This document shows, one piece after another, positions 1-35,163 of a stretch of DNA of 35,163 nt (position 1 is the stretch's first letter; every line of letters begins with the position of its first letter). Where the stretch lies: IMG/VR virus record IMGVR_UViG_3300010397_000071, positions 1-35,163 of that record, one strand, 5' to 3'. A program made the translations under genes and the position numbers. The notes beneath the pieces were generated by a model. It searched no databases, was not told the DNA's origin, and saw only the letters and a list, made by a program, of their open reading frames with translations. This DNA is from a virus.

Positions 1-395
1 AGATGCGCCCGGATGACGTGCGTTGCGAAAGGCCCATACATTCCAGGACCATACCGCTCTCGCGCCTCCACAATCCGCCTGAGCCAGCCTTCGCGTTGAA
101 AGTGAGCCGACTCGCCAAGGCAAAGCAGCATGTCGTAATCCTTGGCCACGGTTCGAGCCGCGTCCAGATATGCCCCAATATCCCGTGATGGGTCGTTGAT
201 GCGCGGCCAGAACTTGGCGTTCAGGCCAGCAAACAGAAGCGCCGTTTCGGTCGGTAACGGACCCCCTTGACACGCAACAATCAGGTCGCAATCCGATCCA
301 GGGGGGAAATTGTGCCATGTGGAACAAAACCTGGCGCAAAAGTCGTTGGTTTTGGCTCCGTGAGTTACGGCTATGTAAATTATCGCGCATCTCAC
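1..395 (-). CDS. Glycosyltransferase-like protein, partial (C-terminus beyond left edge)
   Basis: An open frame runs off the left edge for 131 codons. The best start is GTG at 395, whose last two bases overlap the TGA of the upstream gene (GTGA), matching the coupling seen all along this phage. The visible N-terminal part begins with a beta-strand (IIYIAV), then has a hydrophobic strand after a DCD motif (DCDLIVACQGG), a RDIGAYLDAARTV stretch and a second strand with LLCLGES. This alternation, and the mention of a surveyed ledger of strand-helix units, resembles GT-A-type glycosyltransferase-like proteins found beside phage terminases. Function is inferred from fold-like pattern only; a complete catalytic set cannot be judged because the gene is cut. 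Confidence 0.6.
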   Translation of the reverse strand, partial: MRCAIIYIAVTHGAKTNDFCARFCSTWHNFPPGSDCDLIVACQGGPLPTETALLFAGLNAKFWPRINDPSRDIGAYLDAARTVAKDYDMLLCLGESAHFQREGWLRRIVEARERYGPGMYGPFATHVIRAH

Positions 396-577
396 GACCA
401 ATCAATTTTCCTGTCCAATCTTCCGCCGCTATCTCGGCTCTTGATTACACGGCCTATCCATTTCCAAAAACAATGGATACAGCAGAAATTTCTATCTTCA
501 CTTTCAGGATCAAAAGCATTTGGACCACGAATGACTATCGTTGGAAGCGCGTCCTGATTGCACTCGTAACATTTCAT
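392..577 (-). CDS. Small CxxC zinc-ribbon-like protein
   Basis: A 61-residue protein with a CYEC pair near the N-terminus (Cys3 and Cys6) and a CCIHC cluster around residues 32-36, spaced as in a small treble-clef or zinc-ribbon fold. Its ATG overlaps the TGA of the upstream gene by four bases (ATGA at 574-577) and its own stop overlaps the GTG of the next gene, so it sits in a translationally coupled chain behind the large terminase. The function is unknown; metal binding is inferred from the cysteine spacing. Confidence 0.7.
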   Translation of the reverse strand: MKCYECNQDALPTIVIRGPNAFDPESEDRNFCCIHCFWKWIGRVIKSRDSGGRLDRKIDWS

Positions 578-1263
578 ATTTGATCGGACTTTGTAATCCA
601 GCAGTTGGGCGGGAATTTCGCCATCACTTCCGGCTTGGTTTTCTCAACAATCACGTTCAAGGGTGTATGCACTTTTGCTCTCAGGAGGCAGCCGCACACG
701 CCACAGGATTGCAACTGCGCGTCATAATCAGTTTCAAGTTTGATGTCAGACCTGACCTCGATTGTCTTTTTTATGACCTCGCCAGCAGCAACGGTATACC
801 ACTCGCCTTTTTCGTGTTTCGGGCAGACAACACAAATCGCTGCCCGTTTATTGGCCAGTTCACGCGCAACCGGCATACCTCCGTTCTTAAACCACTCAAT
901 CGGAACCGCCGTGTTCTGGGCCGCCCGTTGAAGCGCGGTGAGCCTATCCGCCACAGCACCCACCGCCCCTTGGACGAAGGACCTGTGGCTCTCCGGAAAA
1001 GGGGGCGCGGCTCCATCTGGATTAAGCCCAAGCCGTTTACGGTTGAACCGTACCACTTCGGTTTTGACCGCTTCCGGACTGGTTGACAGCTTGTTCTTGG
1101 TTGTGATTGCGATGTTCTTTTTACGTGCGGCGACAACATCAAGTACAGCTTGGTTGAGGGTCTTTGAAATCGGATGCTGTACAGTCCAGTCCCCGAATTC
1201 AGGTTGACGGAAACACCAACCACCCGGAGGCGTCGTGTGTTCGTTAAAATCTGATTCTTTCAT
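574..1263 (-). CDS. Conserved phage protein with two cysteine pairs, downstream of terminase
   Basis: A 229-residue protein starting with a PPGGW motif and a W-rich segment. It has a Leu/Ala-rich middle (residues 70-130) and a C-terminal half with CVVC (around 143-146) and CGVCGC (around 188-193), which could form one zinc site. Proteins with a PPGGW start and a late cysteine cluster recur next to phage terminases. Its ATG overlaps the terminase stop (ATGA at 1260-1263), so it is probably co-translated with the packaging ATPase. No enzymatic motif is visible. A packaging or head-assembly role is inferred from position only. Confidence 0.85.
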   Translation of the reverse strand: MKESDFNEHTTPPGGWCFRQPEFGDWTVQHPISKTLNQAVLDVVAARKKNIAITTKNKLSTSPEAVKTEVVRFNRKRLGLNPDGAAPPFPESHRSFVQGAVGAVADRLTALQRAAQNTAVPIEWFKNGGMPVARELANKRAAICVVCPKHEKGEWYTVAAGEVIKKTIEVRSDIKLETDYDAQLQSCGVCGCLLRAKVHTPLNVIVEKTKPEVMAKFPPNCWITKSDQI

Positions 1264-3071
1264 TGATAAACCAGTTCTCTTTTCTTCATAAAATCCCGGT
1301 GCTTGGTCAGTTCATTTTCCAGCCAATCTTCGTCCTCTTTTTTGGCTGATCCAAGTGTGGGCATCATTTCGATTTGAAATCCTCGCTGACGTGCACCTTC
1401 CAGGCAAATGACTAACGAATCCGCTGAATTGGGACTCTCACCACCATTCCTTAACTTGTAATCATCCTTGGTTTCAAGCTCGTAACGATTTCCGGAAGCG
1501 TAAACCCATTGCCGCCTTCCAAATTCTTCAGCAGCAGCCCGTGGAAACTGGCGAAGCTGTTTGCACTGTGCCGCAAGTCTCGCCACAAAATATAATTCGG
1601 TAACGTATTTGCTGACATGCTCGTACCAAGTCTTGAGCCTGCGATTGCGCGTCTTTTGATCGAACACGAACATATCGTTGCTGACAGGCCGTTCCGTGGC
1701 CGTGCCGCCAAAGTTCACCGCATTAACTTCCGTGGACAATTCACGCGCCATCTCGACTGCGAGCGTGGCAAACATTCCAGCGTCAAAGAACACGTTGGCG
1801 AATGGAATCCCCAAATTCTCACAATCTGATTTTGCGTATTTTGCAATTTGCTTCTCTGGCGTGTCCGGAGACGACATCAGAATTGGAATCACGACCTGAT
1901 CTCCAAACGCAATCACCTGTTCGCCCTCCGCGCTCTCGCCAAACTCCAGCCATGTCCGCACGCAATCGTCACCACCAAACCCGGCATCAATCGAGTAAAT
2001 TTTTACAGCCTCTCCACGACCGGACCAAACCGCGTCTTTGAAGCCCCCGTACGTTTCAATTTCAGCCACGGTCAAAACACGATTCGAGATTGCACCGGCC
2101 TTACGAACGCCCATGATTTGGGACCACCATTCAAGCGAATCCTTGCCGCCTGGACGCTTGGAAACCCGGTCAACGTCGCCCGAATCCACCATGTACGGGA
2201 AACGGTTCCGTGTGGCCTCATCAAAGTTTGGCGAGTCTGTGCCGACAAGATTGATTGTGACCCCGTTGTACTTGTTGGCCCATGTGGTGGTCTTGGTAAC
2301 CTCGGACTGAGCACCCCAACCCCCGACTGGCTCACTCACAGCATCCAATGCCTTTCCGTTTTCGGCAATGGGGTTCCCAAGAAATGCGCCCTTGAAGTCG
2401 CCTTTGTCCAGCGAGTCCAGAACTTTCAAAGCATCGCGTGGAATAAATTGGAACTCATCCCCGATCCACCGACGCCTCCGCTGCTTGATACCGGCAAATG
2501 ATTTCAAGCTCTCACCGTCGAATTCGCCTTTCGATCCCAGCACGGGAATGCACAAAATTCCTTTGCGCTGGTCCCTCACGGTTTGGGTTTCGTCAATCTT
2601 GTCCGTAAAAACGCCGTGCTTGGAATCAACGACATTTCCCGGAACCCACGAGTAACGCTCAAGCGCCCGGTCGTGAAGGCTCTTGATGTCACCCCACACG
2701 CGCAGTTCAAGCCCCCGCAGGGTTGTGCTGGTCATTAGAATCAATGTTTCATCAGGATAGACGTAATAATCAATCAGCGCGGCCTTGCTGATGCCGCGAG
2801 TTTTGCCGCTGTCACGCGAGCCGCAGATAACCGTGATTCGATTGTCCAGATATTCTTTGAGAATTAAATCGCTCCAGCGGTGATGATCGTCCTCCGGCCA
2901 AATAAGGGATTGCGCGGCCTTGAAATGGTAGAACAGACCAAACCCAACATACTTCCGGTCGTAAATGCGCCGGATCATCTCGAATTCGATTTCGAGAAGT
3001 TCGGTGTCGGGCGAAAAACACAGGCCGTATTTGCGGATTGGTTCAGGCATGGAAAGAACGACCACCACCAC
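1260..3071 (-). CDS. terL: Terminase large subunit (packaging ATPase and nuclease)
   Basis: This 603-residue protein should drive ATP-dependent DNA packaging into the procapsid and cut the concatemer. A Walker A motif, GSRDSGKT, lies at residues 84-91 and a Walker B-like WIGDEF at about 202-207. The C-terminal nuclease half shows the expected acidic clusters: SIDAGFGGDD (about 360-369), FFDAG (about 428-432) and an NSAD segment near residue 551. Length is normal for the family. The frame opens at GTG 3071, preceded by GGGAG; an internal ATG at 3050 (MPEPIRK) is an alternative. No small-terminase candidate directly precedes it. It is transcribed away from the virion genes, in a minus-strand unit starting near 3397. 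Confidence 0.93.
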   Translation of the reverse strand: MVVVVLSMPEPIRKYGLCFSPDTELLEIEFEMIRRIYDRKYVGFGLFYHFKAAQSLIWPEDDHHRWSDLILKEYLDNRITVICGSRDSGKTRGISKAALIDYYVYPDETLILMTSTTLRGLELRVWGDIKSLHDRALERYSWVPGNVVDSKHGVFTDKIDETQTVRDQRKGILCIPVLGSKGEFDGESLKSFAGIKQRRRRWIGDEFQFIPRDALKVLDSLDKGDFKGAFLGNPIAENGKALDAVSEPVGGWGAQSEVTKTTTWANKYNGVTINLVGTDSPNFDEATRNRFPYMVDSGDVDRVSKRPGGKDSLEWWSQIMGVRKAGAISNRVLTVAEIETYGGFKDAVWSGRGEAVKIYSIDAGFGGDDCVRTWLEFGESAEGEQVIAFGDQVVIPILMSSPDTPEKQIAKYAKSDCENLGIPFANVFFDAGMFATLAVEMARELSTEVNAVNFGGTATERPVSNDMFVFDQKTRNRRLKTWYEHVSKYVTELYFVARLAAQCKQLRQFPRAAAEEFGRRQWVYASGNRYELETKDDYKLRNGGESPNSADSLVICLEGARQRGFQIEMMPTLGSAKKEDEDWLENELTKHRDFMKKRELVYQ

Positions 3072-3130
3072 CGCGCTCCCAAGTTGAAATGTGAAGTCCA
3101 GCCGTGGAAGGCACGGCAGCGGTGGCCAAA

Positions 3131-3397
3131 TTATTTTTCATTGGCGAGTTCCAGAGCTTCTTCGAGCGTGGGCGCGAACACAACGCAAAAACCAACTGGC
3201 GTGGTTGGATACCAATGAATCGACCAGATTTGATCGGTTTCAATCGCTCTTTTAAGTGCATCTCCGCTTTTCCATTGCCCAAGATCAGTCCCGTATTCCT
3301 GAATATAAGCGGCAGCGGTTTGGTAATAATTTCGATGTTCGTTGTGCGTAATCGTCAACCCGCACTTGTGCTCTGGTAGCTTAATGTCGGACTTCAC
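3131..3397 (-). CDS. Small protein upstream of terminase
   Basis: An 88-residue protein of unknown function that opens the minus-strand terminase unit. It begins with GTG at 3397 (VKSDIKLPEHK) and has several aromatic residues in the middle (YYQTAAAY, IWSIHWYP). It ends in a helix, FAPTLEEALELANEK. The size and C-terminal pattern resemble small phage proteins with an alpha-beta fold, but no family is recognised. It is separated from the terminase by about 60 bases. A promoter candidate at 3404-3431 would place transcription start close to this GTG. Confidence 0.7.
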   Translation of the reverse strand: MKSDIKLPEHKCGLTITHNEHRNYYQTAAAYIQEYGTDLGQWKSGDALKRAIETDQIWSIHWYPTTPVGFCVVFAPTLEEALELANEK

Positions 3398-3403
3398 AGG
3401 CCA

Positions 3404-3431
3404 ATTATCGCTTTCCTTTTAAGTCCGTCAA
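3404..3431 (-). promoter_or_regulatory. Sigma70-type promoter candidate for the terminase unit
   Basis: On the minus strand TTGACG (3431-3426) is followed after 16 bases by GATAAT (3409-3404), close to the sigma70 consensus. It lies in the 41-base gap between the two divergent units. Transcription would begin near 3397, the GTG of the first gene, so the message could be leaderless or nearly so. This rests on consensus only. Confidence 0.4.
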
Positions 3432-3438
3432 CCTTATT

Positions 3439-5355
3439 GTGCCGCACATGGCAGACGCCTCAAACGGGCAGGTCAGGATACCAACAGGCCAACTTGATTG
3501 GAGTTCTGGCGTTGACTCGTCTCGTGCCACCACCATTTCAGGTCCAAACTTCCCAAACGGATTATCCCAAAACTCGCTGGCTTGGGCCAATAACGCAATA
3601 ATGCGGAACGGCGGGGTTGGTCAACGCACGGCATTTGTTCCGGTCTGCAAAATCCAGCCATCAACCGGGCTTTACCAAGGCGGCTGGATGTACGAACAGG
3701 TTGGTGGATTTCCGTATCTGATCGTGGCAATCAGTGGCAAGTTTTACCGAATCCGCCTGGACACGGATAACAGCGTTCAGCTTATTCCGTCCCCAATCTT
3801 CCCAGCCACGGCTCCGTTTTACCACTTCGCTCAAGGCGAGGAATTCATGGTGGTTCAGGCCGGGGATTACACCACGCTTCCCCTGTTCTGGGATGGTGTC
3901 TCATTCCGACAGAGCTTGGGCTTGGCGGGAGTGACAAAGGAACTCGCCGCCGCTGGTCCAATGGTGTACTACCAAGGCCGAATCTGGTACGCTTACTTCA
4001 CGCAATACACGGCAGGCGACATCGTTCGAGGTCCAAGCGGAACTGCTCCGTACCAGCTTCGGGATTCGATCCTCAAAGTGACGGAAAATCCTTTGGCAAT
4101 TGGCGGGGATGGATTTGCCGTGCCGTCTCAGGCCGGAAACATACGCGCCCTGCAATATTCGGCCAATCTTGACAAAACGCTTGGAGAGGGCACCCTGTTC
4201 GTATTCACACGACAACAGGTATATGCGTTGGACGTTCCAATCACGCGAGCAGACTGGATTGCTGCAAACAGCAATACTCCAGCAAACCAACGTGTGGTTC
4301 AACGCAAGAACGGAGGCGTTTCAGACCGATCTGTTGTGCCCGTCAACGGAGACTTATTTTATCAGTCACTTGAGCCGGGAATCAGAAGCCTGTTCTCCGC
4401 GCTGCGATATTTCAGTCAGTGGGGAAATGCCCAAATCAGCAACAATATCCAGCGTGCCCTTGCGTTCAACGACCGGGCGTTGATGCAGTACTCCAGCGGC
4501 ACGGAATTCGACAACCGCATGTATCAGGCGATTCTGCCTGAGCAGCGACCGCAAGGTGTGGTCAGCCGTGGCATCGCCACGATGGATTTCAACCCCATTT
4601 CCACGCTTGGAGAAAAGACGCCTCCAATCTGGGAGGGTATTTACGAGGGCTTGGACGTGCTGCAATTGTTCAATGGCGACTTTGGTGGGCGTGAACGGGC
4701 ATTTGCCGTGGTGGTGTCTCGCGTGGATGACAGCATTGAGCTTTGGGAAATCACGAATGACCGCAGGTTCGACAACGTTGATACACGGGTTCAGTGGTAC
4801 ATCGAAACCCCGGCATTTACGTGGGATCGTGAATTTGACCTGAAGAAACTGGACGGTGGTGAGATTTGGATGGACAAGGTTTTTGGTCAAGTTGACTTGA
4901 AGGTTTATTACCGCGAGGACGCCAACCCTTGCTGGCAATTGTGGCACGTCGCCCGGTTCTGCACGGCCCGCACAAGCTGCGAGACGATTGACGACCCGGT
5001 TTGCTATCCGGTTGAGCCGCTGCGAGAGAGCGGCAAGTTCCCGATCACGCTTCCGGTTCCACCGCTGCCGCCGTGCGATACTCAGAACTCGCGGCCAATG
5101 AACATTGCCCACCAGTTCCAAGTGAAAATCGAAGTCACGGGTTGGGCAAGGATTCGCGGCCTGATTGTGTACGCCACCCCAGTACTCAAACAGCCGTTTG
5201 GGGATTTGGAATGCGTTCCGGGACCTCTCTCGATAACCCTGCCTTTCCAGCCAACGCCAGCTCCGGAACCTGATGTGGATATTTTGGGACGCGGCCTGGA
5301 GGACGGAAACGCCAGGTCAACCCAGGACGGTTCACTAAGAACAATCTTCGCATAA
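3439..5355 (+). CDS. Virion protein, beta-rich tail or neck component
   Basis: A 638-residue protein that opens the virion block. It starts with a segment of type IPTGQLDWSSGVDSS, then LAWANNAIMRNGGVGQRTAF, and then many short beta-repeats (GLYQGG, YLIVAISGKFYRI, FWDGVSF) as in propeller-type tail or neck proteins of podo- and siphoviruses. Two cysteine-rich patches lie in the last third. The frame opens with GTG 3439; ATG 3448 (MADASNG) is an equally good start. A structural role follows from order and composition; the exact part cannot be named. It ends one base before the next gene. Confidence 0.8.
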   Translation: MPHMADASNGQVRIPTGQLDWSSGVDSSRATTISGPNFPNGLSQNSLAWANNAIMRNGGVGQRTAFVPVCKIQPSTGLYQGGWMYEQVGGFPYLIVAISGKFYRIRLDTDNSVQLIPSPIFPATAPFYHFAQGEEFMVVQAGDYTTLPLFWDGVSFRQSLGLAGVTKELAAAGPMVYYQGRIWYAYFTQYTAGDIVRGPSGTAPYQLRDSILKVTENPLAIGGDGFAVPSQAGNIRALQYSANLDKTLGEGTLFVFTRQQVYALDVPITRADWIAANSNTPANQRVVQRKNGGVSDRSVVPVNGDLFYQSLEPGIRSLFSALRYFSQWGNAQISNNIQRALAFNDRALMQYSSGTEFDNRMYQAILPEQRPQGVVSRGIATMDFNPISTLGEKTPPIWEGIYEGLDVLQLFNGDFGGRERAFAVVVSRVDDSIELWEITNDRRFDNVDTRVQWYIETPAFTWDREFDLKKLDGGEIWMDKVFGQVDLKVYYREDANPCWQLWHVARFCTARTSCETIDDPVCYPVEPLRESGKFPITLPVPPLPPCDTQNSRPMNIAHQFQVKIEVTGWARIRGLIVYATPVLKQPFGDLECVPGPLSITLPFQPTPAPEPDVDILGRGLEDGNARSTQDGSLRTIFA

Positions 5356-5356
5356 T

Positions 5357-5665
5357 ATGGCACTAATTCTTAAAACTATCATCCAGTTGCCAGCCACCCC
5401 TGCCGCCACGCTGTCAGCCACTTTGGAAATCGTCAGCGACCCTGACACTTCCCCAACAAGCCAGAAAATGACCGTGCAGCAATTGGTTGATTTGCTTTCA
5501 ACGCTGTTCGGGGCTATCACCTTGTATGGTTCTGGATCGCCAATCGGGGTGATTACCCCCGACGCAATAAATCAGTTTTATCGAAGCACAACAGGTCCGG
5601 GACTTTACCAATCCACCGGGCTGACATCAAATGATTGGATGCTTTGGTCGGGAACACCTGAATGA
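5357..5665 (+). CDS. Small virion-block protein
   Basis: A 102-residue protein, ATG one base after the preceding stop. It begins with a hydrophobic strand (ALILKTIIQLPATPAATL), has MTVQQLVDLLSTLF in the middle, and ends with GLYQSTGLTSNDWMLWSGTPE, a Trp-rich tail typical of fibre or baseplate attachment segments. It overlaps the next gene by four bases (ATGA at 5662). Probably a structural accessory protein; the family is not recognised. Confidence 0.75.
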   Translation: MALILKTIIQLPATPAATLSATLEIVSDPDTSPTSQKMTVQQLVDLLSTLFGAITLYGSGSPIGVITPDAINQFYRSTTGPGLYQSTGLTSNDWMLWSGTPE

Positions 5666-6183
5666 AAACAACATTGTTCGCATTATTCGTATCAGCTTCG
5701 GTCGTGTTTGGAGCCACGTACCCAGTGTCCATTTCAACAACCAACGGAAGGGCTTTCGGCATTACCGAAGTTTCCAGCTTGGTTGGTAAAATCGTGACTG
5801 GAAACGTGACCAATGCAGCAGGCAGTCGCGTGGCGTACCTGAGCGACACCAACGGGCTTGGCGGTGGAGGCACGTACACCAACAACGGCACAGGAATACC
5901 CGGAACCGTTACCGGGCTTGGCATCAGCACAAATGACGTGAACCTGCCCAAGCTTGACGCCTCAACCAACAACTTCACGGGCGATATGGGGGTGAATGGA
6001 ACAATCGGGGTGCTGACGGCCACGGCGGGATCATTGGCGGTATCGGGTCCGATAAGAATGTCCACAAATTACACGGCGGCTGACTTCATTCCAGTCACAG
6101 GAAAAGCCACATTCCCGATGTCAAATGCCGTGCTTTATATGGTGACTCAAACCAAGACTAATCTGATTTCAGACGGGAGATGA
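5662..6183 (+). CDS. Fibre-like protein with N-terminal signal peptide
   Basis: A 173-residue protein that begins with a textbook Sec signal: KTT, then a hydrophobic run (LFALFVSASVVF) and an A-x-A-type GAT cleavage region near residue 18. The rest is rich in Thr, Asn, Gly and Val with short repeats (TNNGTGIPGTVTGLG, STNDVNLPKLDASTNNF), as in beta-helical tail fibres. A signal peptide on a virion-block protein is unusual: it may be an exported receptor-blocking or surface protein, or a fibre that assembles at the envelope. The ATGA overlap couples it to the previous gene. Confidence 0.8.
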   Translation: MKTTLFALFVSASVVFGATYPVSISTTNGRAFGITEVSSLVGKIVTGNVTNAAGSRVAYLSDTNGLGGGGTYTNNGTGIPGTVTGLGISTNDVNLPKLDASTNNFTGDMGVNGTIGVLTATAGSLAVSGPIRMSTNYTAADFIPVTGKATFPMSNAVLYMVTQTKTNLISDGR

Positions 6184-6184
6184 T

Positions 6185-8050
6185 ATGGCTGTAATCCCTT
6201 GTACATTTAAGGAGGATTGCATTGGATCAGATTTTCCAATCACTAATTATTCTTCCGAAGGCCCAGAACAAGTCCAGCAATTCTTCAGCCTGTACTTCCC
6301 TCCGTCTTGGGAGAAGCCCGGCTGCCTGTCCCTGTGCGTCTCGGAAGTTTCCCAGAACTCCGCAGACCTGTGCGCCTTGGCTCAGGAAGCCTCGTGCGGC
6401 ACGACTGGTATTTTTTGCAGTACGGCACAGACCTGCTCGTGTCAGTCATTCGGTGGATCGGAATTCTTTTACACGACACCAGCCGGGACGTTCTGCGCGG
6501 AGACTCAGGAGGCGGCTGACGCGCTTGCCCATGCGTATGCGTGCGATCATTGTGGAAACCCAAACACCAGTATTCAGATTGTCGGGCTGGATGCCTGCAC
6601 CTGTTTTGGAGTGTCGTATTCGAGCCAGATTGCATTTCAAGGGGCACGCCCGGTTTCGTGGATCATCACGGACGGGTTTCTTCCGTTTGGATTGACGCTG
6701 AATTCAAGCAACGGATCCATTTCAGGAACACCAGCCTCAACCGGAACTTATTCGTTCACGGTCAGGGCGTTTACGGTTGACGGGAATTACGCCACCAAGA
6801 CAATGAGCATTGCGGTTATTGCCATTGCCACATCAGCGATTGACCCGTACACACTTGGCCAGGCGTATTCGTTCCAACTACAGGCATCTGGAGGCTCAGG
6901 AAATTACGCTTGGAAGATCAACTCCGGAACGCTTCCAACTGGACTGACGATCAGCGTCACGGGACTGATTAGCGGCACCCCAACCTCAGCCGGAACAAAC
7001 CCGCTTACGTTTCAGGTGATTGACTTGGCTTGTGAAGCCACCAATCGGACGTTCTTCACTCCTCAAATTTCAACGGTCGGGCGCAGCACAACCGTTCTTC
7101 GCACCCGCCGTGGTTACGGTGAATATCTGCCGGGTGGAACCGCGCTTTACAAGAAAGTGACGTATTCAGGTTACGCCCGGCAAACCGCGTTTGTGGATGC
7201 CTTCAGGAACCCATTTGACGGGGCTTATACGGGAGGGGCGCAATACATTTACAGCGGATCATCTGAGATTAACGCATCCGGCCAGTTTATCAGCAGCCAT
7301 CGCAAGGACTTGTTCGTAACGTGTCTGGCGTCTCCTTCCCCGGCATTACGGGACATTTTCGGACTGCCAACGTCACTGACCAACCTGCTTGGTTATTGCT
7401 GGGCACCAGACCCAACCACCTGCGGAGTTTGCTCTAACGACCCCACGAATTGGGCGTTGAAGCAAAACGATGCCACGCACTCCGGGGCGGACTTTCCTCA
7501 GAACATCATTGCCGGGAATGTCGGAACATCCGTATCGGCACTATCATTTTCCGTTGTGGTTCCTGCTGGTGGAACTTCAAATCCCATGTATCTCGGAAAC
7601 TTTGGTGGTCCGGGAGATGTCATCAACTACCCGTCATCCACTCTGAACGGTATCGAAAGCAATTATGTCCAGCTTAGGTCCAACATTGATTTTACAGCCA
7701 CCTTGAGCAATCCGTTCACCGTGGCTGACGAGATTGCGGGTCAAGTATCGTACGCCAGCAATTCTCTCACGTCCGAAAACAAGCCCAACATCCTGACGTG
7801 GGTGCAGGATTACATCACCAACATTCAGAGCAAAACCACATCGGTAAATTTCATATTCACCTGCTCGAACCTGCTTGACGGTGAATCATACACGGTGCGG
7901 TACGAGCTTTGGGACAGCAACGGAACAGCCACGTCAGTTCAAACCAGTTTTGTTTCGGCTGGTACAACCCACACGATTTCCGGAACAATTCCAACCCCGG
8001 CATCGGGCCGCAGCATCACGCTTCGTAACGTCCGAATCGCTTACACCTGA
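6185..8050 (+). CDS. Cys-rich virion protein with putative Ig-like (He_PIG-type) domains
   Basis: A 621-residue protein. Residues 1-140 are very rich in cysteine (clusters CLSLCVSE, CSTAQTCSCQSF, CDHCGN, DACTCFG). Two tandem repeats follow at about 150-285, each with the LP-x-GLTL-N...G-x-ISGTP signature of putative Ig-like domains (PFGLTLNSSNGSISGTP and PTGLTISVTGLISGTP). The remainder is beta-rich and ends with SGRSITLRNVRIAYT. Such domains mediate binding, so a fibre or receptor-binding role is likely. The ATG lies two bases after the preceding stop and its own stop overlaps the next ATG. Confidence 0.85.
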   Translation: MAVIPCTFKEDCIGSDFPITNYSSEGPEQVQQFFSLYFPPSWEKPGCLSLCVSEVSQNSADLCALAQEASCGTTGIFCSTAQTCSCQSFGGSEFFYTTPAGTFCAETQEAADALAHAYACDHCGNPNTSIQIVGLDACTCFGVSYSSQIAFQGARPVSWIITDGFLPFGLTLNSSNGSISGTPASTGTYSFTVRAFTVDGNYATKTMSIAVIAIATSAIDPYTLGQAYSFQLQASGGSGNYAWKINSGTLPTGLTISVTGLISGTPTSAGTNPLTFQVIDLACEATNRTFFTPQISTVGRSTTVLRTRRGYGEYLPGGTALYKKVTYSGYARQTAFVDAFRNPFDGAYTGGAQYIYSGSSEINASGQFISSHRKDLFVTCLASPSPALRDIFGLPTSLTNLLGYCWAPDPTTCGVCSNDPTNWALKQNDATHSGADFPQNIIAGNVGTSVSALSFSVVVPAGGTSNPMYLGNFGGPGDVINYPSSTLNGIESNYVQLRSNIDFTATLSNPFTVADEIAGQVSYASNSLTSENKPNILTWVQDYITNIQSKTTSVNFIFTCSNLLDGESYTVRYELWDSNGTATSVQTSFVSAGTTHTISGTIPTPASGRSITLRNVRIAYT

Positions 8051-9084
8051 TGGCTTGTTCAAAAGTGCTTTCAATGACCGCTGCCTCAACCGGGGAAGCC
8101 CCATTGCAGGATGCTGTTTACGTGTCGTCCGTGAACAAGATATTTGGCGTGTCAGGGGTTTACCTGATCCAGTTTAACGCCTCAACCGGGGCGCGTGAGG
8201 CACAAGTCCGGATTGCCTCTCCCGTAATGGGAACGTGCCGGTTGGTTTACCATGCGGCCACGGGGATGCTTTACGCCTCGGTTTGGAACGAACCGAATCT
8301 TGGAAACTTCTCGCTCACGCATCCAAACAAGGACGTTTACCCGATTTACCCGGAAACGCTTGCAGTTGGGGCAAGATTGAACTTGGTCAGCACCGGAAAA
8401 GTCGTAAGCGACTTCGGGGCGAATCGTGCGCCGTATTGGGGGCCAAAATGGCTTGGATCATCTGGAAACTTTCTGTACGTGCAGTGGTCCGAATCTGACA
8501 ACAACAACACATATCAATGGCTAAGGGTAAACCCCGCAAATCTCGCTCAGGTCTGCACCCACGCTTACGACGATGCGTTTGGATTTTGTAGTGAACAGGG
8601 CGCCCTTACACCACGATCAATCGGGACGCCTCTCATTTACGTTCCTGATCCACGAACGCAAGGAATCAGGTTTGGTCCGATTGATTACAACCAGGATTTT
8701 GAATGGGACGAGTGCGACATGCCGCCGTATTCCCCAATTGCCTGTGACTGGTCAGATTTTGACGGACTGGTTTACGCCGTTGATGGCATGGGAAACTTGT
8801 TCAGGATTAACGACCCGAACACGGACGATTTCACCACGTTCGATTTGACCGTATCGTTTCCAGCGGCCAATCCGTGCCGGTTGCGGTATTCGTTCAATGA
8901 CGGCCTGATTTACCTGCCGTGCATGACTCGAAACTCGGTTCTGATCTGGAACCAGACCACGCATGTTGCGGTTGAACGGACGGGATTTGAGTCTCCGATT
9001 GATATTGTTGAAGTGACTGGCGCAACTCAGAAAATTTGGGCAGTCCAGAACTCACCGTCTGAAAGCCTGAAGGAGATTACGTGA
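8050..9084 (+). CDS. Beta-propeller-like virion protein, paralogue 1
   Basis: A 344-residue protein of short beta-repeats with YVSSVNKIFGVSGVY, FNASTGAREAQVRIASP, LVYHAATGMLYASVWNEPN and a conserved end LIYLPCMTRNSVLIW ... SLKEIT. The blocks look like blades of a YVTN or SMP-30-type propeller. It is about 40 percent similar by eye to the next gene, so the two arose by tandem duplication. The start ATG overlaps the previous stop by one base (TGATG). Likely an adhesin or fibre component; no catalytic motif is evident. Confidence 0.85.
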   Translation: MACSKVLSMTAASTGEAPLQDAVYVSSVNKIFGVSGVYLIQFNASTGAREAQVRIASPVMGTCRLVYHAATGMLYASVWNEPNLGNFSLTHPNKDVYPIYPETLAVGARLNLVSTGKVVSDFGANRAPYWGPKWLGSSGNFLYVQWSESDNNNTYQWLRVNPANLAQVCTHAYDDAFGFCSEQGALTPRSIGTPLIYVPDPRTQGIRFGPIDYNQDFEWDECDMPPYSPIACDWSDFDGLVYAVDGMGNLFRINDPNTDDFTTFDLTVSFPAANPCRLRYSFNDGLIYLPCMTRNSVLIWNQTTHVAVERTGFESPIDIVEVTGATQKIWAVQNSPSESLKEIT

Positions 9085-9998
9085 ACGACGCCTGTTACGC
9101 TTCATCAGTGGATAAGATTTTCGGCGCGGTTGGGCCGTACGTGTGCAAATACAACGCCACAACTGGGGCACGCGAGGGGTTTGTTCGGGTTGCGTCCCCA
9201 TTGTACGGAGAAATCAGGATTTGCTACCACGCCGCCAACAGCACGATTTACGCAGCGACGTGGAACGAACCAGACCAGCAATATTTCGCTTTGACTTGGC
9301 CGGAGCGTGACGTGTTTCCGGTTTCCACGGCGCTTGTTGCCGGTGCTGGGCTTGGGCTTGGAACGATCTACAACACGCAGCCGTCATACAACGGCTTTCG
9401 CTGGATTGGATCATCTGGAAGTTACATCTACTTGGCGGAAGGTGGTGTGGGATTCAGACCTCAAAGGGTAAATCCAACAAACATCGCTGATACCAATGCC
9501 GGAACGGTCAGCGCAGGATTCGCCGCACAGCAATGCGGGATGAGTCCAACCCAGTTTGTAAACCCGGTTTCAGGATTCGTTTCCCAATTCCGATACGCAC
9601 CAATCCTGTTCGATCTGGTTGGGGATTGGAGTTCCACAATATCAGTGGCTCCGTACCTTCCAGTTGCCGCTGAGTATTGCGCCCAAAATGGCCTATTTTA
9701 CATGGTTTGTGGCGACACGAACCTGCTCCGGATTAACGTCCTGTCACCGATCAATTTCACCGCGCTTAACCTTGGGCCGGTTGAGGCTACGGCTAATCCG
9801 TGCAGAATTAGGTATCGCACCACTGACCAAAAGCTGTATCTTCCGTGTATGACGGCAAACACCGTGATTGTTTGGGACCCCGCAAGTGAGACAGGAATTG
9901 CCAAAACAGGATTCGATTCGCCATGCGATGTCGTTTTTACGGCCAGTAAAGCGTTCGCGGTCCAGCAATCACCAATCTCATTAAAGGAGATAATTTAA
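9081..9998 (+). CDS. Beta-propeller-like virion protein, paralogue 2
   Basis: A 305-residue tandem paralogue of the previous gene: ASSVDKIFGAVGPYV, YNATTGAREGFVRVASP, YHAANSTIYAATWNEPD and LYLPCMTANTVIVW align with it, and both end in SLKEI. It is shorter by about 39 residues, mainly at its N-terminus and in the middle. It starts with GTG overlapping the previous TGA (GTGA at 9081). The gene ends directly against the GTG of the next one; an AAAGGAGA ribosome site for that gene lies within its last codons. Confidence 0.85.
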   Translation: MNDACYASSVDKIFGAVGPYVCKYNATTGAREGFVRVASPLYGEIRICYHAANSTIYAATWNEPDQQYFALTWPERDVFPVSTALVAGAGLGLGTIYNTQPSYNGFRWIGSSGSYIYLAEGGVGFRPQRVNPTNIADTNAGTVSAGFAAQQCGMSPTQFVNPVSGFVSQFRYAPILFDLVGDWSSTISVAPYLPVAAEYCAQNGLFYMVCGDTNLLRINVLSPINFTALNLGPVEATANPCRIRYRTTDQKLYLPCMTANTVIVWDPASETGIAKTGFDSPCDVVFTASKAFAVQQSPISLKEII

Positions 9999-11075
9999 GT
10001 GCCTTACCGCCCAAGATTATTGGATTTGAGATCAAGCCTGATGCCTCAATCGGTCGGGTTGTGCGCCACCGACATTTCATCCATCGCAGCATACGCAAAT
10101 GAGGCATGTGAAAGGCTCATAAACGATCCAACGGCCCCGGATGAAGGCTGGATAGGTGGTTGGGCAAAGATGGCCTTCACAGTTTCCCGAACCGAACCGA
10201 ACATTTACACCCCTCAAGGCATCGCCCGAATAATCCTGTTGGACGTTTGCAAACACCCGGTCAGGATTAATAACTCGTGGTACGAATTTTTGGAGTTTGG
10301 ACGTGGATATCAACCAAAAGGATGCACCAATGCCAATGGAGGAAGCCCCAACCCGCGCTGCGAGACGTTATTCGCCTACGAACGCGAAACCGTCACCACG
10401 TTTGCTCCGTTACTTGCAACGCCACAATATATCCGCGCATACATATCTGATCCTGCCGACGTGGGGCGCACCGCGCTCGTTCAAGGCAAGGATAGCAACG
10501 GCCAGACAGTCCGTTACCTAGATGCGCTCACGGACTCATCGGGCTTGGGCGAGAGAATTGCGTTTTCGTCGCCATTCACGGACACGTCCAATATCTGGAC
10601 GGAAATCACCGGGATTCAAAAGGTCAAAACCTTTGGCGAAGTTCAGTTCTTTCAAGTTGATGCCACAACCGGGGCTGAATCGCCATTGCTCGTGATGCAG
10701 CCGGGAGAAACCACAGCGTCATATCGGAAGTACTTTATCGGTGGGTTGCCGCAACAATGCTGCACCGCAGCCAACCCTCAAGTGAGCGATCCACAGCCTT
10801 TGCAAGTTCTGGCCATGTGCAAGCTGGATTTTGTTCCGGTCAGTTGCGACTCGGATTATCTCAGCATCATGTCCATACCAGCCCTGAAAGACGAGGCTCA
10901 GTCAATTCGGCTTGGAACGATGGACATTCCAGGAGCGGTTCAGTTAAGCCAGCAGAAACACGCCAGCGCGTTGCGGTTACTGTTTGGGCAGTTGGATCAC
11001 TACCTTGGGAAAGAACGACCCGCTTTAGCTCGCCACCTGTGGGGTTCCAACAAAATGTACCCGCAAGCCCTGTAA
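9999..11075 (+). CDS. Probable head-tail adaptor or neck protein
   Basis: A 358-residue protein starting with GTG, supported by a strong AAAGGAGA site about 9 bases upstream. Its first 110 residues (ISSIAAYANEACERLIND ... WAKMAFTVSRTEPNIYTPQGIARII ... RINNSWYEFLEFGRG) resemble the helix-then-strand start of neck or adaptor proteins of podo-like phages. The C-terminal segment MDIPGAVQLSQQKHASALRLL is helical. The adaptor call is a pattern match from memory; virion component is safer. Confidence 0.8.
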   Translation: MPYRPRLLDLRSSLMPQSVGLCATDISSIAAYANEACERLINDPTAPDEGWIGGWAKMAFTVSRTEPNIYTPQGIARIILLDVCKHPVRINNSWYEFLEFGRGYQPKGCTNANGGSPNPRCETLFAYERETVTTFAPLLATPQYIRAYISDPADVGRTALVQGKDSNGQTVRYLDALTDSSGLGERIAFSSPFTDTSNIWTEITGIQKVKTFGEVQFFQVDATTGAESPLLVMQPGETTASYRKYFIGGLPQQCCTAANPQVSDPQPLQVLAMCKLDFVPVSCDSDYLSIMSIPALKDEAQSIRLGTMDIPGAVQLSQQKHASALRLLFGQLDHYLGKERPALARHLWGSNKMYPQAL

Positions 11076-11078
11076 CTC

Positions 11079-11513
11079 ATGGACCTGTTCCGAAATTTCA
11101 CCAGACCAAACTACGGCGGGCGTGGTACAGGTGGAAGCCAGGTTTACCAAGGGCCATTTGACCTGACCAAGCCGCTCCAGTCATCTGCGTATGATCCAAT
11201 GACGGGCACATGGTCAGGCGGCAATCAGGCTTATCAAGGCTCGTTCGATTTGAACGCACCATTGCAGCAATTTCAGGTTCCAACCATGCCGTCGCCGCCG
11301 TCAATGCCGGTGATTCAGCCACCCGGACAGGTCACAAGCCCAATCGTCCCACCGGCAATTGGAGCACCGCAACAACCCACATCAAACCAGCCACGACCGG
11401 CACAGGTGAATCCGATTCCAATGCCGGATCAACTTGGTGCAGCAGCAAACCAGTCCATGCTGGCTCAGGGCAGTTTACTTGGCGGAAACTGGTCGCAACT
11501 TTTCGGAGGTTAA
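11079..11513 (+). CDS. Pro/Gln/Gly-rich virion-block protein
   Basis: A 144-residue low-complexity protein with two near-identical repeats (GGSQVYQGPFDLTKPLQ at about 15-31 and GGNQAYQGSFDLNAPLQ at about 47-63), then a Pro- and Gln-rich linker and a C-terminal helix ending NWSQLFGG. Such proteins often act as minor structural or scaffold linkers. It sits four bases after the preceding gene; its end holds the GGAGGT ribosome site of the next gene. Confidence 0.75.
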   Translation: MDLFRNFTRPNYGGRGTGGSQVYQGPFDLTKPLQSSAYDPMTGTWSGGNQAYQGSFDLNAPLQQFQVPTMPSPPSMPVIQPPGQVTSPIVPPAIGAPQQPTSNQPRPAQVNPIPMPDQLGAAANQSMLAQGSLLGGNWSQLFGG

Positions 11514-11514
11514 T

Positions 11515-12360
11515 ATGGCTCAAGTTTATTTCAACACCGGCTCAGGAACCACATTTGGAGGCGCACCACGAACCAACCCCAACACGGGATTTGGAGGTGG
11601 TGCAGTCGGGAGCAACAACGGCACGCCAAACACAGGTGCAAATTACGGCAATGTTGAGCAAATCACACAGTTGATAAACGAGATCAACCAGGCCGCGCAA
11701 CAGAAGGCCAATGCCGGGCGTATTCCTGGTGAAGTTGGGCTTGAACAACAAAGCAGTGCGAATATCGGAAACGCCCTTGCCGGTCAGGTTGACCCGTCCA
11801 CGATCAATCTTCTCGGACAACAAGCAGCAGAACGTGGAGTTGGAACGGGAAGCCCTATGGGGGCCAACAGCAATGCAGCGTACTTGAGGGCATTCGGGTT
11901 GACTTCAATGGACCGAATGAACACCGGCCAGAACTGGCTCAGTGCGGCCACGGCACGCAATCCAGCCGCACCAGTTTATGGCGCACAGGACAGGTTCCTC
12001 ACCGCTGAACAGGAACAGCAGGCTCAGCTTGCCCGTGAACAAATGGCGAATAACCTCCGCATTGCTCAGATGCACTACGCGAATCAGGGACGCACTGGCG
12101 GGGGTGGTTCGGTTGGTGGTGGCGGTGGCTCGTCTCCGGGAATTTCAAGTTCAGCCTCGAACTGGCTTGACCAACTTATTCCCAAAGCGCCAACAGCAGG
12201 CTGGAATTTCCCTCCCGGTTACAGCAACATTCCGGTTGGTGGAAACGCCGCACCGGATTACAACGTGAGCGATCAGGACATTCAGGATATGTGGCTTCCA
12301 CCGCAAGATTCCTGGACTGGTGACGCAAACCTAAACGACGCATTTTCTGGTTATGCCTGA
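11515..12360 (+). CDS. Gly/Asn/Gln-rich internal virion protein candidate
   Basis: A 281-residue protein. I chose ATG 11515 because CGGAGGT lies 4-5 bases upstream; an upstream start in the same frame would overlap the preceding gene. It has a Gly/Asn/Thr-rich start, a helical, Gln-rich middle with QAAQQKANAGRIPGE and EQEQQAQLAREQMANNLRIA, a run of glycines at about 195-209 and a Trp-containing tail. The composition resembles ejection or internal virion proteins of podoviruses. It overlaps the next gene by eight bases. Function inferred from context. Confidence 0.8.
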   Translation: MAQVYFNTGSGTTFGGAPRTNPNTGFGGGAVGSNNGTPNTGANYGNVEQITQLINEINQAAQQKANAGRIPGEVGLEQQSSANIGNALAGQVDPSTINLLGQQAAERGVGTGSPMGANSNAAYLRAFGLTSMDRMNTGQNWLSAATARNPAAPVYGAQDRFLTAEQEQQAQLAREQMANNLRIAQMHYANQGRTGGGGSVGGGGGSSPGISSSASNWLDQLIPKAPTAGWNFPPGYSNIPVGGNAAPDYNVSDQDIQDMWLPPQDSWTGDANLNDAFSGYA

Positions 12361-13207
12361 TATTTATCCATACGCGGTTCCTCCCGGCTATCAGGAAGGA
12401 ATGTCAGGAAGCAGTTTGGACCCTGACACAGGGGAACGAAAATATTGGGCATTGCCGCCGCACGTTCCAAACCCACCACCACAACAGCCGCAGGATCTAA
12501 ACCAAGACGCGGTTATTGAGGGGTTGAAAAGCGGCAATGTGGATCAAGCCCTGAAACAGATTAACGCCGCGCAGTACTTCCTTGGTTCAAGGCTGCTCAA
12601 GCAGGCTCAGGAAAAGAACGACACCAACGGAATGATGCGGGCGACAATGATGATGTTCCCGCAGCATCCACAGGTTGGCGTGAACCTGTACAAATCACTC
12701 GTACCTCCGGTTGCACGCCCAGTAAACGCATTGGAGCAGGCTCGCATTGACGAGATTAAACGCAGAGCGACAACACCAAGCCCAAAAGACGTATTGGCAC
12801 GAGACAAATTCGAGTGGATGAAGGCGCATCCAAAGGCCAACCCGGAAGATTACGAAACAATTCATTATCCGGGAACGAAACCGATTGAAGGTTTGCCCGC
12901 TGTTCCGGGAGAGGTAAAATCATTTCTTGGAATTGACGCTCTTGCCAAGGACAAACCGGCTCAACCAGCAATTCCGGGAGTTCCTGGAACACCAAGCCGA
13001 ACCAGAAAGGTTTTGATTGCAAAGCCTTCAACTGATGCCTCTCTTGTTTCCGATTCTCCTGACGGACCTCCTGAAGCCGCTCCGCTTGCGGCTCCGGTTG
13101 TGACAAAATTCAAATCAGCTGATGAGGTTCGTGCTGCGTATCGCTCGAAATCAATTGACCGTGACACGGCAAAGAAAATACTGTCCGATCAGTTCAATTT
13201 GAAATGA
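12353..13207 (+). CDS. Virion-block protein, Pro/Ala-rich
   Basis: A 284-residue protein with a Pro-rich N-terminus (VPNPPPQQPQD at about 38-48), a helical region with DQALKQINAAQYFLGSRLLKQAQEK, a Pro-rich linker with PAIPGVPGTPSRTR, and a C-terminal helical hairpin SADEVRAAYRSKSIDRDTAKKIL. The last motif resembles the short SHOCT-like or DxxxA-R-x-G-x-I end seen in internal virion proteins. It overlaps the previous gene and ends one base before the 1174-residue gene, so the three are probably produced together. Confidence 0.8.
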   Translation: MPDIYPYAVPPGYQEGMSGSSLDPDTGERKYWALPPHVPNPPPQQPQDLNQDAVIEGLKSGNVDQALKQINAAQYFLGSRLLKQAQEKNDTNGMMRATMMMFPQHPQVGVNLYKSLVPPVARPVNALEQARIDEIKRRATTPSPKDVLARDKFEWMKAHPKANPEDYETIHYPGTKPIEGLPAVPGEVKSFLGIDALAKDKPAQPAIPGVPGTPSRTRKVLIAKPSTDASLVSDSPDGPPEAAPLAAPVVTKFKSADEVRAAYRSKSIDRDTAKKILSDQFNLK

Positions 13208-13208
13208 G

Positions 13209-16200
13209 ATGCCAACCATTGACGAGTTCCTGGATGCACCGGACACACCTGTTTCCGCCGCTGACCACTTCCTTGACGGCGGCAACGCGGATTCGTTTTT
13301 AGATGGTCCAAAGACGGAGCGTGAAACCCCGTGGCGTGCTCCAAGCCTTGTTCCGCCGATTCAGGATATTCAAGCAGCCGCTCCAGAATTTGGAAAGGCT
13401 GCCACTTACGTTTCCAATGTAGCCCGCGCAATCCCGGCTGACATAGCGGCTGGCATGAGCGTGTTCAAGCGGCCAGAAGGCCAGCCAAGCACTTTGCTTC
13501 CAAGTCCCGCCGCAATCGGTGGTGCAATTCGTAAAAACCTTCCTGCCGCAGCCGAGGCATCCGGAAACATCCCTGCCGCACTCACAGGAGAACAACTCCC
13601 GATTGATGAAATCCTGTCGTCAGCCGCTAAGGATGACAAAACAGCAGCAACCATTGGTAAAATATCACAAGGCTTGGCCGCAACGGCACCAATGGCCGCA
13701 ATTGGGGCATTGCCAGCAGCGGCTCAGAAACTCGCCTTGATTGGATTCACGGCCAAGATGATGTCGGACGCTCCGGAATTAGCCACGCAGCTTGGAGATG
13801 AGCTTGGAAAGCCAGAAGATCAGCGCGACCCGGACAAGCTCACAAGCTTGATTAGCGATGCAATTCAGGTTGTTGGATTTTCCACACTTGGCGCAAAACA
13901 CCTTATCAGTGGTGGCTTGAAAACCATCAACGATTACGCAAAGGATTTTACGCCACGAGGACAGGAAATAAATTTCGACATAGACGCCTTCGACGCAGAG
14001 AGCCAACCAAAGGAACCAAATGCCCTGGTCACAGAAACAACACAACCTGTTCGCGGGATGCGCCCACGGAATGAAGTCCGACAAATGCCCACCGAAGTCG
14101 GTGGCGAGGAAACTGGCATCGGAGGGAGTAATCCACTCACGGAACCCCCACGCGGGCCAGAACCCATTCGAGATGCACGGAAAGAAGCTGCGCCGGAAGT
14201 AGCCGCCACGGAACCCACCGTGACCGCACCTGCCACGGAGTCGCCATCAGAACTCCAGAAACAGCTTCAGGACGAACTTTACGGTAAATCAGAGTGGGCT
14301 TCCGCAACCGACTCGATTGAATCAATGCCGCCCGAATCCGGCCCGGTTGGTGAGTCTCCAAAACCAGTAAAGCCTGAGATTTACGAGCTTGGAGCAGGCG
14401 TGCCACTCCCTAAATTCAATGTCCGAAAGATGACTCCGCTTGACGTGGCCACCGCCCGGCATAGCGCGAAGATGCAACTCTCGGAGAGCAATGCACGCCA
14501 AGCGGTAAAGGAAATCCGAAAACTGGCTAAGAGCGAGGATCGTCAATCCGCAATCGCGCTCTGGGTTGAGGCTGGTGGAGATGCTCAAACCATAGCGGGA
14601 TGGGCAACCGCAGCACGGGGTAAGAAGTTCAAGAAATCCGCCATTGCTGCTCAAAACCTGACCCCGGAAGAAATAGCCCTTGGAAGAAAGGTGATAAACG
14701 CGTTTCAGTCGCTTTACGCAAAAGGTGTGGCCAATGATGTGATTACGAACTTCCGGGACAACTACGTCCCGCACATCTGGGAAAGACCCAAAAGAACAAG
14801 TGGGTTTGGTAGCGGCACATTGAAACAGAATTTCAAGTTCAATAAGGCTCGAACATTCAACACGTTTTTTGAAGGAGACCAAGCCGGGTTCATCCCGAAA
14901 ACCCTGTCACTTGAACGCATTGTGCCCGTCTACATCAAGGAAATGGATTCGGTGATTGCAGCACGGCAATTCGTCAAGGACATGGCAGGTCAGCTTGACA
15001 AAGACGGCAGGCCGTTGATGATTCCTCGCGGCAACGCCAAGGAAGTTGCTGGTCCATCTGGAGCCGCCACGCTGGTATTCCCAAAATCCATCAAGAACGT
15101 CCGAGATTCATCCGGAAACAAAATTGACCAGAGCGACTACAAGACGATGGAGAACCAGCCCGCGCTTCAGAAATGGTCTTGGGTGGCTAAAGACCAGGCT
15201 GGCAACCCGATCATGCTCCAAGCTGACCTGTCTCTGCATCCAAAGGCTTACAAGAGAATCCAGGCCATGCTGGGAACGTCTGCGATCAAGGAGTGGTACA
15301 ATCAACCGAGTGAAGGCACAGCAAAAATACCAAGAGTAATAGTCAAGGCGTTGGATGCGGCTCAATCCGAGATGAAGAAGTCCATGTTCGGGTTGCTCGC
15401 TCCGTTCCATCAGGTTCAGGAGGGTTGGCACGGAATCGGTCACACCGTAAACCCGACATTTGGAATCCCAAAAATTGATCTACGCGATCCGGCACAGCTT
15501 GACGCTGCCGCTCACGGGCTAATGCTGCTTCCGGATAAGGCAAGTGCGTCATCATATTTGGAAGGATCAGGGTCGCAAAGTTCGCTTCTGGTAAAAGGCT
15601 TTAAAAAGGTTCCGGTGTTAAGGGTTATTGGTGAAGTGTCTGAAATGTATCAGGATTACCTGTTCCACCAGTATATTCCCGGACTTAAATTCAAGACTTA
15701 CGAGCATATTCTTGATCGCAACACCAAGCGATTTCAGTCCGAACTGGCATCGGGTGAGGTTACAGTTAGGGACCTGAAACTGCTCTCTGCCGAACAATCA
15801 AACGCCGCTTATGGCCATTTGAATTACGCCCTGCTTGATCGCAACCCGACAATCCAGCACTTGATAAAAATGGCCGCGCTTGCACCTGACTTTCTGGAGG
15901 CGCGTGGACGATTCACGGGACAGGCCATAAAGGGTTTATCGTCCAAGGTTGGACAAGAGCAGCTTCGTGCTATTGCGTTCCTCGCAGCGACTCAGGCGGG
16001 TTCGGCATTTGTGATTTCTCAGTTGCTCGGAACCACATACGACCCAAAGCATCCGTTCGAGGTTGTTTACAACGGGAGACGGTACACTTTTAGATCGGTT
16101 CCAGAGGACATTTTTAGCTTGGTCAAGGACACCCGATCATTTGCGTACTCGCGCATGAACCCGCTGATTGCAAAAGGCGCAATTCAATACACGTACGGCC

Positions 16201-16733
16201 TGAACTATCGTGGTGAAAAGGTATCGCCATTGGAAACCACTGAGGAGTTGTTGGCTGGATACATCCCGATCATCGCCAGATCGCTTCCGGGAGTGAGAGA
16301 ATTGACCGAAACCAGCAGGAAAAGCCCAATTTCTCCATTGCAACAATTTTCCGGGTCAATGGGTATGAGAATTTCACGATTCAGCCCAATTTCAGAGACG
16401 TACAGCCTGGCAAATGACTGGAAGGACGCGCAAAAACTCCCCAAAGACACCGGCAGCTACCCGGTCAGCAAGTACCAGCAGTTGAGATACGCCCTTGAGG
16501 ACGGAGACATGAGCCGTGCAGCCGAGGCTTACGCTGAACTTCGTAAAACCATGACTCCGGACAAGATCACGACCGGATTTGCTGAGAGCGTGAACCATCC
16601 GTTCACAGGAAGTCTGGAAAACGACCGAAGATTCAAGGCTTCACTGACTGGTTACGACAAAGAAATGTACGAATTGGCCGTGAGGACACGCGCAAACATC
16701 TTGAACTCTTACCGTTACGTGCCTAAGAAATAA
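13209..16733 (+). CDS. Large internal virion (ejection-type) protein
   Basis: At 1174 residues this is the largest protein here. It starts with short repeats (DEFLDAPDTP, ADHFLDGG, DSFLDGP), then an Ala/Pro-rich, weakly hydrophobic segment (about 75-190), an acidic linker (260-395) and a long helical half. The second half (about 720-1170) contains LLAPFHQVQEGWHGIGHTVN, DFLEARGRFTGQ and YSLANDWKDAQK and resembles C-terminal parts of large polyvalent phage proteins. No peptidase or transglycosylase motif is clear. Length and place at the end of the virion cassette suggest a protein injected with DNA, but this is inference. Confidence 0.85.
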   Translation: MPTIDEFLDAPDTPVSAADHFLDGGNADSFLDGPKTERETPWRAPSLVPPIQDIQAAAPEFGKAATYVSNVARAIPADIAAGMSVFKRPEGQPSTLLPSPAAIGGAIRKNLPAAAEASGNIPAALTGEQLPIDEILSSAAKDDKTAATIGKISQGLAATAPMAAIGALPAAAQKLALIGFTAKMMSDAPELATQLGDELGKPEDQRDPDKLTSLISDAIQVVGFSTLGAKHLISGGLKTINDYAKDFTPRGQEINFDIDAFDAESQPKEPNALVTETTQPVRGMRPRNEVRQMPTEVGGEETGIGGSNPLTEPPRGPEPIRDARKEAAPEVAATEPTVTAPATESPSELQKQLQDELYGKSEWASATDSIESMPPESGPVGESPKPVKPEIYELGAGVPLPKFNVRKMTPLDVATARHSAKMQLSESNARQAVKEIRKLAKSEDRQSAIALWVEAGGDAQTIAGWATAARGKKFKKSAIAAQNLTPEEIALGRKVINAFQSLYAKGVANDVITNFRDNYVPHIWERPKRTSGFGSGTLKQNFKFNKARTFNTFFEGDQAGFIPKTLSLERIVPVYIKEMDSVIAARQFVKDMAGQLDKDGRPLMIPRGNAKEVAGPSGAATLVFPKSIKNVRDSSGNKIDQSDYKTMENQPALQKWSWVAKDQAGNPIMLQADLSLHPKAYKRIQAMLGTSAIKEWYNQPSEGTAKIPRVIVKALDAAQSEMKKSMFGLLAPFHQVQEGWHGIGHTVNPTFGIPKIDLRDPAQLDAAAHGLMLLPDKASASSYLEGSGSQSSLLVKGFKKVPVLRVIGEVSEMYQDYLFHQYIPGLKFKTYEHILDRNTKRFQSELASGEVTVRDLKLLSAEQSNAAYGHLNYALLDRNPTIQHLIKMAALAPDFLEARGRFTGQAIKGLSSKVGQEQLRAIAFLAATQAGSAFVISQLLGTTYDPKHPFEVVYNGRRYTFRSVPEDIFSLVKDTRSFAYSRMNPLIAKGAIQYTYGLNYRGEKVSPLETTEELLAGYIPIIARSLPGVRELTETSRKSPISPLQQFSGSMGMRISRFSPISETYSLANDWKDAQKLPKDTGSYPVSKYQQLRYALEDGDMSRAAEAYAELRKTMTPDKITTGFAESVNHPFTGSLENDRRFKASLTGYDKEMYELAVRTRANILNSYRYVPKK

Positions 16734-16800
16734 TTCGCCCCGGACGCTAGAAAAGTTTTGACAAGTGCGGGATGGTTTGAGAGAGTGGCGGAAGTGAAAC

Positions 16801-16955
16801 GTGACCTGTCGAGGGTTGCACAAAACGCGAGATGAGAAATCATCAATCCATTCCGTTCAGCCAATCGGATCACCTTGGAAACTTGGTGACAGGAACTTCT
16901 CTGGACTTGTCCAGCGTCTCGCACCTGCCTCGACCCGATTGGTTGAACGGAGGGG
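16801..16955 (+). ncRNA. Candidate structured leader RNA (riboswitch-like) before the DUF1376 gene
   Basis: The 231-base gap carries a dense set of complementary segments. A 17-bp stem pairs 16852-16868 with 16935-16951 (one G-U). Inside are TCACC/GGTGA (870-874 with 885-889) and CTGGA-CTTG-TCCAG (901-914). A GATGA-GAAA-TCATC hairpin with GNRA loop lies at 16831-16844. GTCGAGG (808-814) pairs with CCTCGAC (928-934), which would make a pseudoknot. The outer 3' strand runs into GGAGGGG, the ribosome site of the next gene. This is seen by eye; a cis-regulatory role is inferred. Bases 16734-16800 hold nothing I recognise. Confidence 0.5.
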
Positions 16956-16964
16956 TTTGGTGAA

Positions 16965-17744
16965 TTGAATCCTCCAGCATTCCAATTTTATCCAGACGAC
17001 TTCCTTGGTGGGACCGTGTCCATGAACAACGAAGAAAAAGGCATGTACATCACCGCGCTCTGCATCCAGTGGAGCAAGGGTGGTGTGACCGGGGAAGAAA
17101 TGGCTCGCCTTGGCAGAGCTATGGCTTTGCCATCAATTGAGCATGTGAAGGGCAAGTTTAAACAGGGTTCGGATGGTCTGTTTCGCAACCAAAGATTGGA
17201 GCACGAACGACGAAAACAGAGGGAGTACCGAGAAAACCGTAAAAAATCAGGGGTTTTGGGGGCAAAATCACGATGGCACAGCCATAGCACAGCCATAGCA
17301 CAGCCTATGGCAAGTGGTATGGCAAACGATAGCTCTCCGTCTCCGTCTCCGTCTCCTATTGCTGAGAGAGCGCAAAAAGAAAAAGATTTTCCAGAAGCCA
17401 ACGGAAGAATGACGCTTCAGGAGGTCAAAGATACCGCTTCGATGATCGGTTTGGCGGAATGGAAAGCAGTTGATTGGTTCAACGAAATGGAAGGGTGCGG
17501 CTGGCGGGATCATAACCAGCGTCCCATTCATAACGGACAAGCAGTTTTGGCGCGGGTAAAAACCAAGTGGGAAGGTGATGGACGGCCAGCCGGGCCACCG
17601 AAACAAAAATCGTATGGAAACACCAATAGCAAAAACAATAATGACCGCAATGCGGGAACTTACAACGAAGGACGAGCGCACCTTTACAAAGATGCCGTTG
17701 TCCGAGGCAAGCCGAAGGTTTCCGAGCTTCCAAACGTGCAATGA
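16965..17744 (+). CDS. DUF1376-family replication-associated protein
   Basis: A 259-residue protein whose first 90 residues carry the DUF1376 pattern: FQFYPDDFLGGTVSMNNEEKG, MYITALCIQWSKGG, then RLGRAM and FRNQRLEHERRKQ, with a basic helix. In phages and prophages this domain is common in proteins that act with a DnaC-like loader at the origin. A Ser/Pro linker (about 122-133) leads to a second domain and a basic, Asn-rich tail. The start is TTG 16965: GGAGGGG lies 9 bases upstream and no in-frame ATG is closer. It overlaps the DnaC-like gene extensively at its 3' end. Confidence 0.82.
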   Translation: MNPPAFQFYPDDFLGGTVSMNNEEKGMYITALCIQWSKGGVTGEEMARLGRAMALPSIEHVKGKFKQGSDGLFRNQRLEHERRKQREYRENRKKSGVLGAKSRWHSHSTAIAQPMASGMANDSSPSPSPSPIAERAQKEKDFPEANGRMTLQEVKDTASMIGLAEWKAVDWFNEMEGCGWRDHNQRPIHNGQAVLARVKTKWEGDGRPAGPPKQKSYGNTNSKNNNDRNAGTYNEGRAHLYKDAVVRGKPKVSELPNVQ

Positions 17745-18246
17745 CTCCGTGTTGGAGGAAATGGTTGTCGAGGCGGCTGAATTTAAACGCAAGTTTGAAG
17801 ATGAATCTTCGCGTCCAACTTGGTTGTCTTTCGTTGGAAGCTCGGGCACCGGGAAAACATTTTTGGCTGAATCGGTTTACGGATACGCCCGCATGTGCGA
17901 CAACCTGATTTATCACAGATCGCTTTTAAGCGGCGTGACAAAACGTTTCTGGCCAAAACTGGTTACCAAGTTACGCGACCAAGAATTCTGGCAGATTGAC
18001 GATCTAGCTGACGCCAATTTTGTGTTCCTTGACGAGATTGCGGTTGAGCATGATCCGAGTGGATTCGCAAAGGACAAGCTGTGCGAGTTGCTGTCTCGCC
18101 GTGTCGGTAAGTGGACGCTGCTGACCAGCAACCTAAGTTTGGAAAAGCTTGGTGAAATGGATGCCAGAATTCCAAGCCGCATGATTCGGGACGGCTCAGT
18201 TGCCGTTGATTGCTCAACAACTGATTATTCGTTACGCAAGCCATGA
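17614..18246 (+). CDS. DnaC-like helicase loader ATPase
   Basis: An AAA+ ATPase of about 210 residues expected to load replicative helicase onto phage DNA. Walker A GSSGTGKT is near residues 75-82, Walker B FVFLDEI near 136-142, and a sensor-like LLTSNLSLEKL follows, in IstB/DnaC order. The start is uncertain: the frame is open from GTG 17575 (overlapping the previous gene by 170 bases); ATG 17614, 17641 and 17692 are alternatives and none has a clear ribosome site. It pairs with the preceding DUF1376 gene, a common phage replication duo. A 24-codon ORF overlaps its stop. Confidence 0.85.
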   Translation: METPIAKTIMTAMRELTTKDERTFTKMPLSEASRRFPSFQTCNDSVLEEMVVEAAEFKRKFEDESSRPTWLSFVGSSGTGKTFLAESVYGYARMCDNLIYHRSLLSGVTKRFWPKLVTKLRDQEFWQIDDLADANFVFLDEIAVEHDPSGFAKDKLCELLSRRVGKWTLLTSNLSLEKLGEMDARIPSRMIRDGSVAVDCSTTDYSLRKP

Positions 18247-18317
18247 ACACGAAACCACCAATCAAGTGCATGTCCGTGCATGAAGTGCTTAAGGGGTTGA
18301 GGGAGGCGAGTCTGTGA
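18243..18317 (+). CDS. Tiny ORF coupled to the loader gene
   Basis: A 24-residue ORF (MNTKPPIKCMSV, then a short helix HEVLKGLREASL). Its ATG overlaps the TGA of the DnaC-like gene by four bases, as most real junctions here do. It may be a small protein or only a coupling ORF; I cannot tell which. Confidence 0.35.
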   Translation: MNTKPPIKCMSVHEVLKGLREASL

Positions 18318-18339
18318 AATCACAAACCTATTAAACCAG

Positions 18340-18855
18340 ATGAACTTAACAGCAATTGCAACAGCCTTGGCACTGTCAGTACAAGCCCTATCAGCCGACC
18401 CTCTCTCGGATTACATCAAGTCAGTTGATGACTCATCAGACAAGCTTAAGGAGATCAATCGCCAGCTAGTTGAACACAACAACAGGATGGATGCAATGAT
18501 CGAGAAGTTGAAGGTGATGTTCAGTGACCGTTTACTTACAACCGCCAATCAAGTGTTCACTAACATTTACACGACTAACGTAGTAACGGGTTGGGCAATA
18601 ACCAACAACTGTGAGGCACAATGGAAGTCCGCTGCTGGTGTCAAGCGTGACCACATCAAGGAAATGGAATCAGACGGCTCCCTGACCAACGTGATTAACT
18701 TGCTGATCACTTCCGGCAAGTTCTGCGCCATTCACGGCCATGTTTGGGGCGATCACATGCACGTCACGCTCGAATACGAACCGGGAAGGATTGGTTGCCG
18801 TCAGTGCCATATTTGTGGCCTGCATCAGTCGCAACACGCAACGGATTGGAAATGA
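18340..18855 (+). CDS. Exported small protein with coiled coil and cysteine cluster
   Basis: A 171-residue protein. It begins with a likely Sec signal (hydrophobic run from Leu3 to about Ala15, cut near ALSA-D at residue 19-20). A heptad-like helix follows (SDKLKEINRQLVEHNNRMDAMIEKL, about 33-57). The C-terminus has CAIHGHVWGD and GCRQCHICGLHQ, with enough Cys and His for one zinc site. This layout would fit a periplasmic protein such as a spanin or superinfection-exclusion factor, but no family is recognised. It follows the tiny ORF at 18243 by 22 bases and has no clear ribosome site. Confidence 0.75.
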   Translation: MNLTAIATALALSVQALSADPLSDYIKSVDDSSDKLKEINRQLVEHNNRMDAMIEKLKVMFSDRLLTTANQVFTNIYTTNVVTGWAITNNCEAQWKSAAGVKRDHIKEMESDGSLTNVINLLITSGKFCAIHGHVWGDHMHVTLEYEPGRIGCRQCHICGLHQSQHATDWK

Positions 18856-18856
18856 T

Positions 18857-19324
18857 ATGAACATAAACCTGCTCAACTCCCCTCCCCGCTCCCACAGCCT
18901 CACCTGCTCCGGCTATGAGCTTGCCTCGGCCTTGAAGGAGATTGAGGCTAATGGTGGGCGCGTGGAGAGCGTTGACATTGTTGGAGTGAGTGGATACAAG
19001 CTGAACTATTTTAACGGGGGCGTGGCGAAACATGGAAATCGCACCGATTCGTCTGCTAATACGGGTTCAAGTCCCGTCGCCTCCACCAGAACACCCAAGT
19101 ACATTAAATCAGTACCAGAGGTAATTGGGGTTGGACTGAACGCTGAACAACAGCCTTTACAGTCCAACCCCCGCGATTACAGCAAAGGAACCAAGCTTGC
19201 CCTTGAGGCAATTGACCTGCTTCAAGATTCCCTTGATCGCCTCGAACGTCTCCGCCTCAAGGCAATCGAGTCCGGGAGAGTAAGGCCAATAAGGGTGGCG
19301 AGGATGCCGCATAATAGTGAATGA
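18857..19324 (+). CDS. Hypothetical protein ORF overlapping a tRNA-like element
   Basis: A 155-codon frame from ATG 18857, one base after the previous stop. The first about 55 residues (YELASALKEIEANGGRVESVDIVG, SGYKLNYF) look like genuine protein. The middle (NTGSSPVAST) is what one gets by translating a tRNA T-arm and acceptor, and coincides with the element at 19016-19088. A strong hairpin at 19127-19171 follows. The last third is helical (LALEAIDLLQDSLDRLERLRL) and its stop overlaps the next ATG (ATGA at 19321). So both ends look coding but the middle looks like RNA: it may be a fusion, or an ORF interrupted by an insertion that kept the frame. Confidence 0.6.
   Translation: MNINLLNSPPRSHSLTCSGYELASALKEIEANGGRVESVDIVGVSGYKLNYFNGGVAKHGNRTDSSANTGSSPVASTRTPKYIKSVPEVIGVGLNAEQQPLQSNPRDYSKGTKLALEAIDLLQDSLDRLERLRLKAIESGRVRPIRVARMPHNSE
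19016..19088 (+). tRNA. tRNA-Ser(GCT)-like element, 73 bases, no variable arm
   Basis: Acceptor GGGGGCG (19016-19022) pairs with CGCCTCC (19078-19084) with one G-U, followed by A and an encoded CCA. A D-arm GCGA/TCGC (25-28 with 39-42) encloses a loop with GG. The T-arm ACGGG-TTCAAGT-CCCGT is canonical. The loop CTGCTAA places the Ser anticodon GCT at 19055-19057, but the anticodon stem is poor and its best 3' partner (ACGGGT) is also the T-stem, and the long arm expected in tRNA-Ser is missing. It could be a degenerate or shortened phage tRNA, a tRNA mimic, or a remnant from integration at a tRNA gene. Confidence 0.42.
19127..19171 (+). repeat. Strong two-tier inverted repeat after the tRNA-like element
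   Basis: A perfect 12-bp inverted repeat (GGGGTTGGACTG at 19127-19138 with CAGTCCAACCCC at 19160-19171) encloses a second stem, GCTG/CAGC (19142-19145 with 19151-19154), loop AACAA. It would form a stable RNA hairpin. No T-run follows, so it is not an ordinary terminator. It lies within the ORF at 18857-19324. Confidence 0.7.
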
Positions 19325-19524
19325 AAGACACGATTAAATCCATTAGACATCCCGGAATTTGGCGTTGCTCTAAAAGGAATCAATGCAAATGGAAAGGTTA
19401 TGCCCTTGAAACAGCAGGAATGCAATGGGGAACACCAGAACAAACAACACACGAGTGGCGGAAGTGGCACAAACAAGAATGCGGTGGTCAATTGGTTCAA
19501 TTGTTAGATCCAAACGATCCATGA
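19321..19524 (+). CDS. Small Cys/Trp-containing protein
   Basis: A 67-residue protein, unknown family. CSKRNQC near residues 16-22, then W/K/H residues (HEWRKWHKQEC at about 44-54), could bind one zinc. The ATG overlaps the previous stop (ATGA). Its own TGA overlaps the ATG of a truncated gene copy at 19521. Confidence 0.7.
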   Translation: MKDTIKSIRHPGIWRCSKRNQCKWKGYALETAGMQWGTPEQTTHEWRKWHKQECGGQLVQLLDPNDP

Positions 19525-19595
19525 CCCCAACCCACGAACAACTCCGCGCCATGCAGTCCGAGTTCAATCTGGCCTGGATGCCGTCAAATGAATAA
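19521..19595 (+). pseudogene. Truncated copy of the 19794 gene N-terminus
   Basis: A 24-codon ORF (MTPTHEQLRAMQSEFNLAWMP, then SNE and stop). Its first 21 residues match the start of the protein at 19794-19982 (MNPAPEELASMKLEFSQAWMP) at 12 of 21 positions by eye, including AWMP, then it stops. ATGA overlaps the previous gene and its end overlaps the ATG at 19588. It looks like an N-terminal fragment left by a recombination or insertion event, perhaps still translated. Confidence 0.55.
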
Positions 19596-19797
19596 GAAAC
19601 TTAAGACGTGGTGGATTTGCGAGCGCCATAGTAGATCGGTCAATACGATGCTGGTGGAAGCAAATTCCAGGCGAGAGGCGCAGCAAGTGCTCGACGATGG
19701 CGGCGGGGAATCAGTTGATATGTCCTACTACCATATCGGTCGCGCTAAGGTGATCCGGAAGGACAAAAAGCGAAAACCAATTAAACCTCAACCATGA
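19588..19797 (+). CDS. Small basic protein between two related starts
   Basis: A 69-residue protein: KLKTWWICERHSRSVNTMLVEANSRREAQQVL, then SYYHIGRAKVIRKDKKRKPIKPQP. The beta-alpha-beta pattern with a strongly basic tail resembles small nucleic-acid-binding phage proteins, but no family is named. It overlaps the truncated ORF upstream and the next gene (ATGA at 19794). Position suggests it was inserted between the truncated and complete copies of the 19794 family. Confidence 0.7.
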   Translation: MNKKLKTWWICERHSRSVNTMLVEANSRREAQQVLDDGGGESVDMSYYHIGRAKVIRKDKKRKPIKPQP

Positions 19798-19982
19798 ACC
19801 CCGCACCTGAAGAACTCGCCTCAATGAAGCTGGAATTCTCACAAGCTTGGATGCCGATCTGGAAGAAGTTAAACGCCAGTGACCGCAAATCCTCGGACAG
19901 AGCAACCCATGCCTTCTGCCATCAGGTGGCCTGGGAGGTTTGGTATGCGGCTAAACAAACCAATCTGTGCAAGCCCTGTTGA
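19794..19982 (+). CDS. Small helical protein with a conserved start
   Basis: A 62-residue protein: helical N-terminus EELASMKLEFSQAWMPIWKKL, then SSDRATHAFCHQVAWEVWYAAKQTN and CKPC at the end. The Ser/Asp/Arg/Ala then aromatic pattern suggests two packed helices. A truncated relative lies 200 bases upstream. The stop overlaps the start of the Mom-like gene (TTGA or an upstream GTG). Confidence 0.65.
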   Translation: MNPAPEELASMKLEFSQAWMPIWKKLNASDRKSSDRATHAFCHQVAWEVWYAAKQTNLCKPC

Positions 19983-20659
19983 ATTTTTGCGATGATGGTG
20001 CAATTGAAGCACGTCCGGCCTTCCAGCTGGAAGATGGCGGCTATCGCCCGACCTCATCGCTCCAAGTTAAATCGTTCAAGGTTGAGTTTTGCGACATAAC
20101 CCAAGTGCGCCCGTTTATCGAGAAGTGGCATTACAGCCACAGCACAAATGGAATCCGGTCAACTCATTGCTTTCGGTTGATGAATGGAACGGACATGATT
20201 GGGGCCTCCATTGTTGGTGGGCTTGCAATGGCTGGACAGTGGAAGAAATACGCATCCAAAGAAAGTGGAGTGCTTGAGCTTAGAAGGCTGTGCTGCACGG
20301 ATGAATCTCCCAAAAACAGCGAGAGCTATTTCATTTCCAAGATGCTAATGCTGCTTCGTAAGCACACCGATGCAGAGCTTGTAATAAGTTACGCCGACCC
20401 GACTCATGGACACTCTGGAGTTATTTATCAAGCCAGCAACTTCCAGAGAGTTGGCTTAACCAGTCCTGGAAAGGTAATAATTCACGAAGGAAAAGTATAT
20501 CACGATCATTGCATTAGGGCTAAATACAAAGGAGTGTTAAAACCGTTTGCAGTTAAAATAAAGTCCGCACTAGACGCCGGACTTGCAACAACCGAAAAAC
20601 GTGTCGGAAAGATTATTTACTCTTACCGACTTAAACCAATCCAACCCCATGAAACTTAA
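19967..20659 (+). CDS. Mom-like DNA modification acyltransferase
   Basis: A 230-residue GNAT-fold protein of the phage Mu Mom type, which converts adenine to N6-carbamoylmethyladenine and shields DNA from restriction. The family hallmarks are present: WHYSH (about 54-58), FRLMNG...IGASIVG (69-84), ELRRLCC followed by SPKNSESYFISKML (104-126), and SYADPTHGHSGVIYQASNF (141-159). Length is close to Mom. The start is unsettled: GTG 19967 overlaps the previous gene, or TTG 19979 makes a TTGA overlap; neither alters the domain. It stands three small genes before a C5-methyltransferase-like gene, suggesting a DNA-modification set. Mom-like assignment is from family memory; the exact modification is not shown. 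Confidence 0.78.
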   Translation: MQALLNFCDDGAIEARPAFQLEDGGYRPTSSLQVKSFKVEFCDITQVRPFIEKWHYSHSTNGIRSTHCFRLMNGTDMIGASIVGGLAMAGQWKKYASKESGVLELRRLCCTDESPKNSESYFISKMLMLLRKHTDAELVISYADPTHGHSGVIYQASNFQRVGLTSPGKVIIHEGKVYHDHCIRAKYKGVLKPFAVKIKSALDAGLATTEKRVGKIIYSYRLKPIQPHET

Positions 20660-20900
20660 AATCTTCGCCACCGAACGACGCGGTTACAGGGTAGTCAAGG
20701 CCATAGCCATAATACCCGAATCCAAAACCAAGGGCATCAAGCGCCGTCAAAAAACGTTCACGGTAAGGACCGTGGCGCCACAGTTCGCCGTGAATGAACT
20801 GCAAAAGACATTTGAGGCTGCGGCTACGAGATGGGAGCATGATGTGTTGCAAGCGCCAACCCAGTCGGATCACGAACAGGAACAGGAGTTGTGCGTGTGA
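20649..20900 (+). CDS. Small basic protein
   Basis: An 83-residue protein from ATG 20649, preceded by a CCAATCCAACCCC leader rather than a Shine-Dalgarno site, and overlapping the Mom-like gene by 11 bases. Sequence: KLKIFATERRGYRVVKAIAI, then TFTVRTVAPQFAVNELQKTFEAAATRWE and a Glu/Gln tail. Beta-rich then helix; basic N-terminus. Function unknown. Its TGA overlaps the next GTG. Confidence 0.65.
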   Translation: MKLKIFATERRGYRVVKAIAIIPESKTKGIKRRQKTFTVRTVAPQFAVNELQKTFEAAATRWEHDVLQAPTQSDHEQEQELCV

Positions 20901-21070
20901 GTATCCATTATCTCAAATACGTCCTTCCCCGACGACGCCGCTATCAAGCCCTGGGCCTGCGCGTGGACAAGAAGCCGAGAACTAACCGGGCATGGCCGCA
21001 GTTGGCTGGACTGATTGGACATGAATATCACCTTGCATACATGCGGTTAAGGAGACAGGAACAAATATGA
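20897..21070 (+). CDS. Small basic protein, GTG start
   Basis: A 57-residue ORF starting with GTG overlapping the preceding TGA (GTGA at 20897) and ending in an ATGA overlap with the next gene at 21067. It has a very basic stretch (LPRRRRY) and Leu/Tyr-rich helices with RLRRQEQI at the end. Both junctions fit the coupled pattern, which is the main reason to accept it. Confidence 0.55.
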   Translation: MSIHYLKYVLPRRRRYQALGLRVDKKPRTNRAWPQLAGLIGHEYHLAYMRLRRQEQI

Positions 21071-21270
21071 AAAGCGCGGAAGAATGGTACTCGGAAGGAG
21101 GCTGGAACAATGACCTCAACGCAATCAAGTCTATTAAAGAAATCCAGCTTGATAGCTGGAAACAGGGCATGACCGATGCGGTTGCACTTGCACACGGGCA
21201 CCGATTCCCTGTTCCCAAGGACTTGATTCGTGAAATAGAAACTGAGAGAGATTACAAAACCACCCTATGA
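21067..21270 (+). CDS. Small protein, unknown
   Basis: A 67-residue protein: SAEEWYSEGGWNNDLNAIKSIKEIQLDSWKQGMTDAVAL, HGHRFPVPKDLIREIE. Typical of short helical phage proteins; no family recognised. ATGA overlaps at both ends (21067 and 21267). Confidence 0.65.
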   Translation: MKSAEEWYSEGGWNNDLNAIKSIKEIQLDSWKQGMTDAVALAHGHRFPVPKDLIREIETERDYKTTL

Positions 21271-21476
21271 ACCCACCCCAACCCCACGTAAACCGGCATG
21301 GCGTTCAAGGCTTGCAGGTAAGCACATTTACAGAAGCTCAAATAGCCGAGGCGAACCGCCTGCATGATGCTAGATACGGCTGGACAGACCAGTACGGGCG
21401 CATCTACACAAACGCTTCGCGCCGTCCTGAGAGCGTGTATGTTCCGGCGAGCAAGTGCTGGGAGGATAGGAAGTGA
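21267..21476 (+). CDS. Small protein, unknown
   Basis: A 69-residue protein with a Pro/His-rich start (PPQPHVNRHGVQG), FTEAQIAEANRLHDARYGW and a basic end. ATGA overlap upstream, GTGA overlap downstream (21473). Function unknown. Confidence 0.6.
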   Translation: MNPPQPHVNRHGVQGLQVSTFTEAQIAEANRLHDARYGWTDQYGRIYTNASRRPESVYVPASKCWEDRK

Positions 21477-22039
21477 GGGTCCTGATTGCCTGTGAGTTCA
21501 GCGGGATTGTCCGGGATGCGTTTGCAGCACGGGGACATGATGCCTGGAGTTGTGATTTGCTTCCAAGTGAAAGGCCGGGGCAGCACGTAACCGGAGACTG
21601 CATTCCGCTTTTTACGTCCAGCAATTATTACGGTTACAGGAGATGGGACCTGATGATCTGCCACCCTCCCTGCACCCATCTTTCAGTCAGTGGTGCCAGA
21701 TGGTTCAAGGACAAACAGGTTGATCAGCAACAAGCGTTGGAATTCGTTCGCCGGCTACTTGATGCTCCAATTCCAATGATCGCCCTGGAAAACCCAATCA
21801 GCGTGATAAGCAGCAGGATTCGCAAGCCTGACCAGATCATACAGCCGTGGCAATTCGGTCACGGAGAAGTAAAGGCAACCTGCCTGTGGCTAAAAAACCT
21901 TCCAAAGCTCGTGCCAACTGAAATCGTTGAAGGCCGTGAAGCCCGTGTTCATAAGGCCAGTCCCGGACCTGAACGTTGGAAGGAACGCAGCCGAACACTT
22001 CCTGGAATTGCAAAAGCAATGGCGGAACAATGGGGTTGA
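21473..22039 (+). CDS. Short cytosine-C5 methyltransferase-like protein
   Basis: A 188-residue protein with the pattern of compact phage C5-methyltransferase relatives. ACEFSG (6-11) with RGHDAWSCDLLPSE (20-33) forms the SAM-binding start; HPPCTHLSVSG (64-74) corresponds to motif IV with a Pro-Cys catalytic pair; ALENP (104-108) corresponds to motif VI; AEQWG ends the protein. It lacks the long target-recognition domain of ordinary 400-residue C5-MTases. GTG start overlaps the previous TGA (GTGA). Together with the Mom-like gene it points to base modification. It may be a methyltransferase or a non-methylating relative. Confidence 0.68.
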   Translation: MRVLIACEFSGIVRDAFAARGHDAWSCDLLPSERPGQHVTGDCIPLFTSSNYYGYRRWDLMICHPPCTHLSVSGARWFKDKQVDQQQALEFVRRLLDAPIPMIALENPISVISSRIRKPDQIIQPWQFGHGEVKATCLWLKNLPKLVPTEIVEGREARVHKASPGPERWKERSRTLPGIAKAMAEQWG

Positions 22040-22188
22040 CCCACCCCAATCCTGAGCTATGCTTCCCCTGCGCGGTTTCACAAGTCCGCGCTTTTCATGA
22101 GGTTGAGTTAAACCTGGGTCATACCGGCCTTGTCGTGTGTAGGGTCTGCGACAGGGCCGGTTCTTCATTTACCAATCTGTTCCAGTAA
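22036..22188 (+). CDS. Tiny double-CxxC protein
   Basis: About 50 residues. TTG 22036 makes a TTGA overlap with the preceding gene; ATG 22030 in the same frame is an alternative. CFPC near the N-terminus and CRVCDR further on form a possible zinc ribbon. The end (FTNLFQ) overlaps the 3' end of the convergent gene at 22165. Modest support: motif and coupled start only. Confidence 0.45.
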   Translation: MTHPNPELCFPCAVSQVRAFHEVELNLGHTGLVVCRVCDRAGSSFTNLFQ

Positions 22189-22443
22189 TTCCTCCAGGCC
22201 GCAATCGCACGGCTTGTAAGGCTTGTGACAGGTTGGGCTGTGCTGGGCGTATTCGAGCAGTGATTCCAGACTTTGGCAACAGGGATCGTGACGGCTGTAA
22301 CTGGCAATATCTCCAATTTGTTTCCGTAATTGGTCTGTTTCATGCCGTATCAGATTCGCCACAACTTCCTCCAGATTGGTAACGCTGTCCGGACTGTGAT
22401 GGACGCGGCGAACTATGTCGGAGGCGAGGAGGGGGAGGTTCAT
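22165..22443 (-). CDS. Small protein with C-terminal cysteine cluster
   Basis: A 92-residue protein; ATG at 22443 overlaps the upstream TGA (ATGA at 22440-22443). N-terminal helices (LLASDIVRRVHHSP, TNLEEVVANLIRHETDQLRKQIGD) are followed by DPCCQSLESLLEY and CHKPYKPCDCGLEELLEQIG. A longer version from 22473 would overlap the upstream gene by 34 bases. Unknown function, minus-strand early-type block. Confidence 0.72.
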   Translation of the reverse strand: MNLPLLASDIVRRVHHSPDSVTNLEEVVANLIRHETDQLRKQIGDIASYSRHDPCCQSLESLLEYAQHSPTCHKPYKPCDCGLEELLEQIGK

Positions 22444-22757
22444 ATTTGAGACAGGCAATGCGTAATCCACCAAGCCGTTTCTCCAGTCATGTTTTTGTCA
22501 CCAATGCACGCCAATTCAGCCACTCCATCTTTTATTAATAGACGCCACCGATTTTTACTCTCCTTAAGGTAAAATGTACGAAAAATTTCACGACTACACC
22601 GGAATTTGAGAACATCCCACATGGCGTCCTCGGTTTTCTTTAACAACTTAATCCAGGGATCGTTTGAGGCTTCGTATTCATCCGGATTAAGGTAGTAATC
22701 ATCCAGATTAACCGGAACTGGCTTGGGTTTGGTCTTTTTGGAGCCTTTTGGTTTCAC
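22440..22757 (-). CDS. Small basic protein
   Basis: A 105-residue protein from GTG 22757 with a Lys/Pro-rich start (KPKGSKKTKPKPVPV), an acidic stretch LDDYYLNPDEYE, then a mixed domain KLLKKTEDAMWDVLKFRCSREIFRTFYL and AELACIGDK. The basic head followed by a globular part suggests nucleic-acid contact. No ribosome site is visible. Unknown family. Confidence 0.65.
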   Translation of the reverse strand: MKPKGSKKTKPKPVPVNLDDYYLNPDEYEASNDPWIKLLKKTEDAMWDVLKFRCSREIFRTFYLKESKNRWRLLIKDGVAELACIGDKNMTGETAWWITHCLSQI

Positions 22758-22798
22758 GATTCAAAACCCCCACCAACCCCAGCCACGCAAGTAGAACT

Positions 22799-23218
22799 GT
22801 GACGCCCTTCGCATGGACCGGAATTGATGGGGATCAGATTGGATTCGAGCGTCACAATCCCATCCTGAATTATCCGCTGACAGGAAGCAAGAAAAAATCA
22901 CTTGACGGGTGGATGTTGCTGTGGGAATTGTGCCGTGTGTTTAAGAACGGTAATCAAACTTTGTGCCCTGTGCTGGATGGCTTAGGCAACCCCCGGCAAG
23001 CCCGATTCCCATTGGTCTTAAACACCAGGGCGCCTCTTTTCCAGCCCGCCTCCCGCGAGCACGAGTTAGACCCCCGCTGAAGCAACCGGCCACCAGGCCC
23101 AGCGCCCCATCAGGGGGATAATACGGGACTCGTTTATCAACAACTCAAAGAGCACCAGCGCCGCTTTACCGCTGACCTTTACGGCCAGGATTACCATGTC
23201 CTGATGGTGCACGATTAA
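22799..23218 (+). pseudogene. Possible interrupted ORF in the 22.8-23.2 kb gap
   Basis: From GTG 22799 a frame is open to TGA 23078-23080. In the same frame it continues to TAA 23216, and the last 29 codons read like protein (GLVYQQLKEHQRRFTADLYG, then QDYHVLMVHD). TGA works as a stop throughout this phage, so recoding is unlikely. It may be a decayed gene, or chance. The Pro-rich stretch around the stop speaks against a functional gene. Confidence 0.22.
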
Positions 23219-23339
23219 CCCAGCCAGTCAGGACACCGTTCTGAGATACAACGGACCTGAGCGACCTTAAAACCGCCCACTCTAATCTTGTGTGGGGAAA
23301 ATAATGTACAGGATTGTTATGTACACACACAGGACATAA

Positions 23340-23470
23340 ACTTGATAGCCACTGAACCGCTTATGTGCAATCCAATCCAAGTTCATGAAACAAGCACGCC
23401 TTAATCACACACTTGCAATAACTTGCTTATGTGTGTTGAATCCGGTTAATGACTTGATATGAGCTTGATA
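23340..23470. promoter_or_regulatory. Iteron-like cluster, origin or control-region candidate
   Basis: Between 23081 and 23653 I see no convincing gene. This part has five related (A/G)CTTG repeats followed by A/T (ACTTGATAG at 23340, ACTTGCAATA at 23411, ACTTGCTTAT at 23421, ACTTGATATG at 23452, GCTTGATACG at 23463), two pairs about one helical turn apart. GCTTATGTG occurs twice (23359, 23425). TATGTACACACA at 23319 and AAGTACACACA near 23608 also repeat. The region could be an origin or an operator set. Confidence 0.35.
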
Positions 23471-23653
23471 CGAACAGGCGTAAGCAAAAAGTTTCAGAAT
23501 TGACCTTTGCATAACGGGATATATACGAATCAGGCCGTTGACCTGTCCCTCCCCATCCGGCACCCGCCCCCACCCCTGACAGGAAAAGAGATTCCTTAGG
23601 CCTGAATTAAGTACACACAATAGCCCTTGTCTTTACATGCTGGCCCTTGCCAG

Positions 23654-24334
23654 TCAAGTACTTGTGCCGTCTTGTGGTGTTTGGGCTGGTACTGTACTTG
23701 GCGGGACCACACCAGACACAACGGGTTGTGGTGTGTCGGCCCACGCTTCGACAGTACGGCCGGCCTTGCGGCTGGTACGTTCTGGCATGGGACGGTACGA
23801 ACCGGGCAAGGGCCGGCCTGCCAGGATACGCTCTTGCTCGCTAAGGCGGGCTTGGGCCGAGGCTAAACGGTCAAGCTTTTGCGGGTCTGACTCGACAAGC
23901 ATCATGGCGTCAACCCGGTCAAGCTGAAGCCGTACACGCTCTGCCCTTGTGCGCGTGTAAATTGTCAAATCCGGTGCAGGTTCAGTAATTACAGGTGCGG
24001 GTGCTTGTGTAATTACAGCCTTGGCTTGGGCTTGGATCACCTGTTTAAGCTCTAAAACCTCTTGTTGGCGTGCAATTTTAGCGGCCAATCTGGTTTGCAC
24101 GGACAATTGCTGGCAAAGCTTGGCATTTTCGGCAGTAATCACACCGTTACCGTTAACGTAATGATTTGAGACTGTCAAGAACGTCTCAGGATCAGTTATA
24201 GCGCATCCTGATTGATGCCTGGCTGTGTTGACCCTCGGCTGTGCGGTACGTGACAATGGCAGGCTAAGGACCGGGCGTGTACGTGAGAAACCCGGCCTTG
24301 TAGGGGCCGGGTTGGTGGCTGGGGAATTAACCAA
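23654..24334 (-). CDS. Helical, probably DNA-binding protein
   Basis: A 226-residue protein. It begins with a Pro/Arg/Ser-rich tail (residues 1-45). TVSNHYVNGNGVITAENAKL follows, then an Ala/Gln helix, then a long helical segment (ERVRLQLDRVDAMMLVESDPQKLDRLASAQARLSEQERIL). It ends in a Pro/Thr-rich tail. The ARLSEQERILAGRPLPGSYRP stretch recurs in phage regulatory or small-terminase-like proteins, but neither call is secure. TTG 24334 follows the preceding TGA directly, which supports this start. Confidence 0.78.
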   Translation of the reverse strand: MVNSPATNPAPTRPGFSRTRPVLSLPLSRTAQPRVNTARHQSGCAITDPETFLTVSNHYVNGNGVITAENAKLCQQLSVQTRLAAKIARQQEVLELKQVIQAQAKAVITQAPAPVITEPAPDLTIYTRTRAERVRLQLDRVDAMMLVESDPQKLDRLASAQARLSEQERILAGRPLPGSYRPMPERTSRKAGRTVEAWADTPQPVVSGVVPPSTVPAQTPQDGTST

Positions 24335-24460
24335 TCAGTCAAGAACTTCACCACTGTAAAGGAAATCTCCGGTAATGCCAGTATCGGGACAGGCGCATTG
24401 CATGGCGAGTCTCGCAATTAAACCACGGCGCGGGATTACAAGCGGCACACTAGCTTTCAC
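24335..24460 (-). CDS. Tiny 41-residue ORF between coupled genes
   Basis: It starts with GTG overlapping the TGA of the upstream gene (GTGA at 24457-24460) and ends in TGA immediately followed by the TTG of the next gene. Sequence: VKASVPLVIPRRGLIARL, then AMQCACPDTGITGDFLYSG. The perfect fit to both neighbours is the main evidence. Function unknown. Confidence 0.5.
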   Translation of the reverse strand: MKASVPLVIPRRGLIARLAMQCACPDTGITGDFLYSGEVLD

Positions 24461-24777
24461 TTTTCCACCCCGCTTTCAACGCGGGCAAGAGCGGCGCGGG
24501 CTTGTTGGTTAATTGCTTCCAACCTCTTAAACATGGCCCTTTCCCGGTCCTCAGTTGTCAGACAATGCGCGTTTTTGTCAGTGATGCATTCTTTCAACGC
24601 CTCAAGCAACTCATCCCGCTGCTTGAGCAAGTCGGCATGAGCGTTCACGGCCTGAACCATGAACTCGGCATTGGCTTGTGTGGGTCCAACTGCAAAGAAC
24701 TTTCCAATCCAAAGCTGGGAATTGGATTTGCGCGTATGCTTCGCTTCGCTGGTGGGTGGGGTTTGGTTTGTTTTCAT
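24457..24777 (-). CDS. Conserved small phage protein (ANAEF / NAH motif)
   Basis: A 106-residue protein with VGPTQANAEFMVQAVNAHADLLKQRDELLEALKECI, a segment widely seen in phage proteins of unknown role, followed by a long helix (EDRERAMFKRLEAINQQARAALARV). It starts with ATG 24777. The conserved family is recognised by pattern but has no assigned function; it sits in a minus-strand early-type block. Confidence 0.8.
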   Translation of the reverse strand: MKTNQTPPTSEAKHTRKSNSQLWIGKFFAVGPTQANAEFMVQAVNAHADLLKQRDELLEALKECITDKNAHCLTTEDRERAMFKRLEAINQQARAALARVESGVEK

Positions 24778-24795
24778 GGGGTGGGGTGTTGAGGG

Positions 24796-24981
24796 TTAAC
24801 TGCCTTGCACGAGTTCGCTAATCTCCTTTACCAACTGCGCCTTGTTCGCCTGAATAAAGCCTGCCCATTGCTGAGCCAGCTTTGGATTATCCTGCCGTAA
24901 TTGCTTGGCGGATTTGCCTTGGTGGGAGGTGCCGATCAGGTTTATGCCTGAATCGATTGTTTTCTGGAATGTGCTTTTCAT
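24796..24981 (-). CDS. Small helical protein
   Basis: A 61-residue protein from ATG 24981 (a TTG 12 bases upstream would add four residues). KSTFQKTIDSGINLIG, SAKQLRQDNPKLAQQWAGFI and KAQLVKEISELVQ form helices. It is the first gene of the minus-strand block and lies downstream of the divergent control region at 25070-25274. The leader (AATCAACTTGAAAATAAAC) has no ribosome site. Function unknown; a small regulator is possible. Confidence 0.65.
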   Translation of the reverse strand: MKSTFQKTIDSGINLIGTSHQGKSAKQLRQDNPKLAQQWAGFIQANKAQLVKEISELVQGS

Positions 24982-25069
24982 GTTTATTTTCAAGTTGATT
25001 GTTTAACCGTGGCTTCATTGTCTCATGCTCAATGCAGCTTGTGAAGGTGGCGCGAATACGTATTTCCTT

Positions 25070-25140
25070 GTCGGGTCAAAACCATAGCAATCATGGCACA
25101 GGAATATTCTTGTGCCAGTCTGTAAAGAATTAGACCCGAC
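25070..25140. promoter_or_regulatory. Concentric palindrome, operator-like
   Basis: A near-perfect 24-base palindrome (25094-25117, TGGCACA-N-GAATATTC-N-TGTGCCA, one mismatched pair) is nested inside an 8-bp inverted repeat, GTCGGGTC (25070-25077) and GACCCGAC (25133-25140). Both share the same centre within half a base. It sits between two divergent units. A symmetric protein-binding site or cruciform is likely; a shared operator is the inference. Confidence 0.6.
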
Positions 25141-25154
25141 TAAAATTGCGTAGT

Positions 25155-25274
25155 TTGCCCGACTATACAAGCTTCCCGGTTCTGTCATGCTGAGAGCGTG
25201 AAATTTGAACCGCGCACAAAGTTAAACCAGTCGGGCAAGGTTGTTTCGGCTTGTGGTACTAGCGTGCGCGGTTC
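25155..25274. repeat. Further inverted repeats of the divergent control region
   Basis: TTGCCCGACT (25155-25164) and AGTCGGGCAA (25229-25238) form a perfect 10-bp inverted repeat. GAACCGCGCAC (25207-25217) and GTGCGCGGTTC (25264-25274) form an 11-bp one. CCCGACTA occurs directly repeated at 25136 and 25158, 22 bases apart, two helical turns. GTCGGG/CCCGAC is thus present four times between 25070 and 25235. The A/C-rich leader of the 25308 gene follows. Confidence 0.55.
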
Positions 25275-25307
25275 TCTCAACTAAACAAACTCAACCGAAA
25301 TGAAAAT

Positions 25308-25388
25308 ATGAAAACACTGTATCAGGAAATTGCTTCACTCGTTCAAGCCCGCCTTTGCAATCCGGCTCCGGTTCAAACTGTAGCCTGA
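25308..25388 (+). CDS. Tiny 26-residue ORF after the control region
   Basis: ATG 25308 opens a 26-residue ORF (MKTLYQEIASLVQARLCNP, then APVQTVA). The leader is AACCGAAATGAAAAT. It is the first ORF of the rightward unit and shares its MKTL start with the next gene at 25414. It may be a leader peptide or a very small gene. Confidence 0.4.
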   Translation: MKTLYQEIASLVQARLCNPAPVQTVA

Positions 25389-25413
25389 TTCAACCATTTA
25401 ACCCTGATTCACA

Positions 25414-25788
25414 ATGAAAACATTATCTTACCAACTCAGCGGCGATTACGAAGCGAAACAAGCTAAGGCGCAACTTGCGGACCTTTACGCCACGGACCCT
25501 GTTAAGGCGTGCAGGCTGGCGCTTCGCCGCACTAAACACTTATCCGAAAACGACAGGCTGGAGGCGTGCAATACGCTTTTGGGGATGCACGGCACAGAAG
25601 CAATTCGCGGCGAATGGCAGAACGGGTACTGGTACTACATTGTTGCGGCTTATTGCAACACAGGCGACACCTACGCGGTTACGGTTATTCAAGTGCGCGG
25701 CGAATTTAACGGAGACCGCTCGCGCTTCATCGTTTCAAGCTGGGGCGACTGGGTTGAGAAGAATTCGGACAAGTACGGGATTGTTTAA
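25414..25788 (+). CDS. Conserved phage protein, unknown
   Basis: A 124-residue protein: KQAKAQLADLYATDPVKACRLALRRT, HGTEAIRGEWQNGYWYYIVAAYCNTGDTYA and FIVSSWGDWVEKNSDKYGIV. The CNTGDTY...SSWGDWVE end looks like a small alpha-beta fold family found in phages, function unknown. The A-rich leader has no Shine-Dalgarno site. A GC-rich hairpin follows the stop at 25792. Confidence 0.78.
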   Translation: MKTLSYQLSGDYEAKQAKAQLADLYATDPVKACRLALRRTKHLSENDRLEACNTLLGMHGTEAIRGEWQNGYWYYIVAAYCNTGDTYAVTVIQVRGEFNGDRSRFIVSSWGDWVEKNSDKYGIV

Positions 25789-25791
25789 CCC

Positions 25792-25846
25792 CCAGACAAC
25801 CCCGGCAGCTTGAAACCCTGCCGGGCCGTCTGGCGGTTGGCGCCAG
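25792..25846 (+). terminator. Two overlapping hairpins, terminator or attenuator-like
   Basis: CCCGGCAG (25801-25808) and CTGCCGGG (25818-25825) form an 8-bp stem, extended by CCAGAC/GTCTGG (25792-25797 with 25828-25833). A second hairpin, CTGGCG/CGCCAG (25830-25835 with 25841-25846), competes for CTGG. No U-run follows. Alternative pairing is reminiscent of attenuation. The next gene starts at 25882 after an A-rich leader. Confidence 0.45.
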
Positions 25847-25881
25847 CAAACAACAAAAACAAACTCAACGACTGAAAATAT

Positions 25882-26271
25882 ATGAATAACCCAGAATATG
25901 AACAAAACGAAGCGCGGCTCCTTGCCGCACAAATTCGAGAAGTTGAATTGGCACCGCTAGCAGACAGGCGGGACGCTCGCAATGGATGGCACGAAGCCAT
26001 TAAGACCTTCCCTGATCTTGTCGCAGAACGTGTAAGCTGGATCATCAATGGCAGCTACGGTTATGGCGCTTGCATGGCCGCAAAGCGAATCGTGGACAGT
26101 CCCCGCATGAATCAGGCTGACGCGCTTAGCCAACTGGTGGCCGCGCTTGAATGGAACTGTCCGTCAGCCTTTGCCCGTGAAGCTTTCCTGAGTCTGAGCA
26201 ACGCTGAACAGAAGCGCATCAACGACGCAATCAAAGCCGAGATTGAAACGACTGAGTGCGCGATTGCATGA
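25882..26271 (+). CDS. Phage protein, helical
   Basis: A 129-residue protein with charged helices: ARLLAAQIREVELAPLADRRDARNGWHEAIK, AERVSWIINGSYGYGACMAAKRIV, ADALSQLVAALEWN and LSNAEQKRINDAIKAEIE. NGSYGYG is a conserved-looking turn. No enzyme signature. An ATGA overlap at 26268 links a tiny downstream ORF. Family not recognised by name. Confidence 0.75.
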   Translation: MNNPEYEQNEARLLAAQIREVELAPLADRRDARNGWHEAIKTFPDLVAERVSWIINGSYGYGACMAAKRIVDSPRMNQADALSQLVAALEWNCPSAFAREAFLSLSNAEQKRINDAIKAEIETTECAIA

Positions 26272-26345
26272 ACCCACTTTGCCGCACCTGCCCCGTGAAT
26301 TTTCAAGCCGTGGATCATCTGCCCGGCTCTTTTCCACGCGGGTAG
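26268..26345 (+). CDS. Tiny ORF with CxxC, or hairpin region
   Basis: A 25-residue ORF (MNPLCRTCPVNF, then QAVDHLPGSFPRG) with a CRTC pair and an ATGA overlap upstream. Most of it lies in the arms of the inverted repeat at 26281-26352, so it may be an RNA element rather than a gene. Confidence 0.3.
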   Translation: MNPLCRTCPVNFQAVDHLPGSFPRG

Positions 26346-26352
26346 GTGCGGC
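26281..26352 (+). repeat. Inverted repeat, intergenic hairpin
   Basis: GCCGCACCT (26281-26289) and AGGTGCGGC (26344-26352) pair perfectly over 9 bp, with near-complementary CCCCGTG / CACGCGGG continuing inwards. The next gene starts 14 bases later. A regulatory RNA hairpin is plausible; no T-run follows. Confidence 0.5.
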
Positions 26353-26365
26353 TTAAACCTGAAAA

Positions 26366-26647
26366 ATGAAAACCTGGATTTTAGACGACTCAATGGACCC
26401 GTGGATCAACGAACCCACAGCCTCGCCAGAGGTTCACGCCGTCAAACCGCTCACTTGTGCCTTGCCTGACCTAAAAAGCCCGCTGGAGGCGATTACAGAG
26501 CAGTGCGAGGCCCTTAAAATCGAAGTGTCAGAGCTTAACGACTTGGCGCGGCGGGCGCATAAGCGGGAACTGCTCGCCGTGCGCCGGGCTGAGTGGCTGA
26601 CGCGCATCCTGTGGGGCATATTGGGCCATCCTAACAAGTCGTCATGA
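26366..26647 (+). CDS. Small coiled-coil protein
   Basis: A 93-residue protein. After KTWILDDSMDPWINEP, the main part is a helical, heptad-like segment (SPLEAITEQCEALKIEVSEL, NDLARRAHKRELLAVRRAEW) ending with TRILWGILGHPNK. An ATGA overlap leads into the tiny membrane ORF at 26644. A spanin or membrane-associated helper is possible, not shown. Confidence 0.65.
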   Translation: MKTWILDDSMDPWINEPTASPEVHAVKPLTCALPDLKSPLEAITEQCEALKIEVSELNDLARRAHKRELLAVRRAEWLTRILWGILGHPNKSS

Positions 26648-26721
26648 TCTGGCTTATTCTGGCCGGTTGCGTGATATTCCTGCCGGATATCGCCTGTTAT
26701 GCAATGTCGAAACTAGATTAA
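26644..26721 (+). CDS. Tiny single-span membrane peptide
   Basis: A 25-residue ORF: IWLILAGCVIFLPDIACYAM, then SKLD. Residues 2-21 are a hydrophobic span interrupted by PD. Its ATG overlaps the preceding TGA. Small size and one span are compatible with a holin- or antiholin-like peptide or a membrane toxin, but nothing confirms this. Confidence 0.5.
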   Translation: MIWLILAGCVIFLPDIACYAMSKLD

Positions 26722-26727
26722 CACATT

Positions 26728-27222
26728 ATGAAATCAACACTTGCAGCTTTATTTGCTGGTACAGCTTTAGCCAGCGCAACGACAATCACCATCAACCAGG
26801 ACGCCCCCGGCCTGCTGGACTTCTCAATTGATTGGGGCCAAACAATAGACCCGTACGGCACCGTTGCGGTCGGAAAAGGCGGCTCCAGCGTGGAATGGCA
26901 CACCGGATCAAGCCGAAATCCGAACTATTACTTCGTGGAAATCCATGACAAAAGCCTGCCAAACATTTACGGCTTCGGACTGACCTTTGCGCCCGTGGAG
27001 TGGACCGGGCCGGTTTATACAGCCCTGGCCGACGCCAAGACCAGCAATGGCGAGGTTTTGAACCTGCATGGCAACCCTTACGGAGCCAGATGGGTTTACG
27101 GCGCATCTGTTATCGAGGTTGCCAGCAGGCCACAAGGCAACAGCGTGCCGGATGGTGGCTCGACGGCGTTAATCCTGTGCCTTGGATGTGCGGGATTGTG
27201 TGCATTCAGGAGGGTGACATGA
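26728..27222 (+). CDS. Exported protein with VPDSG-CTERM-type sorting signal
   Basis: A 164-residue protein. The N-terminus is a Sec signal (MKSTLAALFAGTALASAT, cut near ASA-T). A beta-rich mature part follows (ITINQDAPGLLDFSIDWGQT, FVEIHDKSLPNIYGFGLTF). The C-terminus has the tripartite sorting signal: SVPDGGST (about 140-147), a hydrophobic span ALILCLGCAGLCAF, then RR. This is the VPDSG-CTERM relative of PEP-CTERM, processed by exosortase in Verrucomicrobiota-type bacteria. A phage gene with this signal suggests delivery of a protein to the host surface. AGGAGG near its end serves the next gene. Confidence 0.82.
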   Translation: MKSTLAALFAGTALASATTITINQDAPGLLDFSIDWGQTIDPYGTVAVGKGGSSVEWHTGSSRNPNYYFVEIHDKSLPNIYGFGLTFAPVEWTGPVYTALADAKTSNGEVLNLHGNPYGARWVYGASVIEVASRPQGNSVPDGGSTALILCLGCAGLCAFRRVT

Positions 27223-27596
27223 AACGCAAAAGCATCATCATGCTGGCATTTACTGTTGCGGTGGCGGATTCGGCAGTCTGGTACAATGTCGGATTCCAGC
27301 ACGCATCCAGAACCGCAATCAAATACATTTCAGAACCTGTATTTTTCCTCACCAACGGAGATTACACGGTTAGCGCGTATGTTGCGCGGCGACACGCCCT
27401 TGAATGGAAACCCAAGATTGGAGACAGGGTAGCAACGTTCCTGAAACTGGACGGACACATTGGGGATGTTAATAATCCGAGAATCGCTACCATTACAAAT
27501 ATGGTTTACGTAGGAGCAAACTCGCAATCCGGATGGCTTGTGTACGGTGATGGATTGCCCGGCGTGGACTCATCCTGGGTTAAACCTGCACCATGA
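27219..27596 (+). CDS. Membrane-anchored or exported protein ending in GLPGVDSSWVKPAP
   Basis: A 125-residue protein from ATG 27219, supported by AGGAGGG 4-5 bases upstream and an ATGA overlap. A hydrophobic N-terminus (SIIMLAFTVAVADSAVWYNV) is a signal or anchor. The rest is a small beta-barrel-like domain (KIGDRVATFLKLDGHIGDV, TITNMVYVGANSQSGWLVYG) with the tail GLPGVDSSWVKPAP, exactly repeated at the end of the next protein. It may be a periplasmic or surface protein. Unknown function. Confidence 0.78.
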   Translation: MKRKSIIMLAFTVAVADSAVWYNVGFQHASRTAIKYISEPVFFLTNGDYTVSAYVARRHALEWKPKIGDRVATFLKLDGHIGDVNNPRIATITNMVYVGANSQSGWLVYGDGLPGVDSSWVKPAP

Positions 27597-27781
27597 AATA
27601 CCTCACCGCATTTTGCATTGGCGCGGTTGCCGTGCTGCTCGGAATTGGATTTTGCCAGATCATCACCACAATCGCGGTATGGGCTTCCAAGTGGAAGGGA
27701 CTTGAAGTTTCCGCCCTGATTGCGGCTGCGGTCGAGGGATTGCCGGGTGTGGATTCATCCTGGGTTAAGCCCGCACCTTAA
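27593..27781 (+). CDS. Small membrane protein sharing the GLPGVDSSWVKPAP tail
   Basis: A 62-residue protein, ATGA overlap with the previous gene. It has a single hydrophobic span (LTAFCIGAVAVLLGIGFCQIITTIAVWAS), then KWKGLEVSALIAAAVEGLPG. The last 14 residues are identical to the tail of the upstream protein, while the DNA differs at several silent positions. The tail was therefore copied some time ago and kept by selection, or gained by recombination. Function unknown. Confidence 0.68.
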   Translation: MKYLTAFCIGAVAVLLGIGFCQIITTIAVWASKWKGLEVSALIAAAVEGLPGVDSSWVKPAP

Positions 27782-27821
27782 ATTTCGGTCACGGTCAACA
27801 ACAACTCAATCAAACCAAAAC

Positions 27822-28172
27822 ATGAAACGACTCAAAACCCTTATAATCCTGTCCCTCGCCTGCTTGCCGGGCTTGGGGGCAGGCACGGCACCCCAACGCA
27901 TAGCCATAACCGGCCAGTGGGACCCGGACCTTCCCGGCCACTTCATATCCGCAACCACCCTTGTTGTCGGAGAAACTTACACAATCAGGAACAGCACGTC
28001 AGGCACGATTTACGTTTGGCTGCTGTCTGGTCGCACGCCAAGCAGCTATTTCCCGCTCATGAGTGGGGGCGCCACGACGTTTTCAGCCACGGTCGGGCAG
28101 TTTGACCTGTACAACCTGTCCGCGCTTAAAAACGTGTCACTGGTACGGGTCCAGAACGATCAAGGCCAATGA
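27822..28172 (+). CDS. Small exported protein
   Basis: A 116-residue protein from ATG 27822 with a Sec signal: KRLK, then a hydrophobic run (TLIILSLACLPGLGA), likely cut near GLGA-G. The mature part is beta-rich (ITGQWDPDLPGHFISATTLV, ETYTIRNSTSGTIYVWLLSG, GQFDLYNLSALKNVSLVRV). It resembles short exported phage moron proteins; the family is unknown. The A/C-rich leader CAACAACTCAATCAAACCAAAAC replaces a Shine-Dalgarno site. ATGA overlap at 28169. Confidence 0.7.
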   Translation: MKRLKTLIILSLACLPGLGAGTAPQRIAITGQWDPDLPGHFISATTLVVGETYTIRNSTSGTIYVWLLSGRTPSSYFPLMSGGATTFSATVGQFDLYNLSALKNVSLVRVQNDQGQ

Positions 28173-28291
28173 CCCTCGACTCGTATCTCGCCGTCCGTCT
28201 CCGAGAACAAGGCTACAAACCCCGCACAATCAAGCGATTGTTGCGTCTGTGGCGGCTGGAGCGGAAGGCGATTTTAAGGCTGACAAAATGA
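28169..28291 (+). CDS. Tiny basic protein
   Basis: A 40-residue ORF (TLDSYLAVRLREQGYKPRTI, then KRLLRLWRLERKAILRLTK), ATGA overlap upstream. Strongly basic amphipathic helices, as in small DNA-binding or regulatory peptides. Its stop lies at the left edge of a GC-rich folded stretch. Confidence 0.5.
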   Translation: MTLDSYLAVRLREQGYKPRTIKRLLRLWRLERKAILRLTK

Positions 28292-28431
28292 CCCCTTTCC
28301 CGCCCCGGTCAAGTGGCCGCACTCATATCCGGTCTAAAGCGCGGCTGGGAGGATTTCGGCTCCTGTACGACGAGGCTGCCGGGGCGGGGATAATTTCCCC
28401 ACTGGTCGGGTTCCGTAGGCCAGCAACATAA
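28288..28431 (+). other. Structured stretch or tiny ORF
   Basis: A 47-codon frame (ATGA overlap at 28288) covers this stretch, but so does strong RNA pairing: CCCGCCCCGG (28299-28308) with CCGGGGCGGG (28379-28388), 10 bp perfect and extendable. Further inner hairpins include GGAG/CTCC near 28350. I favour a structured RNA or long hairpin over a gene. Between 28432 and 28497 another hairpin, GCCGGG/CCCGGC (28464-28486), precedes the next gene. Confidence 0.35.
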
Positions 28432-28497
28432 CATGAGCTAAAAAAATGCAGTAATAGACGCCCGCCGGGAGCGTGGAATGCCCGGCAAATAAACTGA

Positions 28498-28812
28498 ATG
28501 AACGAGAACATTACAGCCCGTGCTAGATTTGTTCGACCAAGCAAAGGGATTGCGCTTACATTTCTTGTTGTCGGGGAAGGTGTGTCAATGGCGGGGGAGG
28601 ATATTTGGCTCGTAATGGAATACGGATTCCAAAAGACCTTTGGCGCACTAAAAAGAGACGTTTACCCAATTTCTCCAAGCGGGTTGATGCTGGAGCAGTT
28701 AAATGGCTGGCTTCGCATGATTGATTTCACCCCTTCAGCCAAGACTTTGCAGCTTTGGGGCGAGATAAACACACGACAAAAGCGTGATCTACTCAACGCA
28801 TTAAAGGATTGA
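28498..28812 (+). CDS. Small phage protein, unknown
   Basis: A 104-residue protein: RARFVRPSKGIALTFLVVGE, DIWLVMEYGFQKTFGALKRD, then helical LMLEQLNGWLRMIDFTPSAK and LQLWGEINTRQKRDLLNALK. It follows a GC-rich hairpin and an A/C-rich leader (AAATAAACTGA). Looks like a folded alpha-beta protein; family not recognised. Confidence 0.7.
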   Translation: MNENITARARFVRPSKGIALTFLVVGEGVSMAGEDIWLVMEYGFQKTFGALKRDVYPISPSGLMLEQLNGWLRMIDFTPSAKTLQLWGEINTRQKRDLLNALKD

Positions 28813-28816
28813 GTCA

Positions 28817-29131
28817 ATGAAAAAAGAACCACCCTTCCCGGATTATGCGATGATCGGCACCAGAACCAACGGATCAAATTTGGAAACAATGCGTGGACCA
28901 ATGCTGTCAACGGCTTGGTGGAATCAAGTTGATCCAGAAAGGATGCTGCGAGAGATGAGCAAAAACCATCCAGGTTGGGACTGGAGAATTGAGTACAAAC
29001 CGACCGATATTAAAATAGCCCCGCAGCCCACACCATCTTTCACCAACCGAGCTTGCGTTGATTGCGGCGAGTGGGCCGCTTCCGGTGGGCCAAGATGCGA
29101 GGATTGCCAGGAAGATTCCGAACTGGATTAA
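28817..29131 (+). CDS. Protein with C-terminal zinc ribbon
   Basis: A 104-residue protein with an N-terminal helical part (RGPMLSTAWWNQVDPERMLREM) and a C-terminal CVDCGEW ... RCEDCQED motif (about 80-98), the spacing of a four-cysteine zinc ribbon. Acidic tail. It opens a run of Cys-rich small genes. A 10-codon ORF (29134-29166) lies between it and the next gene and bridges them by an ATGA overlap. Confidence 0.72.
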   Translation: MKKEPPFPDYAMIGTRTNGSNLETMRGPMLSTAWWNQVDPERMLREMSKNHPGWDWRIEYKPTDIKIAPQPTPSFTNRACVDCGEWAASGGPRCEDCQEDSELD

Positions 29132-29162
29132 CCATGAACTGTTTCAACGAACATCAAACCTT

Positions 29163-29492
29163 ATGACTGAACAGGAAATCAACCTGAAAATTTTGGAGGC
29201 GTGCGGATGGTTTAAGAAAAAGACATGGTTTTCGGACACTGATATTAGAATGTGGTGGCACAAGGACAGGGAACATGCACGGGAGGTGTGTCCGGATTTT
29301 TACAATGATCTAAATGCCATGCACGAGGCTGAACAGTGGCTTTTTAATTCCAATCCAGGATATTGGAATCGCAGCTATCCGATTGAGAAGGAAAATCCAC
29401 AGGTGGACTGGACGGCGCTTTTGAGCGTTCTTACCACTCCCGGAATTCACAGGTTTCATGTCATGGAAAATGTTTCGCTATTCCAAGGATGA
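29163..29492 (+). CDS. Phage ABA-sandwich-like protein
   Basis: A 109-residue protein from ATG 29163. It has the LKILEACGWF start and PDFYNDLNAMHEAEQWLF middle, typical of small phage proteins with the so-called ABA sandwich fold, for which no activity is known. ATGA overlaps with a 10-codon ORF upstream and with the next gene (29489). Family call by pattern; moderate certainty. Confidence 0.72.
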   Translation: MTEQEINLKILEACGWFKKKTWFSDTDIRMWWHKDREHAREVCPDFYNDLNAMHEAEQWLFNSNPGYWNRSYPIEKENPQVDWTALLSVLTTPGIHRFHVMENVSLFQG

Positions 29493-29773
29493 ATAATTCA
29501 GTGAATAAACCCAATTACCTCAAGTGCGAGCATCACCCAGATGCGATGGTGATTCATTCATGGAACGAAACCCAGTGCGTACTTAACGGAATTCCGGCTG
29601 GGTTTGGAGTGGCCACCGACCACGAATACAGGTGTCAGGTATGTAGCAGAATTTTGACCGAGCCTGTTATTAGGGGCGATGCAGTCACGTGCCCTAAATG
29701 TGGCAATTACTACGGAGTCCACGCAACGGGAGGGTTTGATATTTGCTGTTGCCATGAAACCAAAAATCACTAA
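29489..29773 (+). CDS. Small protein with zinc-ribbon cysteines
   Basis: A 94-residue protein with YRCQVCSRIL (about 47-56) and VTCPKCGNYYG (about 66-76), the two CxxC pairs of a rubredoxin-like zinc ribbon, followed by DICCCHETKNH. ATGA overlap upstream. It overlaps the next gene by 20 bases. A DNA- or RNA-contacting role is only suggested by the fold class. Confidence 0.72.
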   Translation: MNNSVNKPNYLKCEHHPDAMVIHSWNETQCVLNGIPAGFGVATDHEYRCQVCSRILTEPVIRGDAVTCPKCGNYYGVHATGGFDICCCHETKNH

Positions 29774-29990
29774 ACGCTCGTCCACTTATGCCACTGGTAG
29801 TGGAGGGTTTGTTCACATTGACAGGCAGATTATACCAATTGAAATCCCATGCGCTTGCGTTCACAGTGACCCCAGAACATGCGCGAGACGGCGGGATGGC
29901 CGGGAAACTGATGATTGGCGTTACGTCCCTCGAAATTGCGAATGCGACTGTCACTACCAGGACTGCGGAGATGTGGAATTTGACCAATGA
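29754..29990 (+). CDS. Small Cys-rich protein
   Basis: A 78-residue protein from ATG 29754: PKITKRSSTYATGSGGFVHI, CACVHSDPRTCARRRDG and NCECDCHYQDCGD. Seven cysteines and two histidines in a short C-terminal half may bind more than one metal. It ends in an ATGA overlap with the next gene (29987). Confidence 0.6.
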   Translation: MKPKITKRSSTYATGSGGFVHIDRQIIPIEIPCACVHSDPRTCARRRDGRETDDWRYVPRNCECDCHYQDCGDVEFDQ

Positions 29991-30211
29991 CACTCAAATC
30001 TGAAACTCCGCCAACCAAGTTCTGCCCGACCTGTAATGTGTACCACTTGCTGCATTACACCAAGAACTCTGCCGGTCACTTGAGCCTCACCGTCGAATGC
30101 CCGCTGGGCACGTACAAGATCAAGATGCATTCAGGACTGAATATCCCGATCAAGCCATCCCGGAAGCTGTTCAAGCGCGATTTCCAATCCAAACAACTCA
30201 AGCTGCTATGA
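29987..30211 (+). CDS. Small CxxC protein, basic C-terminus
   Basis: A 74-residue protein: KFCPTCNVYHLLHYTKNSAG, LSLTVECPLGTYKIKM and a basic tail KPSRKLFKRDFQSKQLKLL. One CxxC plus a further Cys and several His allow one zinc site. ATGA coupling upstream. Unknown role. Confidence 0.62.
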   Translation: MTLKSETPPTKFCPTCNVYHLLHYTKNSAGHLSLTVECPLGTYKIKMHSGLNIPIKPSRKLFKRDFQSKQLKLL

Positions 30212-30258
30212 ATCCATGTTTGTAACGCGGGAACCGTTAAACTTTAACCTTAACTAAA

Positions 30259-30381
30259 ATGAAATCCTTCAATGCCCGCTTGGTTAAAAGCCGCCTAGAG
30301 AAATCTTTCAGGATGGTTCCGATCAAGCAGGCGTTACAGGACACGTCCGAAAATAGGAAAGTCAAAACCCGACTCTGGTAA
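30259..30381 (+). CDS. Tiny basic protein
   Basis: A 40-residue ORF (KSFNARLVKSRLEKSFRMVP, then IKQALQDTSENRKVKTRLW) with a leader typical of this phage (TAACCTTAACTAAA). No overlap with its neighbours: the previous gene ends 47 bases earlier and the next starts 12 bases later. Codon pattern and leader favour a real small gene. Confidence 0.45.
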   Translation: MKSFNARLVKSRLEKSFRMVPIKQALQDTSENRKVKTRLW

Positions 30382-30393
30382 AATGGTGGAGTT

Positions 30394-30798
30394 ATGAAAT
30401 ACATATACAACGACGGAGGCAACTCCGATCCAAAAGCAAAACGTGACTGCGTGGTGCGGGCAATCGCCATCGCAACCCAACTGCCATACAACCAGGTGCG
30501 CGACCAGATCAACCACCTGGCCGATACGGAATACTTTGACGGCTCCGATGCGGCCCAAGGCGTTCACAAAAAGCTCTACAAGGATTACCTGAGGTCCCTT
30601 GGATGTATCTGGACGCCAACAATGGGCATCGGCACGGGCTGCAAGGTCCACCTGCGCGACGGCGAGTTGCCGATGGGCAGATTGATTGTCAGCGTTAGTC
30701 GTCATTTGGTCGCTGTCATTGACGGAGTGATTAACGACCGCAGCGATTGCAGCCGGGACGGGACAAGGTGTGTTTACGGATATTGGACAAAGCCATGA
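30394..30798 (+). CDS. Papain-like-fold candidate, conserved phage protein
   Basis: A 134-residue protein: YIYNDGGNSDPKAKRDCVVRAIAIATQLPY, GVHKKLYKDYLRSLGCIWTP, GCKVHLRDGELPMGRLIVSV, SRHLVAVIDGVINDRSDCSR and CVYGYWTKP. A Cys in DCVVRAIA near residue 19, a His in SRHLVAV and an Asp/Asn after it are placed as in C39- or NlpC-type thiol folds. This is a widespread uncharacterised family in phages. Protease activity has not been shown here; the layout could also be a non-enzymatic fold. Confidence 0.75.
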   Translation: MKYIYNDGGNSDPKAKRDCVVRAIAIATQLPYNQVRDQINHLADTEYFDGSDAAQGVHKKLYKDYLRSLGCIWTPTMGIGTGCKVHLRDGELPMGRLIVSVSRHLVAVIDGVINDRSDCSRDGTRCVYGYWTKP

Positions 30799-30823
30799 CC
30801 ACGAGGGTTGTGGGATTTAATAA

Positions 30824-31042
30824 ATGAAAACCAACCAATTCAATAGCAAGTGTCAGCATAATATCATGGTAAAAAACAGCAGCAAAAAGCACGCATGGAC
30901 ATGTGCCATTTGTGGCCACATTTACGGCATGGAAACATGCCATGTGTGCGGAATGGACTTAATCATTCACGGACAAACGTGCGTTGCAGGCGCATCGCTT
31001 CATCAAGATCAAGCCACTGGAGAAAAACTACTGATTCCGTGA
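30824..31042 (+). CDS. Small zinc-finger-like protein
   Basis: A 72-residue protein with CQHNIMV, WTCAICGHIYGMETCHVCGMDLIIHGQTC. The CxxC ... CxxC pattern is a zinc ribbon. It starts ATG 30824 after an A-rich leader. Its TGA overlaps the next GTG. Confidence 0.65.
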   Translation: MKTNQFNSKCQHNIMVKNSSKKHAWTCAICGHIYGMETCHVCGMDLIIHGQTCVAGASLHQDQATGEKLLIP

Positions 31043-31173
31043 AGTGGAAATTCGACACGTCCAAGCCATGCCCTAGATGTGGCAGGCCAATGAGAAAAAC
31101 AACAGCCGGGTTCGCTTGTTATCGGAAGCTGTGCCGACTCGGAAAACTTCCTGTAAAATTTCGCTTGCAATGA
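31039..31173 (+). CDS. Tiny zinc-ribbon protein
   Basis: A 44-residue ORF from GTG 31039, overlapping the preceding TGA (GTGA). PCPRCGRPMRKTTAGFACYRKLC contains two cysteine pairs. The end, KFRLQ, is followed at once by the structured stretch described at 31196. A short upstream-frame ORF read over that stretch looks artificial. Confidence 0.55.
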   Translation: MKWKFDTSKPCPRCGRPMRKTTAGFACYRKLCRLGKLPVKFRLQ

Positions 31174-31195
31174 ATCCGAGTCAGGCGCAAACTAG

Positions 31196-31735
31196 CGGCG
31201 TTCAACGGGTGGTTTCCACCCTACAAAACGCATGTCAAAACGAGACTTTCAAGACTCAAGTTCATCCGGCTCAATGCCCGTTGAACACTCGCAAACCATG
31301 CGCTCGCGTGGGAGGCGGACACTTGAGGATTGTACCCAGGCGGCGTAACTGCCGACCTGGGGATTTTCTCCTTAGCTCGCTGAACTCTTTGGCCCGCCTT
31401 TGGGCGGTGCTACTGGTAGGGCACGCGAGGACCTCCCAACTCACCGGCCAACAAGAAACAGCAAACGTCATGGCTTTGAATGCTGACGTGGCTTGTCCGA
31501 ACGTATTGAACGGACCAGCAGTAGCGGGTTATGTCACCCGCCGTCAGCATCCAGAGCCTTGCGGTTTGCCTTTTCTTTCTTTTCTAGGAGCGGTTGCTGG
31601 AAACGTATTGCAGAACCACAGGGAATGCTCCGGTCTTTGCTTGGGGGGATTGCTTTGTTGGCTTTCTTTCCTTTTCGGTTTTGTTTTGCGTTCGAGCAGC
31701 ACTTTAGCGGTTCCAGTACAGTCCAACCCTTAACC
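31196..31735 (+). ncRNA. Candidate large structured non-coding RNA
   Basis: About 540 bases with no convincing gene (a 187-codon frame has odd composition) but very many long complementary segments. GTTCAACGGG/CCCGTTGAAC (31200-31209 with 31277-31286) is 10 bp perfect. CTCGCGTG/CACGCGAG (303-310 with 422-429) is 8 bp. A hairpin lies at 31335-31361. ATGCTGACG/CGTCAGCAT (480-488 with 542-550) encloses two hairpins, GTCCG/CGGAC and GCGGGT/ACCCGC. GGAGC/GCTCC (587-591 with 627-631) encloses another. CTCAAGT/ACTTGAG (255-261 with 321-327) crosses the first stem as a pseudoknot. Two hairpin loops share ACGTATTG. Size and folding recall the ornate phage RNAs GOLLD and ROOL; membership is not shown. 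Confidence 0.5.
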
Positions 31736-31741
31736 AACCCC

Positions 31742-32005
31742 ATGACAATCTACAAGTACCCACTTGAAATAACAGACGAACAGGCCGTGATGATGCCAAC
31801 ATTGTGCAAAATCATTACGGTTCAAATGCAACACGGAAAGCCCTGCTTGTGGGCAATCGTTAATGAACATGACCGGATTTCAAGGTTAAGAACCATTGAC
31901 ATATTCGGCACTGGAAACCCTATGGACAATCAGGAGCGGGCTTATATTGGCACCATTCAACAAGCCGGTGGTGCATTAGTGTGGCATGTGTTTGAGAGGC
32001 TATGA
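31742..32005 (+). CDS. DUF7352-like protein
   Basis: An 87-residue protein from ATG 31742: TIYKYPLEITDEQAVMMPTL, CKIITVQMQHGKPCLWAIVN, IDIFGTGNPMD and YIGTIQQAGGALVWHVFERL. This is the pattern of the small DUF7352 family found in phages and plasmids, of unknown function. It starts right after the structured RNA and a leader AACCAACCCC. ATGA overlap with the next ORF at 32002. Confidence 0.78.
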   Translation: MTIYKYPLEITDEQAVMMPTLCKIITVQMQHGKPCLWAIVNEHDRISRLRTIDIFGTGNPMDNQERAYIGTIQQAGGALVWHVFERL

Positions 32006-32112
32006 AACAACCCCACCAATACACCTTCCGATCGTACAACGGTCGGTGCCGTGTGTACATTGACGGGCACTTGTTCTTCGCCTTTACGCAGTTTGTTGAA
32101 ATAAATTGTTGA
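32002..32112 (+). CDS. Tiny 36-residue protein
   Basis: A short ORF (KQPHQYTFRSYNGRCRVYID, then GHLFFAFTQFVEINC) with an ATGA overlap upstream. Beta-rich; looks like a real micro-protein. Its stop falls inside the palindrome at 32108-32131. Confidence 0.5.
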   Translation: MKQPHQYTFRSYNGRCRVYIDGHLFFAFTQFVEINC

Positions 32113-32131
32113 CAGTGTAACCATTGTCAAC
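32108..32131 (+). promoter_or_regulatory. Palindrome overlapping a promoter candidate
   Basis: GTTGACA (32108-32114) and TGTCAAC (32125-32131) form a 7-bp inverted repeat with a 10-base spacer, a typical repressor-site geometry. TTGACA at 32109-32114 is a perfect -35; TAATCT at 32133-32138, 18 bases on, is a weak -10. A regulated promoter for the replication cluster is inferred. Confidence 0.42.
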
Positions 32132-32145
32132 GTAATCTATCGCTC

Positions 32146-32331
32146 GTGAAACAAGTCCGATTGACCAACCCTAACGAACTGGAGCTTATTAGCCTGATTA
32201 AGGCCAGCAAGAACGACCTGCTTAATATCTCCAGAGCGGCCAACATTGCGGTCATGTACGGGATGCCCATGATGTGGAAGGTTTATGTCGATTCCAATAA
32301 ACCGCGCAACAGGAATGGAGGCGCTAAGTGA
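32146..32331 (+). CDS. Small helical protein
   Basis: A 61-residue protein from GTG 32146: VRLTNPNELELISLIKASKN, LLNISRAANIAVMYGMPMMW, then VDSNKPRNRNGG. Possibly a short DNA-binding protein, unproven. It follows the promoter candidate at 32108-32138. GTGA overlap at 32328. Confidence 0.6.
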   Translation: MKQVRLTNPNELELISLIKASKNDLLNISRAANIAVMYGMPMMWKVYVDSNKPRNRNGGAK

Positions 32332-32549
32332 GCAGGCAATCCGAGGCCAAAACCCGTCAGGGATACGTCCCCAAGGCGGAACCGGCTACGTGCATGAACT
32401 GCACTCATTTTGCCTACGATATGGATTGGTACGATGAGGCCAAGCAGTATCCAAGGGAGGTAAATCTTTGCTGCACGCTGGGAGATTTTGCGGTCAAGAA
32501 TATGGCCACCTGCAATCTGTTCGAGCGAAAGATTGGAGGCGGCAAGTGA
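32328..32549 (+). CDS. Small Cys-rich protein
   Basis: A 73-residue protein from GTG 32328 (GTGA). MNCTHFAYDMDWYDEAKQY then LCCTLGDFAVKNMATCNLF: three cysteine sites and a His could bind a metal. GTGA overlap with the next gene at 32546. Function unknown. Confidence 0.6.
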   Translation: MSRQSEAKTRQGYVPKAEPATCMNCTHFAYDMDWYDEAKQYPREVNLCCTLGDFAVKNMATCNLFERKIGGGK

Positions 32550-32836
32550 ACGCGGATCAAATAAAATCCAGAATATCCGAGCTTGATGCCGCAATTGGAC
32601 CGTTAAGCGATGAACGTTCAAGGCTTAATCAGGAGCTTCTGGAAATGGGTAGCCCGTTCGGTGTCGGTGATAAAATACAATGGAAAGGAAAAACCGGAAT
32701 CGTCCGTAAAATTATCCGATGGGTAGATGAACCGATGTGGGTTGTTCAAGCGATTCTCAAAGATGGATCACTTGGATCGGGTGTCAAAGTTTACCCCTAT
32801 TACAATCCAGTTCTGGTTGAGGAAGGCGCGAAGTGA
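32546..32836 (+). CDS. Small protein with coiled-coil start and SH3-like end
   Basis: A 96-residue protein from GTG 32546. A helical start (ADQIKSRISELDAAIGPLSDERSRLNQELL) leads to a beta-barrel-like half (GDKIQWKGKTGIVRKIIRWV, MWVVQAILKDGSLGSGVKVY). GTGA overlaps at both ends. Unknown family. Confidence 0.65.
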   Translation: MNADQIKSRISELDAAIGPLSDERSRLNQELLEMGSPFGVGDKIQWKGKTGIVRKIIRWVDEPMWVVQAILKDGSLGSGVKVYPYYNPVLVEEGAK

Positions 32837-33063
32837 ACGCAATTAAGCTGCCCGTGAAGGCTTACAAGGGATTTGACGGTCAATGGCTGGTCAACGATGC
32901 AAAGAGCCGTCTCTGCCAATCGCTGACCGAGCTGCAAGCCAACCAAATCGCCCTCGCGCTGAACCTGCACGATGACATGCTGGCCGAGCTTAAATCCGTG
33001 CGTGACGGGACGATTCACCGTAATAAAATCATCAATCTCATCTCGTTTGCTGAAGGAAAATAG
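32833..33063 (+). CDS. Small protein, unknown
   Basis: A 76-residue protein from GTG 32833 (GTGA overlap): IKLPVKAYKGFDGQWLVNDA, CQSLTELQANQIALALNLHD and helical MLAELKSVRDG. The next gene starts two bases after its stop. No family recognised. Confidence 0.62.
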   Translation: MNAIKLPVKAYKGFDGQWLVNDAKSRLCQSLTELQANQIALALNLHDDMLAELKSVRDGTIHRNKIINLISFAEGK

Positions 33064-33065
33064 CC

Positions 33066-33302
33066 ATGACCAAAGAAGCAGCCATCAAGGAACTGGCCGA
33101 ACTGGAGCCACGCGAGGCGGAGGCCTGGACCAATCACCGGATGGAAATCGAAGGCTGGCAGCGACGGATTGATGCAGAATACCAAAAGATTAGCCGCATG
33201 AACGCCGACAAGGAAAGAGCCACAGCATCAACCCATGCCAGGTGGTTTCCACTCCATGCCCGCAAGTCGCAACTCAAGGCGTTCATTGAACTTTCCGTAT
33301 AA
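33066..33302 (+). CDS. Small coiled-coil protein
   Basis: A 78-residue highly charged helical protein: EAAIKELAELEPREAEAWTN, EIEGWQRRIDAEYQKISRMN and HARKSQLKAFIELSV. Likely a coiled coil. It precedes the SSB-like gene by 28 bases of A/C-rich leader. Unknown role. Confidence 0.62.
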   Translation: MTKEAAIKELAELEPREAEAWTNHRMEIEGWQRRIDAEYQKISRMNADKERATASTHARWFPLHARKSQLKAFIELSV

Positions 33303-33330
33303 ACAACAAACCCAAGTAAAATAAAACCAC

Positions 33331-33786
33331 ATGCACGTATCTCAACTCAAACAATCAAAATTCCTGACCCGCGCAGACGTTGGCACTGGCGCCCTTGTCA
33401 CCATTTCTGAAGTGTTCCAGGAAAACGTGGCCAAGGAAGGCGCACCAGAGGAACTCAAATGGTGCATTCAGTTCAGTGAACTGGAAAAGCCAATGGTACT
33501 TAACAGCACCAACGGCCAGATCATCGCCCAAATCACCAAGCAGGACGATACGGATAATTGGAAGGGCGCAAAGGTTGTGCTGTTTGATGATCCTTCGGTT
33601 TCCTTTGGTGGCAAGTTGGTTGGTGGAATTCGTGTCCGCGCCCCTCGTGGGCAGGCCGCTAAAGCCGCATCGGCTCCGACAACTCATGGCCCAATGGGGA
33701 AACCAATTCACCGGCAAATGCCTGCTCAACCCGCGCCTCAAGATCAGGCGGAATCGTCTGAACCCGAAGGCGAAGAACCGTTCTGA
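33331..33786 (+). CDS. SSB-like single-stranded-DNA-binding protein candidate
   Basis: A 151-residue protein. The core SKFLTRADVGTGALVTISEV, ELKWCIQFSELEKPMVLNST, NWKGAKVVLFDDPSVSFGGK and LVGGIRVRAP resembles a family found in phage replication clusters. A flexible Pro/Ala/Gln linker follows (about 110-142), ending in the acidic tip EPEGEEPF. That tip matches the acidic C-terminal peptide of bacterial SSB in design, which recruits partner proteins. An OB-fold is inferred. It overlaps the next gene by one base and precedes an exonuclease and a nuclease, so a recombination role fits. Confidence 0.68.
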   Translation: MHVSQLKQSKFLTRADVGTGALVTISEVFQENVAKEGAPEELKWCIQFSELEKPMVLNSTNGQIIAQITKQDDTDNWKGAKVVLFDDPSVSFGGKLVGGIRVRAPRGQAAKAASAPTTHGPMGKPIHRQMPAQPAPQDQAESSEPEGEEPF

Positions 33787-34181
33787 TGAACATCCACGAC
33801 ATCATCCCGCAAAGCCCTTCCGATGTAGCGGACTGGTCTGACATCGCTTCACTTCAAAAGCGCATGGCTGATTCGGTTACGGCTCTGGCCGGGCTTGCGG
33901 GTGATGTTGGTTTGGCCAAGCACGTAATCGAGTACGACTCAGATCGTCGCAAGCGTGCCCTTGCAAGGGCTATGGCCGCACCGCTGGCGGGAGATTCGTC
34001 GGTTAGCAAGGCCGAGGCAGAAGCGAGGGCTTCCGAGTCGTACTCGAAAGAACTGATACAGCTTGGCAAGGAACACGCGGCTGCGGCCCAGACCATTCAG
34101 GAATGGGAGGCGTTGAAGCTGGTTTGGGAGACGTGCAGAAGTCTAATCTCAATGCAAAAGGAATCAATTCGTAACTTATGA
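33786..34181 (+). CDS. Helical phage protein next to the SSB-like gene
   Basis: A 131-residue, mostly helical protein: SLQKRMADSVTALAGLAGDV, KHVIEYDSDRRKRALARAMA, KAEAEARASESYSKELIQLG and KLVWETCRSLISMQKESIRN. The order SSB-like, helical, exonuclease is typical of phage recombination neighbourhoods. A scaffold or annealing-helper role is possible. TGATG and ATGA junctions couple it to both neighbours. Confidence 0.72.
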   Translation: MNIHDIIPQSPSDVADWSDIASLQKRMADSVTALAGLAGDVGLAKHVIEYDSDRRKRALARAMAAPLAGDSSVSKAEAEARASESYSKELIQLGKEHAAAAQTIQEWEALKLVWETCRSLISMQKESIRNL

Positions 34182-34816
34182 AGCTCTATATCGACTTGGA
34201 AACCTCCGCCATGCCCTTGGAACAACTTCAACCCATCATGCCCGAATTCGAGCCTGCTGGGAACCTGAAAGACCCTGACAAGATCAAAGCCTCCATTGCC
34301 GACAAGCAGGCTGCATGGCTTGATGGAGCGGCGTTGAAGCCCACCACTGGCCGGGTGATTGCGTTTTCAATGGCTTGGGGCAACGACGAACCTCAGTTCT
34401 TTGCAAATAACGACGAGAAAGCCATGTTGCAGGCGCTTGATTACGAAATCATGTCGCTGATTGGACAGGGAGGAAATTGTTACGGTTGGAACATCATGGG
34501 ATTTGACCTGCCTTTTCTGTGCGGTCGCTGTGCCGTTCACGAAATCCCAGCTTTCAAGGGATACACTTCCAATTTCCGTGGCCGGTGGTCCTGGAACGAA
34601 TGCTTCGTTGACCCAATGCAAATTTGGGCTGGCCCTTACAATCGCAGCGACGGCGCGAGCCTCAAGAACGTGTCATTTGCGCTGGGGCTTGGCCTGAAGG
34701 ATGGAAACGGAAAAGGCTTCGCTGCGTTGCTAAAGAGCGATCCCGAAGCAGCCAAGCGTTACGCGATCATGGATTGCAACCTTCTTCGTGGCGTGGTTCA
34801 GAAAATGGGAATATGA
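34178..34816 (+). CDS. 3'-5' exonuclease, DnaQ/Pol B-like
   Basis: A 212-residue DEDD-type exonuclease. Exo I is YIDLET (residues 4-9) with Asp and Glu as metal ligands, Exo II is GWNIMGFDLPFL (103-114) and Exo III is YAIMDCNLL (about 195-203). It resembles stand-alone Pol B-type 3'-5' exonucleases in phage and plasmid replication loci. It may trim ends in replication or recombination. ATGA overlaps both neighbours (34178 and 34813). Confidence 0.85.
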   Translation: MKLYIDLETSAMPLEQLQPIMPEFEPAGNLKDPDKIKASIADKQAAWLDGAALKPTTGRVIAFSMAWGNDEPQFFANNDEKAMLQALDYEIMSLIGQGGNCYGWNIMGFDLPFLCGRCAVHEIPAFKGYTSNFRGRWSWNECFVDPMQIWAGPYNRSDGASLKNVSFALGLGLKDGNGKGFAALLKSDPEAAKRYAIMDCNLLRGVVQKMGI

Positions 34817-35163
34817 ATCCCTTTGCTGGCATGACAATGGCCGATGTGGAGGCGCACAACGCCCGTGTCTCCGGTGTTGTTCCGGGACGGTTAGAATCGC
34901 CACAGGACGCGGTTGACCGCGAGGACAAGTTGCACCAGGAAATCATCGCTTATTGCGGCAAGAAATGGCCAAGGTGGAAGTTCCGACATGCGAGGATGGA
35001 TCGTAAAACCACAGAGGAAATCGGCACCGAGGATTTCACGATATTTGCTGATCGTAACCGCACCTTCCATTTCGAGTGCAAGGCCAAGGGTAAAAAGCGC
35101 AGCATCGAACAACTTGGGTGGGCGATGCAAATGCGCTATCTTGGACATGAAGTGCATTGCGTC
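34813..35163 (+). CDS. VRR-NUC nuclease, partial
   Basis: The frame runs off the right edge (117 codons seen). The PD-(D/E)xK pattern of the VRR-NUC family is present: EDKLHQEIIAYCGKKW, then TEDFTIFADR with the first acid and FECKAKGKKRSIEQLGWAMQ with the E-x-K pair, and LGHEVHCV as the final strand. Such nucleases act on Holliday junctions or flaps. ATGA overlap with the exonuclease suggests a joint recombination role. Confidence 0.82.
   Translation, partial: MNPFAGMTMADVEAHNARVSGVVPGRLESPQDAVDREDKLHQEIIAYCGKKWPRWKFRHARMDRKTTEEIGTEDFTIFADRNRTFHFECKAKGKKRSIEQLGWAMQMRYLGHEVHCV

Follow-up and report, generated by a model that had tools for sequence, protein, structure and literature searches.

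The region from about 31196 to 31700 on the plus strand of the window, i.e. of the whole 35,163-nt stretch of virus record IMGVR_UViG_3300010397_000071 that was analysed, is probably a gene in its own right, encoding a large structured non-coding RNA that belongs to an unlisted family. We propose that this RNA serves as a trans scaffold in the phage lineage that carries it. The RNA is non-coding, and a related phage carries a homologue (IMGVR_UViG_3300036900_000166, here G019, at about 4240-4790). Judged from the two sequences, the RNA is very probably large, folded and non-coding, and its distant relative would keep the folds through matched-pair changes.

The candidate locus is a 568-nt gap (31174-31741) whose surrounding genes are all on the plus strand, and the RNA likely spans about 31196 to 31700 of it on the same strand. 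An earlier note, made from the sequence of the window, had placed the RNA between small Cys-rich genes and a DUF7352-like gene, and this placement holds. Upstream lie two small Cys-rich ORFs (30824-31173, plus strand) without a family match. The downstream neighbour (31742-32005, plus strand), which is outside the RNA, is a DUF7352 gene (Pfam PF24043, 93 bits), and the gap stops directly before its start codon. The upstream region also contains a 134-aa gene (30394-30798) assigned to phrog_3754, a family annotated without a function; viral contigs contain 284 relatives of this gene, and the nearest is 78% identical.

The plus strand of 31196-31735 folds at -215.9 kcal/mol, which corresponds to z = -5.35 against 100 dinucleotide shuffles; the minus strand reaches z = -4.24. 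Among 195 segments of 240 nt that cover the whole contig, 31321-31560 is the most extreme in folding. For the 240-nt segment around 31321, folding is stronger on the minus strand, and in the window alone the two strands are close in folding. The RNA contains perfect Watson-Crick stems of 10, 9, 8 and 8 bp, while shuffles average 0.07 stems of at least 10 bp and 1.55 stems of at least 8 bp. The 10-bp stem (31200-31209/31276-31285) closes a 5' domain at 31200-31285. Elsewhere in the window, a 420-nt region with a weak coding signal (24994-25413) folds above average (z about -3.9), and the plus strand of 23581-23820 and of 181-420, where local ORFs are weak or on the minus strand, folds at z < -3.7.

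The homologue in G019 was found blind by a structure scan, because sequence searches had failed. Relatives were gathered via their terminase and tail genes and then scanned for segments whose folding exceeds the expectation from their GC content. The best two of the 2149 segments in this GC-corrected scan, which covered the window and seven related virus records, were G019 4201 and window 31321, the latter at rank 2. The terminases of the two phages are 56% identical. The G019 stretch is intergenic and folds at z -8.0 over 601 nt. A Smith-Waterman comparison with the window RNA scores 34, with a shuffle maximum of 23 (z about 11), and each stretch is the best-scoring segment in the genome of the other. 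By part, the similarity is significant on its own in the middle (z 6.1) and at the 3' end (z 5.8), and it is not significant at the 5' end (z -0.8). From the window sequence alone we made a covariance model (R2), which detects G019 at 49.6 bits and E 3.3e-14, a rough value because the model is short-calibrated; the next match in 417 kb scores 11 bits. Of the RNA that the earlier note had drawn at 31196-31735, the conserved and covarying part comprises about 31360-31690, whereas 31196-31360, including the 5' domain, has no detectable sequence conservation.

Within the conserved part, three elements follow each other in the same order and on one strand in both phages, and we propose them as the signature of the family: a UUUG hairpin, a long hairpin of 34 positions and a pyrimidine tract with AGGRGCGG. 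The short hairpin (31390-31412, plus strand; GGCCCGCC-UUUG-GGCGG-U-GCU) is made of 9 pairs, and 2 of these are compensatory in G019. The long hairpin (31455-31575, plus strand) has arms at 31455-31488/31542-31575 that align without gaps to L134 4513-4546/4620-4653 and include 9 compensatory pairs; the window and its G019 counterpart have an internal loop and a single U-G pair of this hairpin in common. Its tip (31495-31541, plus strand) carries two small hairpins, one at 31495-31515 with the loop AACGTATTGAA and one at 31524-31541, and is variable in G019. The pyrimidine tract and the AGG(A/G)GCGG that follows it (31570-31586, plus strand) are conserved. Further upstream, a hairpin at 31335-31361 (plus strand) immediately precedes the conserved word GGGATTTTC, and the equivalent place in G019 is occupied by a longer hairpin.

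Taken together, the short and the long hairpin contain 11 pairs that are changed on both sides yet still paired, and 97.4% of cells are paired, as counted in one pairwise comparison of two distinct sequences, with the variable tip trimmed from the alignment and the pairs picked with both sequences in view. None of 500 shuffles reached 11 doubly changed pairs, and sliding the partner strand reduced the count to 0-2. The two helices are therefore maintained by compensatory changes between the two phages. Two other, weakly supported helices are present in both phages and vary too little for a covariation test. One is a short helix, GGAGCG/UGCUCC (31587-31592/31626-31631, plus strand), with one compensatory pair in G019. 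The other pairs a G-run with pyrimidines (31643-31649/31669-31675, plus strand), mostly through G-U pairs, and is kept in G019 via one-sided changes.

The earlier note's central claim of a large, strongly folded RNA is thus supported by the fold z of -5.35, the contig-wide extreme and a covarying counterpart. Two of its structural details fared less well. The proposed pseudoknot (31303-31438, plus strand) remains putative: its arms are complementary in the window (31303-31310/31422-31429, 8 bp, and 31309-31315/31432-31438, 7 bp), but the 8-bp helix had no counterpart when the G019 sequence was read. The repeated loop ACGTATTG, which the note had pointed out in two separate hairpins, is a chance-level feature and not supported as a meaningful motif: it is one of four repeated 8-mer pairs where 3.8 are expected, a number that 48% of shuffles also reach, and it is absent from G019.

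The neighbours of the RNA differ between the two phages. In G019 they are a 142-aa ORF, a 66-aa ORF and the terminase, whose gene follows shortly downstream of the RNA; no DUF7352 gene is adjacent to the RNA there. With DUF7352 on one side of the comparison and terminase on the other, the RNA behaves like a stand-alone RNA gene and is probably not the leader of one given gene. It could instead act in cis, as a long leader or intercistronic regulator that controls the downstream gene via folding, processing or attenuation, since in the window it sits between co-directional genes and ends directly before a start codon, and a promoter-like site of its own was looked for and not found. Such a regulator would have to accommodate different genes downstream (DUF7352 in the window, the 66-aa ORF and terminase in G019) as well as upstream, and a leader of about 500 nt that includes a long hairpin would be a large one. 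We therefore regard a cis-acting RNA as rather unlikely and favour the stand-alone gene. Its carriers are a lineage of uncultured tailed phages that probably infect Verrucomicrobiota. A host of this type is suggested by one borderline match: the predicted phage protein at 26728-27222 of the window has a VPDSG-CTERM-like tail, a bacterial surface-sorting signal (TIGR03778, 21.7 bits at a cut-off of 22).

The earlier note had suggested membership in GOLLD or ROOL, or alternatively a new class. Infernal searches with the Rfam covariance models, the check it had proposed, were negative for both families, and a new class is the better of the two alternatives. At the gathering score, none of the 4227 families of Rfam 15 matched the window contig or G019. 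A cmscan of the RNA region at E 10 with permissive filters returned no ROOL and no GOLLD, its sole match being a spurious snoRNA at E 6.6, and G019 gave only matches below the cut-off, mostly to miRNA-type hairpin models. Directed searches of the window record and G019 with ROOL (RF03087) and GOLLD (RF02032) found no match, in runs in which no control genome passed the cut-off. Nor did we find a description of such an RNA in the open-licence literature. Remote members of a family can escape Rfam models, and the size and phage context would suit a diverged ROOL, GOLLD or other described large RNA that current models miss; genes for ROOL itself are found in phages and prophages (PMC12286853). 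Given that neither sequence matches even under permissive conditions, and that the directed searches agree within the limit of their controls, we consider this origin improbable. Large phage RNAs were also noted to lie often near tRNAs, but neither the window nor G019 contains one.

The inverted repeats of the element are strong and fold on either strand. The G019 copy, moreover, shortly precedes the terminase gene, a possible position for a packaging site. The conserved element might be a packaging, replication or recombination site at the DNA level, with repeat arms that have to remain complementary in DNA. The window copy, however, is far from the terminase, and the strands are not equivalent: model R1 gives 180.7 and 185.4 bits on the plus strand of the two sequences and 37.9 and 33.2 bits on the minus strand, and G019 folds at z -7.0 on the plus and -4.5 on the minus strand over 551 nt. 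G-U pairs occur at positions common to both sequences, where a DNA cruciform would have mismatches, and G-U positions outnumber A-C positions on the plus strand. The R1 scores, the shared G-U pairs and the plus-strand folding of G019 favour an RNA over a DNA inverted repeat, which we hold to be an unlikely explanation; on this sequence evidence, the plus strand is the RNA strand.

A frame of 187/218 codons is open across the RNA region. The earlier note had judged its composition implausible. Its codon score is -4.4, where accepted genes score about +4 to +200, searches of Pfam and PHROGs gave zero matches, and tblastn found no protein match in G019. The codon score, the fold z and the lack of family matches mark the whole gap as non-coding. 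In G019 each plus frame contains 3-7 stops across the homologous region, so there is no conserved protein. A frame conserved at the protein level with no covariation in the stems had been named as the outcome that would speak against the RNA; the opposite was found, with the frame lost and the stems covarying. A protein gene, or chance folding of GC-rich DNA, is thus highly improbable in view of the negative codon score, the missing frame, the compensatory changes and the fold z, and the homologue refutes it to the extent that two sequences permit.

Searches for further members brought no third sequence: model R1 found none in about 1.85 Mb of loci plus about 130 virus records, and terminase-based scans of genome collections yielded no prophage relative. 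DNA similarity searches, with the window RNA against phages and plasmids and the G019 RNA against both collections, gave no informative match, a translated scan of viral contigs with the frame over the RNA region gave none, and the loci around 13 DUF7352 relatives contained no such RNA. Several leads were discarded. Viral contigs contain 102 stretches with two AACGTATTG loops 80-105 nt apart, a number near the estimated chance level, and none is homologous. Weak matches in G011 and G008 proved on inspection to be short chance matches, L104 was rejected on score, a 6.8-bit model match in G014/G015 falls within an ORF of 512 aa and is due to chance, and G020 and G022 contain structured stretches that are unrelated in sequence. 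Kissing of palindromic ACGT loops, comparable to the symmetric kissing loops of OLE, GOLLD and ROOL, was dropped, as ACGT is absent from the whole G019 RNA. Separately, the minus strand of a largely non-coding stretch in another related phage (L138:5700-6300; IMGVR_UViG_3300047160_004907, 25700-26300) folds strongly (z -6.78, 20 shuffles) and contains a 21-bp hairpin. It has no sequence match to the window RNA and no Rfam match, and may be a second RNA.

How might the RNA work? By analogy with ROOL, GOLLD and OLE, we suggest that the folded RNA serves as a scaffold in trans, its transcription taking place together with that of the early genes or among them. The long hairpin with its variable tip and the conserved short hairpin would present fixed elements, namely the UUUG loop, the pyrimidine tract with AGGRGCGG and the G-run, and these may bind a phage or host protein or another RNA. 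As in the three known RNAs, the scaffold would function through its shape and not through coding. ROOL, GOLLD and OLE form homo-oligomeric RNA complexes, and the large RNAs whose structures have been solved proved to assemble in unexpected ways, for instance into RNA-only cages (PMC12286853). A more specific and tentative idea is that the RNA represents a new large phage class, unrelated to ROOL and GOLLD, which folds and, by itself or together with a phage protein, assembles as either a discrete particle or a regulator that acts in trans during infection; we see this as possible, though short of an even chance. To our knowledge, very few large structured RNAs of bacteria or phages have been described. 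An independent further family that is backed by covariation, in a phage lineage that has received little study, provides a concrete sequence pair for expression, probing and imaging. Its existence would also suggest that phage genomes repeatedly contain large folded RNAs which annotation tends to miss.

One close point of comparison is ROOL, an RNA of about 570-660 nt that forms an octameric RNA-only nanocage. Like ROOL, the window RNA is phage-borne, non-coding and built of many helices; unlike ROOL, it lacks a match to the covariance model and has no tRNA island nearby, a frequent but not obligatory feature of ROOL. With GOLLD it shares the character of a large structured RNA associated with phages or lakes, but it is smaller, without a model match and without tRNAs. 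OLE and raiA-motif RNAs are likewise large folded bacterial RNAs, which act as RNP or RNA complexes and are not restricted to phages; the window RNA differs from both in having no Rfam match. Finally, the packaging RNA of phi29-type phages offers an analogy only. It is a structured phage RNA, and the G019 gene adjoins the terminase, but phi29-type pRNA is much shorter than the window RNA, whose gene lies far from its own terminase.
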